From the NCBI GenBank assembly GCA_027324255.1, contig DAHVTI010000124.1, forward strand, positions 1 through 39,150: DNA of 39,150 nucleotides, written 5' to 3'. Under the pieces are notes generated by a model. That model did not search any database. It was not told the DNA's origin and saw only the letters and a list, made by a program, of their open reading frames with translations. A program made the position numbers and the translations under genes. This document shows positions 1 to 39,150 of the stretch, piece after piece. Source of the stretch: Bryobacterales bacterium (lineage in GTDB: Bacteria > Acidobacteriota > Terriglobia > Bryobacterales > Bryobacteraceae). The first letter of the stretch is position 1. Each line of letters begins with the position of its first letter.

Positions 1-314
1 TCGTCGTCGCCGATCCGGCCGTCGCCGTTGGCGTCCGCCAGGACGTACACCGCCCCGTCCTTCACGCTGTCCGAAAGCAGGATCTCCCCGTTCGGTCCCT
101 CCACCAGATAGCGCGGTTTGGCGAACCCGGAGGCGAATTCGCTCACCGTGAACCCGGCCGGCACGCGCAGCGCCACCCCTCCCGGCTGCGGAATGATCTT
201 TGGCGCGTTCGAAGCCGACGGCGTGTGGTAGGGAGGCGGCAGCTTCGGCGGATCGCCGGCAAGAGCGGCCGGGGTTAGAACGGCCGTGAGTCCCAGGAAC
301 AGGCGGAAATACAT
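1..314 (-). CDS. Secreted sorbosone-dehydrogenase-like protein, N-terminal part (runs off left edge)
   Basis: Reading the minus strand from an ATG at 314 gives an open frame to the window edge (about 104 residues). It starts with a hydrophobic signal peptide (MYFRLFLGLTAVLTPAALAG), then a Pro-rich linker, then a segment beginning VPAGFTVSEFASGFAKPRYL. That segment is typical of PQQ-dependent sugar/sorbosone dehydrogenase-like beta-propellers, which often start with a 'GF.v..fA.gl..PR.l' strand. The last visible residues (DANGDGRIGDD) look like a Ca-binding loop of the dockerin/EF-hand kind. Most of the protein lies outside the window, so the enzyme class is inferred only from this opening. 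The sequence TACAAT (321-326, minus) lies 6 bases before the ATG and no Shine-Dalgarno is visible, so the message could be nearly leaderless. Confidence 0.7.
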   Translation of the reverse strand, partial: MYFRLFLGLTAVLTPAALAGDPPKLPPPYHTPSASNAPKIIPQPGGVALRVPAGFTVSEFASGFAKPRYLVEGPNGEILLSDSVKDGAVYVLADANGDGRIGDD

Positions 315-315
315 T

Positions 316-330
316 CGGATATTGTATCCG
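316..330. promoter_or_regulatory. Short inverted repeat at the start of the left-edge gene
   Basis: CGGATA-TTG-TATCCG is a perfect 6-bp inverted repeat with a 3-base loop, two bases upstream of the ATG at 314. It contains the -10-like TACAAT on the minus strand. It could be a small operator or a hairpin at the 5' end of the message. The remaining 331-451 between this gene and the response regulator shows nothing else I can support. Confidence 0.3.
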
Positions 331-451
331 CACGTACGTCATGTTCGCCATGCGATGCGGTTCCGCCGGGACACGGACGGAGAAACCGAGGCCCGCGGTC
401 TTCGATTTGATACATGGAGCGGAAGGGAATCCGCGCTTCCCGAGAGGGGCT

Positions 452-1816
452 TCAGGAAAGCAGGTCGAGCGACTGCAGCCGGCGGTACAGGTTCCGCTCG
501 CTGATGCCCAGGATTCGCGCCGCCTGGCCGCGGTGCCCGGAAGTAGCCAGCAGAACCTTCCGGATGTGGGACCTTTCCAATTCCTCCAGCGTGAGCAGTC
601 TCTCGCTGGCCGCGGCCGGCTGAGCCGCATGGGCGCGCTCACCTCCACGGATGGCCGGCGGCAGGTGATCGGGCAGGATCTCCACACCTTCGCAGACGAC
701 CATCGCCGCTTCCACCGCATGCAGCAATTCGCGCACGTTACCCGGCCAGGGGTGGCTCCGCAGAAACCGCAGCGCGGCAGGGCCGATGCGCTTTGAGCTC
801 CCGAAACGCTCGTTCATCACTTCCACGAAGTGGCGGGCGAGCAGTTCGATGTCCGAGCCCCGTTCGCGTAGCGCCGGTAGTTGGATCGTGATGGTGCTCA
901 TCCGGTAGTACAGGTCCTCCCGGAAAAGCCCCTGGCGGACCATCGACCGGAGATCGCGGTTGGTGGCTGCCAGCACCCGTACATCCACGTGAACCTCCGT
1001 AGTGCCGCCCACGTGCCGGAAGGTCGCGGCATCCAGCACGCGCAGGAGCTTCGTCTGGGTGGGCGGGCTGACTTCGCCGATCTCGTCCAGGAAAATCGTG
1101 CCACCGTTGGCCACCTCGAACAGTCCGGGCTTCGCGCGCTCCGCGCCGGTGAATGAGCCGCGTTCGTGGCCGAAGAGCTCGCTCTGCAGCAGGCTCTCCT
1201 GCAGCGCCGCGCACTCCACCACCACGAAGGGCTTGTTGCGGCGCGCGCTGCGCGCGTGAATCAGCTTGGCGACGCGTTCCTTGCCGGAGCCGGTTTCGCC
1301 CGTGATCAGCACGGTGGAGTCGCTCGGCGAAACGAGATCGATTAGGTGGAGCAGCTCCTGGAATTCGGGACTCTCGCCCACGAAGGAGTTGCCCAGGTCC
1401 GGAGGAGTCAGCCCCCGCTCCAGCAGGCTGGCGCGGCGGCGAAGGCCGCGGTTTTCCAGCGCCCGCTGAATGCGGATCTGCAGTTCGTCCAGCGCGCACG
1501 GCTTCAGCACGTAGTCGAATGCGCCCAGGCGGACCGACTCAATGGCCGTGTCGATGGAGCCGTGGCCGGTGAGCATGATGACCTCTGCCGCGTGCGGCAG
1601 CTCGCGCAGTCCCTTCAACACCTGGAGCCCGTCCATACCCGGCATCTGCAGGTCCAGCAGCACCACCTCGGGCTCCAGGTCAGGCGCCACCTTGAGCGCC
1701 TCCTCTCCGCAGGCGGCGGCGGAGATGTTGAAGCCCAGGCGCCCCAATTCGCCGGCCATCACGTGCCGGAACGCGAAGTCGTCGTCCACCAGAAGAATGA
1801 CCGGCGGATTCTTCAA
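452..1816 (-). CDS. Sigma-54-dependent response regulator (NtrC family)
   Basis: 454 residues, complete NtrC-type architecture. The receiver domain (1-120) has an acidic DDD near residue 11 and the phosphoacceptor Asp55 in LLDLQMPGMDG. The AAA+ domain (145-370) has Walker A GETGSGKE at 173-180 and the sigma-54 contact loop ELFGHERGSFTGAE with GSFTGA at 220-225, a common variant of GAFTGA. A C-terminal Fis-type helix-turn-helix ends in ILGISERNLYRRL. I chose the TTG at 1816: it overlaps the stop of the upstream kinase gene (TTGA), has GGAGG 7 bases upstream, and starts the protein right before the receiver fold; longer frames run into the kinase gene. It should be phosphorylated by that kinase and activate sigma-54 promoters such as the one at 3842. 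The cognate role is inferred from position. Confidence 0.93.
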   Translation of the reverse strand: MKNPPVILLVDDDFAFRHVMAGELGRLGFNISAAACGEEALKVAPDLEPEVVLLDLQMPGMDGLQVLKGLRELPHAAEVIMLTGHGSIDTAIESVRLGAFDYVLKPCALDELQIRIQRALENRGLRRRASLLERGLTPPDLGNSFVGESPEFQELLHLIDLVSPSDSTVLITGETGSGKERVAKLIHARSARRNKPFVVVECAALQESLLQSELFGHERGSFTGAERAKPGLFEVANGGTIFLDEIGEVSPPTQTKLLRVLDAATFRHVGGTTEVHVDVRVLAATNRDLRSMVRQGLFREDLYYRMSTITIQLPALRERGSDIELLARHFVEVMNERFGSSKRIGPAALRFLRSHPWPGNVRELLHAVEAAMVVCEGVEILPDHLPPAIRGGERAHAAQPAAASERLLTLEELERSHIRKVLLATSGHRGQAARILGISERNLYRRLQSLDLLS

Positions 1817-3684
1817 CGTGCGGCCTCCTGAACCAGGGCGGGGACGAAAACGGGAAGAGCGATTTCGAATGTCGATCCGCTTCCCGCAACGCTCTCCACG
1901 GAGATGTCGCCGCCCCACCGGCGGACGAAATTGAGCGACAGGAACAGGCCGAGCCCCGTGCCACCTTTGCGCAGCCCGTAGAAAGGCTCGAAGATGCGCT
2001 TCAGGTAGTCGGATGGGATGCCGCATCCGTCGTCGGAAATGCGAATGCGTGCCATATCGCCTGAGCTGATGGCCACCGTCACCCTTCCGCCTGGCTGGCA
2101 CGCCTGGATCGCATTCAGCATCAGGTTGACCAGGGCGTGATGGAGATCGGATTCGTCCGCACGGACGCGTACTTCGCTGTCAGGCTCACGCACCGTGATG
2201 CTCACGGAGTGCCCCCGGGCAGTCGGCTCGATCAGGCGCCGCACCGCCTCCGCCGCCGCCCGGATTTCGACGACGTCTCCAGGCGACCGCTGGCCGCGCG
2301 ACATCCGCAGAAAATGCTGCGTAATGCTCCGGCACCGCAGTATCTGGTCTCTTCCAATCGCGGCGTTCTCGCGCACCCGGCAGGCATCCATCGGCTGCCC
2401 ACTGCCCTCGGGCACCTCGCGCAGGATCCCCTCGAGGCACGTCAGCACCGTTGCCAGCGGCGTGTTCAGCTCATGCGAAAATCCGGATGCCAGGAGCCCG
2501 AGCGAGGCGAGGCGGTGCGACTCCGCCATGTGGGCCTCCGCCGCGCGCCGCTCGGATATGTCCCGCCAAACCTCCACCACCTGGCGCAGCTTCCCGGCGG
2601 AATCGAGCACCGGCGAGGCGTGGATCTCCTCCCACACCGTGACGCCGTCCGGAGTGCACCTCTCGCAGATGCGCACCTGCCGCGCCCCGCTCCGCAGGCA
2701 CGCCAGCGAGGGGCAGTCCGCCAGACCGCAGCGGCCCGGCGCCGAGCCCGCGCAGCAGCAGCCGAGCACCTGCTCGCGCGACTGCCCGGCGCGTTTCAGG
2801 AACGCATCGTTCGCGGCAATGATCTTCCGCTGATCGTCCAGCACCACGATGCCGTCGTCCACACTGTTGATCACCGTTTCCAGCCGCTCCCTCTGGTTGT
2901 TCACCTCCCGCACCAGCCCGGTCAGCGAATCGGCCATCGTATTAAATTCCCGCGCCAGCCAGGAAAGCGTATCGGAGCCTTCGATGGGAATCCGCCGGTC
3001 GAGATCGCCCGCGGCCACCAGGCGCGCCGTTGTCTCCAGCCGCTGCAGCCGGCGCAGGACGAAAATCCGGAACACGAGCCCGATCCCTCCGACCAGAAGG
3101 AGAGTGAGGGCGCCCGTGATCAGGGTGAGCCAGCGCAGGTCCCGCCGCATCGCCGCACGGATCTCGCCGGCGTCGCGGTCCAGGATGAGAATGCCGTTGA
3201 TCTGGTGCGACGGCTCGTGGCACCCGTGGCATGCCGCCCGGTTCCGGATCGGCACCACCGTCCGCAGCAGCGTGCCGTTCCGCGACTCGATCACCCGGCT
3301 CGATCCGCGCTGCGCCGGCGGCAGCCGGTGGCATGCCTGGCACGTGGAGGAGTTCATCTCCAGGTCCGTGGCCGGCTCATCCGGACGGCTGGTGTAACGC
3401 CGCACTCCGTGCCGGTCCAGAATCACCACGCGCTCCACGCCGGGCTGCTGCCCGAAGCTCGCCACCATGCGCGAAATCAGGCTCCGGTCGTTTTCGATCA
3501 TCTGGTGCTCCAGCGCGATGCGGATCAGTTCCGCATCGGCCAGTGCGCCCGAGCGCGCCGCCTCCATCAGTGCGTCGGAATGGTGGACGGAATAGATGTA
3601 GGCGCCGGAGACGCACGCCACGACGACAGCGGCGGTGATGCCCGCCGACAGCCCCACAGTCATACTGGCGATGCGGAATCTCAT
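1813..3684 (-). CDS. Membrane sensor histidine kinase with two haem-c motifs and a Cys-rich PAS domain
   Basis: 623 residues. TM1 at about 10-32; periplasmic sensor about 33-185 with two CxxCH haem-c sites, CQACH (115-119) and CHGCH (152-156); TM2 about 186-208; HAMP about 209-262; PAS about 265-378; HisKA with the phosphoacceptor His404 in GFSHELNTPL; HATPase with DDGCGIP and GGTGLGLFLS. Haem in the periplasmic sensor suggests a redox, O2 or NO input. The PAS domain has a cluster of cysteines at about 309-343 (GCCCAG, CGLADCP, CERC), possibly a second redox site. Start at 3684 has GAGGGG at a good distance; a start further upstream lacks a Shine-Dalgarno. It is translationally coupled to the response regulator gene and divergent from the respiratory operon it probably controls. 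Confidence 0.93.
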   Translation of the reverse strand: MRFRIASMTVGLSAGITAAVVVACVSGAYIYSVHHSDALMEAARSGALADAELIRIALEHQMIENDRSLISRMVASFGQQPGVERVVILDRHGVRRYTSRPDEPATDLEMNSSTCQACHRLPPAQRGSSRVIESRNGTLLRTVVPIRNRAACHGCHEPSHQINGILILDRDAGEIRAAMRRDLRWLTLITGALTLLLVGGIGLVFRIFVLRRLQRLETTARLVAAGDLDRRIPIEGSDTLSWLAREFNTMADSLTGLVREVNNQRERLETVINSVDDGIVVLDDQRKIIAANDAFLKRAGQSREQVLGCCCAGSAPGRCGLADCPSLACLRSGARQVRICERCTPDGVTVWEEIHASPVLDSAGKLRQVVEVWRDISERRAAEAHMAESHRLASLGLLASGFSHELNTPLATVLTCLEGILREVPEGSGQPMDACRVRENAAIGRDQILRCRSITQHFLRMSRGQRSPGDVVEIRAAAEAVRRLIEPTARGHSVSITVREPDSEVRVRADESDLHHALVNLMLNAIQACQPGGRVTVAISSGDMARIRISDDGCGIPSDYLKRIFEPFYGLRKGGTGLGLFLSLNFVRRWGGDISVESVAGSGSTFEIALPVFVPALVQEAAR

Positions 3685-3709
3685 GCACTCGCCCCTCTGA
3701 GCCCCAGGA

Positions 3710-3738
3710 ATCATGGCAGAAACTTCGAGATTCGTCAA
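3710..3738 (-). promoter_or_regulatory. Sigma-70-like promoter of the kinase/regulator operon
   Basis: On the minus strand TTGACG (3733-3738) and CATGAT (3710-3715) are separated by 17 bases, followed by the kinase ATG at 3684 with a leader of about 19 bases. The palindromes at 3760-3782 lie about 22 bp upstream of the -35, so the regulator could also influence its own gene. Read by eye; no score was computed. Confidence 0.45.
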
Positions 3739-3759
3739 TATCCTGTCAACCCTCCGTTC

Positions 3760-3782
3760 TTGTCATGACAAAACGTCATGAC
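3760..3782. promoter_or_regulatory. Twin palindromes, candidate enhancer (UAS) for the sigma-54 activator
   Basis: The 12-bp perfect palindrome TTGTCATGACAA (3760-3771) is followed by a second GTCATGAC (3775-3782), itself an 8-bp palindrome. The centres are 13 bp apart and lie about 90 and 102 bp upstream of the start predicted from the sigma-54 promoter at 3842. This is the usual place for tandem NtrC-family activator sites. Assignment to the adjacent regulator is inferred. Confidence 0.6.
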
Positions 3783-3841
3783 CCGCCTTCCGCCGCGGCC
3801 GGACATGCCGCAAACAAAGGAAGATTCACGGGGCCGGGGAT

Positions 3842-3857
3842 TGGCATGCAACGTGCC
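3842..3857 (+). promoter_or_regulatory. Sigma-54 (-24/-12) promoter of the respiratory operon
   Basis: TGGCATGCAACGTGCC matches TGGCACG-N4-TTGCW at the key positions: GG at 3843-3844 and GC at 3855-3856, 12 bases apart. The predicted start near 3868 leaves a leader of about 19 bases with AAAGGGAGAGAG before the ATG at 3887. The reverse strand of the same 16 bases (TGGCACG-TTGC-ATGCC... read from 3857) also fits the consensus, so the site could fire in both directions. Confidence 0.65.
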
Positions 3858-3886
3858 ACTGCATGGGGCCAGAAAGGGAGAGAGCC

Positions 3887-4210
3887 ATGGAAATGTTTTT
3901 GATGGCCGTTTGTATCAGCCTGTTCGGCCTTGCCGTCACGGCTGCCGCGTTCGGCGCTGCCACCCAGCGCGAACAGATGCAGGAGGATGCCCTGCCAGAG
4001 CGTGAGACGGCGGCCAAGGTCGTGCCTGCCCACTTTTTCGCGGAAGACATTGTGGTGCCCGCGCAGCCCATGCCCAAGGTGCCGATCGAAGCGCTCCTCC
4101 TCCAGATCGACAGCCACGTTCGCCTGGAGCACGCCGCGGCGGAATCGTTCCTGCAGTATCCGACCACGGCGCTGCTGCACAGCCGGACCTGTTCCCCCCT
4201 GGTCCACTGA
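3887..4210 (+). CDS. Small membrane-anchored protein, first gene of the respiratory operon
   Basis: 107 residues. One hydrophobic segment fills residues 3-27 (starting MEMFLMAVCISLFGLAVTAA); the rest is hydrophilic, with a stretch HVRLEHAAAESFLQYPTTAL near the C-terminus. No family recognised. The ATG at 3887 has a good purine-rich Shine-Dalgarno, and a longer frame from 3863 would begin right at the predicted transcription start. Fifteen bases separate it from the cyclic-nucleotide-domain gene. It might be an accessory or assembly subunit of the redox complex encoded downstream; that rests only on operon position. Confidence 0.75.
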   Translation: MEMFLMAVCISLFGLAVTAAAFGAATQREQMQEDALPERETAAKVVPAHFFAEDIVVPAQPMPKVPIEALLLQIDSHVRLEHAAAESFLQYPTTALLHSRTCSPLVH

Positions 4211-4225
4211 GAAAGGAGATTGAGA

Positions 4226-4696
4226 ATGTTTGACCAGCGAGCTGAACTCTTCAACGGACTCTCCGCCCAGCAGCACGACGAGATCCTCGATTTGGGCGCG
4301 CTGATGGCCTTGCCCAGCGGCTCTGTCCTGTTTGACCTGGGAGCGCGGGCGGAGCACCTCTACGTCGTATTAAGAGGCAGGATCAGACTCACCCTGCCCA
4401 TGCAGATCCGGGGCCGTGACGAGGACGTGCTCGTGGAGGAGAGCGGCCCCGGTGAGACTATCGGCTGGTCTGCGCTGATCCCGCCGTGCCGTTACACCCT
4501 GAAGGCGACGGCCCCGCTCGAAACGGAGGTGCTGGCGCTGCCGCGCGAGGCGCTGCGCAGCTACTTCGCCGCGAATCCCGCCACCGGCGCCGCGGTCACC
4601 CAGAACGTTGCCACCCTCATCGGCCGGCGTCTGCAGCTCTTTCAAGCCATGTGGCTGCGGGAGATGCAGCGGATGGTCGAACTGCGCTGCGCCTGA
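4226..4696 (+). CDS. Cyclic-nucleotide-binding-domain protein without a DNA-binding domain
   Basis: 156 residues covering one Crp/Fnr-type sensor beta-roll: SGSVLFDLGARAEHLYVVLRG is the conserved entry with the glycine-rich turn, and SGPGETIGWSALIPP corresponds to the phosphate-binding cassette region, but it lacks the classical R-S ending of cAMP-binding proteins. A C-terminal helix (residues 125-156) takes the place of the helix-turn-helix, so it is not a DNA-binding transcription factor. The ATG at 4226 has AAAGGAG 7 bases upstream. Its position between a membrane peptide and the cytochrome of a quinone oxidoreductase suggests a regulatory or assembly subunit that may bind a nucleotide or another ligand. 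Confidence 0.82.
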   Translation: MFDQRAELFNGLSAQQHDEILDLGALMALPSGSVLFDLGARAEHLYVVLRGRIRLTLPMQIRGRDEDVLVEESGPGETIGWSALIPPCRYTLKATAPLETEVLALPREALRSYFAANPATGAAVTQNVATLIGRRLQLFQAMWLREMQRMVELRCA

Positions 4697-4711
4697 GGAC
4701 GGGAGGGAGAG

Positions 4712-5236
4712 ATGAGGCTGACTACTCTCGCCGCCCTCGGCCTGGCGGCGGCCGCGCTCGGGCCGGCCGCCGACCCGCCTTCCGCGGCTCCTGCGCCGCA
4801 CAAGCGCACCGAAGAGCGCCTGGAAGTGCCGCCGCCGCCTTTCACGGAGGGGCTCTTCCCCTGCACCACCTGCCATGAGGGCATGCCCGTCAATCGCACC
4901 CGCCGCGTTCTCAAGGATATGCACGACGACATTGTCCTGAAGCACGACGAGGAACATCGCTGGTGCCTCGACTGCCACGACGCCACCAACCGCGACAGGC
5001 TCCACCTGGCCAGCGGCGCCCCGGTCTCTTTCGAGGAATCCTACCTGCTCTGCGGCCAGTGCCACGGCGAGAAGCTGAGGGACTGGCGCGCCGGCGTGCA
5101 CGGGCGCAGGACCGGCAGTTGGAACGGCCCCAAGCGCTATCTCCTGTGCGCGCACTGCCACAACCCGCATCAGCCCCGGTTCCGCGCGCTGGCGCCCAAG
5201 CCGGCGCCCCTGCCGCCAAGCCGCGCCGCGAGGTAG
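4712..5236 (+). CDS. Periplasmic tetrahaem cytochrome c
   Basis: 174 residues: signal peptide (1-20, ending GPAADPPS), then four CxxCH haem sites CTTCH, CLDCH, CGQCH and CAHCH. The run from ESYLLCGQCHGEKLRDWRAG to LLCAHCHNPHQPRF, with its conserved GxHG and CHNPHxPxF elements, resembles the tetrahaem subunits that pair with a ferredoxin-like and an NrfD-like subunit. Such three-subunit sets are known from Geobacter Cbc4 and related menaquinol-oxidising complexes. The order here (cytochrome, Fe-S, NrfD) fits that scheme. Likely role: take electrons from the membrane complex and hand them to other periplasmic cytochromes. GGGAGGGAG precedes the ATG at 4712. Confidence 0.88.
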   Translation: MRLTTLAALGLAAAALGPAADPPSAAPAPHKRTEERLEVPPPPFTEGLFPCTTCHEGMPVNRTRRVLKDMHDDIVLKHDEEHRWCLDCHDATNRDRLHLASGAPVSFEESYLLCGQCHGEKLRDWRAGVHGRRTGSWNGPKRYLLCAHCHNPHQPRFRALAPKPAPLPPSRAAR

Positions 5237-5256
5237 ACGGAGAGGACACCCGCATC

Positions 5257-6129
5257 ATGACCACCCCGGAAAAACCCAAAGTCTCCCGCCGCCTCTTCGC
5301 CGCCAGCGGCGCCTCCGCCGCCGCCTGGGTCCTCACTGCGTGCGGCCCCAGACGTCTGCACGAAGTGCCTCGGGACCGCCTCCGCGTAGCCATCCGGGAG
5401 ATGGAGCGCAAATACTCGCAGCAGGCTGGGAAGGAGGTCAAGGTCTCCGATGCCGGGGCGCTGCCCGGCGTCGAGTTCGCCTACGCGCTCGACATCTCGC
5501 GTTGCATCGGCTGCCGCAGGTGTGTCTATGCCTGCGTCGAGGAGAATAACCAGTCGCGAAACCCCCAGTTGCACTGGATCAAAGTGCTCTCGATGGAGAA
5601 GGAGAAAGGCGTCGATTTTTCACACGCCGACCCTTATTACCATCCAGCCACCGTCCCGGAGGAAGGCCACTTCTACGTGCCGGTCGCCTGCCAGCAGTGC
5701 AAGAATCCACCCTGCACCAAGGTCTGCCCCACTGGAGCCACCTGGACCGAGCCCGACGGCATCGTCGTCATCGACTACGACTGGTGCATCGGCTGCCGTT
5801 ATTGCATGGCCGCCTGCCCCTACGGCGCGCGGCATTTCAACTGGGCCGAGCCGGTGCTGCCGGCCGACGCCGTCAATACCGATACGCACTACCTCGGGAA
5901 CCGCCCCAGGCCGAAAGGCGTGGTGGAGAAGTGCACCTTCTGTATTCAGAGGACCCGCGCCGGCAAGTACCCGGCCTGCGTGGACGTCTGTCCGGCCGGC
6001 GCCCGGAAGTTCGGCAACCTGCTCGACAAGGACAGCGAGATCCGCTACATCATCGAGCACAAGCGCGTCCTGGTTTTGAAGGAAGAGCTGAACACCGTCC
6101 CCAGGTTTTTCTATTTCTACGCCACGTGA
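5257..6129 (+). CDS. Tat-exported lipoprotein with four [4Fe-4S] clusters (DsrO/NrfC/HmcB-like)
   Basis: 290 residues. The N-terminus has a twin-arginine motif (VSRRLFAASG) and a lipobox LTACG, so it is probably Tat-exported and lipid-anchored on the periplasmic face. Four cysteine groups follow: CIGCRRCVYAC (about residue 86), CQQCKNPPCTKVC (about 146), CIGCRYCMAAC (about 178) and a last set CTFC with CVDVC about 15 residues on. This is the ferredoxin-like subunit of the DMSO-reductase/Dsr/Nrf/Hmc class; it moves electrons between the NrfD-type quinone site and the tetrahaem cytochrome encoded just upstream. Twenty bases separate it from the cytochrome gene and seven from the membrane-subunit gene. 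Confidence 0.93.
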   Translation: MTTPEKPKVSRRLFAASGASAAAWVLTACGPRRLHEVPRDRLRVAIREMERKYSQQAGKEVKVSDAGALPGVEFAYALDISRCIGCRRCVYACVEENNQSRNPQLHWIKVLSMEKEKGVDFSHADPYYHPATVPEEGHFYVPVACQQCKNPPCTKVCPTGATWTEPDGIVVIDYDWCIGCRYCMAACPYGARHFNWAEPVLPADAVNTDTHYLGNRPRPKGVVEKCTFCIQRTRAGKYPACVDVCPAGARKFGNLLDKDSEIRYIIEHKRVLVLKEELNTVPRFFYFYAT

Positions 6130-6136
6130 GGATATC

Positions 6137-7393
6137 GTGCAGACCATCCTGCTTTTTTCCCGATTCACGCGCGGCAGCGCGAAACTAATCCTGCGGGGCC
6201 CGCGCAGCTACTGGGTGTGGCTGGCGTTCCTCGCCTTCCTGATCGTCTCCGGCCTGTTCGCCTACACCGCTCAGGTTCAGACCGGCCTCGCGCTGAGCGC
6301 CATGCGCGACCAGGTGAGCTGGGGATTCTACATCGGCAACTTCACCTTCCTCGTGGGCGTGGCCGCGGCCGCGGTCATCCTCGTCATTCCCGCCTACGTC
6401 TACGACTGGAAGCCGATCCGCGAAATCGTCATCTACGGAGAGCTGCTCGCCATCAGCGCCATCGTTATGTGCCTCCTGTTCGTCCTCGTCGACATCGGCC
6501 GTCCGGATCGCTTCTGGCACCTCATTCCGCCCTTCGGGTACCTCAACTTCCCGCAGTCCATCCTCGCCTGGGACGTCCTGGTGCTGAACCTCTATTTCGT
6601 CATCAACTTCGTGGTGGCGACACACATTCTGTACCGCGCTTTTCATGGCCGGAAGTATGCGAAGCGCCTCGTGGTCCCGCTGGTCCTGCTCTCCATTCCG
6701 ATGGCAGTGGGTATCCACACCGTCACCGCATTTCTCTACAATGGGCTGGCCGCCAGGCCCTATTGGAATTCCTCGATCCTCGCTCCGCAGTTCCTCGCCT
6801 CGGCCTTCTGCTCGGGGCCGGCCATCCTGCTGGTGGTCCTGCAACTCCTGCGCCGGTTCACGCGCTTCGAAATCCAGGACCAGGCCATCTGGAAGATCGC
6901 CGAGCTGATGGCCTATGCCATGTTCCTCAACCTGTTCCTCCACGGAGCCGAGGCGTTCAAGGAATTCTACTCGGATACCGAACACCTGCTCTACACGAAG
7001 TACTGGTATACCGGGCTGGGAGATCACCGCACCCTCGTGCCCTATGCCTGGTCGGCCGTGGCGCTGAACGTCGTCGCGTTTGCCCTGTTCATCGTGCCCG
7101 CCGCGCGCCGTCACTGGCTGACGCTGAACATCGGCTGCCTCGCCACCTATGCCGGCGTCTACATCGAGAAGGGCATGGGGCTGATCATCCCCGGGCTGAC
7201 GCCTGACACGCTCGGCGAGATCTACGAGTATTACCCCACCCTCACCGAGTTGCGAGTGGCCGCCGGCATCTTCGCGCTAGGTTTCCTCATCTTCACCTTG
7301 ATGCTCAAGGTGGCCGTGCCCATCTCGCTGGGCGAATTCATGCGCCGGGAGAGTCAGCAGGAGCTGTTGGACCCGGTGACGCAGCGGGGCTGA
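6137..7393 (+). CDS. NrfD/PsrC/DsrP-type integral membrane quinone oxidoreductase subunit
   Basis: 418 residues and strongly hydrophobic, with about ten membrane segments starting at SYWVWLAFLAFLIVSGLFAY. Family features include the polar stretch in the first helices (VSWGFYIGNFTFLVGVAAAAV), VDIGRPDRFWH between helices, and a late GVYIEKGMGLIIPG, as in NrfD/HybB/DsrP proteins. It probably oxidises menaquinol (or reduces menaquinone) and exchanges electrons with the Fe-S lipoprotein. The start is a GTG at 6137 with GAGGA upstream, seven bases after the previous stop. Last gene of the operon; 188 bases then separate it from galU, which converges on it. Confidence 0.92.
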   Translation: MQTILLFSRFTRGSAKLILRGPRSYWVWLAFLAFLIVSGLFAYTAQVQTGLALSAMRDQVSWGFYIGNFTFLVGVAAAAVILVIPAYVYDWKPIREIVIYGELLAISAIVMCLLFVLVDIGRPDRFWHLIPPFGYLNFPQSILAWDVLVLNLYFVINFVVATHILYRAFHGRKYAKRLVVPLVLLSIPMAVGIHTVTAFLYNGLAARPYWNSSILAPQFLASAFCSGPAILLVVLQLLRRFTRFEIQDQAIWKIAELMAYAMFLNLFLHGAEAFKEFYSDTEHLLYTKYWYTGLGDHRTLVPYAWSAVALNVVAFALFIVPAARRHWLTLNIGCLATYAGVYIEKGMGLIIPGLTPDTLGEIYEYYPTLTELRVAAGIFALGFLIFTLMLKVAVPISLGEFMRRESQQELLDPVTQRG

Positions 7394-7506
7394 GATCCTC
7401 GCGCGGTTTGAGGAAGAGCGCCCGCCGGTCGAGCCGGATGGCCTTGATCACCACCACCCGACTCCCGCCCGGCCCGCTGCCGAATCGTAGATCGCCTCGG
7501 CAGTTG

Positions 7507-7526
7507 CGCGGCCTTGCCCGGCCGCG
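7507..7526. terminator. GC hairpin between convergent genes
   Basis: A 7-bp stem, CGCGGCC/GGCCGCG, closes a TTGCCC loop in the 188-base gap between the NrfD gene and galU, which converge here. There is no T-run on either side, so an intrinsic terminator is only possible. Nothing else was found between 7394 and 7581. Confidence 0.3.
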
Positions 7527-7581
7527 GCGGCAATTCGATCGGGGCGGGTTCACCGCGCTTTCTCTCCCCACCCCGTGGCTG

Positions 7582-8463
7582 CTACAGCCCAAGGCTGCGC
7601 AGATAATCGCGGAAGGCGCCGCCCAGGTCCTGCCGCTTCAGCGCGAACTCCACCGTCGCCTGCAGGAAGCCCAGCTTGTCGCCGGCGTCGAAGCGCTTCC
7701 CCTCGAACTTCACGCCGTAGATCGGCCGCGACCGCAGCAGGTGGCGCAAGCCGTCCGTCAGTTGGATCTCTCCGCCGCGGCCCGGCGGCGTCGTTTCGAT
7801 CGCGTCGAACACCTCCGGCGTCAGGATGTAGCGGCCGATAATCGCCAGGTTCGACGGCGCATCCTCCGCTTTCGGCTTCTCCACCAGGTCGTGCACGCGG
7901 AATACCGTCCCACTCTCGCCGTGGCTCACCGGCTCCGCCGCCACCACGCCGTAGGCCGAAATCGCCTCCCGCGGCACCTCCATCAGCGCCAGCACGGAGC
8001 AGCCGTAGAAGTCGTAGACGTCCAGCAGTTGCCGCAGGCATGGCACCGGCGCGTCGATCACGTCGTCGGACAGCACCGCCGCAAACGGCTCCGGACCCAC
8101 CAGGTCCTTGGCCCGCAGAATCGCGTGGCCCAACCCCAGCGCCTCCTTCTGCCGCACATAGGCCACGTCGATCATGTCCGAAATCTGCCGCACCGCCTGC
8201 AAGGTTTCCGTCTTCTGCCGCAACTCCAGCAGGTGTTCCAGCTCGAACGACACGTCGAAATGGTCCTCGATCGCCGACTTGCCCCGCCCGGTGACGATCA
8301 CGATGTTGTGTATCCCCGACTGGATCGCTTCTTCAATGCCGTACTGGATCAGCGGCTTGTCCACCAGCGGCAGCATCTCCTTGGGCATGGCCTTGGTGGC
8401 GGGCAGAAACCGGGTGCCGAGTCCGGCCGCCGGAAACACGGCTTTGCGAACCTTCGGAATCAT
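7582..8463 (-). CDS. galU: UTP-glucose-1-phosphate uridylyltransferase
   Basis: 293 residues, the usual GalU length. The N-terminal nucleotide-binding motif is KAVFPAAGLGTRFLPATK, followed by EMLPLVDKPLIQYGIEEA. Later come the sugar-nucleotide residues in LGLGHAIL and AVLSDDVID, LVEKPK, and the C-terminal KFEGKRFDAGDKLG. It makes UDP-glucose from UTP and glucose-1-phosphate for cell-envelope glycans. I chose the ATG at 8463 because MIPKVRKAV is the standard family start; a TTG 18 bases upstream is possible because the Shine-Dalgarno in front of the ATG is only one base away. Monocistronic here. Confidence 0.95.
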   Translation of the reverse strand: MIPKVRKAVFPAAGLGTRFLPATKAMPKEMLPLVDKPLIQYGIEEAIQSGIHNIVIVTGRGKSAIEDHFDVSFELEHLLELRQKTETLQAVRQISDMIDVAYVRQKEALGLGHAILRAKDLVGPEPFAAVLSDDVIDAPVPCLRQLLDVYDFYGCSVLALMEVPREAISAYGVVAAEPVSHGESGTVFRVHDLVEKPKAEDAPSNLAIIGRYILTPEVFDAIETTPPGRGGEIQLTDGLRHLLRSRPIYGVKFEGKRFDAGDKLGFLQATVEFALKRQDLGGAFRDYLRSLGL

Positions 8464-8536
8464 GCTCCCTATTGTAAGCAAGCCGACTTGATGATCCTAT
8501 TCGGAATTCAGTGGGATTCAGGGCAGAATAGGCTGT

Positions 8537-9022
8537 ATGGACGCCGATCCGAAATCCGGCATGGCTCGCGAGCTGTTCGAGCGCGCCTGCCAGCTCCAGG
8601 CCCAAGGGGACCTCGAGCTGGCCGTCGATCTCTACCGCCGCTCCATCGCCCTCTCGCCCAGCGCCGAGGCCCACTCCAACCTCGGCTGCGTCTACCGCCA
8701 GCAGGGGCGGCTCGAGGACGCCATCTCCGAATGCCGCCGCGCCATCGCAGTCGACCCCGCCCTCGGCAACCCCTACAACGACATCGGCGCCTGCCTCATC
8801 GAGCTCGAACGGCCCGGGGAGGCCATCCCCTGGCTCGAGCAGGCCGCCGCCGCCCGGCGTTACGCCGCCTACCACTTCCCCTGGTACAATCTCGGACGCG
8901 CCTATGCCGCCCTCGAGTTGTTTTCGAAGGCCCGCGACTGCTTCGCCCACGCGCTCGACATCGAGCCTGATTACCAGCCCGCCGCCGAAGCCCTCGAGAA
9001 GGTCCGCCGCCTCGTCCAGTGA
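8537..9022 (+). CDS. TPR-repeat protein
   Basis: 161 residues with no signal peptide, made of about four tetratricopeptide units: ARELFERACQLQAQGDLELA, then SAEAHSNLGCVYRQQGRLED, then LGNPYNDIGACLIELERPGE, then AAYHFPWYNLGRAYAALELF. The conserved W/L-G-Y-A-F-A-P spacing of TPRs is clear. A cytosolic protein-protein interaction module; partner unknown. The ATG at 8537 has no strong Shine-Dalgarno. Divergent from galU (gap about 70 bases). Confidence 0.85.
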   Translation: MDADPKSGMARELFERACQLQAQGDLELAVDLYRRSIALSPSAEAHSNLGCVYRQQGRLEDAISECRRAIAVDPALGNPYNDIGACLIELERPGEAIPWLEQAAAARRYAAYHFPWYNLGRAYAALELFSKARDCFAHALDIEPDYQPAAEALEKVRRLVQ

Positions 9023-9061
9023 GGCGCCCGGATCCCCGCAAACGGCCAGAAATTACCGAAA

Positions 9062-9091
9062 TTGCTGCACTTTGCGGCTCTATGCTATGCT
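9062..9091 (+). promoter_or_regulatory. Candidate sigma-70 promoter of the ferredoxin gene
   Basis: TTGCTG (9062-9067) and TATGCT (9086-9091) are 18 bases apart in a locally AT-richer stretch, giving a leader of about 50 bases before the ATG at 9146. Confidence 0.35.
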
Positions 9092-9145
9092 CGGAGCAAC
9101 TCAAACCCGGGTCGTAGACTCGTTAGATATAGAGAGGGGTAACTC

Positions 9146-9406
9146 ATGGCTTACGTGATCGCCGAACCTTGTATCGGGACCAAAGATACCGCCTGCGTCG
9201 ACGCTTGCCCGGTGGATTGCATCCACCCCAAGAAGGATGAGCCGAAGTTCGCCGAGGTGGAACTGCTCTACATCGATCCTGTCGAATGCATCGACTGCGG
9301 AGCCTGCGTGCCGGTCTGTCCGGTCAGCGCCATCTTTGCTCTCGACGACCTGCCTGAAAAGTGGGCCGAATACGCCCAGAAGAACGCCGAGTTCTACGGG
9401 CGCTGA
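9146..9406 (+). CDS. Ferredoxin, 7Fe/8Fe type
   Basis: 86 residues. The first cysteines follow the pattern C(IGTKDTA)CVDACPVDC, typical of the [3Fe-4S]/[4Fe-4S] FdxA-like ferredoxins in which the spacing of the first motif is widened. The second motif is CIDCGACVPVCP. The C-terminal extension DDLPEKWAEYAQKNAEFYG is also usual for this family. A soluble low-potential electron carrier; partner unknown. The Shine-Dalgarno GAGAGGGG sits ahead of the ATG at 9146, and a strong terminator follows, so it is transcribed alone. Confidence 0.95.
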   Translation: MAYVIAEPCIGTKDTACVDACPVDCIHPKKDEPKFAEVELLYIDPVECIDCGACVPVCPVSAIFALDDLPEKWAEYAQKNAEFYGR

Positions 9407-9435
9407 TCTCGCCGGCAAACTCCGGCCGACATTTC

Positions 9436-9466
9436 AGGGCTGCCGCTCTTCGCGGCGGCCCTTTCT
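9436..9466 (+). terminator. Rho-independent terminator of the ferredoxin gene
   Basis: The stem AGGGCTGCCGC pairs with GCGGCGGCCCT (11 bp with one U-G pair) around a TCTTC loop and is followed by TTTCT. It begins 30 bases after the ferredoxin stop. Confidence 0.8.
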
Positions 9467-9483
9467 GCATTCGGGGGATCCGC

Positions 9484-10302
9484 TCAGAGGATCGGGTAGG
9501 GCGACAGACGGATGCCCTCCTCCTGGACCGCCGCCACCACGCGCCCGTCCGTCAACGCTCTCAGTTCCGCCTCCCGGCTCTCCCTCAGACGCGTCGCCGC
9601 GCCCCGCAGCTCTTCCGTGCAGAACCCCGGGTGCGTCATGAACTCCGTCGTGCCAGCCGGCAGGCGCCGCAAAAGGTGCAGCACATCCTCCGCGCTGTAC
9701 CGCCCGGTGAGCTGAAAGCCCGCGAAGTGGTCCGTCGTGCGGCAGCCGCGGGCTGCCAGTTGCCGGTGGAAGCGGCCGCGCAGCGACGACATCGCCCGGC
9801 TCACCGCCCGCACCTTCCACGGCGCCCCGGCCGGCGAGCCCATCAGCGGCAGGTCCATCGGGCGCCGTACCCAGGCAACGCCGAACTCCTCGCCCAGCCG
9901 CGCCACCGCTTCCAGCACCGGCGGCAGCAGGTGCGTGTGCTTGTGCGTGTCCAGGTGCGTCGGCCGGATGCCCGCCTCCACAATGCGCAGCATCTGGGCG
10001 CGCAGCTCGGCGTAAGGGTCCATCCGGCGCAGCGCCAGCGCCCGGATCAGCTCCGGCACCGTCCGCGGCAGCGGGCGCCCGGTCACCAGCGAGTGCCCCT
10101 GCACCAGCACGAAGTGCACCCCGATGTCGAGCGACGGGTGCTCGCGCGCCAACTCCAGCGCATCGTCGAAGGCCGCGCCGTTGGCCATCAGCGTGGTCGA
10201 GGTCAGAATCCCCCGCGTGTGCGCCTCCACGATGCCCCGGTTCACGTCGCGCGTGAAGCCGAAATCGTCCGCGTTGACGGCGAGGATGCGGGCCGCGGCC
10301 AT
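9484..10302 (-). CDS. YdjC/ChbG/HpnK-family carbohydrate deacetylase
   Basis: 272 residues. The YdjC-fold metal site is visible: NADDFG near the N-terminus (metal Asp pair), GVHFVLVQG, and THLDTHKHTHLLP (metal His). The late TTEFMTHPG is characteristic of the family. Members remove N-acetyl groups from sugars; the HpnK branch is associated with hopanoid genes. The ATG at 10302 overlaps the mlaD stop (TGATG), so it is translationally coupled to an Mla-type lipid-transport operon, which favours a lipid- or envelope-linked substrate over chitobiose. The choice between HpnK-like and ChbG-like is inference. Confidence 0.85.
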   Translation of the reverse strand: MAAARILAVNADDFGFTRDVNRGIVEAHTRGILTSTTLMANGAAFDDALELAREHPSLDIGVHFVLVQGHSLVTGRPLPRTVPELIRALALRRMDPYAELRAQMLRIVEAGIRPTHLDTHKHTHLLPPVLEAVARLGEEFGVAWVRRPMDLPLMGSPAGAPWKVRAVSRAMSSLRGRFHRQLAARGCRTTDHFAGFQLTGRYSAEDVLHLLRRLPAGTTEFMTHPGFCTEELRGAATRLRESREAELRALTDGRVVAAVQEEGIRLSPYPIL

Positions 10303-11375
10303 CAGAAGAGCTTCAGTTGGATGGTGAGGAACTTCTTCGGATTGGCCCGGAAATCCTTCATCAGCCCGTTCATCTGCGCCGAGGTCGCCGCCAGGTTCTC
10401 GTATAGCGCCGGGTTGGTCATCAACTGCCCCAGGGTGCCCTGCCCGGAGTTCACCCGGTCGATGGTCGCGTTCACGCGGTCCAGTGTGGCCACCAGCCGC
10501 GTGTGCAGCGCCTCGTCCTTCAGGAGCTTGCCGGCCGTGCCCTTGCCCGCGTTCAGGTCCGCCACCAGCATCCGGATCTCGGTGGAGGACTTCCGCAGTT
10601 CGTCGTACAGCGCAGGGTCCTTCAGGAGCTTGCCGGCCGTGCCTTCGCCCTTCTCCAGGCCCGCCGCCACAGCGTCCACGCGCGCCAGCGTCTTCCGCAG
10701 TTCGTTGTAGAGGCTTTCGTCATAGAGCAGGTGGCCGATGGTGCCCTTGCCCTCCCGCACCGCGCCCGTCACCGCCTGGATGTCGCCCAGGGCGTTATTG
10801 ACCCGCGAGTAGAGCTGCTCGTCGTACAGCAGCTTCCCGATGCTGCCGCGGCCCGACTCCACCTGCGCCACCACCTTGTCGATGCGCGCCAGGATCGACT
10901 GCAGCGACTCGAGCAGCGGCATGGCGGACTGGACCACTTCGAGGAAGTCCTTCTCGTCCTTCGCCCGCAGCGTGCCGCCGCTCCGGATGGCCGTGGGGCT
11001 GGTCCCGCGCCGGATGTTCAGGAACTTCGAGCCCAGCACGTTTTCGGCCGAGAAGCCGATGATCGAGTCGTCCGGGATCTGCTTCAGGTACCTGCTCTCC
11101 ACCGCCATCGTCATCCGGATCGCGCGGTTGTTGTCCTTGTCCCCGGTGATCTCGATGCGCGTCACCTTGCCGATCAGGATTCCGTTCAGCCGCACGCTGG
11201 AGCCTTCGGTCAGCGCGGCCGAGTCCAGCATGTAGGTGTAGAGCGTGGCGCGCTCCTCGAACGGGTTCTCCGCCCCCGTCATCAGCAAGATCAGGACGGC
11301 CAACAGCGCAAGGGCCACCATCGACATGATGCCCACGCGCAGTTGAGACCAGGCCACCTTATGAGATGCAGGCAT
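10302..11375 (-). CDS. mlaD: MlaD-like MCE-domain lipid transport protein with 34-residue repeats
   Basis: 357 residues: an N-terminal membrane anchor (about 12-34), one MCE domain (about 40-125: YMLDSAALTEGSSVRLNGI, LGSKFLNI), then a long C-terminal helical region. From residue 175 that region contains five units of exactly 34 residues, each beginning GxGTxGxLLxDxxLY (units start at 175, 209, 243, 277 and 311). MCE proteins form periplasmic hexamer rings and tunnels that carry phospholipids between membranes. The repeat array may form a needle-like extension or bind partner rings. GGGAGA 7 bases upstream supports the ATG at 11375. It lies downstream of mlaE and mlaF; no mlaC or mlaB is seen. 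Confidence 0.92.
   Translation of the reverse strand: MPASHKVAWSQLRVGIMSMVALALLAVLILLMTGAENPFEERATLYTYMLDSAALTEGSSVRLNGILIGKVTRIEITGDKDNNRAIRMTMAVESRYLKQIPDDSIIGFSAENVLGSKFLNIRRGTSPTAIRSGGTLRAKDEKDFLEVVQSAMPLLESLQSILARIDKVVAQVESGRGSIGKLLYDEQLYSRVNNALGDIQAVTGAVREGKGTIGHLLYDESLYNELRKTLARVDAVAAGLEKGEGTAGKLLKDPALYDELRKSSTEIRMLVADLNAGKGTAGKLLKDEALHTRLVATLDRVNATIDRVNSGQGTLGQLMTNPALYENLAATSAQMNGLMKDFRANPKKFLTIQLKLF
10344..10853 (-). repeat. Five 34-residue (102-bp) coding repeats inside mlaD
   Basis: Units GRGSIGKLLYDEQLY, GKGTIGHLLYDESLY, GEGTAGKLLKDPALY, GKGTAGKLLKDEALH and GQGTLGQLMTNPALY recur every 34 residues without indels. The even spacing suggests structural constraint, such as a regular coiled or helical layer, rather than recent slippage. 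Confidence 0.85.
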
Positions 11376-11416
11376 GTCTATTTCTCCCTAGCTTGCCATG
11401 AAAGCCGGCGTCGTGC

Positions 11417-12229
11417 TCAGCGGCTGGCGAACTTGGCGACATAGGCGTCGGGGCAATTGTCGAATTCATCGGGGGATCCCAGAAAAGCAATGCGTCCCTC
11501 CTGCAGAACCAGGTAGCGCGTGCGCGTCGATTCCCGCGCCGCCGGCGCCAGCCGGCCGCTCGCGGCGTCGAAGCGGTAGCGGTCCAGAATGTCTCCGTCC
11601 TGGTGGCGGTGAGTCACCATCACCGTGGTCGCTCCGCGCACGTCGCGGCCCTTGGCGATCAGCGCCATGATGGTGTTCGCCGTGATCGGGTCCAGCCCCG
11701 CCGTCGGCGAGTCGTAGATCATCAGCTCGGGCTGCGTGACGATGGCCCGCGCGATGCCCACGCGCCGCCGCATGCCGCCCGACAGCTCGCTCGGAAACCG
11801 CGCCAGCGTGTGGCCCAGCTCCACGAAATCGAGCGACCGCTCCACGCGGTCGCGCACCTGCTCCAGCGGTACGCGCAGCAGCCGCTGGTTCAGCAGCGGG
11901 TAGGCCACGTTTTCCTCGATCGTCAGCGAGTCGAACAGGCCGCCTTCCTGGAACAGCACGCCGATGCGCGAGCGCACGTCGTACCAGTCGCGCTCGTCCA
12001 GTTCCTGCACCTCCCGGCCGAACAGCCGGATGCGCCCGCCCGTCGGCCGCAGCAGGCCCAGCGAGAGCTTCAGCAGCAGCGTCTTGCCGCTGGCCGCGGC
12101 GCCCTGGATCACCAGCGTCTCGCCGCGCCGCAGCTCGAACGAAATGTCCTGGAGCAGCGGTCCCTCGCCGAATCCGAACGAGACGGACTCGAACGCCATG
12201 ACGACGGGACTGGAATCGGTCGCGCTCAT
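11417..12229 (-). CDS. mlaF: ABC-transporter ATPase of Mla-type lipid transport system
   Basis: 270 residues. Walker A GAAASGKT, Q-loop in GVLFQEGGLFDSLTIEENV, signature LSGGMRRRVGIARA, Walker B ELMIYDSPTAGLD (Ser where most ATPases have Glu next to the Walker B Asp pattern 'DEPT'; MlaF proteins also vary here), and H-loop VTHRH. The last 40 residues form the C-terminal extension seen in MlaF-type ATPases. It energises the MlaE permease. Start ATG at 12229, four bases after the mlaE stop; 41 bases then separate it from mlaD. Confidence 0.93.
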   Translation of the reverse strand: MSATDSSPVVMAFESVSFGFGEGPLLQDISFELRRGETLVIQGAAASGKTLLLKLSLGLLRPTGGRIRLFGREVQELDERDWYDVRSRIGVLFQEGGLFDSLTIEENVAYPLLNQRLLRVPLEQVRDRVERSLDFVELGHTLARFPSELSGGMRRRVGIARAIVTQPELMIYDSPTAGLDPITANTIMALIAKGRDVRGATTVMVTHRHQDGDILDRYRFDAASGRLAPAARESTRTRYLVLQEGRIAFLGSPDEFDNCPDAYVAKFASR

Positions 12230-12233
12230 GGCA

Positions 12234-12992
12234 TCACATAGATGTGAAGATGCGGCCGATGATGAAGGTCAGCACTACCACCCACACCGACGCCACGACC
12301 ACGGCCTGCGTCGTGGACCGCCCCACGCCCTGCGTCCCGCCCGTCGTCTGCATGCCGTAATAGCAGCCCACAAGGGAAAGTACGATGGCGAAGCAGAAAG
12401 GTTTCAGCAATCCCTGGGCGATGTCGTTGTACTCGATGGCCCGCCACGCGCTCTCCCAGTACTGCGGGCCCTGCGTGAGATGCAGCATCTGGCAGGCCAC
12501 GATGTAGCCGCCCACCAGGCCCAGGAAGTCCGCCAGGATGGTGAGCAGCGGCAGCACGAAGGCCGTGGCGATCAGGCGCGGCTTCACCAGTTTCAGCACC
12601 GGGTCCGTGCCCAGCGCGCGCATGGCGTCGATCTGCTCGGTGACTTTCATGGAGCCGAGCTCGCTGGCCATGCCCGACGCGTTGCGGCCCGCCACCATCA
12701 GCGCCGTCAGCACCGGCCCCATCTCGCGCACCAGCGTGATGGCCACAATTTTGCCCACCTGGCTGGTGGCGCCGTAGGTCTGCAGCGCGCGCGACATCTG
12801 CAGCGCCATCACCGCGCCGCTGAAGAAGCCCGTCAGGATCACCACCGGCAGGCTGCCGATGCCGATCAGGTCCATCTGGATAAAGATGTCGTCCCAGTAG
12901 TAGGGCTTCCGCGCAATGCCTCTTACCGCCAGCCCGGCGAGGCGCGTGAATTCCTGGAAAGTCTGAACGGGGGACTTGAGAAGGTCCAGCAA
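12234..12992 (-). CDS. mlaE: Mla-type ABC permease
   Basis: 252 residues, the family length. It shows the MlaE core: GFFSGAVMALQ, the coupling region EMGPVLTALMVAGRNASGMASELGSMKV, then EQIDAMRALGTDP, and five to six membrane segments. It is the inner-membrane permease for phospholipid traffic to or from the outer membrane. The start is a TTG at 12992; the frame is closed by a stop 22 bases further up, so no ATG start is possible. It lies only 41 bases from the divergent peptidase gene, so the two promoters must overlap or lie in coding sequence. Confidence 0.92.
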   Translation of the reverse strand: MLDLLKSPVQTFQEFTRLAGLAVRGIARKPYYWDDIFIQMDLIGIGSLPVVILTGFFSGAVMALQMSRALQTYGATSQVGKIVAITLVREMGPVLTALMVAGRNASGMASELGSMKVTEQIDAMRALGTDPVLKLVKPRLIATAFVLPLLTILADFLGLVGGYIVACQMLHLTQGPQYWESAWRAIEYNDIAQGLLKPFCFAIVLSLVGCYYGMQTTGGTQGVGRSTTQAVVVASVWVVVLTFIIGRIFTSM

Positions 12993-13033
12993 AAGGAAGA
13001 GATCCTCTCGTGTTCAAGGCTACCATAGAGGGC

Positions 13034-13984
13034 ATGAAGGGCTTGACGGATATCCCCGGCGTGAAGGTCGGCCATGCCTCCGATTTCGAGGCGCTCACCG
13101 GTTGCACCGTCATCCTGTGCGAGCAGGGCGCCGTGGCCGGCTGCGACATCCGCGGCGGCGCCAGCGGCACCGAGGAAATCGACGTCATGAGCCCCGGCCA
13201 CATCACCCCGCACGTGCACGCCGTCGTGCTGGCCGGGGGCAGCGCCTTCGGCCTGGAAGCCGCCAGCGGCGTGCGGCGCTTCCTCGAGCACAAAGGCATC
13301 GGCTTCGCCACCGGGGCGGCGTTCGTGCCCATCGTCCCCTGCGCCATTCTCTACGACCTCGGCATCGGCAAGGCCAACGTGCGTCCAACGCGCGAGATGG
13401 GCGAGGCGGCCGCGGCCGCGGCCACGGCTGTGGCGGTGCCGGAAGGCTCCGTGGGCGCCGGAACGGGCGCCACCGTCGGCAAGGCTCTCGGCATGAAGAA
13501 TGCCATGAAGTCCGGCATCGGCACTTATACGGTGGAGCTGCCCGGCGGCGTGCTGGTTTCAGCCCTGGCCGCCGTGAACGCCGCCGGCGACGTGCTCGAC
13601 CCCAAAACCGGGGCGATCCTGGCCGGCACACGCAAGCAGCCGGACTCGCGCGAGTTCGCCAACTCAACCGAATTGATGAAACGCGGCCGGGCGCCCGGCG
13701 CGCTGCGCAAGAACACCACGCTGGCCGTCGTCGCCACCAACGCCCGGCTCGATAAGGTGGAAGCCGGACGCGTGGCCCAGGCCGGCCACCACGGCTTTGT
13801 GCGCGCCATCTCGCCGGTGCACACCTCGGTGGACGGGGACCTGTGCATCGCTCTTTCGTGCGGCGCACTCGCCGCCTCGCCCGACGCCGTCGGCGTGGCC
13901 GCCGGGGAGGCGGTGGCGCAGGCCATCGTGCGCGCGGTGAAGACGGCGAAGTCCCTGGGCGGCGTGCCGGGACTTGCCGGGTAA
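13034..13984 (+). CDS. S58/P1-family aminopeptidase (DmpA/BapA-like)
   Basis: 316 residues from the ATG at 13034. Family features: GLTDIPGVKVGHA at the N-terminus, TGCTVILCE, GGAPGT-like GGASGTEE, LAGGSAFGLEAASGV, and the late RKNTTLAVVATNA followed by DGDLCIALSCG. Members are N-terminal-nucleophile hydrolases that self-cleave ahead of a Ser/Thr; here the NTT of RKNTTL is the likely cleavage site. Substrates in the family are N-terminal amino acids, including D-amino acids and beta-peptides; the substrate here is unknown. A GTG start at 13010 with a weak Shine-Dalgarno would add eight residues; I prefer 13034 because the family usually starts just before TDIPG. No signal peptide seen. Confidence 0.88.
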   Translation: MKGLTDIPGVKVGHASDFEALTGCTVILCEQGAVAGCDIRGGASGTEEIDVMSPGHITPHVHAVVLAGGSAFGLEAASGVRRFLEHKGIGFATGAAFVPIVPCAILYDLGIGKANVRPTREMGEAAAAAATAVAVPEGSVGAGTGATVGKALGMKNAMKSGIGTYTVELPGGVLVSALAAVNAAGDVLDPKTGAILAGTRKQPDSREFANSTELMKRGRAPGALRKNTTLAVVATNARLDKVEAGRVAQAGHHGFVRAISPVHTSVDGDLCIALSCGALAASPDAVGVAAGEAVAQAIVRAVKTAKSLGGVPGLAG

Positions 13985-13989
13985 GGCCG

Positions 13990-15237
13990 TCAGTTGCCGG
14001 TGATCAGGTTCTTGACGGTGAAGACCACCAGGGCCACGGTGAGCCCGATCATGATGACCACGCTCAGCCAGCCCACGACGTTGTAGAACGCGCTGTTCTT
14101 CCACTTCTTCATGAGCCGGTCCTTGTTGACGAGGCGGATCATGAAGATCAGCACCAGGGGTAGCAGCGCGCCGTTGATCACCTGGCTCAGCAGGATCATC
14201 TTCACCAGCGGGAACTTGGGGATCAGGATGACCCCCCCGCCCACCACGATGAGCAGCGTGAACAGCCAGTAGAACACCGGCGCCTCGCGGAAGCGGCGGT
14301 TCACGCCGGACTCGAAGCCCAGGCCCTCGCACACCGTGTAGGCCGTCGACAGCGGCAGGATGCAGGCGGCGAAGAGCGACGCGTTGAACAGCCCGGCGCA
14401 GAACAGCAGGTAGGCGTACTGGCCGAAGGGCTTCAGGCCGAGCGCGGCGTCGGTGGCGTCGGTGATGTCGCGCGGCCGCACGGCGTGGATGGCGCCGGCG
14501 CAGGCCACGATGATGAAGAACGCGATCACCGTCATGGCGATGCAGCCCACCACCACCTCGATGCGGCTCTCGGCGTAGTCCTTGGCGCTGATGCCCTTTT
14601 CCACCACCGCCGCCTGCAGGTAGAACTGCATCCACGGCGCCACCGACGTGCCCACCATGCCGATGAGCATCGTGATGTAGCCCGGCTCCAGCATGAGCAC
14701 GGGCTTCACGCTGTAGAGTGCGGCCTCTTTCCAGTCCGGCTTCACCAGCACGCCCGAGACGATGTAGCAGACGTAGAGCGCGGTGGCGAACAGGAACGCC
14801 TTCTCCACGCGCTCATAGGTGCCCTTCACCACCAGGAACCAGACACCGGCCGCGGCCAGCGGCACGGTGATGTAGCGGCTGATGTGGAACAGTTCGAGCG
14901 AGCTGGCCACGCCGGCGAAGTTCGCCATCACGTTGGTCAGGTTGGCGGCCACCAGCAGGGCCATCATGAAGAACGTGGTGCGCAGGCCGAACTCCTCGCG
15001 GATGAGGTCCGAGAGGCCCTTGCCGGTGACGGCGCCCATGCGCGAGCACATCTCCTGCGTCACCACCAGCAGCACGGTGATGGGCGCCAGCGTCCACAGC
15101 GGCAGGTAGCCGTAGCGCGCGCCGGCCTGCGAGTAGGTGAAGATGCCGCCGGCGTCGTTGTCCACCATGGCCGTGATGAAGCCCGGGCCGATGACGGAGA
15201 AGAAGACCAGGATGTGGTACTTGAGGCGCTTCAGCAT
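13990..15237 (-). CDS. Nramp-fold divalent-metal transporter with altered metal site (NRMT-like)
   Basis: 415 residues, about 11 membrane helices. TM1 reads GPGFITAMVDNDAGGIF, which aligns with the Nramp GPGF...DPGN: the Asp is kept but Pro becomes Ala and Asn becomes Gly (DAGG). TM6 reads GTSVAPWMQFYLQA against the canonical MPHNLxLH: the metal-binding Met becomes Ala and the His becomes Trp. Loss of the Met that selects transition metals, together with a co-expressed MgtE-type gating protein, fits the Nramp-related magnesium transporters better than Mn/Fe Nramps. The ATG at 15237 overlaps the stop of the upstream gene (TAATG). Substrate is inference. Confidence 0.85.
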   Translation of the reverse strand: MLKRLKYHILVFFSVIGPGFITAMVDNDAGGIFTYSQAGARYGYLPLWTLAPITVLLVVTQEMCSRMGAVTGKGLSDLIREEFGLRTTFFMMALLVAANLTNVMANFAGVASSLELFHISRYITVPLAAAGVWFLVVKGTYERVEKAFLFATALYVCYIVSGVLVKPDWKEAALYSVKPVLMLEPGYITMLIGMVGTSVAPWMQFYLQAAVVEKGISAKDYAESRIEVVVGCIAMTVIAFFIIVACAGAIHAVRPRDITDATDAALGLKPFGQYAYLLFCAGLFNASLFAACILPLSTAYTVCEGLGFESGVNRRFREAPVFYWLFTLLIVVGGGVILIPKFPLVKMILLSQVINGALLPLVLIFMIRLVNKDRLMKKWKNSAFYNVVGWLSVVIMIGLTVALVVFTVKNLITGN

Positions 15238-16490
15238 TACTTCTGCCTCAGGAGCGAGATGATGTCGTCGGCCGTCACCACGCCGGAGAGGCGGCCGTCC
15301 TCGTCCACGACGGGGAGCGTCATGAGATTGTACTTATCGAACAGTTCGGCCACGCGCCTGGAGTGCTCGTCGGCTGGCACGTGGATGGGCTCTTCGTCCT
15401 CCGGAATGATGCTGGAGAGCGCGGCCGTGGGGCGCGCCAGGAAGACGCGGGCCACGGGCAGCGCGGCCTTCAGGCGGTCGTCGATGTCGGTGACGAAGAT
15501 GGTGTTGACCGTGTCCACGAGGTCGGGGTTCTGGCGCAGGGCGTCGAGCGCGTCGGCCACGGTGGCGTCCTCGTGCACGCTGACGAACTCGGTGTTCATC
15601 ATGCCTCCGGCGGTGTCCTCGTCGTATTCGAGCAGTTCCTCGACCTCGGCCTTGGGCTCGCTCTCCATCTCCTCGAGGATCTCTTCGGAGGTCTCCTCCT
15701 CGAGTTCGCCGAGCACGTCGGCGGCCTCGTCCGGGTCCATCTCCTCGAGGATGTCGGCGGCCTTCTCGGTCTCCAGCGACTCGATGATCTGGGCCTGCAG
15801 TTCGGGCTCCATCTCGGAGAGCGCTTCGGCGGCCACCTCGGTGTCGATGGCCTCGAAGATGGCCTCGCGGTCCTCGTGGCTGAGTTCCTCGACGATATCG
15901 GCGAGGTCGGCCGGGTGCATGTTCTCCAGGGGCTCCATGGAGATGTTGAGGCGCAGGCGGCGCTGCGGGTCCGGCTCGACGATGTTGCATAGCCCCCAAC
16001 TGATGGAACTGGGAGGGATGCGGCTCTGCAGACGGCGGATGACGCGGCGCGGCAGCCAGCCCTGCAGCAGGCGTCGCATGACGCTGCGCATGCCGATATC
16101 GACTTCGAGGACGTGCAGGGCGTCGCGGCCGGCCTCGCGGCGGATGTCGAAGGTGACGTCGGTGACGCGCACTACCTTGCGGCCCTGGGCGTCGATGATC
16201 TGCTGGTCGAGCAGGTCGCGCACCAGCCGCAGCATGTACTCGTCGGGATGATAGGGGGCGATCTGCTCGTCGATGAGAGTGATGCCGTCGAGGGAGATGG
16301 AAGCGATCTGGTCGTGCCGGACGCTCAGCCAGCTATAGCCGCCGCCGCCGGCGATCAGGTAGCGGTCCACCCGCACCGGATGCACCACGGGCACCAGGAC
16401 TGCGTCCTGGATGCGACCCAACAGCCGGTGCTTCAGATCATAGACCTTGAGCCCGAGCAGTTCGGTGAGGTAGAGGATCTGGTCTGCCAT
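15237..16490 (-). CDS. MgtE-type cytosolic gating protein (PRC-barrel + MgtE-N + CBS pair), no membrane domain
   Basis: 417 residues and soluble. Residues 1-190 look like two PRC-barrel-type beta domains (LGLKVYDLKHRLLGRIQDAV and DAQGRKVVRVTDVTFDI). About 195-305 is an MgtE N domain of repeated acidic helices (MHPADLADIVEELSHEDREA, then EKAADILEEMDPDEAADVLG). About 305-417 is a CBS pair (YDEDTAGGMMNTEFVSV and NLMTLPVVDEDGRLSGVVT). In MgtE these domains bind Mg2+ and close the channel, but here the MgtE membrane domain is absent and an Nramp-fold permease follows with overlapping stop/start. I chose the ATG at 16490; frames further upstream lack family sequence. Confidence 0.88.
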   Translation of the reverse strand: MADQILYLTELLGLKVYDLKHRLLGRIQDAVLVPVVHPVRVDRYLIAGGGGYSWLSVRHDQIASISLDGITLIDEQIAPYHPDEYMLRLVRDLLDQQIIDAQGRKVVRVTDVTFDIRREAGRDALHVLEVDIGMRSVMRRLLQGWLPRRVIRRLQSRIPPSSISWGLCNIVEPDPQRRLRLNISMEPLENMHPADLADIVEELSHEDREAIFEAIDTEVAAEALSEMEPELQAQIIESLETEKAADILEEMDPDEAADVLGELEEETSEEILEEMESEPKAEVEELLEYDEDTAGGMMNTEFVSVHEDATVADALDALRQNPDLVDTVNTIFVTDIDDRLKAALPVARVFLARPTAALSSIIPEDEEPIHVPADEHSRRVAELFDKYNLMTLPVVDEDGRLSGVVTADDIISLLRQK

Positions 16491-16564
16491 CCGCCATCGC
16501 TGCCTCCGGGGTTCCTTTCCACTATCTCCCACGAGACGGGCAGGAGGCAATCGCGAAAAGCGAT

Positions 16565-17110
16565 TTAGGGCACCAGTAGCACTGAAGCTCCCGCCCCGCG
16601 GCACGCGTCGATGACGCGCACGACATCGCCATAGGCCGCAGAACCGGCGGCCCTTACGCGCACCTCCACGGCGGCGGTTTCAGCGCCCGGCGCCAGGTGG
16701 ACCTCCAGTCCCCTCGGCGGCAGCGGGCGGCCCGGCTCAGGCGTGTCCTTCTGCCCGGTCAGCAGCAGAGGTGCTGCAAAGCCTGCCTGGCGCAGCGCTT
16801 CCAATACCTTCGCCACCTCGGCGTACGGCGCGCGCGAGTCCGCCTTGATGTAGACCTGCTTCCCGCCTCTCACCTTCGCCGGCAACTCCGCGGGGCTGAG
16901 GGACGTGACACCCAGATACACTCTGCCCTTGGCCGTGACCGCCACCACCAGGGCATCCTCCTCGTCCGCCTGCGGCGCGGCGACCGCATGTTGCGTGGTT
17001 GCCATCTCGACGCTCACGCCGGCGCGCAGCACCGGGCGCCACGGGTCCTGCGCCACCAGCATCGAGCCCATGGCCATTGCCAGGGATACAGCCTTGCACA
17101 CGTTGTTCAT
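16565..17110 (-). CDS. Exported ExbD/TolR-like periplasmic-domain protein
   Basis: 181 residues. An N-terminal signal peptide (to about residue 20, AMGSMLVAQ) replaces the usual ExbD membrane helix. Then comes an ExbD/TolR-like domain: LVVAVTAKGRVYLG is the first strand and QVYIKADSRAPYAEVAKVLEALRQAGF is the signature second half. A second half-copy ends the protein (VEVRVRAAGSAAYGDVVRVIDACRGAG). The membrane aspartate essential in ExbD/TolR has no counterpart, so it is unlikely to work as a proton-driven motor subunit. It is the last gene downstream of slipin (55-base gap). Role unknown; perhaps a sensor or partner of the slipin complex. Confidence 0.75.
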   Translation of the reverse strand: MNNVCKAVSLAMAMGSMLVAQDPWRPVLRAGVSVEMATTQHAVAAPQADEEDALVVAVTAKGRVYLGVTSLSPAELPAKVRGGKQVYIKADSRAPYAEVAKVLEALRQAGFAAPLLLTGQKDTPEPGRPLPPRGLEVHLAPGAETAAVEVRVRAAGSAAYGDVVRVIDACRGAGASVLLVP

Positions 17111-17165
17111 ACCGCTGCTCCTTTCGTGTCGGTTCGATCTGCCGCGAGAGACGGGGCCGGCGGCG

Positions 17166-18092
17166 TCAGGCCTTCGGGCCGTCTCCGCCCTCCATCAGCT
17201 TGGAGAGGGCGGTAGTTCCGATCATGCCGCCGAGGCCCATGGTCTCGACCGCCGAGGACGGCACGATGACCATCGAGCCCTTCTCCTTAATGGCCTCGTA
17301 GAGCATGTTCATGGCGCGCAGGTGCAGGGCGATGGGGTTGTCCTTGTACATCAGGGAGGCCTGCGCGAACTTCTCGGAGATCTCCGTCTCGGCGGTGCCC
17401 AGGATGATGCGCGCGTGGCGCTCGCGCTGGGCCTGCGCCTCGCGCGACATGGCGTCCTCGAGACCCTGCGGGATCTGGACATCGCGGATCTCGACGCTCT
17501 GCACGGTGACGCCCCACGGGTTGGTCTTGGCGTCGAGGATCTTCTGCAGTTCGTGGCCGAGCGACTCGCGGTCGGTGAGCATCTCGGTGAGCAGGTGGCG
17601 GCCGATGGATTCGCGCAGCGCCGTCTGGGCGCTGAGCGAGATGGCCTCCTCGAACTCCTGGACCTCCAGGATGCACTTCTCGGCGTTCCACACCACCCAG
17701 AAGACGATGGCGTCCACGAAGACGGGGACAGCGTCGCGGGTGAGGGTGGATTCGGCTTTGACGTCGGTCACGCGGACGCGCTGGTCCACGTAATTGCTGA
17801 GCTGGTCCACCACCGGGATGATGGTGAAGACGCCGGGGCCCTTGAGGCCGAGGTACCTGCCGAGGCGCAGCACGGCCACCTTCTCCCACTGGTTGGCCAC
17901 CTTGATAGCGTTGAGAAAGTAGAGCCCGATCAGGACGGCGGGGAAGACCGGCCACGGGTGCTTGAGCAGCGCGGCGGCGCCGGCTCCGGCCAGCACGCAG
18001 ACGGCGCAGACCACCCCGCCGATGCCGCTGAGGCTGTTGCTGCGCGCTGCCTTGAAGACCTCCGATGCCGCCAGGTTCTTTCTGGGGAACAT
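17166..18092 (-). CDS. Slipin/stomatin-like SPFH-domain membrane protein
   Basis: 308 residues: two hydrophobic N-terminal segments (about 22-70), then an SPFH domain. The domain shows KVAVLRLGRYLGLKGPGVFTIIP, VDQRVRVTDV, LTRDAVPVFVDAIVFW, LRESIGRHLLTEML and a final WGVTVQSVEIRDVQIPQGLEDAM, followed by the coiled-coil tail with EAQAQRERHARIILGTAE. Slipins organise membrane microdomains and often sit beside NfeD or membrane proteases; neither is seen here. The ATG at 18092 has GAGGAG upstream, inside the end of the 48-residue peptide gene. Part of the YtrA-type regulator operon. Confidence 0.92.
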   Translation of the reverse strand: MFPRKNLAASEVFKAARSNSLSGIGGVVCAVCVLAGAGAAALLKHPWPVFPAVLIGLYFLNAIKVANQWEKVAVLRLGRYLGLKGPGVFTIIPVVDQLSNYVDQRVRVTDVKAESTLTRDAVPVFVDAIVFWVVWNAEKCILEVQEFEEAISLSAQTALRESIGRHLLTEMLTDRESLGHELQKILDAKTNPWGVTVQSVEIRDVQIPQGLEDAMSREAQAQRERHARIILGTAETEISEKFAQASLMYKDNPIALHLRAMNMLYEAIKEKGSMVIVPSSAVETMGLGGMIGTTALSKLMEGGDGPKA

Positions 18093-18097
18093 AACCG

Positions 18098-18244
18098 CTA
18101 TCTCCTCTCGGCCTGTCCGGCCGCCAATTCGACCCATTCCACGCCGGCCGCCACCACCGCCTCCCTGCCGGCTTCCATCAACTCCATCACTCCGACGGCG
18201 ATGACCATCCACGCCGCGACGATCATGACAACGCGCGTCATCAT
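18098..18244 (-). CDS. 48-residue membrane peptide between GntR and slipin genes
   Basis: Starts at ATG 18244, which overlaps the GntR stop (ATGA), and ends five bases before the slipin ATG. The sequence MMTRVVMIVAAWMVIAVGVM forms one membrane segment, followed by an amphipathic tail ending GQAERR. No family recognised. The tight coupling on both sides argues that it is translated. It could be a small partner of slipin, since YtrA-type operons often encode short membrane proteins. Confidence 0.7.
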   Translation of the reverse strand: MMTRVVMIVAAWMVIAVGVMELMEAGREAVVAAGVEWVELAAGQAERR

Positions 18245-18642
18245 GGCAGCATCTCCATCAGCCGCTCGACGAGATCCCGCAGCGAGAAGCCGGCGGCACC
18301 GGCCTTGGCGGCGCACTCGGCGGCCAGGCGGCTGAGTTGGGCCTGCCTCTGCGCCTCGTCGGGCTGGACCGTCGCCGGTGTGACGAAAGTGCCGGAGCCC
18401 TGCTGCGTGGTGAGTGTGCCGCGAATCTCCAGCTCCCGGTAGGCCCGCATCACCGTGTTCGGGTTGATGGCCAGATCGACGGCCACCTGCCGGACGGTGG
18501 GCAACTGGTCGCCGCCGGAGAGCACACCGGAGGCGATGGCGAGCTGCACTTGATCGATCAACTGGCGGTAGACGGGCACTCCGCTGGCGAGGTCCAACAG
18601 AAACCCGAAGGGCCTTTCCCGAATTGCCTTCGCACCATTCAT
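18241..18642 (-). CDS. YtrA-subfamily GntR transcriptional regulator
   Basis: 133 residues. The winged helix reads GVPVYRQLIDQVQLAIASGVL, GDQLPTVRQVAVDLAINPNT and VMRAYRELEIRGTLTTQQGSGTFV, the standard GntR N-terminal domain. The tail is only about 50 residues (a dimerising helix pair), which defines the YtrA group, and there is no ligand domain. It heads an operon with the membrane peptide, slipin and ExbD-like genes and probably represses it through the palindromes just upstream of its start. There is no Shine-Dalgarno before the ATG at 18642. Confidence 0.92.
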   Translation of the reverse strand: MNGAKAIRERPFGFLLDLASGVPVYRQLIDQVQLAIASGVLSGGDQLPTVRQVAVDLAINPNTVMRAYRELEIRGTLTTQQGSGTFVTPATVQPDEAQRQAQLSRLAAECAAKAGAAGFSLRDLVERLMEMLP

Positions 18643-18682
18643 CTAGTTAACTAGTGTACTAGTTTACTAATACATTTCAAGC
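18643..18682 (-). promoter_or_regulatory. YtrA-type operator overlapping the operon promoter
   Basis: Two nested palindromes: CTAGTTAACTAG (18643-18654, perfect 12 bp) and AACTAGT-GT-ACTAGTT (18649-18664, 7-bp arms). A further ACTAA half-site follows. On the minus strand TTGAAA and TACACT are 16 bases apart inside this block, so a repressor bound here would cover the -10. The predicted start is only 3-5 bases before the ATG, implying a nearly leaderless message. The region 18665-18781 up to the divergent radical SAM gene shows nothing further. Confidence 0.6.
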
Positions 18683-18781
18683 GAAATCCTTGGGTATCTT
18701 TAGATAGGTAGTGGAGGCAGAACCGGGTAGGCGTGGACGCTGGATGCGCGGGCGCTTACTGTGGGGGCAGGGAGGGATGGC

Positions 18782-19744
18782 ATGGACCGGACAACGCGGC
18801 GGGACTTTGCGGTGGGGCTGGCGGCGGCGAGGCCGGGGTTCGAGCCGGGATATCTGCGGCTCGAGCGGAGCGGGGAGCTCGAGAAGCGGACGAAGGAGTT
18901 GAAGGAGATCTACCGGAACTGCCGGCTGTGTCCGCGGAGATGCGGGGTGAACCGGCTGAAGGGAGAGACGGGGGTGTGCCGGTCGACGGCGCGGGTGAAG
19001 GTGGCGTCGGCGCATCCGCACCACGGGGAGGAGCGCCCGATCAGCGGGCGGCGGGGGTCGGGGACGGTGTTCTTTTCGAACTGCAACCTGCTGTGCCTGT
19101 ACTGCCAGAACTGGGAGATCAGCCACAGGGGAGACGGGTCGTGGGCGTCGGACGAAGAAGTGGGCCGGATGTTCACGGGCCTCCAGGGGCTGGGGTGCCA
19201 CAATATCAACCTGGTGACGCCGACGCACGTGGTGCCGAACATCGTTTCGGCGCTGCGGTGGGCGGCGGCGCGCGGGTTGCGGGTGCCGCTGGTGTACAAC
19301 TGCGGGGGTTACGAGCCGGTGGAGATCCTGAAGCTGCTGGACGGGATCGTGGACATCTACCTGCCGGACTTCAAGTACATGGACGGCGCGGTGGCGGGGC
19401 GGTTGTCGGGCGGGGCGTCGGACTACCCGGAAGTGGCGGCGGCGGCGATACAGGAGATGCAGCGGCAGGTGGGGGTGCTGAAGCTGGACGAAAGCGGGGT
19501 GGCGCAGCGCGGGCTGCTGATCCGGCACCTGGTGCTGCCGCGGAACCTGGCGGGGACGGACCGGTTCGTGAAGTGGGTGGCGGGGACGCTGGGGAAAGCG
19601 ACGTGGGTGAACATCATGCCGCAGTACCGGCCGGAGCACCGGGCGCGGGAGCATGAGGAGCTGTCGCGACGGATCACGGGCGCGGAGTGGCGGCAGGCGC
19701 TGGAGTGGGCGCGGGAGGCGGGCCTCACGCACGTGTTGACTTGA
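18782..19744 (+). CDS. Radical SAM protein, PflA-like (COG1313/PflX type)
   Basis: 320 residues. The radical SAM [4Fe-4S] motif is CNLLCLYCQNW at about residues 101-111 (CxxxCxxC). An upstream cysteine cluster CRLCPRRCGVNRLKGETGVC matches the PflX-type proteins. Later segments (NINLVTPTH, PLVYNCGGYE, DIYLPDFKYMD, LIRHLVLPRNL, VNIMPQYRPEH) follow the COG1313 order. Members resemble pyruvate formate-lyase activases but their targets are mostly unknown; no formate lyase is nearby. The ATG at 18782 follows GGGAGGG. Its last 20 bases overlap the converging efp gene. Confidence 0.92.
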   Translation: MDRTTRRDFAVGLAAARPGFEPGYLRLERSGELEKRTKELKEIYRNCRLCPRRCGVNRLKGETGVCRSTARVKVASAHPHHGEERPISGRRGSGTVFFSNCNLLCLYCQNWEISHRGDGSWASDEEVGRMFTGLQGLGCHNINLVTPTHVVPNIVSALRWAAARGLRVPLVYNCGGYEPVEILKLLDGIVDIYLPDFKYMDGAVAGRLSGGASDYPEVAAAAIQEMQRQVGVLKLDESGVAQRGLLIRHLVLPRNLAGTDRFVKWVAGTLGKATWVNIMPQYRPEHRAREHEELSRRITGAEWRQALEWAREAGLTHVLT

Positions 19745-20297
19745 CGCGGTCCATGTACTTGAGCGAAGCCATGTCGAGGCGGATGACGTCGCCGGTCTTG
19801 ATGAACTGGGGCACCATGACTTCTACGCCGTTGTCGAGGCGGGCGGGTTTCCAGGTGCTGTCGTTGGTGGCGTGGATGGGCGGGGCAGTGTCGTCGATAT
19901 GGACTTCGAGGAAATCGGGCATCTGGACGCTGACGGCCTTTTCGCCGAGAAACTCGACGATCACCCGCATCTCAGGGACGAGGAAGCGGGCCTGGTCGCC
20001 GAGCAGGGACTCGGGCACCTCGGCCTGCTCGCAGGTCTCGGGATCCATGAAGGTGCAGAGGCCGAGGTCGGAGTAGAGATAGTCCATGCCCTTCTTCTCG
20101 AGGGGCAGTTCCTCGAGCTTGAGGTCCGCGCGGAAGCTGGTTTCCCAGGTGGTGGCGGTGGAGAGGTTCTTGAGGCGGACGTGCGAAACGCCGCCCATTT
20201 TGCCCTGGCCGGGGTGGTAATCGGCGGTGATCACCTTATATTCCTGGCCTTCGTAGCGGACGGCCATGCCGCCCCGCAGTTGCGATGCGAGAACCAT
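19725..20297 (-). CDS. efp: Elongation factor P
   Basis: 190 residues, full length with three beta-barrel domains: AVRYEGQEYKVITADYHPGQG (domain I), MDYLYSDLGLCTFMDPET (domain II) and the C-terminal WKPARLDNGVEVMVPQFIKTGDVIRLD (domain III). It relieves ribosome stalling on poly-proline. The domain I tip normally carries a modified Lys or Arg (PGKG); here it reads HPGQGKMGG, with Gln at that place and a short insertion. GGAAAGGAG precedes the ATG at 20297. It overlaps the radical SAM gene tail to tail by 20 bases. Confidence 0.93.
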   Translation of the reverse strand: MVLASQLRGGMAVRYEGQEYKVITADYHPGQGKMGGVSHVRLKNLSTATTWETSFRADLKLEELPLEKKGMDYLYSDLGLCTFMDPETCEQAEVPESLLGDQARFLVPEMRVIVEFLGEKAVSVQMPDFLEVHIDDTAPPIHATNDSTWKPARLDNGVEVMVPQFIKTGDVIRLDMASLKYMDRVKSTRA

Positions 20298-20360
20298 GCG
20301 AGCTCCTTTCCGGCTGCCAGAGGAGATACCACATTGCGCGCCCGGCGGCTATCCCCCAAA

Positions 20361-21749
20361 ATGAAACTCATGGCCGATGATGTCTACCAGTCGCCGCGTG
20401 CCGTGCAGCACGTGGATACCCCATACCGCCGGATCTGCACCGAGTTTCCGGTTCCGGAGTCGCTGCCCATCCTGAAGAAGCTGGCGAATTACGAGTTGCG
20501 CGCGATGGCGGGCCAGCCGCCGGTGATCTGGGACCGGGCCGAAGGGTTCCAGGTGTACGACGCGTGGGGGAACAAGTGGCTGGACTGGTCGTCCGGCGTG
20601 CTGATCACGAACGCGGGCCACGGGCGGCGGGAGATTGTGGACGCGATCATCGCGCAGGCGCAGCACGGGCTGCTGACCAACTACTGCTTTCCGTCGGCGA
20701 TCCGGGCGGAGCTGGCTGAGCGGCTGGTGTCGCTGATGCCGGACCCGCTGAAGAAGATCTTCATCCTGACGACGGGGTCGGAGACGGTGGAGTTCGCCAT
20801 CAAGGTGGCGCGCACGCACGGCCAGAAGGTGGGCGGGCGCAGCAAGAACGTGATCGTCTCGTTCGAGAAGGCGTTCCACGGGCGGACGCTGGGCTCGCAG
20901 CAGGTGGGCGGCATTCCGGCGCTGAAGGACTGGATCGGGAACCTGGACCCGGGCTTCATCCAGGTGCCGTTTCCGGACGGCTACTGGACGCCGGACACGA
21001 GCTTCGAGCTGTTCGAGCGGACGCTGGCGGAGAACGGGGTGGCGCCGAGCCAGGTGTGCGCGGTAGTGATGGAGACGTACCAGGGCGGCACGGCGGCGTT
21101 CGCGCCGGTGGACTACATCCGCACGCTGCGGCAGTGGTGCGACGGCCACCAGGCGGTGCTGGTGTTCGACGAGGTGCAGGCGGGCTTCGGGCGGACCGGC
21201 AAGCTGTGGGGCTGGGAGCATTACGGTGTCCTGCCGGACCTGACGACGTGGGGTAAGGGCATCTCGAGTTCGCTGCCGATTTCGGCGGTGGTGGGCAAGC
21301 CGGAGCTGATGGACCTGCACCCGCCGGGCTCGGCGTCGTCGACGCACACGGGCAACCCGGTATGCTGCGCGGCGGCGCTGGCCAACGTGGACATCATCCT
21401 GAAAGAGCGGCTGGCGGCGAACGCGGCGCAGATGGGGCAGGTGCTGCGCGACGGGCTGGTGGCGATCCAGAACCGGTTCCGGCAGGCGGGTTACCTGGCG
21501 GGCAAGGGGCTGGTGGCGGGGCTGGCGTGCGTGCATCCGGAACACCAGCAGCCGGACGGGCCGCTGGCGCACGACATCGTCTACCGCTGCGTGGAAAAGG
21601 GCCTGCTGATGTTTAACCCGGTGGGGCCGCAGGGCTGCACCATCAAGATCGCGCCGCCGCTCACCATCACGGCCGAGGCAATCAAGGAAGGCTGCCAGGT
21701 ACTGGAAGAGACCTTCGCCGAGGTGCTGGCCGGGCGTGGCGCCGCCTGA
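20361..21749 (+). CDS. Class III PLP-dependent aminotransferase (GABA-transaminase-like)
   Basis: 462 residues. Clear class III features: an N-terminal domain with WDRAEGFQVYDAWGNKWLDW, the substrate/PLP region TTGSETVEFAIKVAR, FHGRTLGS, the cofactor Asp in LVFDEVQAGFGRTGK, and the PLP lysine in TTWGKGISSSLP. It transfers an amino group from an omega-amino acid or similar donor to a keto acid; the exact substrate cannot be read. The start is ATG 20361 or 20370; neither has a good Shine-Dalgarno. It forms an operon with the oxidoreductase gene 14 bases downstream. Confidence 0.92.
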   Translation: MKLMADDVYQSPRAVQHVDTPYRRICTEFPVPESLPILKKLANYELRAMAGQPPVIWDRAEGFQVYDAWGNKWLDWSSGVLITNAGHGRREIVDAIIAQAQHGLLTNYCFPSAIRAELAERLVSLMPDPLKKIFILTTGSETVEFAIKVARTHGQKVGGRSKNVIVSFEKAFHGRTLGSQQVGGIPALKDWIGNLDPGFIQVPFPDGYWTPDTSFELFERTLAENGVAPSQVCAVVMETYQGGTAAFAPVDYIRTLRQWCDGHQAVLVFDEVQAGFGRTGKLWGWEHYGVLPDLTTWGKGISSSLPISAVVGKPELMDLHPPGSASSTHTGNPVCCAAALANVDIILKERLAANAAQMGQVLRDGLVAIQNRFRQAGYLAGKGLVAGLACVHPEHQQPDGPLAHDIVYRCVEKGLLMFNPVGPQGCTIKIAPPLTITAEAIKEGCQVLEETFAEVLAGRGAA

Positions 21750-21763
21750 ACCGAGGAAAGATC

Positions 21764-22930
21764 ATGCGCACATTCATGATTGGCGGGGGCATGATCGCCC
21801 ACGACCAGATTCTCCCCTCCTTGTATCAACTGAAGCGGCTGGGGCGGATCGAGGGCATTGATATCTGTGACCGGAGGAAGGAATCGCTGGAGGCGCTGGC
21901 CTCGGCGCCGCTGCTGCGGCAGGCGTTTCCGGACCAGGGGTTCACGCCGCGGACGGAGCCGTACGCGGAGGGGATGAAGAGCCTGCCGGCGCGGCAACTG
22001 GCGGTGGTGGCGGTGCCGGACGCGCTGCACTACGAGGCGGTGATGTGCGCGCTGCGTGCGGACCAGCACGTGTTGTGCGTGAAGCCGCTGGTGCTGACGG
22101 TGGCGCAGGCGGAGGAGATCGAGCAGGAGGCGCGCGGGCGCGGCCTGCTGGTGGGGGTGGAGTACCACAAGCGGTTCGACGACCGCTCGCTGATGGCGCG
22201 GCGGCGGTACCAGGCCGGGCTCTTCGGCGAGTTCAAGCTGGGCACGGCGTGCCTGCTGGAGAAGTGGTACTACCGCTACTCGAACTTTCAGAATTGGTTC
22301 ACGTGCGATGCCTCGGACGCGTTCACCTACGTGGGCTGCCACTACGTGGACCTGGTGGCCTTCATCACGGGGCTGGAGCCGGCGGAGGTGTCCGTGTACG
22401 GCATCAAGGACCGCTTCCCGAACGGCAACGAGGGCTGGCTGTGGACGGACGCGCGGGTGATCTGGTCCAACGGGGCGTGCCTGAACGTGCAAAACGCCCT
22501 GGGTTTCCCGGACGCGGGGCCGGGGACGAACGCGCAGGGGCTGACGATGTACTGCTCCAGCGGGGAGGCCGGGGCGTGGATCCGGCACGACGACCAGTAT
22601 CGCGGCATGCAGTACTGCTACACGCGGCATCCGGGCGGAGACGGGGCGAACGTCTATACTGAGCCTTCCCCGGACTATTTTCAGTATGTGGACGTGGGCG
22701 GTCCGGGGCTGGTGCCGGTGGGCTACGGCTACCGCTCAGTGGCCTACATCGCCGAGCGCGCGCTGGAGCTGCAGGGGCTGAACCTGAAAGACCGGCAGGC
22801 CCTGCTGGCTCAATGGGATGCGGCGGGCGTGATGGCGACGCCGGCCAATTCGCGTTACAACGAAGCGGTGGTGGAAGCGGCGCGGCAGTCGGTAGCGGCC
22901 GGGGGCAAGCCGGTGGCGATTCGCCGGTAG
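21764..22930 (+). CDS. Gfo/Idh/MocA-family oxidoreductase
   Basis: 388 residues. The Rossmann entry is FMIGGGMIAHDQILPSL, with VVAVPDALHYEAVMCAL and the catalytic VKPLVLTVAQAEE (the EKP-type lysine, here VKP). Then EYHKRFDDRSL and the C-terminal domain with CHYVDLVAFITG supply the usual His. An NAD(P)-dependent sugar or cyclitol dehydrogenase; substrate unknown. GAGGAAAG precedes the ATG at 21764. Pairing with an aminotransferase could suggest amino-sugar or amino-cyclitol chemistry, but that is conjecture. Confidence 0.9.
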   Translation: MRTFMIGGGMIAHDQILPSLYQLKRLGRIEGIDICDRRKESLEALASAPLLRQAFPDQGFTPRTEPYAEGMKSLPARQLAVVAVPDALHYEAVMCALRADQHVLCVKPLVLTVAQAEEIEQEARGRGLLVGVEYHKRFDDRSLMARRRYQAGLFGEFKLGTACLLEKWYYRYSNFQNWFTCDASDAFTYVGCHYVDLVAFITGLEPAEVSVYGIKDRFPNGNEGWLWTDARVIWSNGACLNVQNALGFPDAGPGTNAQGLTMYCSSGEAGAWIRHDDQYRGMQYCYTRHPGGDGANVYTEPSPDYFQYVDVGGPGLVPVGYGYRSVAYIAERALELQGLNLKDRQALLAQWDAAGVMATPANSRYNEAVVEAARQSVAAGGKPVAIRR

Positions 22931-23005
22931 ATCTGATTCTTCCGCAACCAAACGGGCAACCGCGGTGTCCAATCAAACAGACCAACCTTGCCTGGATTAC
23001 CTGCC

Positions 23006-23965
23006 TTGCCCAAACGCCTTCTATTTGCTTTTGTCTTCTTTGCAGCGGTAGTGCCTGCCCAGACGCTCCCGATGTCGGGGGTGATCGTGGACCAGGTGAA
23101 CCGCGCCATCCGGCCGATTGTGGCCGGACCTGAATCCGCGCAGGCGGGCACGGCGAAGGTGCGGGAGTTCGACTTCGCGGTGGCGGCGCCGGATGGGCGG
23201 AACGCGCTGGTTTCGCGCGACGGTTCGCTGTACATCGTCCGGCGGCTGGACGGGGCGCTGCCCGTATGGCGGCAACTGTCGCCGGAGGACCTGCAGGTGA
23301 AGCGGGCGGCGTGGAGCGACAACTCGGATTCGCTGGCGCTGATCGACACGGCGGCCGGGCGGCTGGAACTCTGGACGCGGCTCAGCTCCGAGCCGAAGCG
23401 GAAAGGGACGGTGGACCTGGCGTCGATCACGGAGCGCATCGTGTCGCTGGCCGTGGACGGGGAAGCGCGGTTCGCCTTTGCGGCCACGCAGGGCAAGGAG
23501 TCCGGCACGCTGTACCTGTTGAAGCCCGGGCAGGAGCCGCTGATGCTGCTGCCGCTGGGCAAGGCGGGCGTGATTCAACTGGCCGGGGGCGCGCTGTACA
23601 TCGCCGACCGCGGGCGCAACGAAGTAATCCGGCTGACGAACTGGGACCGCATGCCGAACGTGGCGACGCTGGCGTCGGCGGGCAACGGACTGGTGGATCC
23701 TGTCGGGTTCGCCGTGGACTCCGAACGCAAGATGCTGTTCGTGGCGAGCCGGGAAACGCAGCAGGTGCTGGGGATCGACCTGCAATCGGGCGCGGTGAAA
23801 GACACGCTGGACCTCGGTTTCGCGCCGAGCGCGCTGGACCGCGTGGGGCAGGGGCAGTTGTTCCTGCTCGAAAGCGGGCTGGCGAGCTCGCTGCCGGCGC
23901 AACTGCTGGACACGCGCGCGCAGCGGGCGGCGCTGGTGCCGGTGAACCCGGCGTCGGGCGACTAG
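23006..23965 (+). CDS. Secreted beta-propeller-like protein
   Basis: 319 residues from the TTG at 23006. The signal peptide is MPKRLLFAFVFFAAVVPAQ. The rest is repeated blades of about 40-45 residues with patterns such as FDFAVAAPDGRNALVSRDG, AAWSDNSDSLALIDTAAG, GGALYIADRGRNEVIRL and VGFAVDSERKMLFVASRETQ, typical of NHL/YVTN-type propellers. No catalytic residues recognised. The frame is open to an earlier TTG at 22988; neither start has a Shine-Dalgarno, and the later one gives the cleaner signal peptide. Its stop shares the CTAG tetranucleotide with the stop of the converging GH2 gene. Confidence 0.75.
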   Translation: MPKRLLFAFVFFAAVVPAQTLPMSGVIVDQVNRAIRPIVAGPESAQAGTAKVREFDFAVAAPDGRNALVSRDGSLYIVRRLDGALPVWRQLSPEDLQVKRAAWSDNSDSLALIDTAAGRLELWTRLSSEPKRKGTVDLASITERIVSLAVDGEARFAFAATQGKESGTLYLLKPGQEPLMLLPLGKAGVIQLAGGALYIADRGRNEVIRLTNWDRMPNVATLASAGNGLVDPVGFAVDSERKMLFVASRETQQVLGIDLQSGAVKDTLDLGFAPSALDRVGQGQLFLLESGLASSLPAQLLDTRAQRAALVPVNPASGD

Positions 23966-25995
23966 GCTCTCCACTCCTCCGTCAACACCGTGCTGCCGGT
24001 CGGGCGCACGATTTCCACCACTACCCTGACAGGCTGCGTCTCGATGAACTCGGCGGCGGCTTCGGTCTTTGAGCCCGGTTCGAGCACGGGCAGAGCCACT
24101 TCCTTCTGCTCCATGGGCAGCCCGCCGAAGCCGAACAGCGTGAAGCGTAGCGCGTAGCCGCGGAGGGTGTGGCAGGGCGTCTGGCTGCGGGTGGCCAGAG
24201 AGGCGTTCCAGGTCTGGCCGTTGCGGGCGACGCGGAGCGAAGCGACGGGGCTGGATTCGCGGCGTAGGACGTCGTAGCTGGGCTTGCGGGCGCCGTAGAC
24301 ATCCACCACTCCGTGCACGCGCTGCTTCAGTGCGCCGATGCCCTTGTCGCCGATGTGGGTGCGATAGTCGTTGTAACAGAAAAAGATCAGGCCGGCGACG
24401 TTGGGCTCCTGGCGGTAAACCTCGTTGTGGGACTTGAGGATCTCGATGCGGCGCTGGTCGCTGGTGGGGTTCTTGGGGTTGCACTCGCAGAGGCCGTACT
24501 CGCTGATGACGATGGCCTTGCCGGGGTAGACGGAGCGGATTTTGGCCAGCGCCTGGCGCACGCTTTCGGCGGTGCCGCCGTACCAGCTTTCGAAGTACTC
24601 GTTCCACTCGAGGAAGTCCATTTCGCCGGCGACGTCGTCCGCGGTATGGCTGTGGAGGGTGTTCGACGCGTAGGAAAGGAGGCGGCCGGGATCGAGGCGG
24701 CGGGCTTCGCGGAAGAGGGCCTGGGCGAACTTTTTGGCCGGCGGGCGGTGGCCTCCGATTTCGTTGCAGAGGCCCCAGGCGAAGACGGAGGGGTGGTTGC
24801 GGTTCTGCTCGATCATCTCGCGGAGCTGCTGGAGGCCGTTTTCGAGGATGCCGGGGTCGGGCTCGTCCCGCATGCCCTGCCAGGTGGCGGGGCCCCAGGT
24901 GGGCACTTCGAGCTGGATGAGCATGCCGTGGCGGTCGCACCAGTCCAGCAGGCGCCGGTCCTGCATCCAGTGGACGCGGGTGAAGACGCAGTTCAGTTCC
25001 TTCATGTCGCGGTGGTCGTGATCGATCCACTCGGGCGGCTCGGCCATGCCGTACTGGGGATGGCTGCCGGCCATGCGCTCGACGCCCATGAGCCGGACAC
25101 GCTCGCCGTTCAGGTAGAAGCCGCCGTCGCGGGTTTCGAACTTGCGGATGCCGAAGGTCTCCTCGTGCGAATGGGCGCCGGTGGAGACGCGGAGGCGGTA
25201 GAGATGGGGGTGGTCGAAGTGCCAGAGGCGGGCGCGGGGGATGCGGGCGGTGGGCAGGGTGACGGCTTCGGTGCGGCCGCCGGGGATCTCGGTGGCGGTG
25301 GAACTGCGGGCGGCGGGGAGGCCGGTGGCATCGTCCAGGATTTCGGCTTCGAGGACGAGGCGGGCGGTTCTGGCGCCGCGGTTGGTGACGAGGACCCGGA
25401 TGGCGGCCTCGGCGCGGCCGGTGGCGAGGTCGGGCGCGGCGTCGATCTCGGCGCGCTCGATGTAGACGGCCGGGGTGGCATGGATCCAGACGGGGCGGTA
25501 GATGCCGCCGTCGGGCGTCCAGTCGTAGCTGCTGTTGCGGGGCAGCATGGAGCCGTTGAAGGAGTTGTCCACTTCGACGAGGAGGGTGTTTTCCTGGCCG
25601 TAGTCGACGAGGCCGGTGGCGTCGAGGGTGAAGGCGGTGTAGCCCTTGCCAACGTGGTCGCCGGCGGCGCGGCCGTTCACCTGGACGCGGGCGGTGTGGA
25701 AGACGCTTTCGAACTCGATGCGCACGGCGCCGCCCTGCCAGGCCTTCGGGGCCTCAAAGCGGCGGCGGTACCAGGCCTTGCCGAGATAGTTGGCGTTTTG
25801 GGCCTCTGTCTGCCAGGTGTGCGGGACGCGAACGGTGCGCCAGGATCTGGCGTCGAGCGAAAATTCCCACTCGCCGTTGAGGGAGACGGTGGCGAACCGG
25901 CCGGATGCGGCCGGCTCGGCGGCGCGGGCCGCGCCCCGGGCAGCGGCCAGTCCGGCGGCGGTGCCGAAGAAGGACCTTCTGGAGCCTTGCGACAT
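23962..25995 (-). CDS. Tat-exported glycoside hydrolase family 2 enzyme
   Basis: 677 residues. A Tat signal (SRRSFFGTAAG) is followed by the GH2 jelly-roll (LNGEWEFSLDARSW, VPHTWQTEAQN, WYRRRFEAP), an Ig-like domain (WHFDHPHLYRLRVST) and the TIM barrel. The barrel carries the acid/base in VFAWGLCNEIGG and the nucleophile in AIVISEYGLCE. Length and motifs fit beta-galactosidase or beta-glucuronidase subfamilies; the sugar cannot be decided by eye. It acts in the periplasm or outside the cell. ATG at 25995. Gene ends tail to tail with the propeller gene. Confidence 0.93.
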   Translation of the reverse strand: MSQGSRRSFFGTAAGLAAARGAARAAEPAASGRFATVSLNGEWEFSLDARSWRTVRVPHTWQTEAQNANYLGKAWYRRRFEAPKAWQGGAVRIEFESVFHTARVQVNGRAAGDHVGKGYTAFTLDATGLVDYGQENTLLVEVDNSFNGSMLPRNSSYDWTPDGGIYRPVWIHATPAVYIERAEIDAAPDLATGRAEAAIRVLVTNRGARTARLVLEAEILDDATGLPAARSSTATEIPGGRTEAVTLPTARIPRARLWHFDHPHLYRLRVSTGAHSHEETFGIRKFETRDGGFYLNGERVRLMGVERMAGSHPQYGMAEPPEWIDHDHRDMKELNCVFTRVHWMQDRRLLDWCDRHGMLIQLEVPTWGPATWQGMRDEPDPGILENGLQQLREMIEQNRNHPSVFAWGLCNEIGGHRPPAKKFAQALFREARRLDPGRLLSYASNTLHSHTADDVAGEMDFLEWNEYFESWYGGTAESVRQALAKIRSVYPGKAIVISEYGLCECNPKNPTSDQRRIEILKSHNEVYRQEPNVAGLIFFCYNDYRTHIGDKGIGALKQRVHGVVDVYGARKPSYDVLRRESSPVASLRVARNGQTWNASLATRSQTPCHTLRGYALRFTLFGFGGLPMEQKEVALPVLEPGSKTEAAAEFIETQPVRVVVEIVRPTGSTVLTEEWRA

Positions 25996-26071
25996 AGTTA
26001 ACAGGCTAACAGGTCCGAAATGACGGGCGTGCTTGAACCTGCTTTACTGGAGGGAGTTCCACGGAGAACCT

Positions 26072-27118
26072 ATGGGAATCCCAAAGACGATGCAGGCGCT
26101 GGTGAAGAGCAAGGCCGAGCCCGGGCTGTGGCTGGAGGAGATCCCGGTGCCGGGTATCGGGATCAACGACGTGCTGATCCGGGTGGACAAGTCGGCCATC
26201 TGCGGCACGGACGTGCACATCTGGAAGTGGGACGAGTGGGCGCAGAAGACCATCCCGGTGCCGATGGCGGTGGGGCACGAGTTCGTGGGGCGGATTGTGG
26301 CGACGGGGGCGAACGTCAGCGACTTCTTCCCCGGCGACGTGGTGAGCGCGGAAGGCCACGTGGTGTGCGGGCGGTGCCGGAACTGCCTGGCCGGGCGGCG
26401 GCACTTGTGCGCGCATACGATGGGCGTGGGCGTGAACCGGCCGGGGTGCTTCGCGGAGTACATCTCGGTGCCGATGTCGAACATCTGGAAGCACTCGAGC
26501 AAGGTGCCCCTGGAGATTGCGAGCATTTTCGACCCGTTCGGCAACGCGGTGCACACGGCGCTGACCTTCCCGGTGCTGGGCGAGGACGTGCTGATTACCG
26601 GCGCCGGGCCCATCGGACTGATGGCGGCGGCGGTGGTGCGGCACGCCGGGGCGCGGCACGTGGTGGTGACGGACATGAATCCGGCGCGGCTGGAGCTGGC
26701 GCACAAGTTCGGGGTGACGCGGGCGGTGGATGTGCGGACGACGTCGCTGACCGACGTGACCCGCGACCTGGGGATGAAGGAAGGCTTCGACGTGGGGCTG
26801 GAGATGTCGGGCAGCCCGGCGGCGTTCCGCGACATGGTGGCGCACATGTGCCACGGCGGCAGGATCGCCCTGCTGGGCATTCAGCCGAAGGACGCGTCGA
26901 TCGACTGGAACACGGTGATCTTCTCGATGCTGACCATCAAGGGCATCTACGGCCGGGAGATGTACGAGACGTGGTACATGATGACCGTGATGCTGCAGTC
27001 GGGGCTGGACATTTCACCGGTGATCACGCACCGGTTCCACTATTCGGAGTTCCGGAAGGGCTTTGAAGCGATGATCCAGGGCGACGCGGCGAAGGTGATT
27101 CTGGACTGGACGGAGTAA
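26072..27118 (+). CDS. tdh: L-threonine 3-dehydrogenase
   Basis: 348 residues. It follows the known Tdh sequence closely: [23 protein letters not shown] with catalytic Cys, VGHEFVGRI, the structural zinc cysteines in [44 protein letters not shown], the Rossmann [12 protein letters not shown], and [13 protein letters not shown]. It oxidises threonine to 2-amino-3-oxobutyrate with NAD+. The usual partner kbl is not in the window. CGGAG lies ahead of the ATG at 26072; a longer frame from 26033 adds non-family residues. Confidence 0.95.
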
Positions 27119-27131
27119 GGGCGCGGCGGGC

Positions 27132-27590
27132 TCAGTCGCGCCCGCGGCCATGATGGCCGCCATGATGGCCGCCGCGGGATTTGTAGTGGCCGTAGGCGCG
27201 GCCGCGGGGCGGGCCTTCGCGGTAGTAATAGGCGGGCGGCGGCGGCGCGTAGTAACGGGGCTCGGAATAACGGGGCGCATAATAGCCAGGTCCGTAGCCT
27301 GAGCCGTAGACGGCGGAAACCGGCACGCCGAAGCGGGAGCAGACGGAGCCCCAGGCGGGATAGCGGCGGTAGTATTCCACTACCATGGAAGGACGCACGC
27401 GGGCATGGCGGGCCACGATGAAGATGCGGGGGACGTCGTAGTCGGGGACGTAACGCTGGACGTAGACCACGTCCGCGGGCGCATAGCCGTAGTAGGGCGT
27501 GCCCACGCCGATGTTCACATTGATGCCCCAATCGGCCCACGCCGCCGGGGCTGCCATTATTGCTACTGCCGCGAGGAGAAAGTTTCTCAT
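27132..27590 (-). CDS. Secreted Tyr/Gly/Pro-rich protein with His-rich tail
   Basis: 152 residues. Signal peptide MRNFLLAAVAIMAAPAAWA, then a short folded-looking part (YVQRYVPDYDVPRIFIVARHARVRPSMVVEYY) and a low-complexity region (YYAPRYSEPRYYAPPPPAYYY) ending in HHGGHHGRGRD. No family recognised with confidence. The His-rich end could bind metal. It converges on tdh with a 13-base gap. Confidence 0.75.
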   Translation of the reverse strand: MRNFLLAAVAIMAAPAAWADWGINVNIGVGTPYYGYAPADVVYVQRYVPDYDVPRIFIVARHARVRPSMVVEYYRRYPAWGSVCSRFGVPVSAVYGSGYGPGYYAPRYSEPRYYAPPPPAYYYREGPPRGRAYGHYKSRGGHHGGHHGRGRD

Positions 27591-27655
27591 GGCTTGTTGC
27601 TCCTGCCCAGGGAGACGCGCTGAGAGGAGCGCGAGGTTTCAGAAAAAATCCGGCT

Positions 27656-28933
27656 CTATTTGGCGGGAGCCGTCTTCGCCCCCCGTTCAAAGTGCACCGC
27701 GGCGACCTGCCCATTCAGGCTTTCGACACGCAGCAGCGCCTCAAAGGCATCGGGCAGGGTGCGAGCATCGCCGAGCGCCCGGGCCAGTTCCTGCAGGCTG
27801 GCCGCGGCGGTCATGTACTTCGCGGCTCCATGCACGGCGAGAGGGCTGACACCAGAGATGCGGAGAGTCCTGGTGCCGGGGGAGAGTCCGGGCTCGAGAG
27901 CGACGAAACCCCAGGTACGGCGCATGGCGCCCGTCTGGCTTTCATATTGGGACTCATAGTCTTTCCGCTGGCCGGGAGGGCCTTTCCAGGCAATGCGCGA
28001 GATCCTGACGTCGAATTCGAAGAGCTGGAGCGGGGGCAACTGGCCGACGAACTGGTTGAACCAGGGAGGAGAGACCACGATGAGGTTGCGGTCGCGGCAT
28101 TGCTCGGCATCGACGTTCTGAGTGTTCTGCAGGCCGATGGCGGCGCCTCCGTCTCCGAAAACGCGAGAGAGGGCAAACACGGCCTCCACTGAGCCGGTAT
28201 CGGTCCAGACGTTTTCGAGAGTGACCGTGCTGCCCTCATAGCGCTTGCGGATCTGGTCGGGGGCGTCGGAGGGCAGGGGCAGGCGCTCGCTCATCGAGCC
28301 GGCGCTGTGGCCGCCGTAGAGGAGCAGGAGGGGGATCTCCGATTCCATACGAAGGAAAGTCGGATTGCGGTAGACCAGCAGCGTGGGCTTGTCCCAGAAG
28401 CGCGCGTAGAAGGACTGGACAGCGGGTCCCAGCGCACGGGAACGCGCCTGGCCCGAATGCCAGCCGGCGAGGCCCCAGCCTACTGCAATTCCGGCAGCCA
28501 GGAAGGCCAGGCAGCCCCACAATGGAAGCCATTTGCGGAATGCGCCGGCGACCGGCGCGGATTCCTTCCGCCAGCGGAACAGCGGTGCGTAGGAGCCGCG
28601 GGGCACCTCGATGACGACAGGATCCGCGGCCCCTTCCGAGGCGTAGTAGTCGGACAGGCGGCTGCGCAGACGGGAGACGTTCATGCGAATCGTGTTGTCG
28701 GTGCGGCTGTCAAAGTCGCCCGGACGGCCGAAAACTTCCACGGCCAGGGTGGACTCCTTGAGCTCCCGGCCCCGGCCGTCGAGCTGGCGCTGGGTGAGGA
28801 ACCGCAACAGGCGGGTTTGGATGGCGCTCTCGCGGAAGCCGGCTGAACTGAGGATTCGATCCGCCTGCGCCGAGACCTCCTGCCGGTCCGGCGGATGGCG
28901 GGCAGCTTCCGGCCTACGCGGAAAAGTCAGCAT
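27656..28933 (-). CDS. Membrane-anchored winged-helix regulator
   Basis: 425 residues. The N-terminal part (about 15-105: RILSSAGFRESAIQTRLLRFL, LKESTLAVEVFGRPGDFDS, IRMNVSRLRSRLSDYY, VIEVPRGSYAPLF) matches the winged-helix domain common in Solibacter-like acidobacteria. A single membrane segment (about 120-142, WGCLAFLAAGIAVGWGL) is followed by an extracytoplasmic domain of unknown fold, about 280 residues. The layout resembles CadC/ToxR-type transmembrane regulators. It lies divergent from the TonB receptor gene and may regulate it. The start is uncertain: ATG 28933 or 28957/28954, none with a clear Shine-Dalgarno. Confidence 0.82.
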   Translation of the reverse strand: MLTFPRRPEAARHPPDRQEVSAQADRILSSAGFRESAIQTRLLRFLTQRQLDGRGRELKESTLAVEVFGRPGDFDSRTDNTIRMNVSRLRSRLSDYYASEGAADPVVIEVPRGSYAPLFRWRKESAPVAGAFRKWLPLWGCLAFLAAGIAVGWGLAGWHSGQARSRALGPAVQSFYARFWDKPTLLVYRNPTFLRMESEIPLLLLYGGHSAGSMSERLPLPSDAPDQIRKRYEGSTVTLENVWTDTGSVEAVFALSRVFGDGGAAIGLQNTQNVDAEQCRDRNLIVVSPPWFNQFVGQLPPLQLFEFDVRISRIAWKGPPGQRKDYESQYESQTGAMRRTWGFVALEPGLSPGTRTLRISGVSPLAVHGAAKYMTAAASLQELARALGDARTLPDAFEALLRVESLNGQVAAVHFERGAKTAPAK

Positions 28934-29028
28934 GCGGAGGTTACCGAACCCCATCATAACCCACTGATTCCCAATGCCGGATACGGTAACGAGACGGGTA
29001 TTCGACTTCATCGCGGGGCAGGTCGCAC

Positions 29029-29034
29029 TATACT
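29029..29034 (+). promoter_or_regulatory. -10 box of the TonB-receptor transcript
   Basis: TATACT (5 of 6 to TATAAT) would start RNA near 29041, directly at the 5' end of the riboswitch-like structure. No good -35 was found at 17-18 bases, so an activator may be needed. Confidence 0.4.
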
Positions 29035-29040
29035 CCATCA

Positions 29041-29141
29041 GGAGTTTCAGGCGATAGCAGGGTGCAAGCCCTGCGCCTGAAACCTGGCGGAACACCCGGT
29101 TTCCTCCGCGGTTGCGCCGCTATCCAGCAACGACCAGGAGT
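29041..29141 (+). ncRNA. Cobalamin-type riboswitch candidate ahead of the TonB-dependent receptor gene
   Basis: A compact leader of about 100 bases. A double hairpin has outer stem TTTCAGGC/GCCTGAAA (29045-29052 with 29075-29082), a GATA bulge and inner stem GCAGGG/CCCTGC. The loop side reads GGTGCAAGCCC, close to the conserved cobalamin box GGTGnAAntCC. The 3' block GACCAGGAGTC (29132-29142) resembles the B12-box end AGCCAGGAGACC and contains the AGGAG Shine-Dalgarno of the receptor. CCTGG (29083-29087) can pair with CCAGG (29134-29138), hiding that site. It is shorter than classical cobalamin riboswitches, closer to the short AdoCbl-variant class. Motif-level evidence only. Confidence 0.6.
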
Positions 29142-29149
29142 CTTACGCA

Positions 29150-32100
29150 GTGTTGATCCGAATCCTCGCTTTCACCCTGCTGGCGGCCACCGGGCTGCCG
29201 GCGCAAGAGTCTCGCGGAACCATCCGCGGCCGCATCACGGATCCCTCCGGCGCGGTCGCCGCCGGCGCGCGGGTGGAGGCCGCGAATATGGACACGGGCG
29301 TCAAAGTCCCGGCCGCCTCCAACACGGAGGGCAACTACGAGATCCCCTACCTGCTGGCCGGGCGGTACCGGCTGACGGTGGACCTTGCGGGTTTCAAGAA
29401 GAGTGTGCGGGACGACATCGAGCTGCGCATCAACGACCGCCTGACGGTGGACTTCAGCCTGGAGTTGGGCACGGTGGGCGAGAGCGTGACGGTGTCGGGC
29501 GACGCGACGCTGCTGGAGACGGCTTCCGCCTCGCTGGGCGGCGTGGTAGACGGGAGACGAATCACCGAGTTGCCGATTGCGGGTGGGAACGCCTATCACC
29601 TGGTGCGGTTCATGCCGGGGGTGAATGCCACGGGCGGGCATGCGCCGGGCAATCCGACACAGGACCTGGCAAACGGCGCGGTGGTGGTGAACGGCACGCG
29701 CACGGGCAGCAGCGAGGCGCTGGTGGATGGGGTACCGAACATGGCGAACAACGCTTCCACTTACATGGCGCCGCCGCAGGACATGGTGGAGGAGTTCCGG
29801 GTGCAGACGACAACATACGACGCTAGCGCAGGGCGGGCGACGGGCGCGATCGTCAACCTGACGACGAAGTCGGGCTCTAACCAGTTCCACGGCACGGGGT
29901 ATTACCTGGATTCGCGGACGCGCGCGGTGCCGTGGTTTTCCAACCGCTGGCTGTACGACCTCTCTACGGGGCCGATCACCGATGAGAAGCGGCGGCAGGC
30001 CAACCCGGGCTGGCTGTACCTGCGGTGGGGCGGTACGGTGAGCGGGCCGGTGGTGATCCCGAAGGTGTACGACGGGCACAACAGGACCTTCTGGAGCTTC
30101 GGCTACGAGGGGATGAAAGTGCAGCGGCAGGCGACGGTGATCGCCACGTTTCCGACGGCGGCGCAGCGGGCGGGCGACTTCTCGCAACTGCTGGCGCTGG
30201 GTGGGGCGTACCAGATCTACGATCCGCGGTCCGGCGTGCTGCAGGCGAACGGGCGGGTGAGCCGGCAGCCGGTGGCAGGCAACCGCATCCCGTCGTCGGC
30301 GCTGGACCCGATTGCGGCAAACATCATGAAGTACTTCCCGAACCCGAACGTAGCGGGCGACAAGGAAGGACGGAGCAATTATTTCCAGATCGAGGACGAG
30401 AAGTGGCGCTACAAGTCGATCGCGGCGCGGCTGGACCACAACTTCTCGGAGCGGTGGCGGGCGTTCACGCGCGTGTCGAGCAGCGAGTTCGACCAGCGGG
30501 TGCGGTCGTACCCGAGCGAAGCGGTGGGGACGTGGAACAATCCGTCGGGCTACAGGGTGGCGCTGGACAATGTCTACACGTTTTCGCCGACCACGCTGCT
30601 GAACGTACGCTACGGGTTGGTGGTGCAAAGGCCATACAGCGCGCCGCTGCACCGGGGCTTCGACCTCAGCTCGCTGGGATTTTCTTCCGCCCTGATCAGC
30701 CAGATTCAATCCAAGACCGACTATGCCGGCGTATCGTTCCCGGCGCTGACGGTGGACGGCTACACGGGCCTGGGCGGGGGCGGCGGCAGCCTGAGCTCGG
30801 TTTACTCGCACACGATCGGCACGACAGTGACGCACATTCAGGGCGACCATTCCTGGCGCGCGGGGCACGAGTTCCGCCTCATGCGCGAGAACGGCTTCGG
30901 CTACGGCAACGTATCGCCGGCTTACACGTTCGGCAGCGCCTACACGAAGGGGCCGCTGGACACCTCCGGGGCGGCGCCCATCGGGCAGGGGTTGGCCTCG
31001 CTCCTGTACGGCATTCCGACCGGCGGGCAAGTGAACGTAAACGCCAGCCGGGCGGAGCAGTCGAGCTTCCACGCGCTGTTCTTCCAGGATGACTGGCGGC
31101 TCACGCGGAAGCTGACGCTGAACCTGGGCGTGAGGTGGGAGGTGGAACTGCCGGTGACGGAGCGCTTCAACCGCACGATCCGAGGCTACGCGTTCGACGC
31201 GGCGCATCCCATCGAGGGGCAGGCGCGCGCCAACTATGCGGCGAACCCGATCCCGCAGATTCCGGCCGCGGCATTCGCGGTGAAGGGCGGACTGACGTTT
31301 GCCGGCGTAGACGGGCTGCCGCGCGAACTCTGGACGAGCGACAAGAACAACTTCATGCCGCGAATCGGCCTGGCGTACCAGCTCAACGGCCTGACGGTCG
31401 TGCGTGCGGGCTACGGCGTGTTTTTCGCGCCGTCGGGCTCGGACCGGACGGACGTGAACCAGGGCGGCTTCAGCCAGTCGACGCTGATCGTGCCGACGCT
31501 GAACAACGGTGTAAGCTTCAACGCCACGCTGGCGAGCCCGTTCCCGAACGGCATCGACACGCCGGTGGGGTCGGCGGGCGGCATGAACACGTTCCTGGGT
31601 CGCGGGATCAGCTTCTTCAACACGCATCCGCTGAACGGCTACATGCAGCGCTGGTCGCTGAACGTACAGCGGCAACTGCCGCTGCGCATGGTGCTGGAGG
31701 TCGGCTATGTGGGCAACCGGGGTACGAAGCTGACATCGAGCCGGGCGCAGGACGGCATTCCGACGCAGTACCTGTCGACGAGCGGGGTACGCGACCAGAC
31801 GACGATCAACCTGCTGAACGACCAGGTGAAGAACCCGTTCGCGGGCATCGCGGGCTTCACGGGGACCTCGCTGGCGGGGGCGAACGTGGCGCGATCGCAG
31901 TTGCTGCGGCCCTATCCTCACTTCACGGGGATGAGCATGGCGACGAACGACGCGTTCTCGTTCTACAACGCGATGACCGTCAATCTGGAGAAGCGGCTGT
32001 CGCACGGGCTGGTGCTGCAGACGAACTGGACATGGTCGAAGTTCATGGAGGCGACCGGCTACCTGAACGAGATGAATGCGCGGCCGGCCTACACGGTGTC

Positions 32101-32647
32101 GGACCTCGACTTCACGCAGCGCTTCAGCCTGACGGGCATCTACGAGCTGCCGTTCGGCAAAGGCAAGCCGGTCTTCGGCGGGGTCAACCGTTGGGTGGAC
32201 CTGCTGATCGGTGGCTGGCAGGCCCAGGCCTCGTATGAAGGGCAGTCGGGCGCTCCGCTGGGCTTCGGCAACGCGATCTTCAACGGGGACCTGGGCGGCA
32301 TCGCAATCCCGGTCTCGCAGCGCATGGCGGAACGCTGGTTCAACCCGGACGCGGGTTTTGAGCGCCGGGCGGCCTATCAACTGGCGTCGAACGTGCGGCA
32401 GTTCCCGCTGCGGTTCAGCGGAATTCGCGGAGACGGGATCAACAACGTGGACGCGTCGTTCATGAAGCGGTTCCGGATCACGGAGCGGGTGAACGCGCAG
32501 TTCCGGCTGGAGGCGATCAACGCGGCCAACCACGTGCAGTTCGCTGATCCGAACACGACGCCGACGAGCACGGCGTTCGGGACGGTGACGGCGGAAAAGG
32601 GGCACGGCCAGCGGCAGTTGAACCTGTTCATGAAGGTGATCTTCTAA
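29150..32647 (+). CDS. Oar-like TonB-dependent outer-membrane receptor
   Basis: 1165 residues. Signal peptide MLIRILAFTLLAATGLPAQE; carboxypeptidase-regulatory-like domain at about 23-105 (GTIRGRITDPSGAVAAGARV, GNYEIPYLLAGRYRLTV); plug at about 120-240 (ITELPIAGGNAYHLVRFMPG, DGVPNMANNASTYMAPPQD, VEEFRVQTTTYDA); then a long 22-strand-type barrel ending RQLNLFMKVIF with the aromatic C-terminal residue needed for outer-membrane insertion. Acidobacteria have many such receptors. The upstream riboswitch candidate suggests a corrinoid or B12-linked substrate. Start GTG at 29150 (or TTG 29153) with AGGAG about ten bases upstream. GC use and length are normal for the family. Confidence 0.93.
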   Translation: MLIRILAFTLLAATGLPAQESRGTIRGRITDPSGAVAAGARVEAANMDTGVKVPAASNTEGNYEIPYLLAGRYRLTVDLAGFKKSVRDDIELRINDRLTVDFSLELGTVGESVTVSGDATLLETASASLGGVVDGRRITELPIAGGNAYHLVRFMPGVNATGGHAPGNPTQDLANGAVVVNGTRTGSSEALVDGVPNMANNASTYMAPPQDMVEEFRVQTTTYDASAGRATGAIVNLTTKSGSNQFHGTGYYLDSRTRAVPWFSNRWLYDLSTGPITDEKRRQANPGWLYLRWGGTVSGPVVIPKVYDGHNRTFWSFGYEGMKVQRQATVIATFPTAAQRAGDFSQLLALGGAYQIYDPRSGVLQANGRVSRQPVAGNRIPSSALDPIAANIMKYFPNPNVAGDKEGRSNYFQIEDEKWRYKSIAARLDHNFSERWRAFTRVSSSEFDQRVRSYPSEAVGTWNNPSGYRVALDNVYTFSPTTLLNVRYGLVVQRPYSAPLHRGFDLSSLGFSSALISQIQSKTDYAGVSFPALTVDGYTGLGGGGGSLSSVYSHTIGTTVTHIQGDHSWRAGHEFRLMRENGFGYGNVSPAYTFGSAYTKGPLDTSGAAPIGQGLASLLYGIPTGGQVNVNASRAEQSSFHALFFQDDWRLTRKLTLNLGVRWEVELPVTERFNRTIRGYAFDAAHPIEGQARANYAANPIPQIPAAAFAVKGGLTFAGVDGLPRELWTSDKNNFMPRIGLAYQLNGLTVVRAGYGVFFAPSGSDRTDVNQGGFSQSTLIVPTLNNGVSFNATLASPFPNGIDTPVGSAGGMNTFLGRGISFFNTHPLNGYMQRWSLNVQRQLPLRMVLEVGYVGNRGTKLTSSRAQDGIPTQYLSTSGVRDQTTINLLNDQVKNPFAGIAGFTGTSLAGANVARSQLLRPYPHFTGMSMATNDAFSFYNAMTVNLEKRLSHGLVLQTNWTWSKFMEATGYLNEMNARPAYTVSDLDFTQRFSLTGIYELPFGKGKPVFGGVNRWVDLLIGGWQAQASYEGQSGAPLGFGNAIFNGDLGGIAIPVSQRMAERWFNPDAGFERRAAYQLASNVRQFPLRFSGIRGDGINNVDASFMKRFRITERVNAQFRLEAINAANHVQFADPNTTPTSTAFGTVTAEKGHGQRQLNLFMKVIF

Positions 32648-32696
32648 GGGGGAGGAGAAGGGCGCCGGCCTCCTTCGCCAAGGCTACGGCGGCCGG

Positions 32697-32727
32697 GCCT
32701 AGGCGGGACCTCCTGCCCCGCCTAGGC
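32697..32727. terminator. Bidirectional hairpin between the receptor gene and araB
   Basis: GCCTAGGCGGG and CCCGCCTAGGC form a perfect 11-bp stem with a 9-base loop. The stem includes the araB stop codon. It sits where the two genes converge; no T-run is present on either strand. The stretch 32648-32696 contains no gene. Confidence 0.5.
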
Positions 32728-34287
32728 TCGCAGGCGGCGGAGGGCCGGCAGGACGCCGCCGATCTCGACGGCGGCGGAGCCGGGCTTGCCGAGGCCGAAG
32801 TAGAGCTTGCGGTAGAGGGCGAACAGTTGCTCGTAGACGGCGGCTTCGGCCGGGTCGGGCTGGATGACCTGATAGGAGGGGCAGAGCTTTTCCTGCGCCT
32901 CTTCGATGGTGCGGAAAGCGCCGGCGGCCATAAAGGCGAAGATGGCGGAGCCGAGGCTCGTCACCTCCTGCGCGGGAACGAGGACGGGCTTGTTGAAGAC
33001 GTTGGCGTAGACGCGGTTGAGCGTGGGGTTCTTCTGCGGGATGCCTCCGCCGTTGATGACGCGGTGGATGGGAACGCCATGTTCGGCCATGCGCTCCAGG
33101 ATGATGCGGGTGTGGAAGGCGGTGCCTTCGATGGCGGCGAAGAGTTCGTCGGCGGCGGTGGTGGTGAGGGTCCAGCCGAGGGTGACGCCGCCGAGTTCGG
33201 CGTTGACGAGGACGGTGCGGTCGCCGTTGTCCCAGGTGAGGCGGAGCAGGCCGGTGGAGCCGGCCTTGCAGTTGTCGAGGCCCGCGGAGAGGGCGGCGAC
33301 GGTAGCGCCGGCGCGGTGGGCGATGGCTTCGAAGATGTCGCCGACGGCGGAGAGGCCGGCCTCGATGCCGTAGTAATCGGGGTGGATGGATCCTTTGACG
33401 ACGCCGCAGACGCCGGGGATGAGGCCCACTTCCCGGGCGATGGCCATCATGCAGGTGGAGGTGCCGACCACGTTGACGACGTCGCCTTCGCGGATGCCGG
33501 CGCCGATGGCGTCCCAGTGGGCGTCGAAGGCGCCGACGGGGATGGGGATGCCGGCCTTCAGGCCGAGCTTCGAGGCCCATTCGGGGGAGAGATGGCCGGC
33601 GATGCGGTCGGAGGTTTCGTAGCGGCCTTGGAGCTTCGAGCGGACGCCGGCCAGCAGCGGATCGACCTGGGTGAGAAACTCTTCCGGAGGCAGGCCGCCG
33701 AGGGCGTCATTGTACATCCACTTGTGGCCCATGGCGCAGACGCTGCGCGGGGCTTCGGCCGGGGAGGTGATGCCGCAGAGCGCGGCGGCCACGAGGTCGC
33801 AGTGCTCCATGGCGGTGACCATAGAGCCGCGCTTTTCAGGGTTGTTGCGCAGCCAGTGGAGGAGCTTGGAGAAGCCCCACTCGGAAGAGTAGACGCCGCC
33901 GCACCAGTTCAGCGCCTCCAGGCTGGTGGAGCGGGCCTTGGCGGTGATTTCGCCGGCCTCGTTCTTCGCGCGGTGATCGCACCAGAGGTAGTAGTCGTCC
34001 AGCGGGGTGAGTCCTGCGCCGAGGGGGATGACGGTGGAGCCGGTGGTGTCGAGGGCGATGGCCTGGACGAGGGAGCCGTCGACGCCGGCCGCCTGGAGGG
34101 CGTCGCGGGTGGCGGCGGCCAGCGCGTTCATGTGGTCGGCGTGGCTCTGGGTGGCGTGGTCGGGGTCTTCGCGCCGGCGGCTGACCGGGTATTCGGCGGA
34201 AGCCGCGCCGAGGCGGCCCCGTTCGCTGTCAAAGAGCGAGACGCGGACGGTCTGGGTTCCGAAGTCCACGCCGGCGACAACAGACAT
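32722..34287 (-). CDS. araB: Ribulokinase (FGGY family)
   Basis: 521 residues. FGGY kinase features: N-terminal phosphate loop VAGVDFGTQTVRVSLFD, ALDTTGSTVIPLG, YLWCDHRAKNEA, the catalytic Asp in PVGAFDAHWDAIGAG, and the C-terminal ATP loop NGGGIPQKNP. These match AraB-type ribulokinases more than xylulo- or glycerol kinases. It phosphorylates L-ribulose to L-ribulose-5-phosphate, the substrate of AraD. The ATG at 34287 has AGGAGG about ten bases upstream. It is divergent from araD with a shared 70-base gap; araA is not seen. Confidence 0.92.
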   Translation of the reverse strand: MSVVAGVDFGTQTVRVSLFDSERGRLGAASAEYPVSRRREDPDHATQSHADHMNALAAATRDALQAAGVDGSLVQAIALDTTGSTVIPLGAGLTPLDDYYLWCDHRAKNEAGEITAKARSTSLEALNWCGGVYSSEWGFSKLLHWLRNNPEKRGSMVTAMEHCDLVAAALCGITSPAEAPRSVCAMGHKWMYNDALGGLPPEEFLTQVDPLLAGVRSKLQGRYETSDRIAGHLSPEWASKLGLKAGIPIPVGAFDAHWDAIGAGIREGDVVNVVGTSTCMMAIAREVGLIPGVCGVVKGSIHPDYYGIEAGLSAVGDIFEAIAHRAGATVAALSAGLDNCKAGSTGLLRLTWDNGDRTVLVNAELGGVTLGWTLTTTAADELFAAIEGTAFHTRIILERMAEHGVPIHRVINGGGIPQKNPTLNRVYANVFNKPVLVPAQEVTSLGSAIFAFMAAGAFRTIEEAQEKLCPSYQVIQPDPAEAAVYEQLFALYRKLYFGLGKPGSAAVEIGGVLPALRRLRA

Positions 34288-34357
34288 GATTGCGCTTACC
34301 TCCTGTGAAACTGGCATCTTATCGCATACGCTGGTAGAGGAGTAATTGATTGCGGCC

Positions 34358-35050
34358 ATGCTGATTGAATCGCTTCGCCAACAGGTCCTCGAGGCCAACC
34401 TGGAGATCGTGCGCCGGGGCCTCGTGCTGTACACATTCGGCAACGCCAGCGGTTATTTACCGGAGGAAGGGCTGGTGGCTATCAAGCCCAGCGGCGTACC
34501 CTTCGAGAAACTGCGGCCCGAAGACATGGTGGTGGCCGAGTTGTCGGGCAGAATCGTGGACGGGACGCTGCGGCCCTCCTCGGATCTCGACACGCACCTG
34601 GAGATCTACCGGAGCTTTCCGTGCGTGCTGGGGGTGGTGCACACGCACTCCGGCTACGCGACGGCGTTCGCGCAGGCGCAGGCGGAGATTCCGTGCCTTG
34701 GTACGACGCACGCGGACTACTTTTACGGCAGCGTGCCGGTGACGCAGCCGCTGGCGGAAGAAGAGATCCGGGGCGACTATGAGTTGAACACGGGCAAGGC
34801 GATCGTGCGGCGGTTCGAGGGGATCGATCCGCTGACGCGGCCGGGGGTGCTGGTGGCCTCGCACGGGCCGTTCGCGTGGGGGACGTCGCCGGCCCGGGCG
34901 GCGATGAACGCCGTGCTGCTGGAAGAGATCGCGCGCATCGCGGCGATCACCATCGGAATCAACCCGAGCGTGCAGGCGATCGGCAAGGCGCTGCACGACC
35001 AGCATTTCCTGCGGAAGCACGGCCCGTGCGCGCGCTACGGGCAGGGGTAA
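34358..35050 (+). CDS. araD: L-ribulose-5-phosphate 4-epimerase
   Basis: 230 residues, the normal length. Class II aldolase-fold motifs: FGNASGYLPEEGLVAIKPSGV, SDLDTHLEIY with the catalytic Asp region, zinc ligands in VVHTHSGYATAFAQ, THADYFYGSVPVT, and a C-terminal LHDQHFLRKHGPCARYGQG. It epimerises L-ribulose-5-phosphate to D-xylulose-5-phosphate. I chose the ATG at 34358, where the family starts (LIESLRQQVLEAN); a TTG at 34346 lies closer to AGAGGAG. Divergent from araB, a separated arrangement. Confidence 0.92.
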   Translation: MLIESLRQQVLEANLEIVRRGLVLYTFGNASGYLPEEGLVAIKPSGVPFEKLRPEDMVVAELSGRIVDGTLRPSSDLDTHLEIYRSFPCVLGVVHTHSGYATAFAQAQAEIPCLGTTHADYFYGSVPVTQPLAEEEIRGDYELNTGKAIVRRFEGIDPLTRPGVLVASHGPFAWGTSPARAAMNAVLLEEIARIAAITIGINPSVQAIGKALHDQHFLRKHGPCARYGQG

Positions 35051-35076
35051 GCCGCGATTCTCCGGCGGCGCCACTT

Positions 35077-35092
35077 TGGCACCCTGATTGCA
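35077..35092 (+). promoter_or_regulatory. Near-perfect sigma-54 (-24/-12) promoter of the multihaem operon
   Basis: TGGCACCCTGATTGCA: TGGCAC, five bases, TTGCA, with GG at 35078-35079 and GC at 35090-35091 exactly 12 apart, preceded by TT. The predicted start is near 35103, leaving a leader of about 180 bases to the cytochrome ATG. It lies just past the araD stop. Confidence 0.75.
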
Positions 35093-35093
35093 T

Positions 35094-35120
35094 CTCCTCC
35101 TGGCAAGGAGCCAGGAGGAG
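35094..35120. repeat. 11-bp perfect inverted repeat at the predicted sigma-54 start
   Basis: CTCCTCCTGGC and GCCAGGAGGAG flank the loop AAGGA. It may end araD transcription (no T-run) or be an operator covering the start of the cytochrome operon; half of it lies upstream of the predicted start, so it would not form fully in that RNA. Confidence 0.6.
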
Positions 35121-35282
35121 AAGATTCCGGCAAGGCTTTCCGGACCCCGCTGGGAATATTTACCGATTAGCGTAATTCTTTCTCTCCTCGTAGGGTTTCT
35201 AACGGACCGGGTTGAGGAAACCTCCGCCTTCGTTCGCGAGGCGCTCCGCCGATAGGAACACATCGGGATTTTGTGCGTCCCC
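35121..35282 (+). other. Leader region of the multihaem operon
   Basis: No gene. Several short complementary segments can be read: TCCGG/CCGGA near 35126-35142, GGTTTC/GAAACC around 35194-35222, and CGCCT/AGGCG around 35226-35244. A structured leader is possible but no known riboswitch class was recognised; in particular the c-di-GMP (GEMM) consensus is not there. Confidence 0.35.
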
Positions 35283-37226
35283 ATGCCGGGGAGTGTTGGA
35301 GAGGGTTTGCTCTTAAGAAGTTGGGCCGACAGCGGTAGACTTGTCGCCCGCCTGCTCGTGGTAGCGGCGGGGCTGCTGCCTTGCCGCGCTCAGATGTCGC
35401 CGGGGGACCTGTCGCAGGCGCACCGGGAACTCGACAGCCCGCTCAGGTGCGTGTCCTGCCACGAATTCGGGGCCGGGGCGGCGCAGTTCAAGTGCTTGCA
35501 GTGCCACGAGGAGATCGCGCGCCGGCTGGCTGAGAAGCGCGGCTACCACGCGAAGGTGGTGCGGGGCACGGGGCGTCAGGCGGCCAACGACTGCAGCCGG
35601 TGCCACTCCGAGCACAACGGCCGGCGCCACCAACTGGTGCGCTGGCGGACGCCGAAGCTGAAGTTCGACCACAAGGAAGCGGGCTGGCCGCTGGAGGGCA
35701 AGCACGCGCGGGCGCGCTGCGAGCAGTGCCACAACGAAAGCCGCATCACGGCGGAGGACCGCGTCGTGCTGAAGCGGTCGAACCTGTCGGCGACATACGC
35801 CGGGCTGAGCCCGCGCTGCACGGCGTGCCACCGGGACGAGCACCGCGGAGACCTGGGCAAGGACTGCACGCGCTGCCACACCTTGGAGGGCTGGAAGCCG
35901 GCGTCCGGCTTCGACCATGGCAAGGCTGCCTTTGTCCTGACGGGCCGGCACGAGCAACTGGCGTGCGAGAAGTGCCACAAGCGGCTGGCGGCGCTGGGCA
36001 ATCACGTGCAATTCAAGAACTTCGGTTTCTTCAACACCTGCCGGGCCTGCCACCAGGACCCGCACGGCGGCTCCTTCGCCGGCGACTGCGAGAAGTGCCA
36101 CACCACCGCCGGGTGGAAGCCGGCGCGGCTGGAGGGCGGCTTCCAGCACGACAAGACCGGCTTCCCGTTGAAGGGGCGGCACGCCGCGGTGGAGTGCCGG
36201 AAGTGTCACCAGAGCGAAAATTTCCGCGCGAAGATTCCGCACGGGCGGTGCCTGGACTGCCACGAGGACCGGCACCGGGGGCAGCTCGCGGCGCGCGAGG
36301 GCGGCGAGTGCGGCGCCTGCCACACGGAGACGGGCTGGAAGCCGGCGCGGTTCGGGACGCGGGAGCACGCCGGCACGCGTTTCCCGCTGAACGGCCGGCA
36401 CGCGCCGGTGGAGTGCGCGAAATGCCATGCGGGGCAGGGCGCGGGCGTCAACTACCACCCGGCCTTCGCCAGTTGCCGGGACTGCCACCAGGACCGCCAC
36501 CGCGGCCAGTTTGCCGGCGCGCCGTATGAGAACCGCTGCGAGCGCTGCCACGCCGACGGCGGCTGGCAGGCGGCTCGCTACACCCTGGCCGATCACCAGA
36601 AAGGGCGGTTCGCTCTGCTGGGGGCGCACGCGGCCGTGCCGTGCGGCGAGTGCCACCGGGCGGGAGCGGATCCGGCGGACCGGCCGTTCCATTTTGGGTC
36701 GCTCGACTGCCAGCAGTGCCACGCCGACCCGCACCGCACGGTGCAGGCCGCGGCGGCGGGAGAGCGCCTGTCACCGGCGGCGGCGCGGTGGGGGTGCCCG
36801 TCCTGCCACACCACGCGGACCTGGAAGGAGACAGGGCCGTTCGACCACGGGCGGACGGACTTCGCGCTGACGGGCAAGCACCGCGGCGCGCCGTGCACCG
36901 GCTGCCACAAGCCGGCCGTAATGGGTGAGAAGAAGCTCGTGTCGTTCGCCGGAACGGCGCGGGCGTGCGGCGCCTGCCACGGCGACGCGCACGACGGGCA
37001 GTTCGCCGGGCTCGGCGGGACGCAGCCGGACTGCGCGCGCTGCCACGAGACGTCCAACTGGCGCTCGAACGAGTTCGACCATCAGAGGAATACGAACTTC
37101 TCGCTGGCGGGGGCACACGAGCGGGTGCCGTGCCGGATGTGCCACGCGAACCGGCGGCAGGTGGAGGGGCGCATGGTGGTGTTGTACCGCGGGACGCCGA
37201 GGAGTTGCGAGGAGTGCCATCGATGA
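35283..37226 (+). CDS. 23-haem multihaem cytochrome c
   Basis: 647 residues. Signal peptide with the hydrophobic part LVARLLVVAAGLLPCRAQ (cleavage likely after AQ). Then 23 CxxCH haem sites, about one per 27 residues, from CVSCH to CEECH, which is followed directly by Arg and the stop. The recurring module is CxxCHTxxGWKPAxFDH then FxLxGRHxxVxCxKCH and CxDCHxDxHRGQ, of the class III/c7-like multihaem type. It should carry electrons across the periplasm or beyond the outer membrane. The start is uncertain: ATG 35283 gives a plausible long signal peptide; a TTG at 35271 is in frame. ATGA overlap couples it to the next gene. Confidence 0.93.
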   Translation: MPGSVGEGLLLRSWADSGRLVARLLVVAAGLLPCRAQMSPGDLSQAHRELDSPLRCVSCHEFGAGAAQFKCLQCHEEIARRLAEKRGYHAKVVRGTGRQAANDCSRCHSEHNGRRHQLVRWRTPKLKFDHKEAGWPLEGKHARARCEQCHNESRITAEDRVVLKRSNLSATYAGLSPRCTACHRDEHRGDLGKDCTRCHTLEGWKPASGFDHGKAAFVLTGRHEQLACEKCHKRLAALGNHVQFKNFGFFNTCRACHQDPHGGSFAGDCEKCHTTAGWKPARLEGGFQHDKTGFPLKGRHAAVECRKCHQSENFRAKIPHGRCLDCHEDRHRGQLAAREGGECGACHTETGWKPARFGTREHAGTRFPLNGRHAPVECAKCHAGQGAGVNYHPAFASCRDCHQDRHRGQFAGAPYENRCERCHADGGWQAARYTLADHQKGRFALLGAHAAVPCGECHRAGADPADRPFHFGSLDCQQCHADPHRTVQAAAAGERLSPAAARWGCPSCHTTRTWKETGPFDHGRTDFALTGKHRGAPCTGCHKPAVMGEKKLVSFAGTARACGACHGDAHDGQFAGLGGTQPDCARCHETSNWRSNEFDHQRNTNFSLAGAHERVPCRMCHANRRQVEGRMVVLYRGTPRSCEECHR

Positions 37227-39150
37227 AAGTGCCGCGGGCCTGGATCCTGCTGACGCTGGCCTTGGCCGGGGCCCTGGCGCAGAGCGCGCCGGCACGGCGC
37301 ACGGCGAATCCGCACGGAGCGCTGAAGGTGGCGTGCGAGAGCTGCCACACGGCGTCCGGCTGGCGGCCGGCGAGGCCGCGGATGGAGTTCGACCACGACA
37401 CACAGACGGCGTATCCGCTGCGCGGGGGCCACGCGGGCGTCGCCTGCAACGCCTGCCACGTGGACCGTGTGTTCCGCAACGTGGGGCACCAGTGCTCGGC
37501 CTGCCACGCCGACATCCACCGCCGGCAGTTCGGCGGCAACTGCCAGGAGTGCCACACGGTGCAGGGCTTCCGCACGGCAGTGCGGCAGACTCGGGAGCAC
37601 TTTAACCGCTTTCCGCTACTCGGCGCGCATGCGGCGGCGGCCTGCGAGAGCTGCCACAAGGGGGCGGCGAGCGGCGTGTATTCGGGGCTGAGCACGGACT
37701 GCGCGGCGTGCCACCTGGCGGACTATCGCGCGGCCGTGGAGCCGCCGCACACGACGGCGCCGTTCCCGGTGGCGTGCGATCAGTGCCACTCGATGGATTC
37801 GTGGCGCGGGGCGAAGTTCGACCACGCGGCGGTGACGCGCTTTGCGCTGAGCGGCGCGCACGCCCGGCTGGAATGCCGGAGCTGCCACGTGGGCGGGCGG
37901 TTCACGGGCACGCCGGCGGACTGCTTTTCCTGCCACGCGGCGCAGTTTTCGGCGGCGCAGAACCCGAGCCACGAACAGGCCGGCTTCCCGCGCGACTGCG
38001 CCACCTGCCACGGCGCCTCGCAGTGGGCCGGGGCGGTGTTCGACCACGCGGCCCGGACGAGCTTTGCGCTCACCGGCGCGCACGCCAAGGCGCAGTGCAA
38101 CGGCTGCCACGTGGCCGGGCGGTTCGCGGGGACGCCGCAGAACTGCGAAGCCTGCCACCTGGAGGCCTACAACAAGACGACGAATCCGAACCACGCGGCC
38201 TCCAATTTTCCGCGGGGCTGTGCGCAGTGCCATACGACGGCGCAGTGGAAAGGGGCGAGCTTCGACCACCACCTGGGCCGCTTCGCGCTGACCGGGGCGC
38301 ACCTCAGGACGGAATGCGCGCAGTGCCACACGGGCGGGCGGTACACGGGCACGCCGGCGGCGTGCGAGGGATGCCACCTGCAGGCCTACCAGGCTGCGGC
38401 GAACCCGAACCACGCCGCGGCGGGGTTCCCGAAGGACTGCGCGCTGTGCCACGTGACGGCACAGTGGCAGGGGGCGTCCTTCAACCACGGCACCGCGACG
38501 AAGTTCCCGCTGACCGGGGCGCACGTGCAGGCGCAGTGCGGAGCGTGCCACGCGGCTGGGCGGTTCGCCGGGACGCCGCAGAACTGCGAGGGCTGCCACG
38601 CGGACGCATTTCAGAAAACGGCGAACCCGAATCATGCGGCGGCGGGGTTCCCGAAGGACTGCGCGGGGTGCCACACGACGGCGCAGTGGATGGGGGCGAA
38701 GTTCGACCACTCGACGATGACGAAGTTCGCGCTGACCGGGAAGCACACCACCACGACGTGCGCGCAGTGCCACGCGGGAGGCGTCTTCCGCGGCACGCCG
38801 GCGGCGTGCGAGGGGTGCCACCTGCAGAACTACAACCAGACGACGAACCCGAACCACGCGGCGGCGGGGTTCCCGAAGGACTGCGCGGTGTGCCACACGA
38901 CGGCGCAGTGGCAGGGGGCGAAGTTCGACCATTCGACGATGACGAAATTCGCGCTCACCGGGAAGCACACGGCGACGCAGTGCGCGCTGTGCCACGTGGG
39001 CGGCGTCTTCCGCGGCACTCCGGCGAACTGCGACGGGTGCCACCTGGCGCAGTACAACCAGACCGCGAACCCGAATCACACGGCGGCGGGTTTCCCGAAG
39101 GACTGCGCGGTGTGCCACACGACGGCGCAGTGGCAGGGGGCGAAGTTCGA
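37223..39150 (+). CDS. Giant repeat-built multihaem cytochrome c (runs off right edge)
   Basis: At least 642 residues, still open at the window edge. ATG 37223 overlaps the previous stop (ATGA). Signal peptide MKVPRAWILLTLALAGALAQ, then 25 visible CxxCH sites. From residue 185 the protein consists of tandem units of 74 residues (one of 73), each with three CxxCH and three extra histidines in FDH (or FNH), TGxH and NPNH. The unit reads CAxCHTTAQW, GAxFDH, FALTGxH, CxxCH, GGxFxGTP, CxGCH, NPNHAAAGFPKD. Three haems and three free His per unit would allow bis-His ligation throughout. Likely a periplasmic or extracellular electron wire; final location unknown. Confidence 0.93.
   Translation, partial: MKVPRAWILLTLALAGALAQSAPARRTANPHGALKVACESCHTASGWRPARPRMEFDHDTQTAYPLRGGHAGVACNACHVDRVFRNVGHQCSACHADIHRRQFGGNCQECHTVQGFRTAVRQTREHFNRFPLLGAHAAAACESCHKGAASGVYSGLSTDCAACHLADYRAAVEPPHTTAPFPVACDQCHSMDSWRGAKFDHAAVTRFALSGAHARLECRSCHVGGRFTGTPADCFSCHAAQFSAAQNPSHEQAGFPRDCATCHGASQWAGAVFDHAARTSFALTGAHAKAQCNGCHVAGRFAGTPQNCEACHLEAYNKTTNPNHAASNFPRGCAQCHTTAQWKGASFDHHLGRFALTGAHLRTECAQCHTGGRYTGTPAACEGCHLQAYQAAANPNHAAAGFPKDCALCHVTAQWQGASFNHGTATKFPLTGAHVQAQCGACHAAGRFAGTPQNCEGCHADAFQKTANPNHAAAGFPKDCAGCHTTAQWMGAKFDHSTMTKFALTGKHTTTTCAQCHAGGVFRGTPAACEGCHLQNYNQTTNPNHAAAGFPKDCAVCHTTAQWQGAKFDHSTMTKFALTGKHTATQCALCHVGGVFRGTPANCDGCHLAQYNQTANPNHTAAGFPKDCAVCHTTAQWQGAKF
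37775..39150 (+). repeat. Tandem 222-bp coding repeats, three haems each
   Basis: Units start at 37775, 37997, 38219, 38438 (the previous unit is one codon short), 38660, 38882 and 39104; the seventh is cut by the window end. Later units resemble each other most (units 5 and 6 differ at about 12 of 74 residues), while unit 1 is the most divergent, the pattern expected of an array that grew by unequal duplication toward its 3' end. Confidence 0.92.

Follow-up and report, generated by a model that had tools for sequence, protein, structure and literature searches.

The window, meaning the whole stretch of 39,150 nucleotides that was analysed, is an entire contig of a Bryobacterales bacterium, and two genes for multihaem cytochromes, MHC1 and MHC2, lie at its 3' end (Table 1). 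At their junction, 4 nt (ATGA) are shared by the MHC1 stop and the MHC2 start. Since the contig ends with the window, the MHC2 gene is cut by the assembly.

Table 1. Features of the two cytochrome genes, with positions in the window.
Feature	Position	Strand	Remark
MHC1, 23 CxxCH	35271..37226	+	Start may be the TTG at 35271 or lie further downstream
5' part of MHC2, a multihaem cytochrome built from repeats, 25 CxxCH	37223..39150	+	Putative continuation on contig C550 (L007:2-1039)
MHC2 N-terminal seven-haem block, conserved, 189 residues, irregular spacing	37307..37873	+	
MHC2 array: five full three-haem units of 73/74 residues and a sixth that the contig end truncates	37874..39150	+	

The MHC2 frame (37223-39148) encodes 642 residues, and haem is predicted to be attached at its CxxCH motifs. 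This amounts to 25.7 residues per haem, in line with the very high density of about 25 given in a preliminary description of this DNA. All cysteines in this part of the protein are within CxxCH motifs, and 27 histidines lie outside them. The same description saw the protein as built from 74-residue three-haem units. That is accurate for the array, apart from the unit being 73 or 74 residues: from residue 218 onward the regular units measure 74, 73, 74, 74 and 74 residues, and the sixth is cut after 56 residues with three CxxCH still present. It does not extend to residues 1-217, whose 7 haems follow another spacing (37/16/16/34/19/25); the protein becomes regular only after them. Within the regular units the CxxCH spacing is 16/25/33 (once 32). 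At the DNA level, the copies recur every 222 nt (219 in one case), and each shares 60-83% identity with its reference copy.

Another contig of the same genome, C550, starts within a CxxCH of the MHC2 array in a matching frame, carries 14 more CxxCH in that frame, and then reaches a stop. If C550 adjoins C115, the contig of the window, in the genome, as we infer, the gene runs past the window as had been proposed, a stop directly beyond the window is ruled out, and MHC2 of this genome would have at least 40 haems. That number is a lower bound: about 60 bases are missing between the two contigs, covering the remaining 18 residues of the cut unit plus the beginning of the following one, and whole units may be absent as well. 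The expectation of a total well above 25 haems is borne out further by relatives, the largest of which has 79. A weak match on contig C537 of this genome lacked any multihaem frame of at least 150 residues.

We kept 80 of 189 relatives. Among the 80 fetched loci, the MHC2 frame stayed open at its 3' end in 18 and was closed in 62, one of the latter being a fragment (L100) that was scored as an exception. The number of haem motifs was 1 mod 3, i.e., 10+3n, in 57 of the 62 closed frames (16 to 79 haems), leaving five exceptions. Length therefore does scale with repeat number, as had been suggested, in steps of three haems across the closed relatives. Units and their histidines were counted in 61 of the 80 loci, with 3'-open frames and L100 set aside; units were accepted at spacings of 14-17, 23-28 and 30-36, and histidines were sought anywhere within an interval, not at a fixed position. 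By this count, the three further histidines that had been described for each unit were present, one per expected interval, in 378 of 383 regular units. They may ligate haems of their own unit, as that description proposed, or of the following one. The window's array has no regular methionine. In an alignment of 55 MHC2 sequences (A2; the window and 54 of 68 usable relatives), the columns of 19 of the 27 extra histidines in the window were invariant or conserved at 90% or more. Of the remaining eight, six fell in the last two units, at positions that are gapped in shorter relatives. The first row of alignment A1 ends after the N-terminal block.

In complete relatives, the array is flanked by conserved N-terminal and C-terminal blocks unlike the units, and the unit copy number is finite and differs by species. 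MHC1, at 28.3 residues per CxxCH, had exactly 23 motifs at 13/13 loci and in 67/67 closed MHC1 frames (overlapping sets).

MHC2 is not a lone giant cytochrome, a reading ruled out by a conserved cluster of MHC1, MHC2, a predicted beta-barrel, a small ORF, a five-helix membrane protein and often a ferredoxin/flavin oxidoreductase. The downstream genes of this genome's cluster are on contig C550. The barrel gene lay downstream of MHC2 in 57 of the 62 closed frames, and the other five had less than 0.8 kb of contig left. A membrane-protein gene lay downstream of MHC2 in 53/62 and a flavoprotein gene in 40/62; at two loci (L084 and L097) only MHC2 and the barrel were found nearby, with no MHC1 or membrane protein. 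The membrane protein of this genome is 307 residues long with five hydrophobic stretches; WX3HX13H occurs at 99 and 279, and SGIAG at 139. Its homologues had SGXXG in 53/53 cases and both WX3HX13H motifs in 50/53. Of the remaining three, one is truncated at a contig end, and the other two combine a single complete WX3HX13H with an additional HX13H.

An AlphaFold2 model of the barrel (pLDDT 80.8) had 22 strands from residue 145 on, and Foldseek matched it to outer-membrane barrels with query-normalised TM-scores of 0.16-0.41 among the 50 matches listed. The barrel had no Pfam or NCBIfam match, and its profile matched no PDB sequence. Given these absent sequence matches and low TM-scores, what is indicated is a barrel fold alone. 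The barrel alignment (A3) covers 48 of 55 listed barrels; alignments A4 and A5 each combine two further rows with 28 relatives, out of 52 and 70, respectively.

A search for the unit in other Bryobacterales had been proposed. Relatives do occur there, but the cluster is not confined to that order: it was found in Terriglobia (Acidobacteriota) beyond Bryobacterales and on an Emticicia plasmid (Bacteroidota), the one full match in plasmid searches, whose MHC1 likewise has 23 CxxCH. A match on the Bradyrhizobium BTAi1 plasmid was rejected as a short 7-haem gene with a neighbour lacking the membrane-protein motifs. Carriers were patchy among relatives (14/61; 7/9 within the genus). The membrane-protein profile, which scores that protein alone and not the whole cluster, matched 55 of 299 sampled Terriglobia genomes.

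Pfam Cytochrome_C7 scored above cut-off in both MHC1 and MHC2, as did the MtrC/MtrF-like PF22113 (40 and 52.8 bits, respectively, against a cut-off of 30), a domain that is not specific. In MHC1, NCBIfam nanowire_3heme (TIGR04257; 21.5 of 40 bits) and the DmsE family TIGR03508 (31.2 of 192.2 bits) were below cut-off; MHC2 was not listed for nanowire_3heme. The best match of the MHC1 profile among solved chains was 3ov0 (E 1.9e-7), which we take to be GSU1996 of Geobacter. Over the stretch counted, 3ov0 has a CxxCH spacing of 26 then 16, like the 25/16 in parts of MHC1 and reversed relative to the 16/25 of MHC2, which rules out canonical c7 spacing for MHC2. Searched against PDB sequences, MHC2 gave nothing with phmmer up to E 1, and its profile gave 11 weak matches, the best to the sixteen-haem cytochrome 1z1n (9.8e-6). 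The AlphaFold2 model of MHC2 was poor (mean pLDDT 63, pTM 0.30), and comparisons made with it are uninformative for that reason: Foldseek gave three matches, none at E 0.001, and VIA-align found 0/16 chains at Z 2. A hydropathy script flagged no stretch in the N-terminus of MHC1 or MHC2, so export is read from the N-termini by eye and from the CxxCH motifs. The locations given below for MHC1, MHC2 and the barrel are accordingly those predicted from sequence.

The general kind of system, the PCC3 porin-cytochrome type, has been known since 2017 (He et al., PMC5566968). As described in the main text of that paper, PCC3 clusters combine a porin with repeat-containing periplasmic and surface cytochromes, in which haems are very numerous and residues per haem few, and with a five-helix inner-membrane protein of about 300 residues that carries SGXXG and two WX3HX13H motifs, all as here. 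The values for MHC1 and for MHC2 (with at least 25 haems) lie within the published range of 22-39 residues per haem. This likeness is one of published features and motifs. The published clusters were mostly from Proteobacteria, and PCC3 proteins are known from Sideroxydans lithotrophicus ES-1 and from strain S58 (85 haems; PMC5566968); "Acidobacteria" and "Bacteroidetes" do not occur in the main text of PMC5566968. They differ from the present ones, in which MHC1 is fixed at 23 haems and MHC2 follows 10+3n. The ferredoxin/FAD oxidoreductase is often part of the cluster here, and on this point published PCC3 clusters were compared by text only.

For periplasmic PCC3 cytochromes, the literature gives 21 haems as a median, or 21, 24 and 27, or 24, and the PCC3 text examined contains no 23-haem example. 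As in our cluster, those of Burkholderiales (PMC7399161) and Gallionellaceae (PMC10734462) have two large cytochromes by a porin, the larger varying through gain or loss of CxxCH domains. The smaller partner has 24 haems in Burkholderiales and 21, 24 or 27 in Gallionellaceae; the larger has 49 in the former and 10-18, 26, 28, 29, 33 or 35 in the latter, a series that does not follow 10+3n. No three-haem rule appears in the text examined of either paper. Gallionellaceae PCC3 models are long and mostly linear (PMC10734462). The c7-polymer nanowires of Geobacter, GSU1996 with 12 haems and GSU2210 with 27 (PMC10138318), resemble MHC2 in having tandem three-haem domains of similar size (about 75 residues), but each domain of GSU1996 contains a His-Met haem. 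The three conserved histidines per MHC2 unit and the lack of a regular methionine in the window's array speak against such a haem in MHC2. The MtrCAB/DmsE type is unlike the present system in view of the barrel's lack of family matches and the low TIGR03508 score of MHC1.

Acidobacteriota porin-cytochrome clusters have been reported (PMC13264449), some near a ferredoxin-NADP reductase and one group with more than 20 haem motifs; compared by text alone, they come with no repeat rule or fixed partner. Holophaga porins are of the MtrB and ExtB/E type (PMC7399161), and the Verrucomicrobia porin-cytochrome system, with its eight-haem partner, seems to be another type (PMC5615132). The consulted parts of PMC12977616 and PMC3669403 hold nothing on this cluster. 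We found no earlier description of the 10+3n rule of MHC2 beside an MHC1 fixed at 23, nor of an Acidobacteriota cluster with a haem rule, in the literature searched; preprints, most subscription papers, figures and supplements were outside its scope.

Gene order, porin, large cytochromes and membrane-protein motifs fit the features in PMC5566968, and it is therefore likely that the MHC2 array is the long, length-variable cytochrome of a PCC3-type conduit, probably at the cell surface. In such a conduit, the five-helix di-haem-b inner-membrane protein would exchange electrons with the quinone pool or with the ferredoxin/FAD oxidoreductase on the cytoplasmic side. MHC1 would carry them across the periplasm, the barrel would let the haem chain pass through the outer membrane, and MHC2, as a chain of three-haem units with putative haem stacking and rod shape, would take them further out, to or from iron oxides, humics, electrodes or other cells. 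Electrons may run outward or inward. A more tentative suggestion is that MHC1 is held at 23 haems by a length that the periplasm sets while MHC2, lying outside the outer membrane, varies by whole three-haem units (n from 2 to 23), the reach of extracellular electron transfer being tuned by unit duplication and loss.

MHC2 could instead be an electron capacitor within the periplasm, as proposed for GSU1996. The MHC1 match to 3ov0, the description of GSU1996-type proteins as periplasmic nanowires and capacitors (PMC10138318) and the absence of a lipobox cysteine from the MHC2 N-terminus speak for this, but we regard it as improbable given the barrel gene that follows MHC2, even at the two loci without a nearby MHC1 or membrane protein. 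The tandem units and open end in the window might also suggest a subunit that polymerises through its ends to form a long filament like that of OmcS, a type built from small subunits; this is very unlikely, since the distinct end blocks of complete relatives speak against an end-to-end fibre and copy number is finite and species-dependent. Least credible is that the repeats stem from misassembled reads: the contig does end within the array, and one relative (G006) has a broken frame, but long open frames occur in many species, the unit copies are diverged, with mean DNA identities by separation of 41-78% in five arrays and 93% in the most similar pair, and an assembly of three contigs (G005) has 64 haems in one frame. 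The contig end and the 18 open loci do make haem counts from short reads unsafe.

Terriglobia are common soil bacteria, and little is known of how they transfer electrons outside the cell. The 10+3n frames beside a fixed 23 offer a natural series, from 16 to 79 haems, for relating wire length to reach and rate, and they pose the question of why one partner stays constant while the other varies. According to PMC12442390, PCC3 function is still untested. Its strict building rule and two cultured carriers, Occallatibacter savannae AB23 (L089, 34 haems) and Emticicia oligotrophica DSM 17448 (40 haems), would make the present member useful for such tests. Should MHC2 be at the surface, common soil heterotrophs would be tied to iron or humic redox chemistry.

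The reading frame of MHC2, the repeat-built multihaem cytochrome, runs from 37223 to the end of the window without a stop. Since the window is a complete contig (C115; the genome is 6.17 Mb in 605 contigs), the gene breaks off at an assembly boundary. Its part in the window, 642 residues, holds 25 CxxCH, or 25.7 residues per haem, with no cysteine and 27 histidines outside those motifs. The array of 74-residue three-haem units proposed in the preliminary description was seen, with a CxxCH spacing of 16/25/33 (once 32) and DNA copies at a period of 222 nt (once 219), 60–83% identical to the reference copies. It is less even than described: the units measure 74, 73, 74, 74 and 74 residues, plus one cut unit, and are preceded by an N-terminal block of seven irregularly spaced haems (37/16/16/34/19/25).

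Elsewhere in the same genome, MHC2 matched contig C550 strongly (2.3e-109) and C537 weakly (2.2e-4). C550 starts inside a CxxCH of an MHC2 frame, adds 14 further CxxCH, and ends the array in a C-terminal block unlike the units, with a stop at 1039. We infer that C115 and C550 adjoin because each carries one array end and because the genes 3' of the array on C550 also follow the array in relatives. Upstream of the cluster, the aldolase and sugar kinase are shared with G008, a near relative (85–86% identity). With the contigs so joined, MHC2 would have at least 40 haems, including the motif cut at the C550 edge. On this joining, the expectation that the gene continues past the window and exceeds 25 haems would be borne out, and there would be no stop just beyond the window.

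Genes of the cytochrome cluster and its upstream neighbours
Feature	Contig	Position	Strand	Remarks
TonB-receptor-like outer-membrane protein	C115	29150-32647	+	Pfam; upstream of cluster
FGGY sugar kinase	C115	about 32725-34299	-	Pfam; upstream of cluster
Class II aldolase	C115	34346-35050	+	Pfam; upstream of cluster
MHC1	C115	35271-37226	+	partner cytochrome
MHC2	C115	37223-39150	+	5' part
553-residue protein (predicted barrel)	C550	after array		hydrophobic start, final phenylalanine
273-residue protein	C550	after barrel gene		without family
307-residue membrane protein	C550	after 273-residue protein		
477-residue protein (flavoprotein)	C550	after membrane protein		N-terminal helix, 4Fe-4S and FAD/NAD(P) domains
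TPR protein	C550	after 477-residue protein		

By Pfam, the genes at 29150-35050, 5' of the cluster, are ordinary ones. MHC1, directly 5' of MHC2 with a four-base overlap, has 23 CxxCH; among solved chains its nearest match was 3ov0 (E 1.9e-7), which we take to be GSU1996, the Geobacter c7-polymer, with NrfB and others weaker. A hydropathy scan flagged nothing at the N-terminus of MHC1 or MHC2, and the cellular locations we give them are putative. No Pfam or NCBIfam model fitted the barrel protein. Structure prediction of its family (the L056 member with 47 relatives; pLDDT 80.8) gave 22 strands from residue 145 on, and Foldseek matched this model to outer-membrane barrels (ushers, OccK, AlgE and others) with E down to 7e-9 and query-normalised TM-scores of 0.16–0.41 among the matches listed. 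The membrane protein has five hydrophobic stretches, WX3HX13H at 99 and 279, and SGIAG at 139; among its homologues, both WX3HX13H were present in 50 of 53 and SGXXG in all 53.

MHC1 carried 23 CxxCH in 13 of 13 loci of one set and in all 67 closed MHC1 frames of a second, overlapping set. The latter tally also includes six other closed frames (five MHC2 at loci without a detected MHC1, and the broken L100) and four cut by contig ends. MHC2 differs: among the 62 frames with a closed 3' end, from 80 loci, 57 have a haem-motif count (CxxCH, CX3CH and CX4CH) of 1 mod 3, following 10+3n and ranging from 16 to 79. At a one-in-three chance this gives 6e-22, a value overstated by the relatedness of the genomes. 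The exceptions were L087 (32), L100 (5, a fragment), L119 (42), L120 (23) and L130 (18), while G005 (64; an assembly of three contigs), G060 (28) and Emticicia (40, with an MHC1 of 23) all fit. The largest MHC2 is that of L067, an open frame 2015 residues long with 79 haems. The most similar units lie one to three units apart (L067 units 17/20, 93%; G005 4/6, 90%; L056 10/11, 86%), as expected under duplication of blocks of units. In L092, L125 and L127, CX4CH (mostly CGNSQCH) replaces CxxCH in several units, between 4 and 7 times per protein. In G006 (L038, 8167-13260, minus strand), the frame is in pieces with 37, 5, 5 and 13 CxxCH, through either errors of sequencing within the repeat or decay of the gene. 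Contig ends break off MHC2 in 18 of the 80 loci, so short-read haem counts can be too low.

The histidines were said to be exactly matched, so that every haem can be six-coordinate within its own unit. Three per unit held up: across 61 closed relatives, 378 of 383 regular units have a histidine in all three expected intervals, and the other five lack the one preceding the next unit. Of the 27 extra histidines in the window, 19 sit in columns of a 55-sequence alignment that are invariant or conserved to 90% or more. This conservation supports putatively attached haems with two histidines; a given histidine may serve a haem of its own unit or of the next. Structure prediction of MHC2 gave a poor model (pLDDT 63, pTM 0.30), with no trustworthy match among known structures, so that the proposed rod and haem stacking stay conjectural.

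MHC2 matches at 1e-30 occurred in 14 of 61 genomes (own included) and 7 of 9 in the genus, so its presence is patchy. An N-terminal-block scan of species genomes yielded 189 relatives; locus counts rest on the 80 kept, of which 79 are presumably Acidobacteriota, judging by titles. The remaining one, L115 (CALQCC020000017.1), is titled a Bordetella parapertussis MAG yet holds the acidobacterial cluster; the title is very likely wrong. At 1e-10, the barrel profile matched 24 genomes in a sample of 396 from the phylum (13 over most of its length, one in two pieces, ten in part); at 1e-20, the membrane-protein profile matched 55 in a sample of 299 from the class. Outside the phylum, Emticicia oligotrophica plasmid pEMTOL02 (Bacteroidota; L133, NC_018749.1, 3595-15393) has a complete cluster: its MHC1 (34% identity over 94%), MHC2, barrel, flavoprotein and membrane-protein genes form one run, arranged in a different order from that here. 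It adjoins a CcsA cytochrome c maturation gene. L084 and L097 (perhaps L104) have MHC2 then barrel, with no MHC1 or membrane protein detected nearby. By record titles, L084 shares a MAG with L080 (MHC1 and MHC2, cut by a contig end) and L097 with L106 (a fuller cluster), so a second, two-gene copy seems to exist. In the window's own genome, C395, C587 and C182 hold open frames, 553 to 939 residues long, with further matches to Cytochrome_C7, and the organism may have additional large multihaem cytochromes.

The porin-cytochrome cluster type PCC3 is described as comprising a porin, two cytochromes, one at the surface (with a median of 34 haems and a maximum of 85) and one in the periplasm (with a median of 21), and a five-helix inner-membrane protein, about 300 residues long, that carries WX3HX13H twice together with SGXXG (He et al. 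2017, PMC5566968); the 307-residue membrane protein fits this published description. The system holds no record in haem number or in kind, given reports of 24 + 49 haems beside a porin in Burkholderiales, the larger one variable (PMC7399161), of 21, 24 or 27 and 10–35 haems in Gallionellaceae, with long, mostly linear models (PMC10734462), of ANME archaea with as many as 86 motifs (PMC9012536), and of Acidobacteriota porin-cytochrome clusters, some near ferredoxin-NADP reductase (PMC13264449). Following the published PCC3 model, the membrane protein would pass electrons between the quinone pool and MHC1, with NAD(P)H or ferredoxin perhaps also feeding in through the flavoprotein. MHC1 would span the periplasm, the barrel would carry the haem chain through the outer membrane, and MHC2 would extend it outside the cell; electrons may flow in either direction. 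At the scale of ten-haem MtrA, about 100 A (PMC5566968), the upper limit of reach would be about 400 A for 40 haems and about 800 A for 79.
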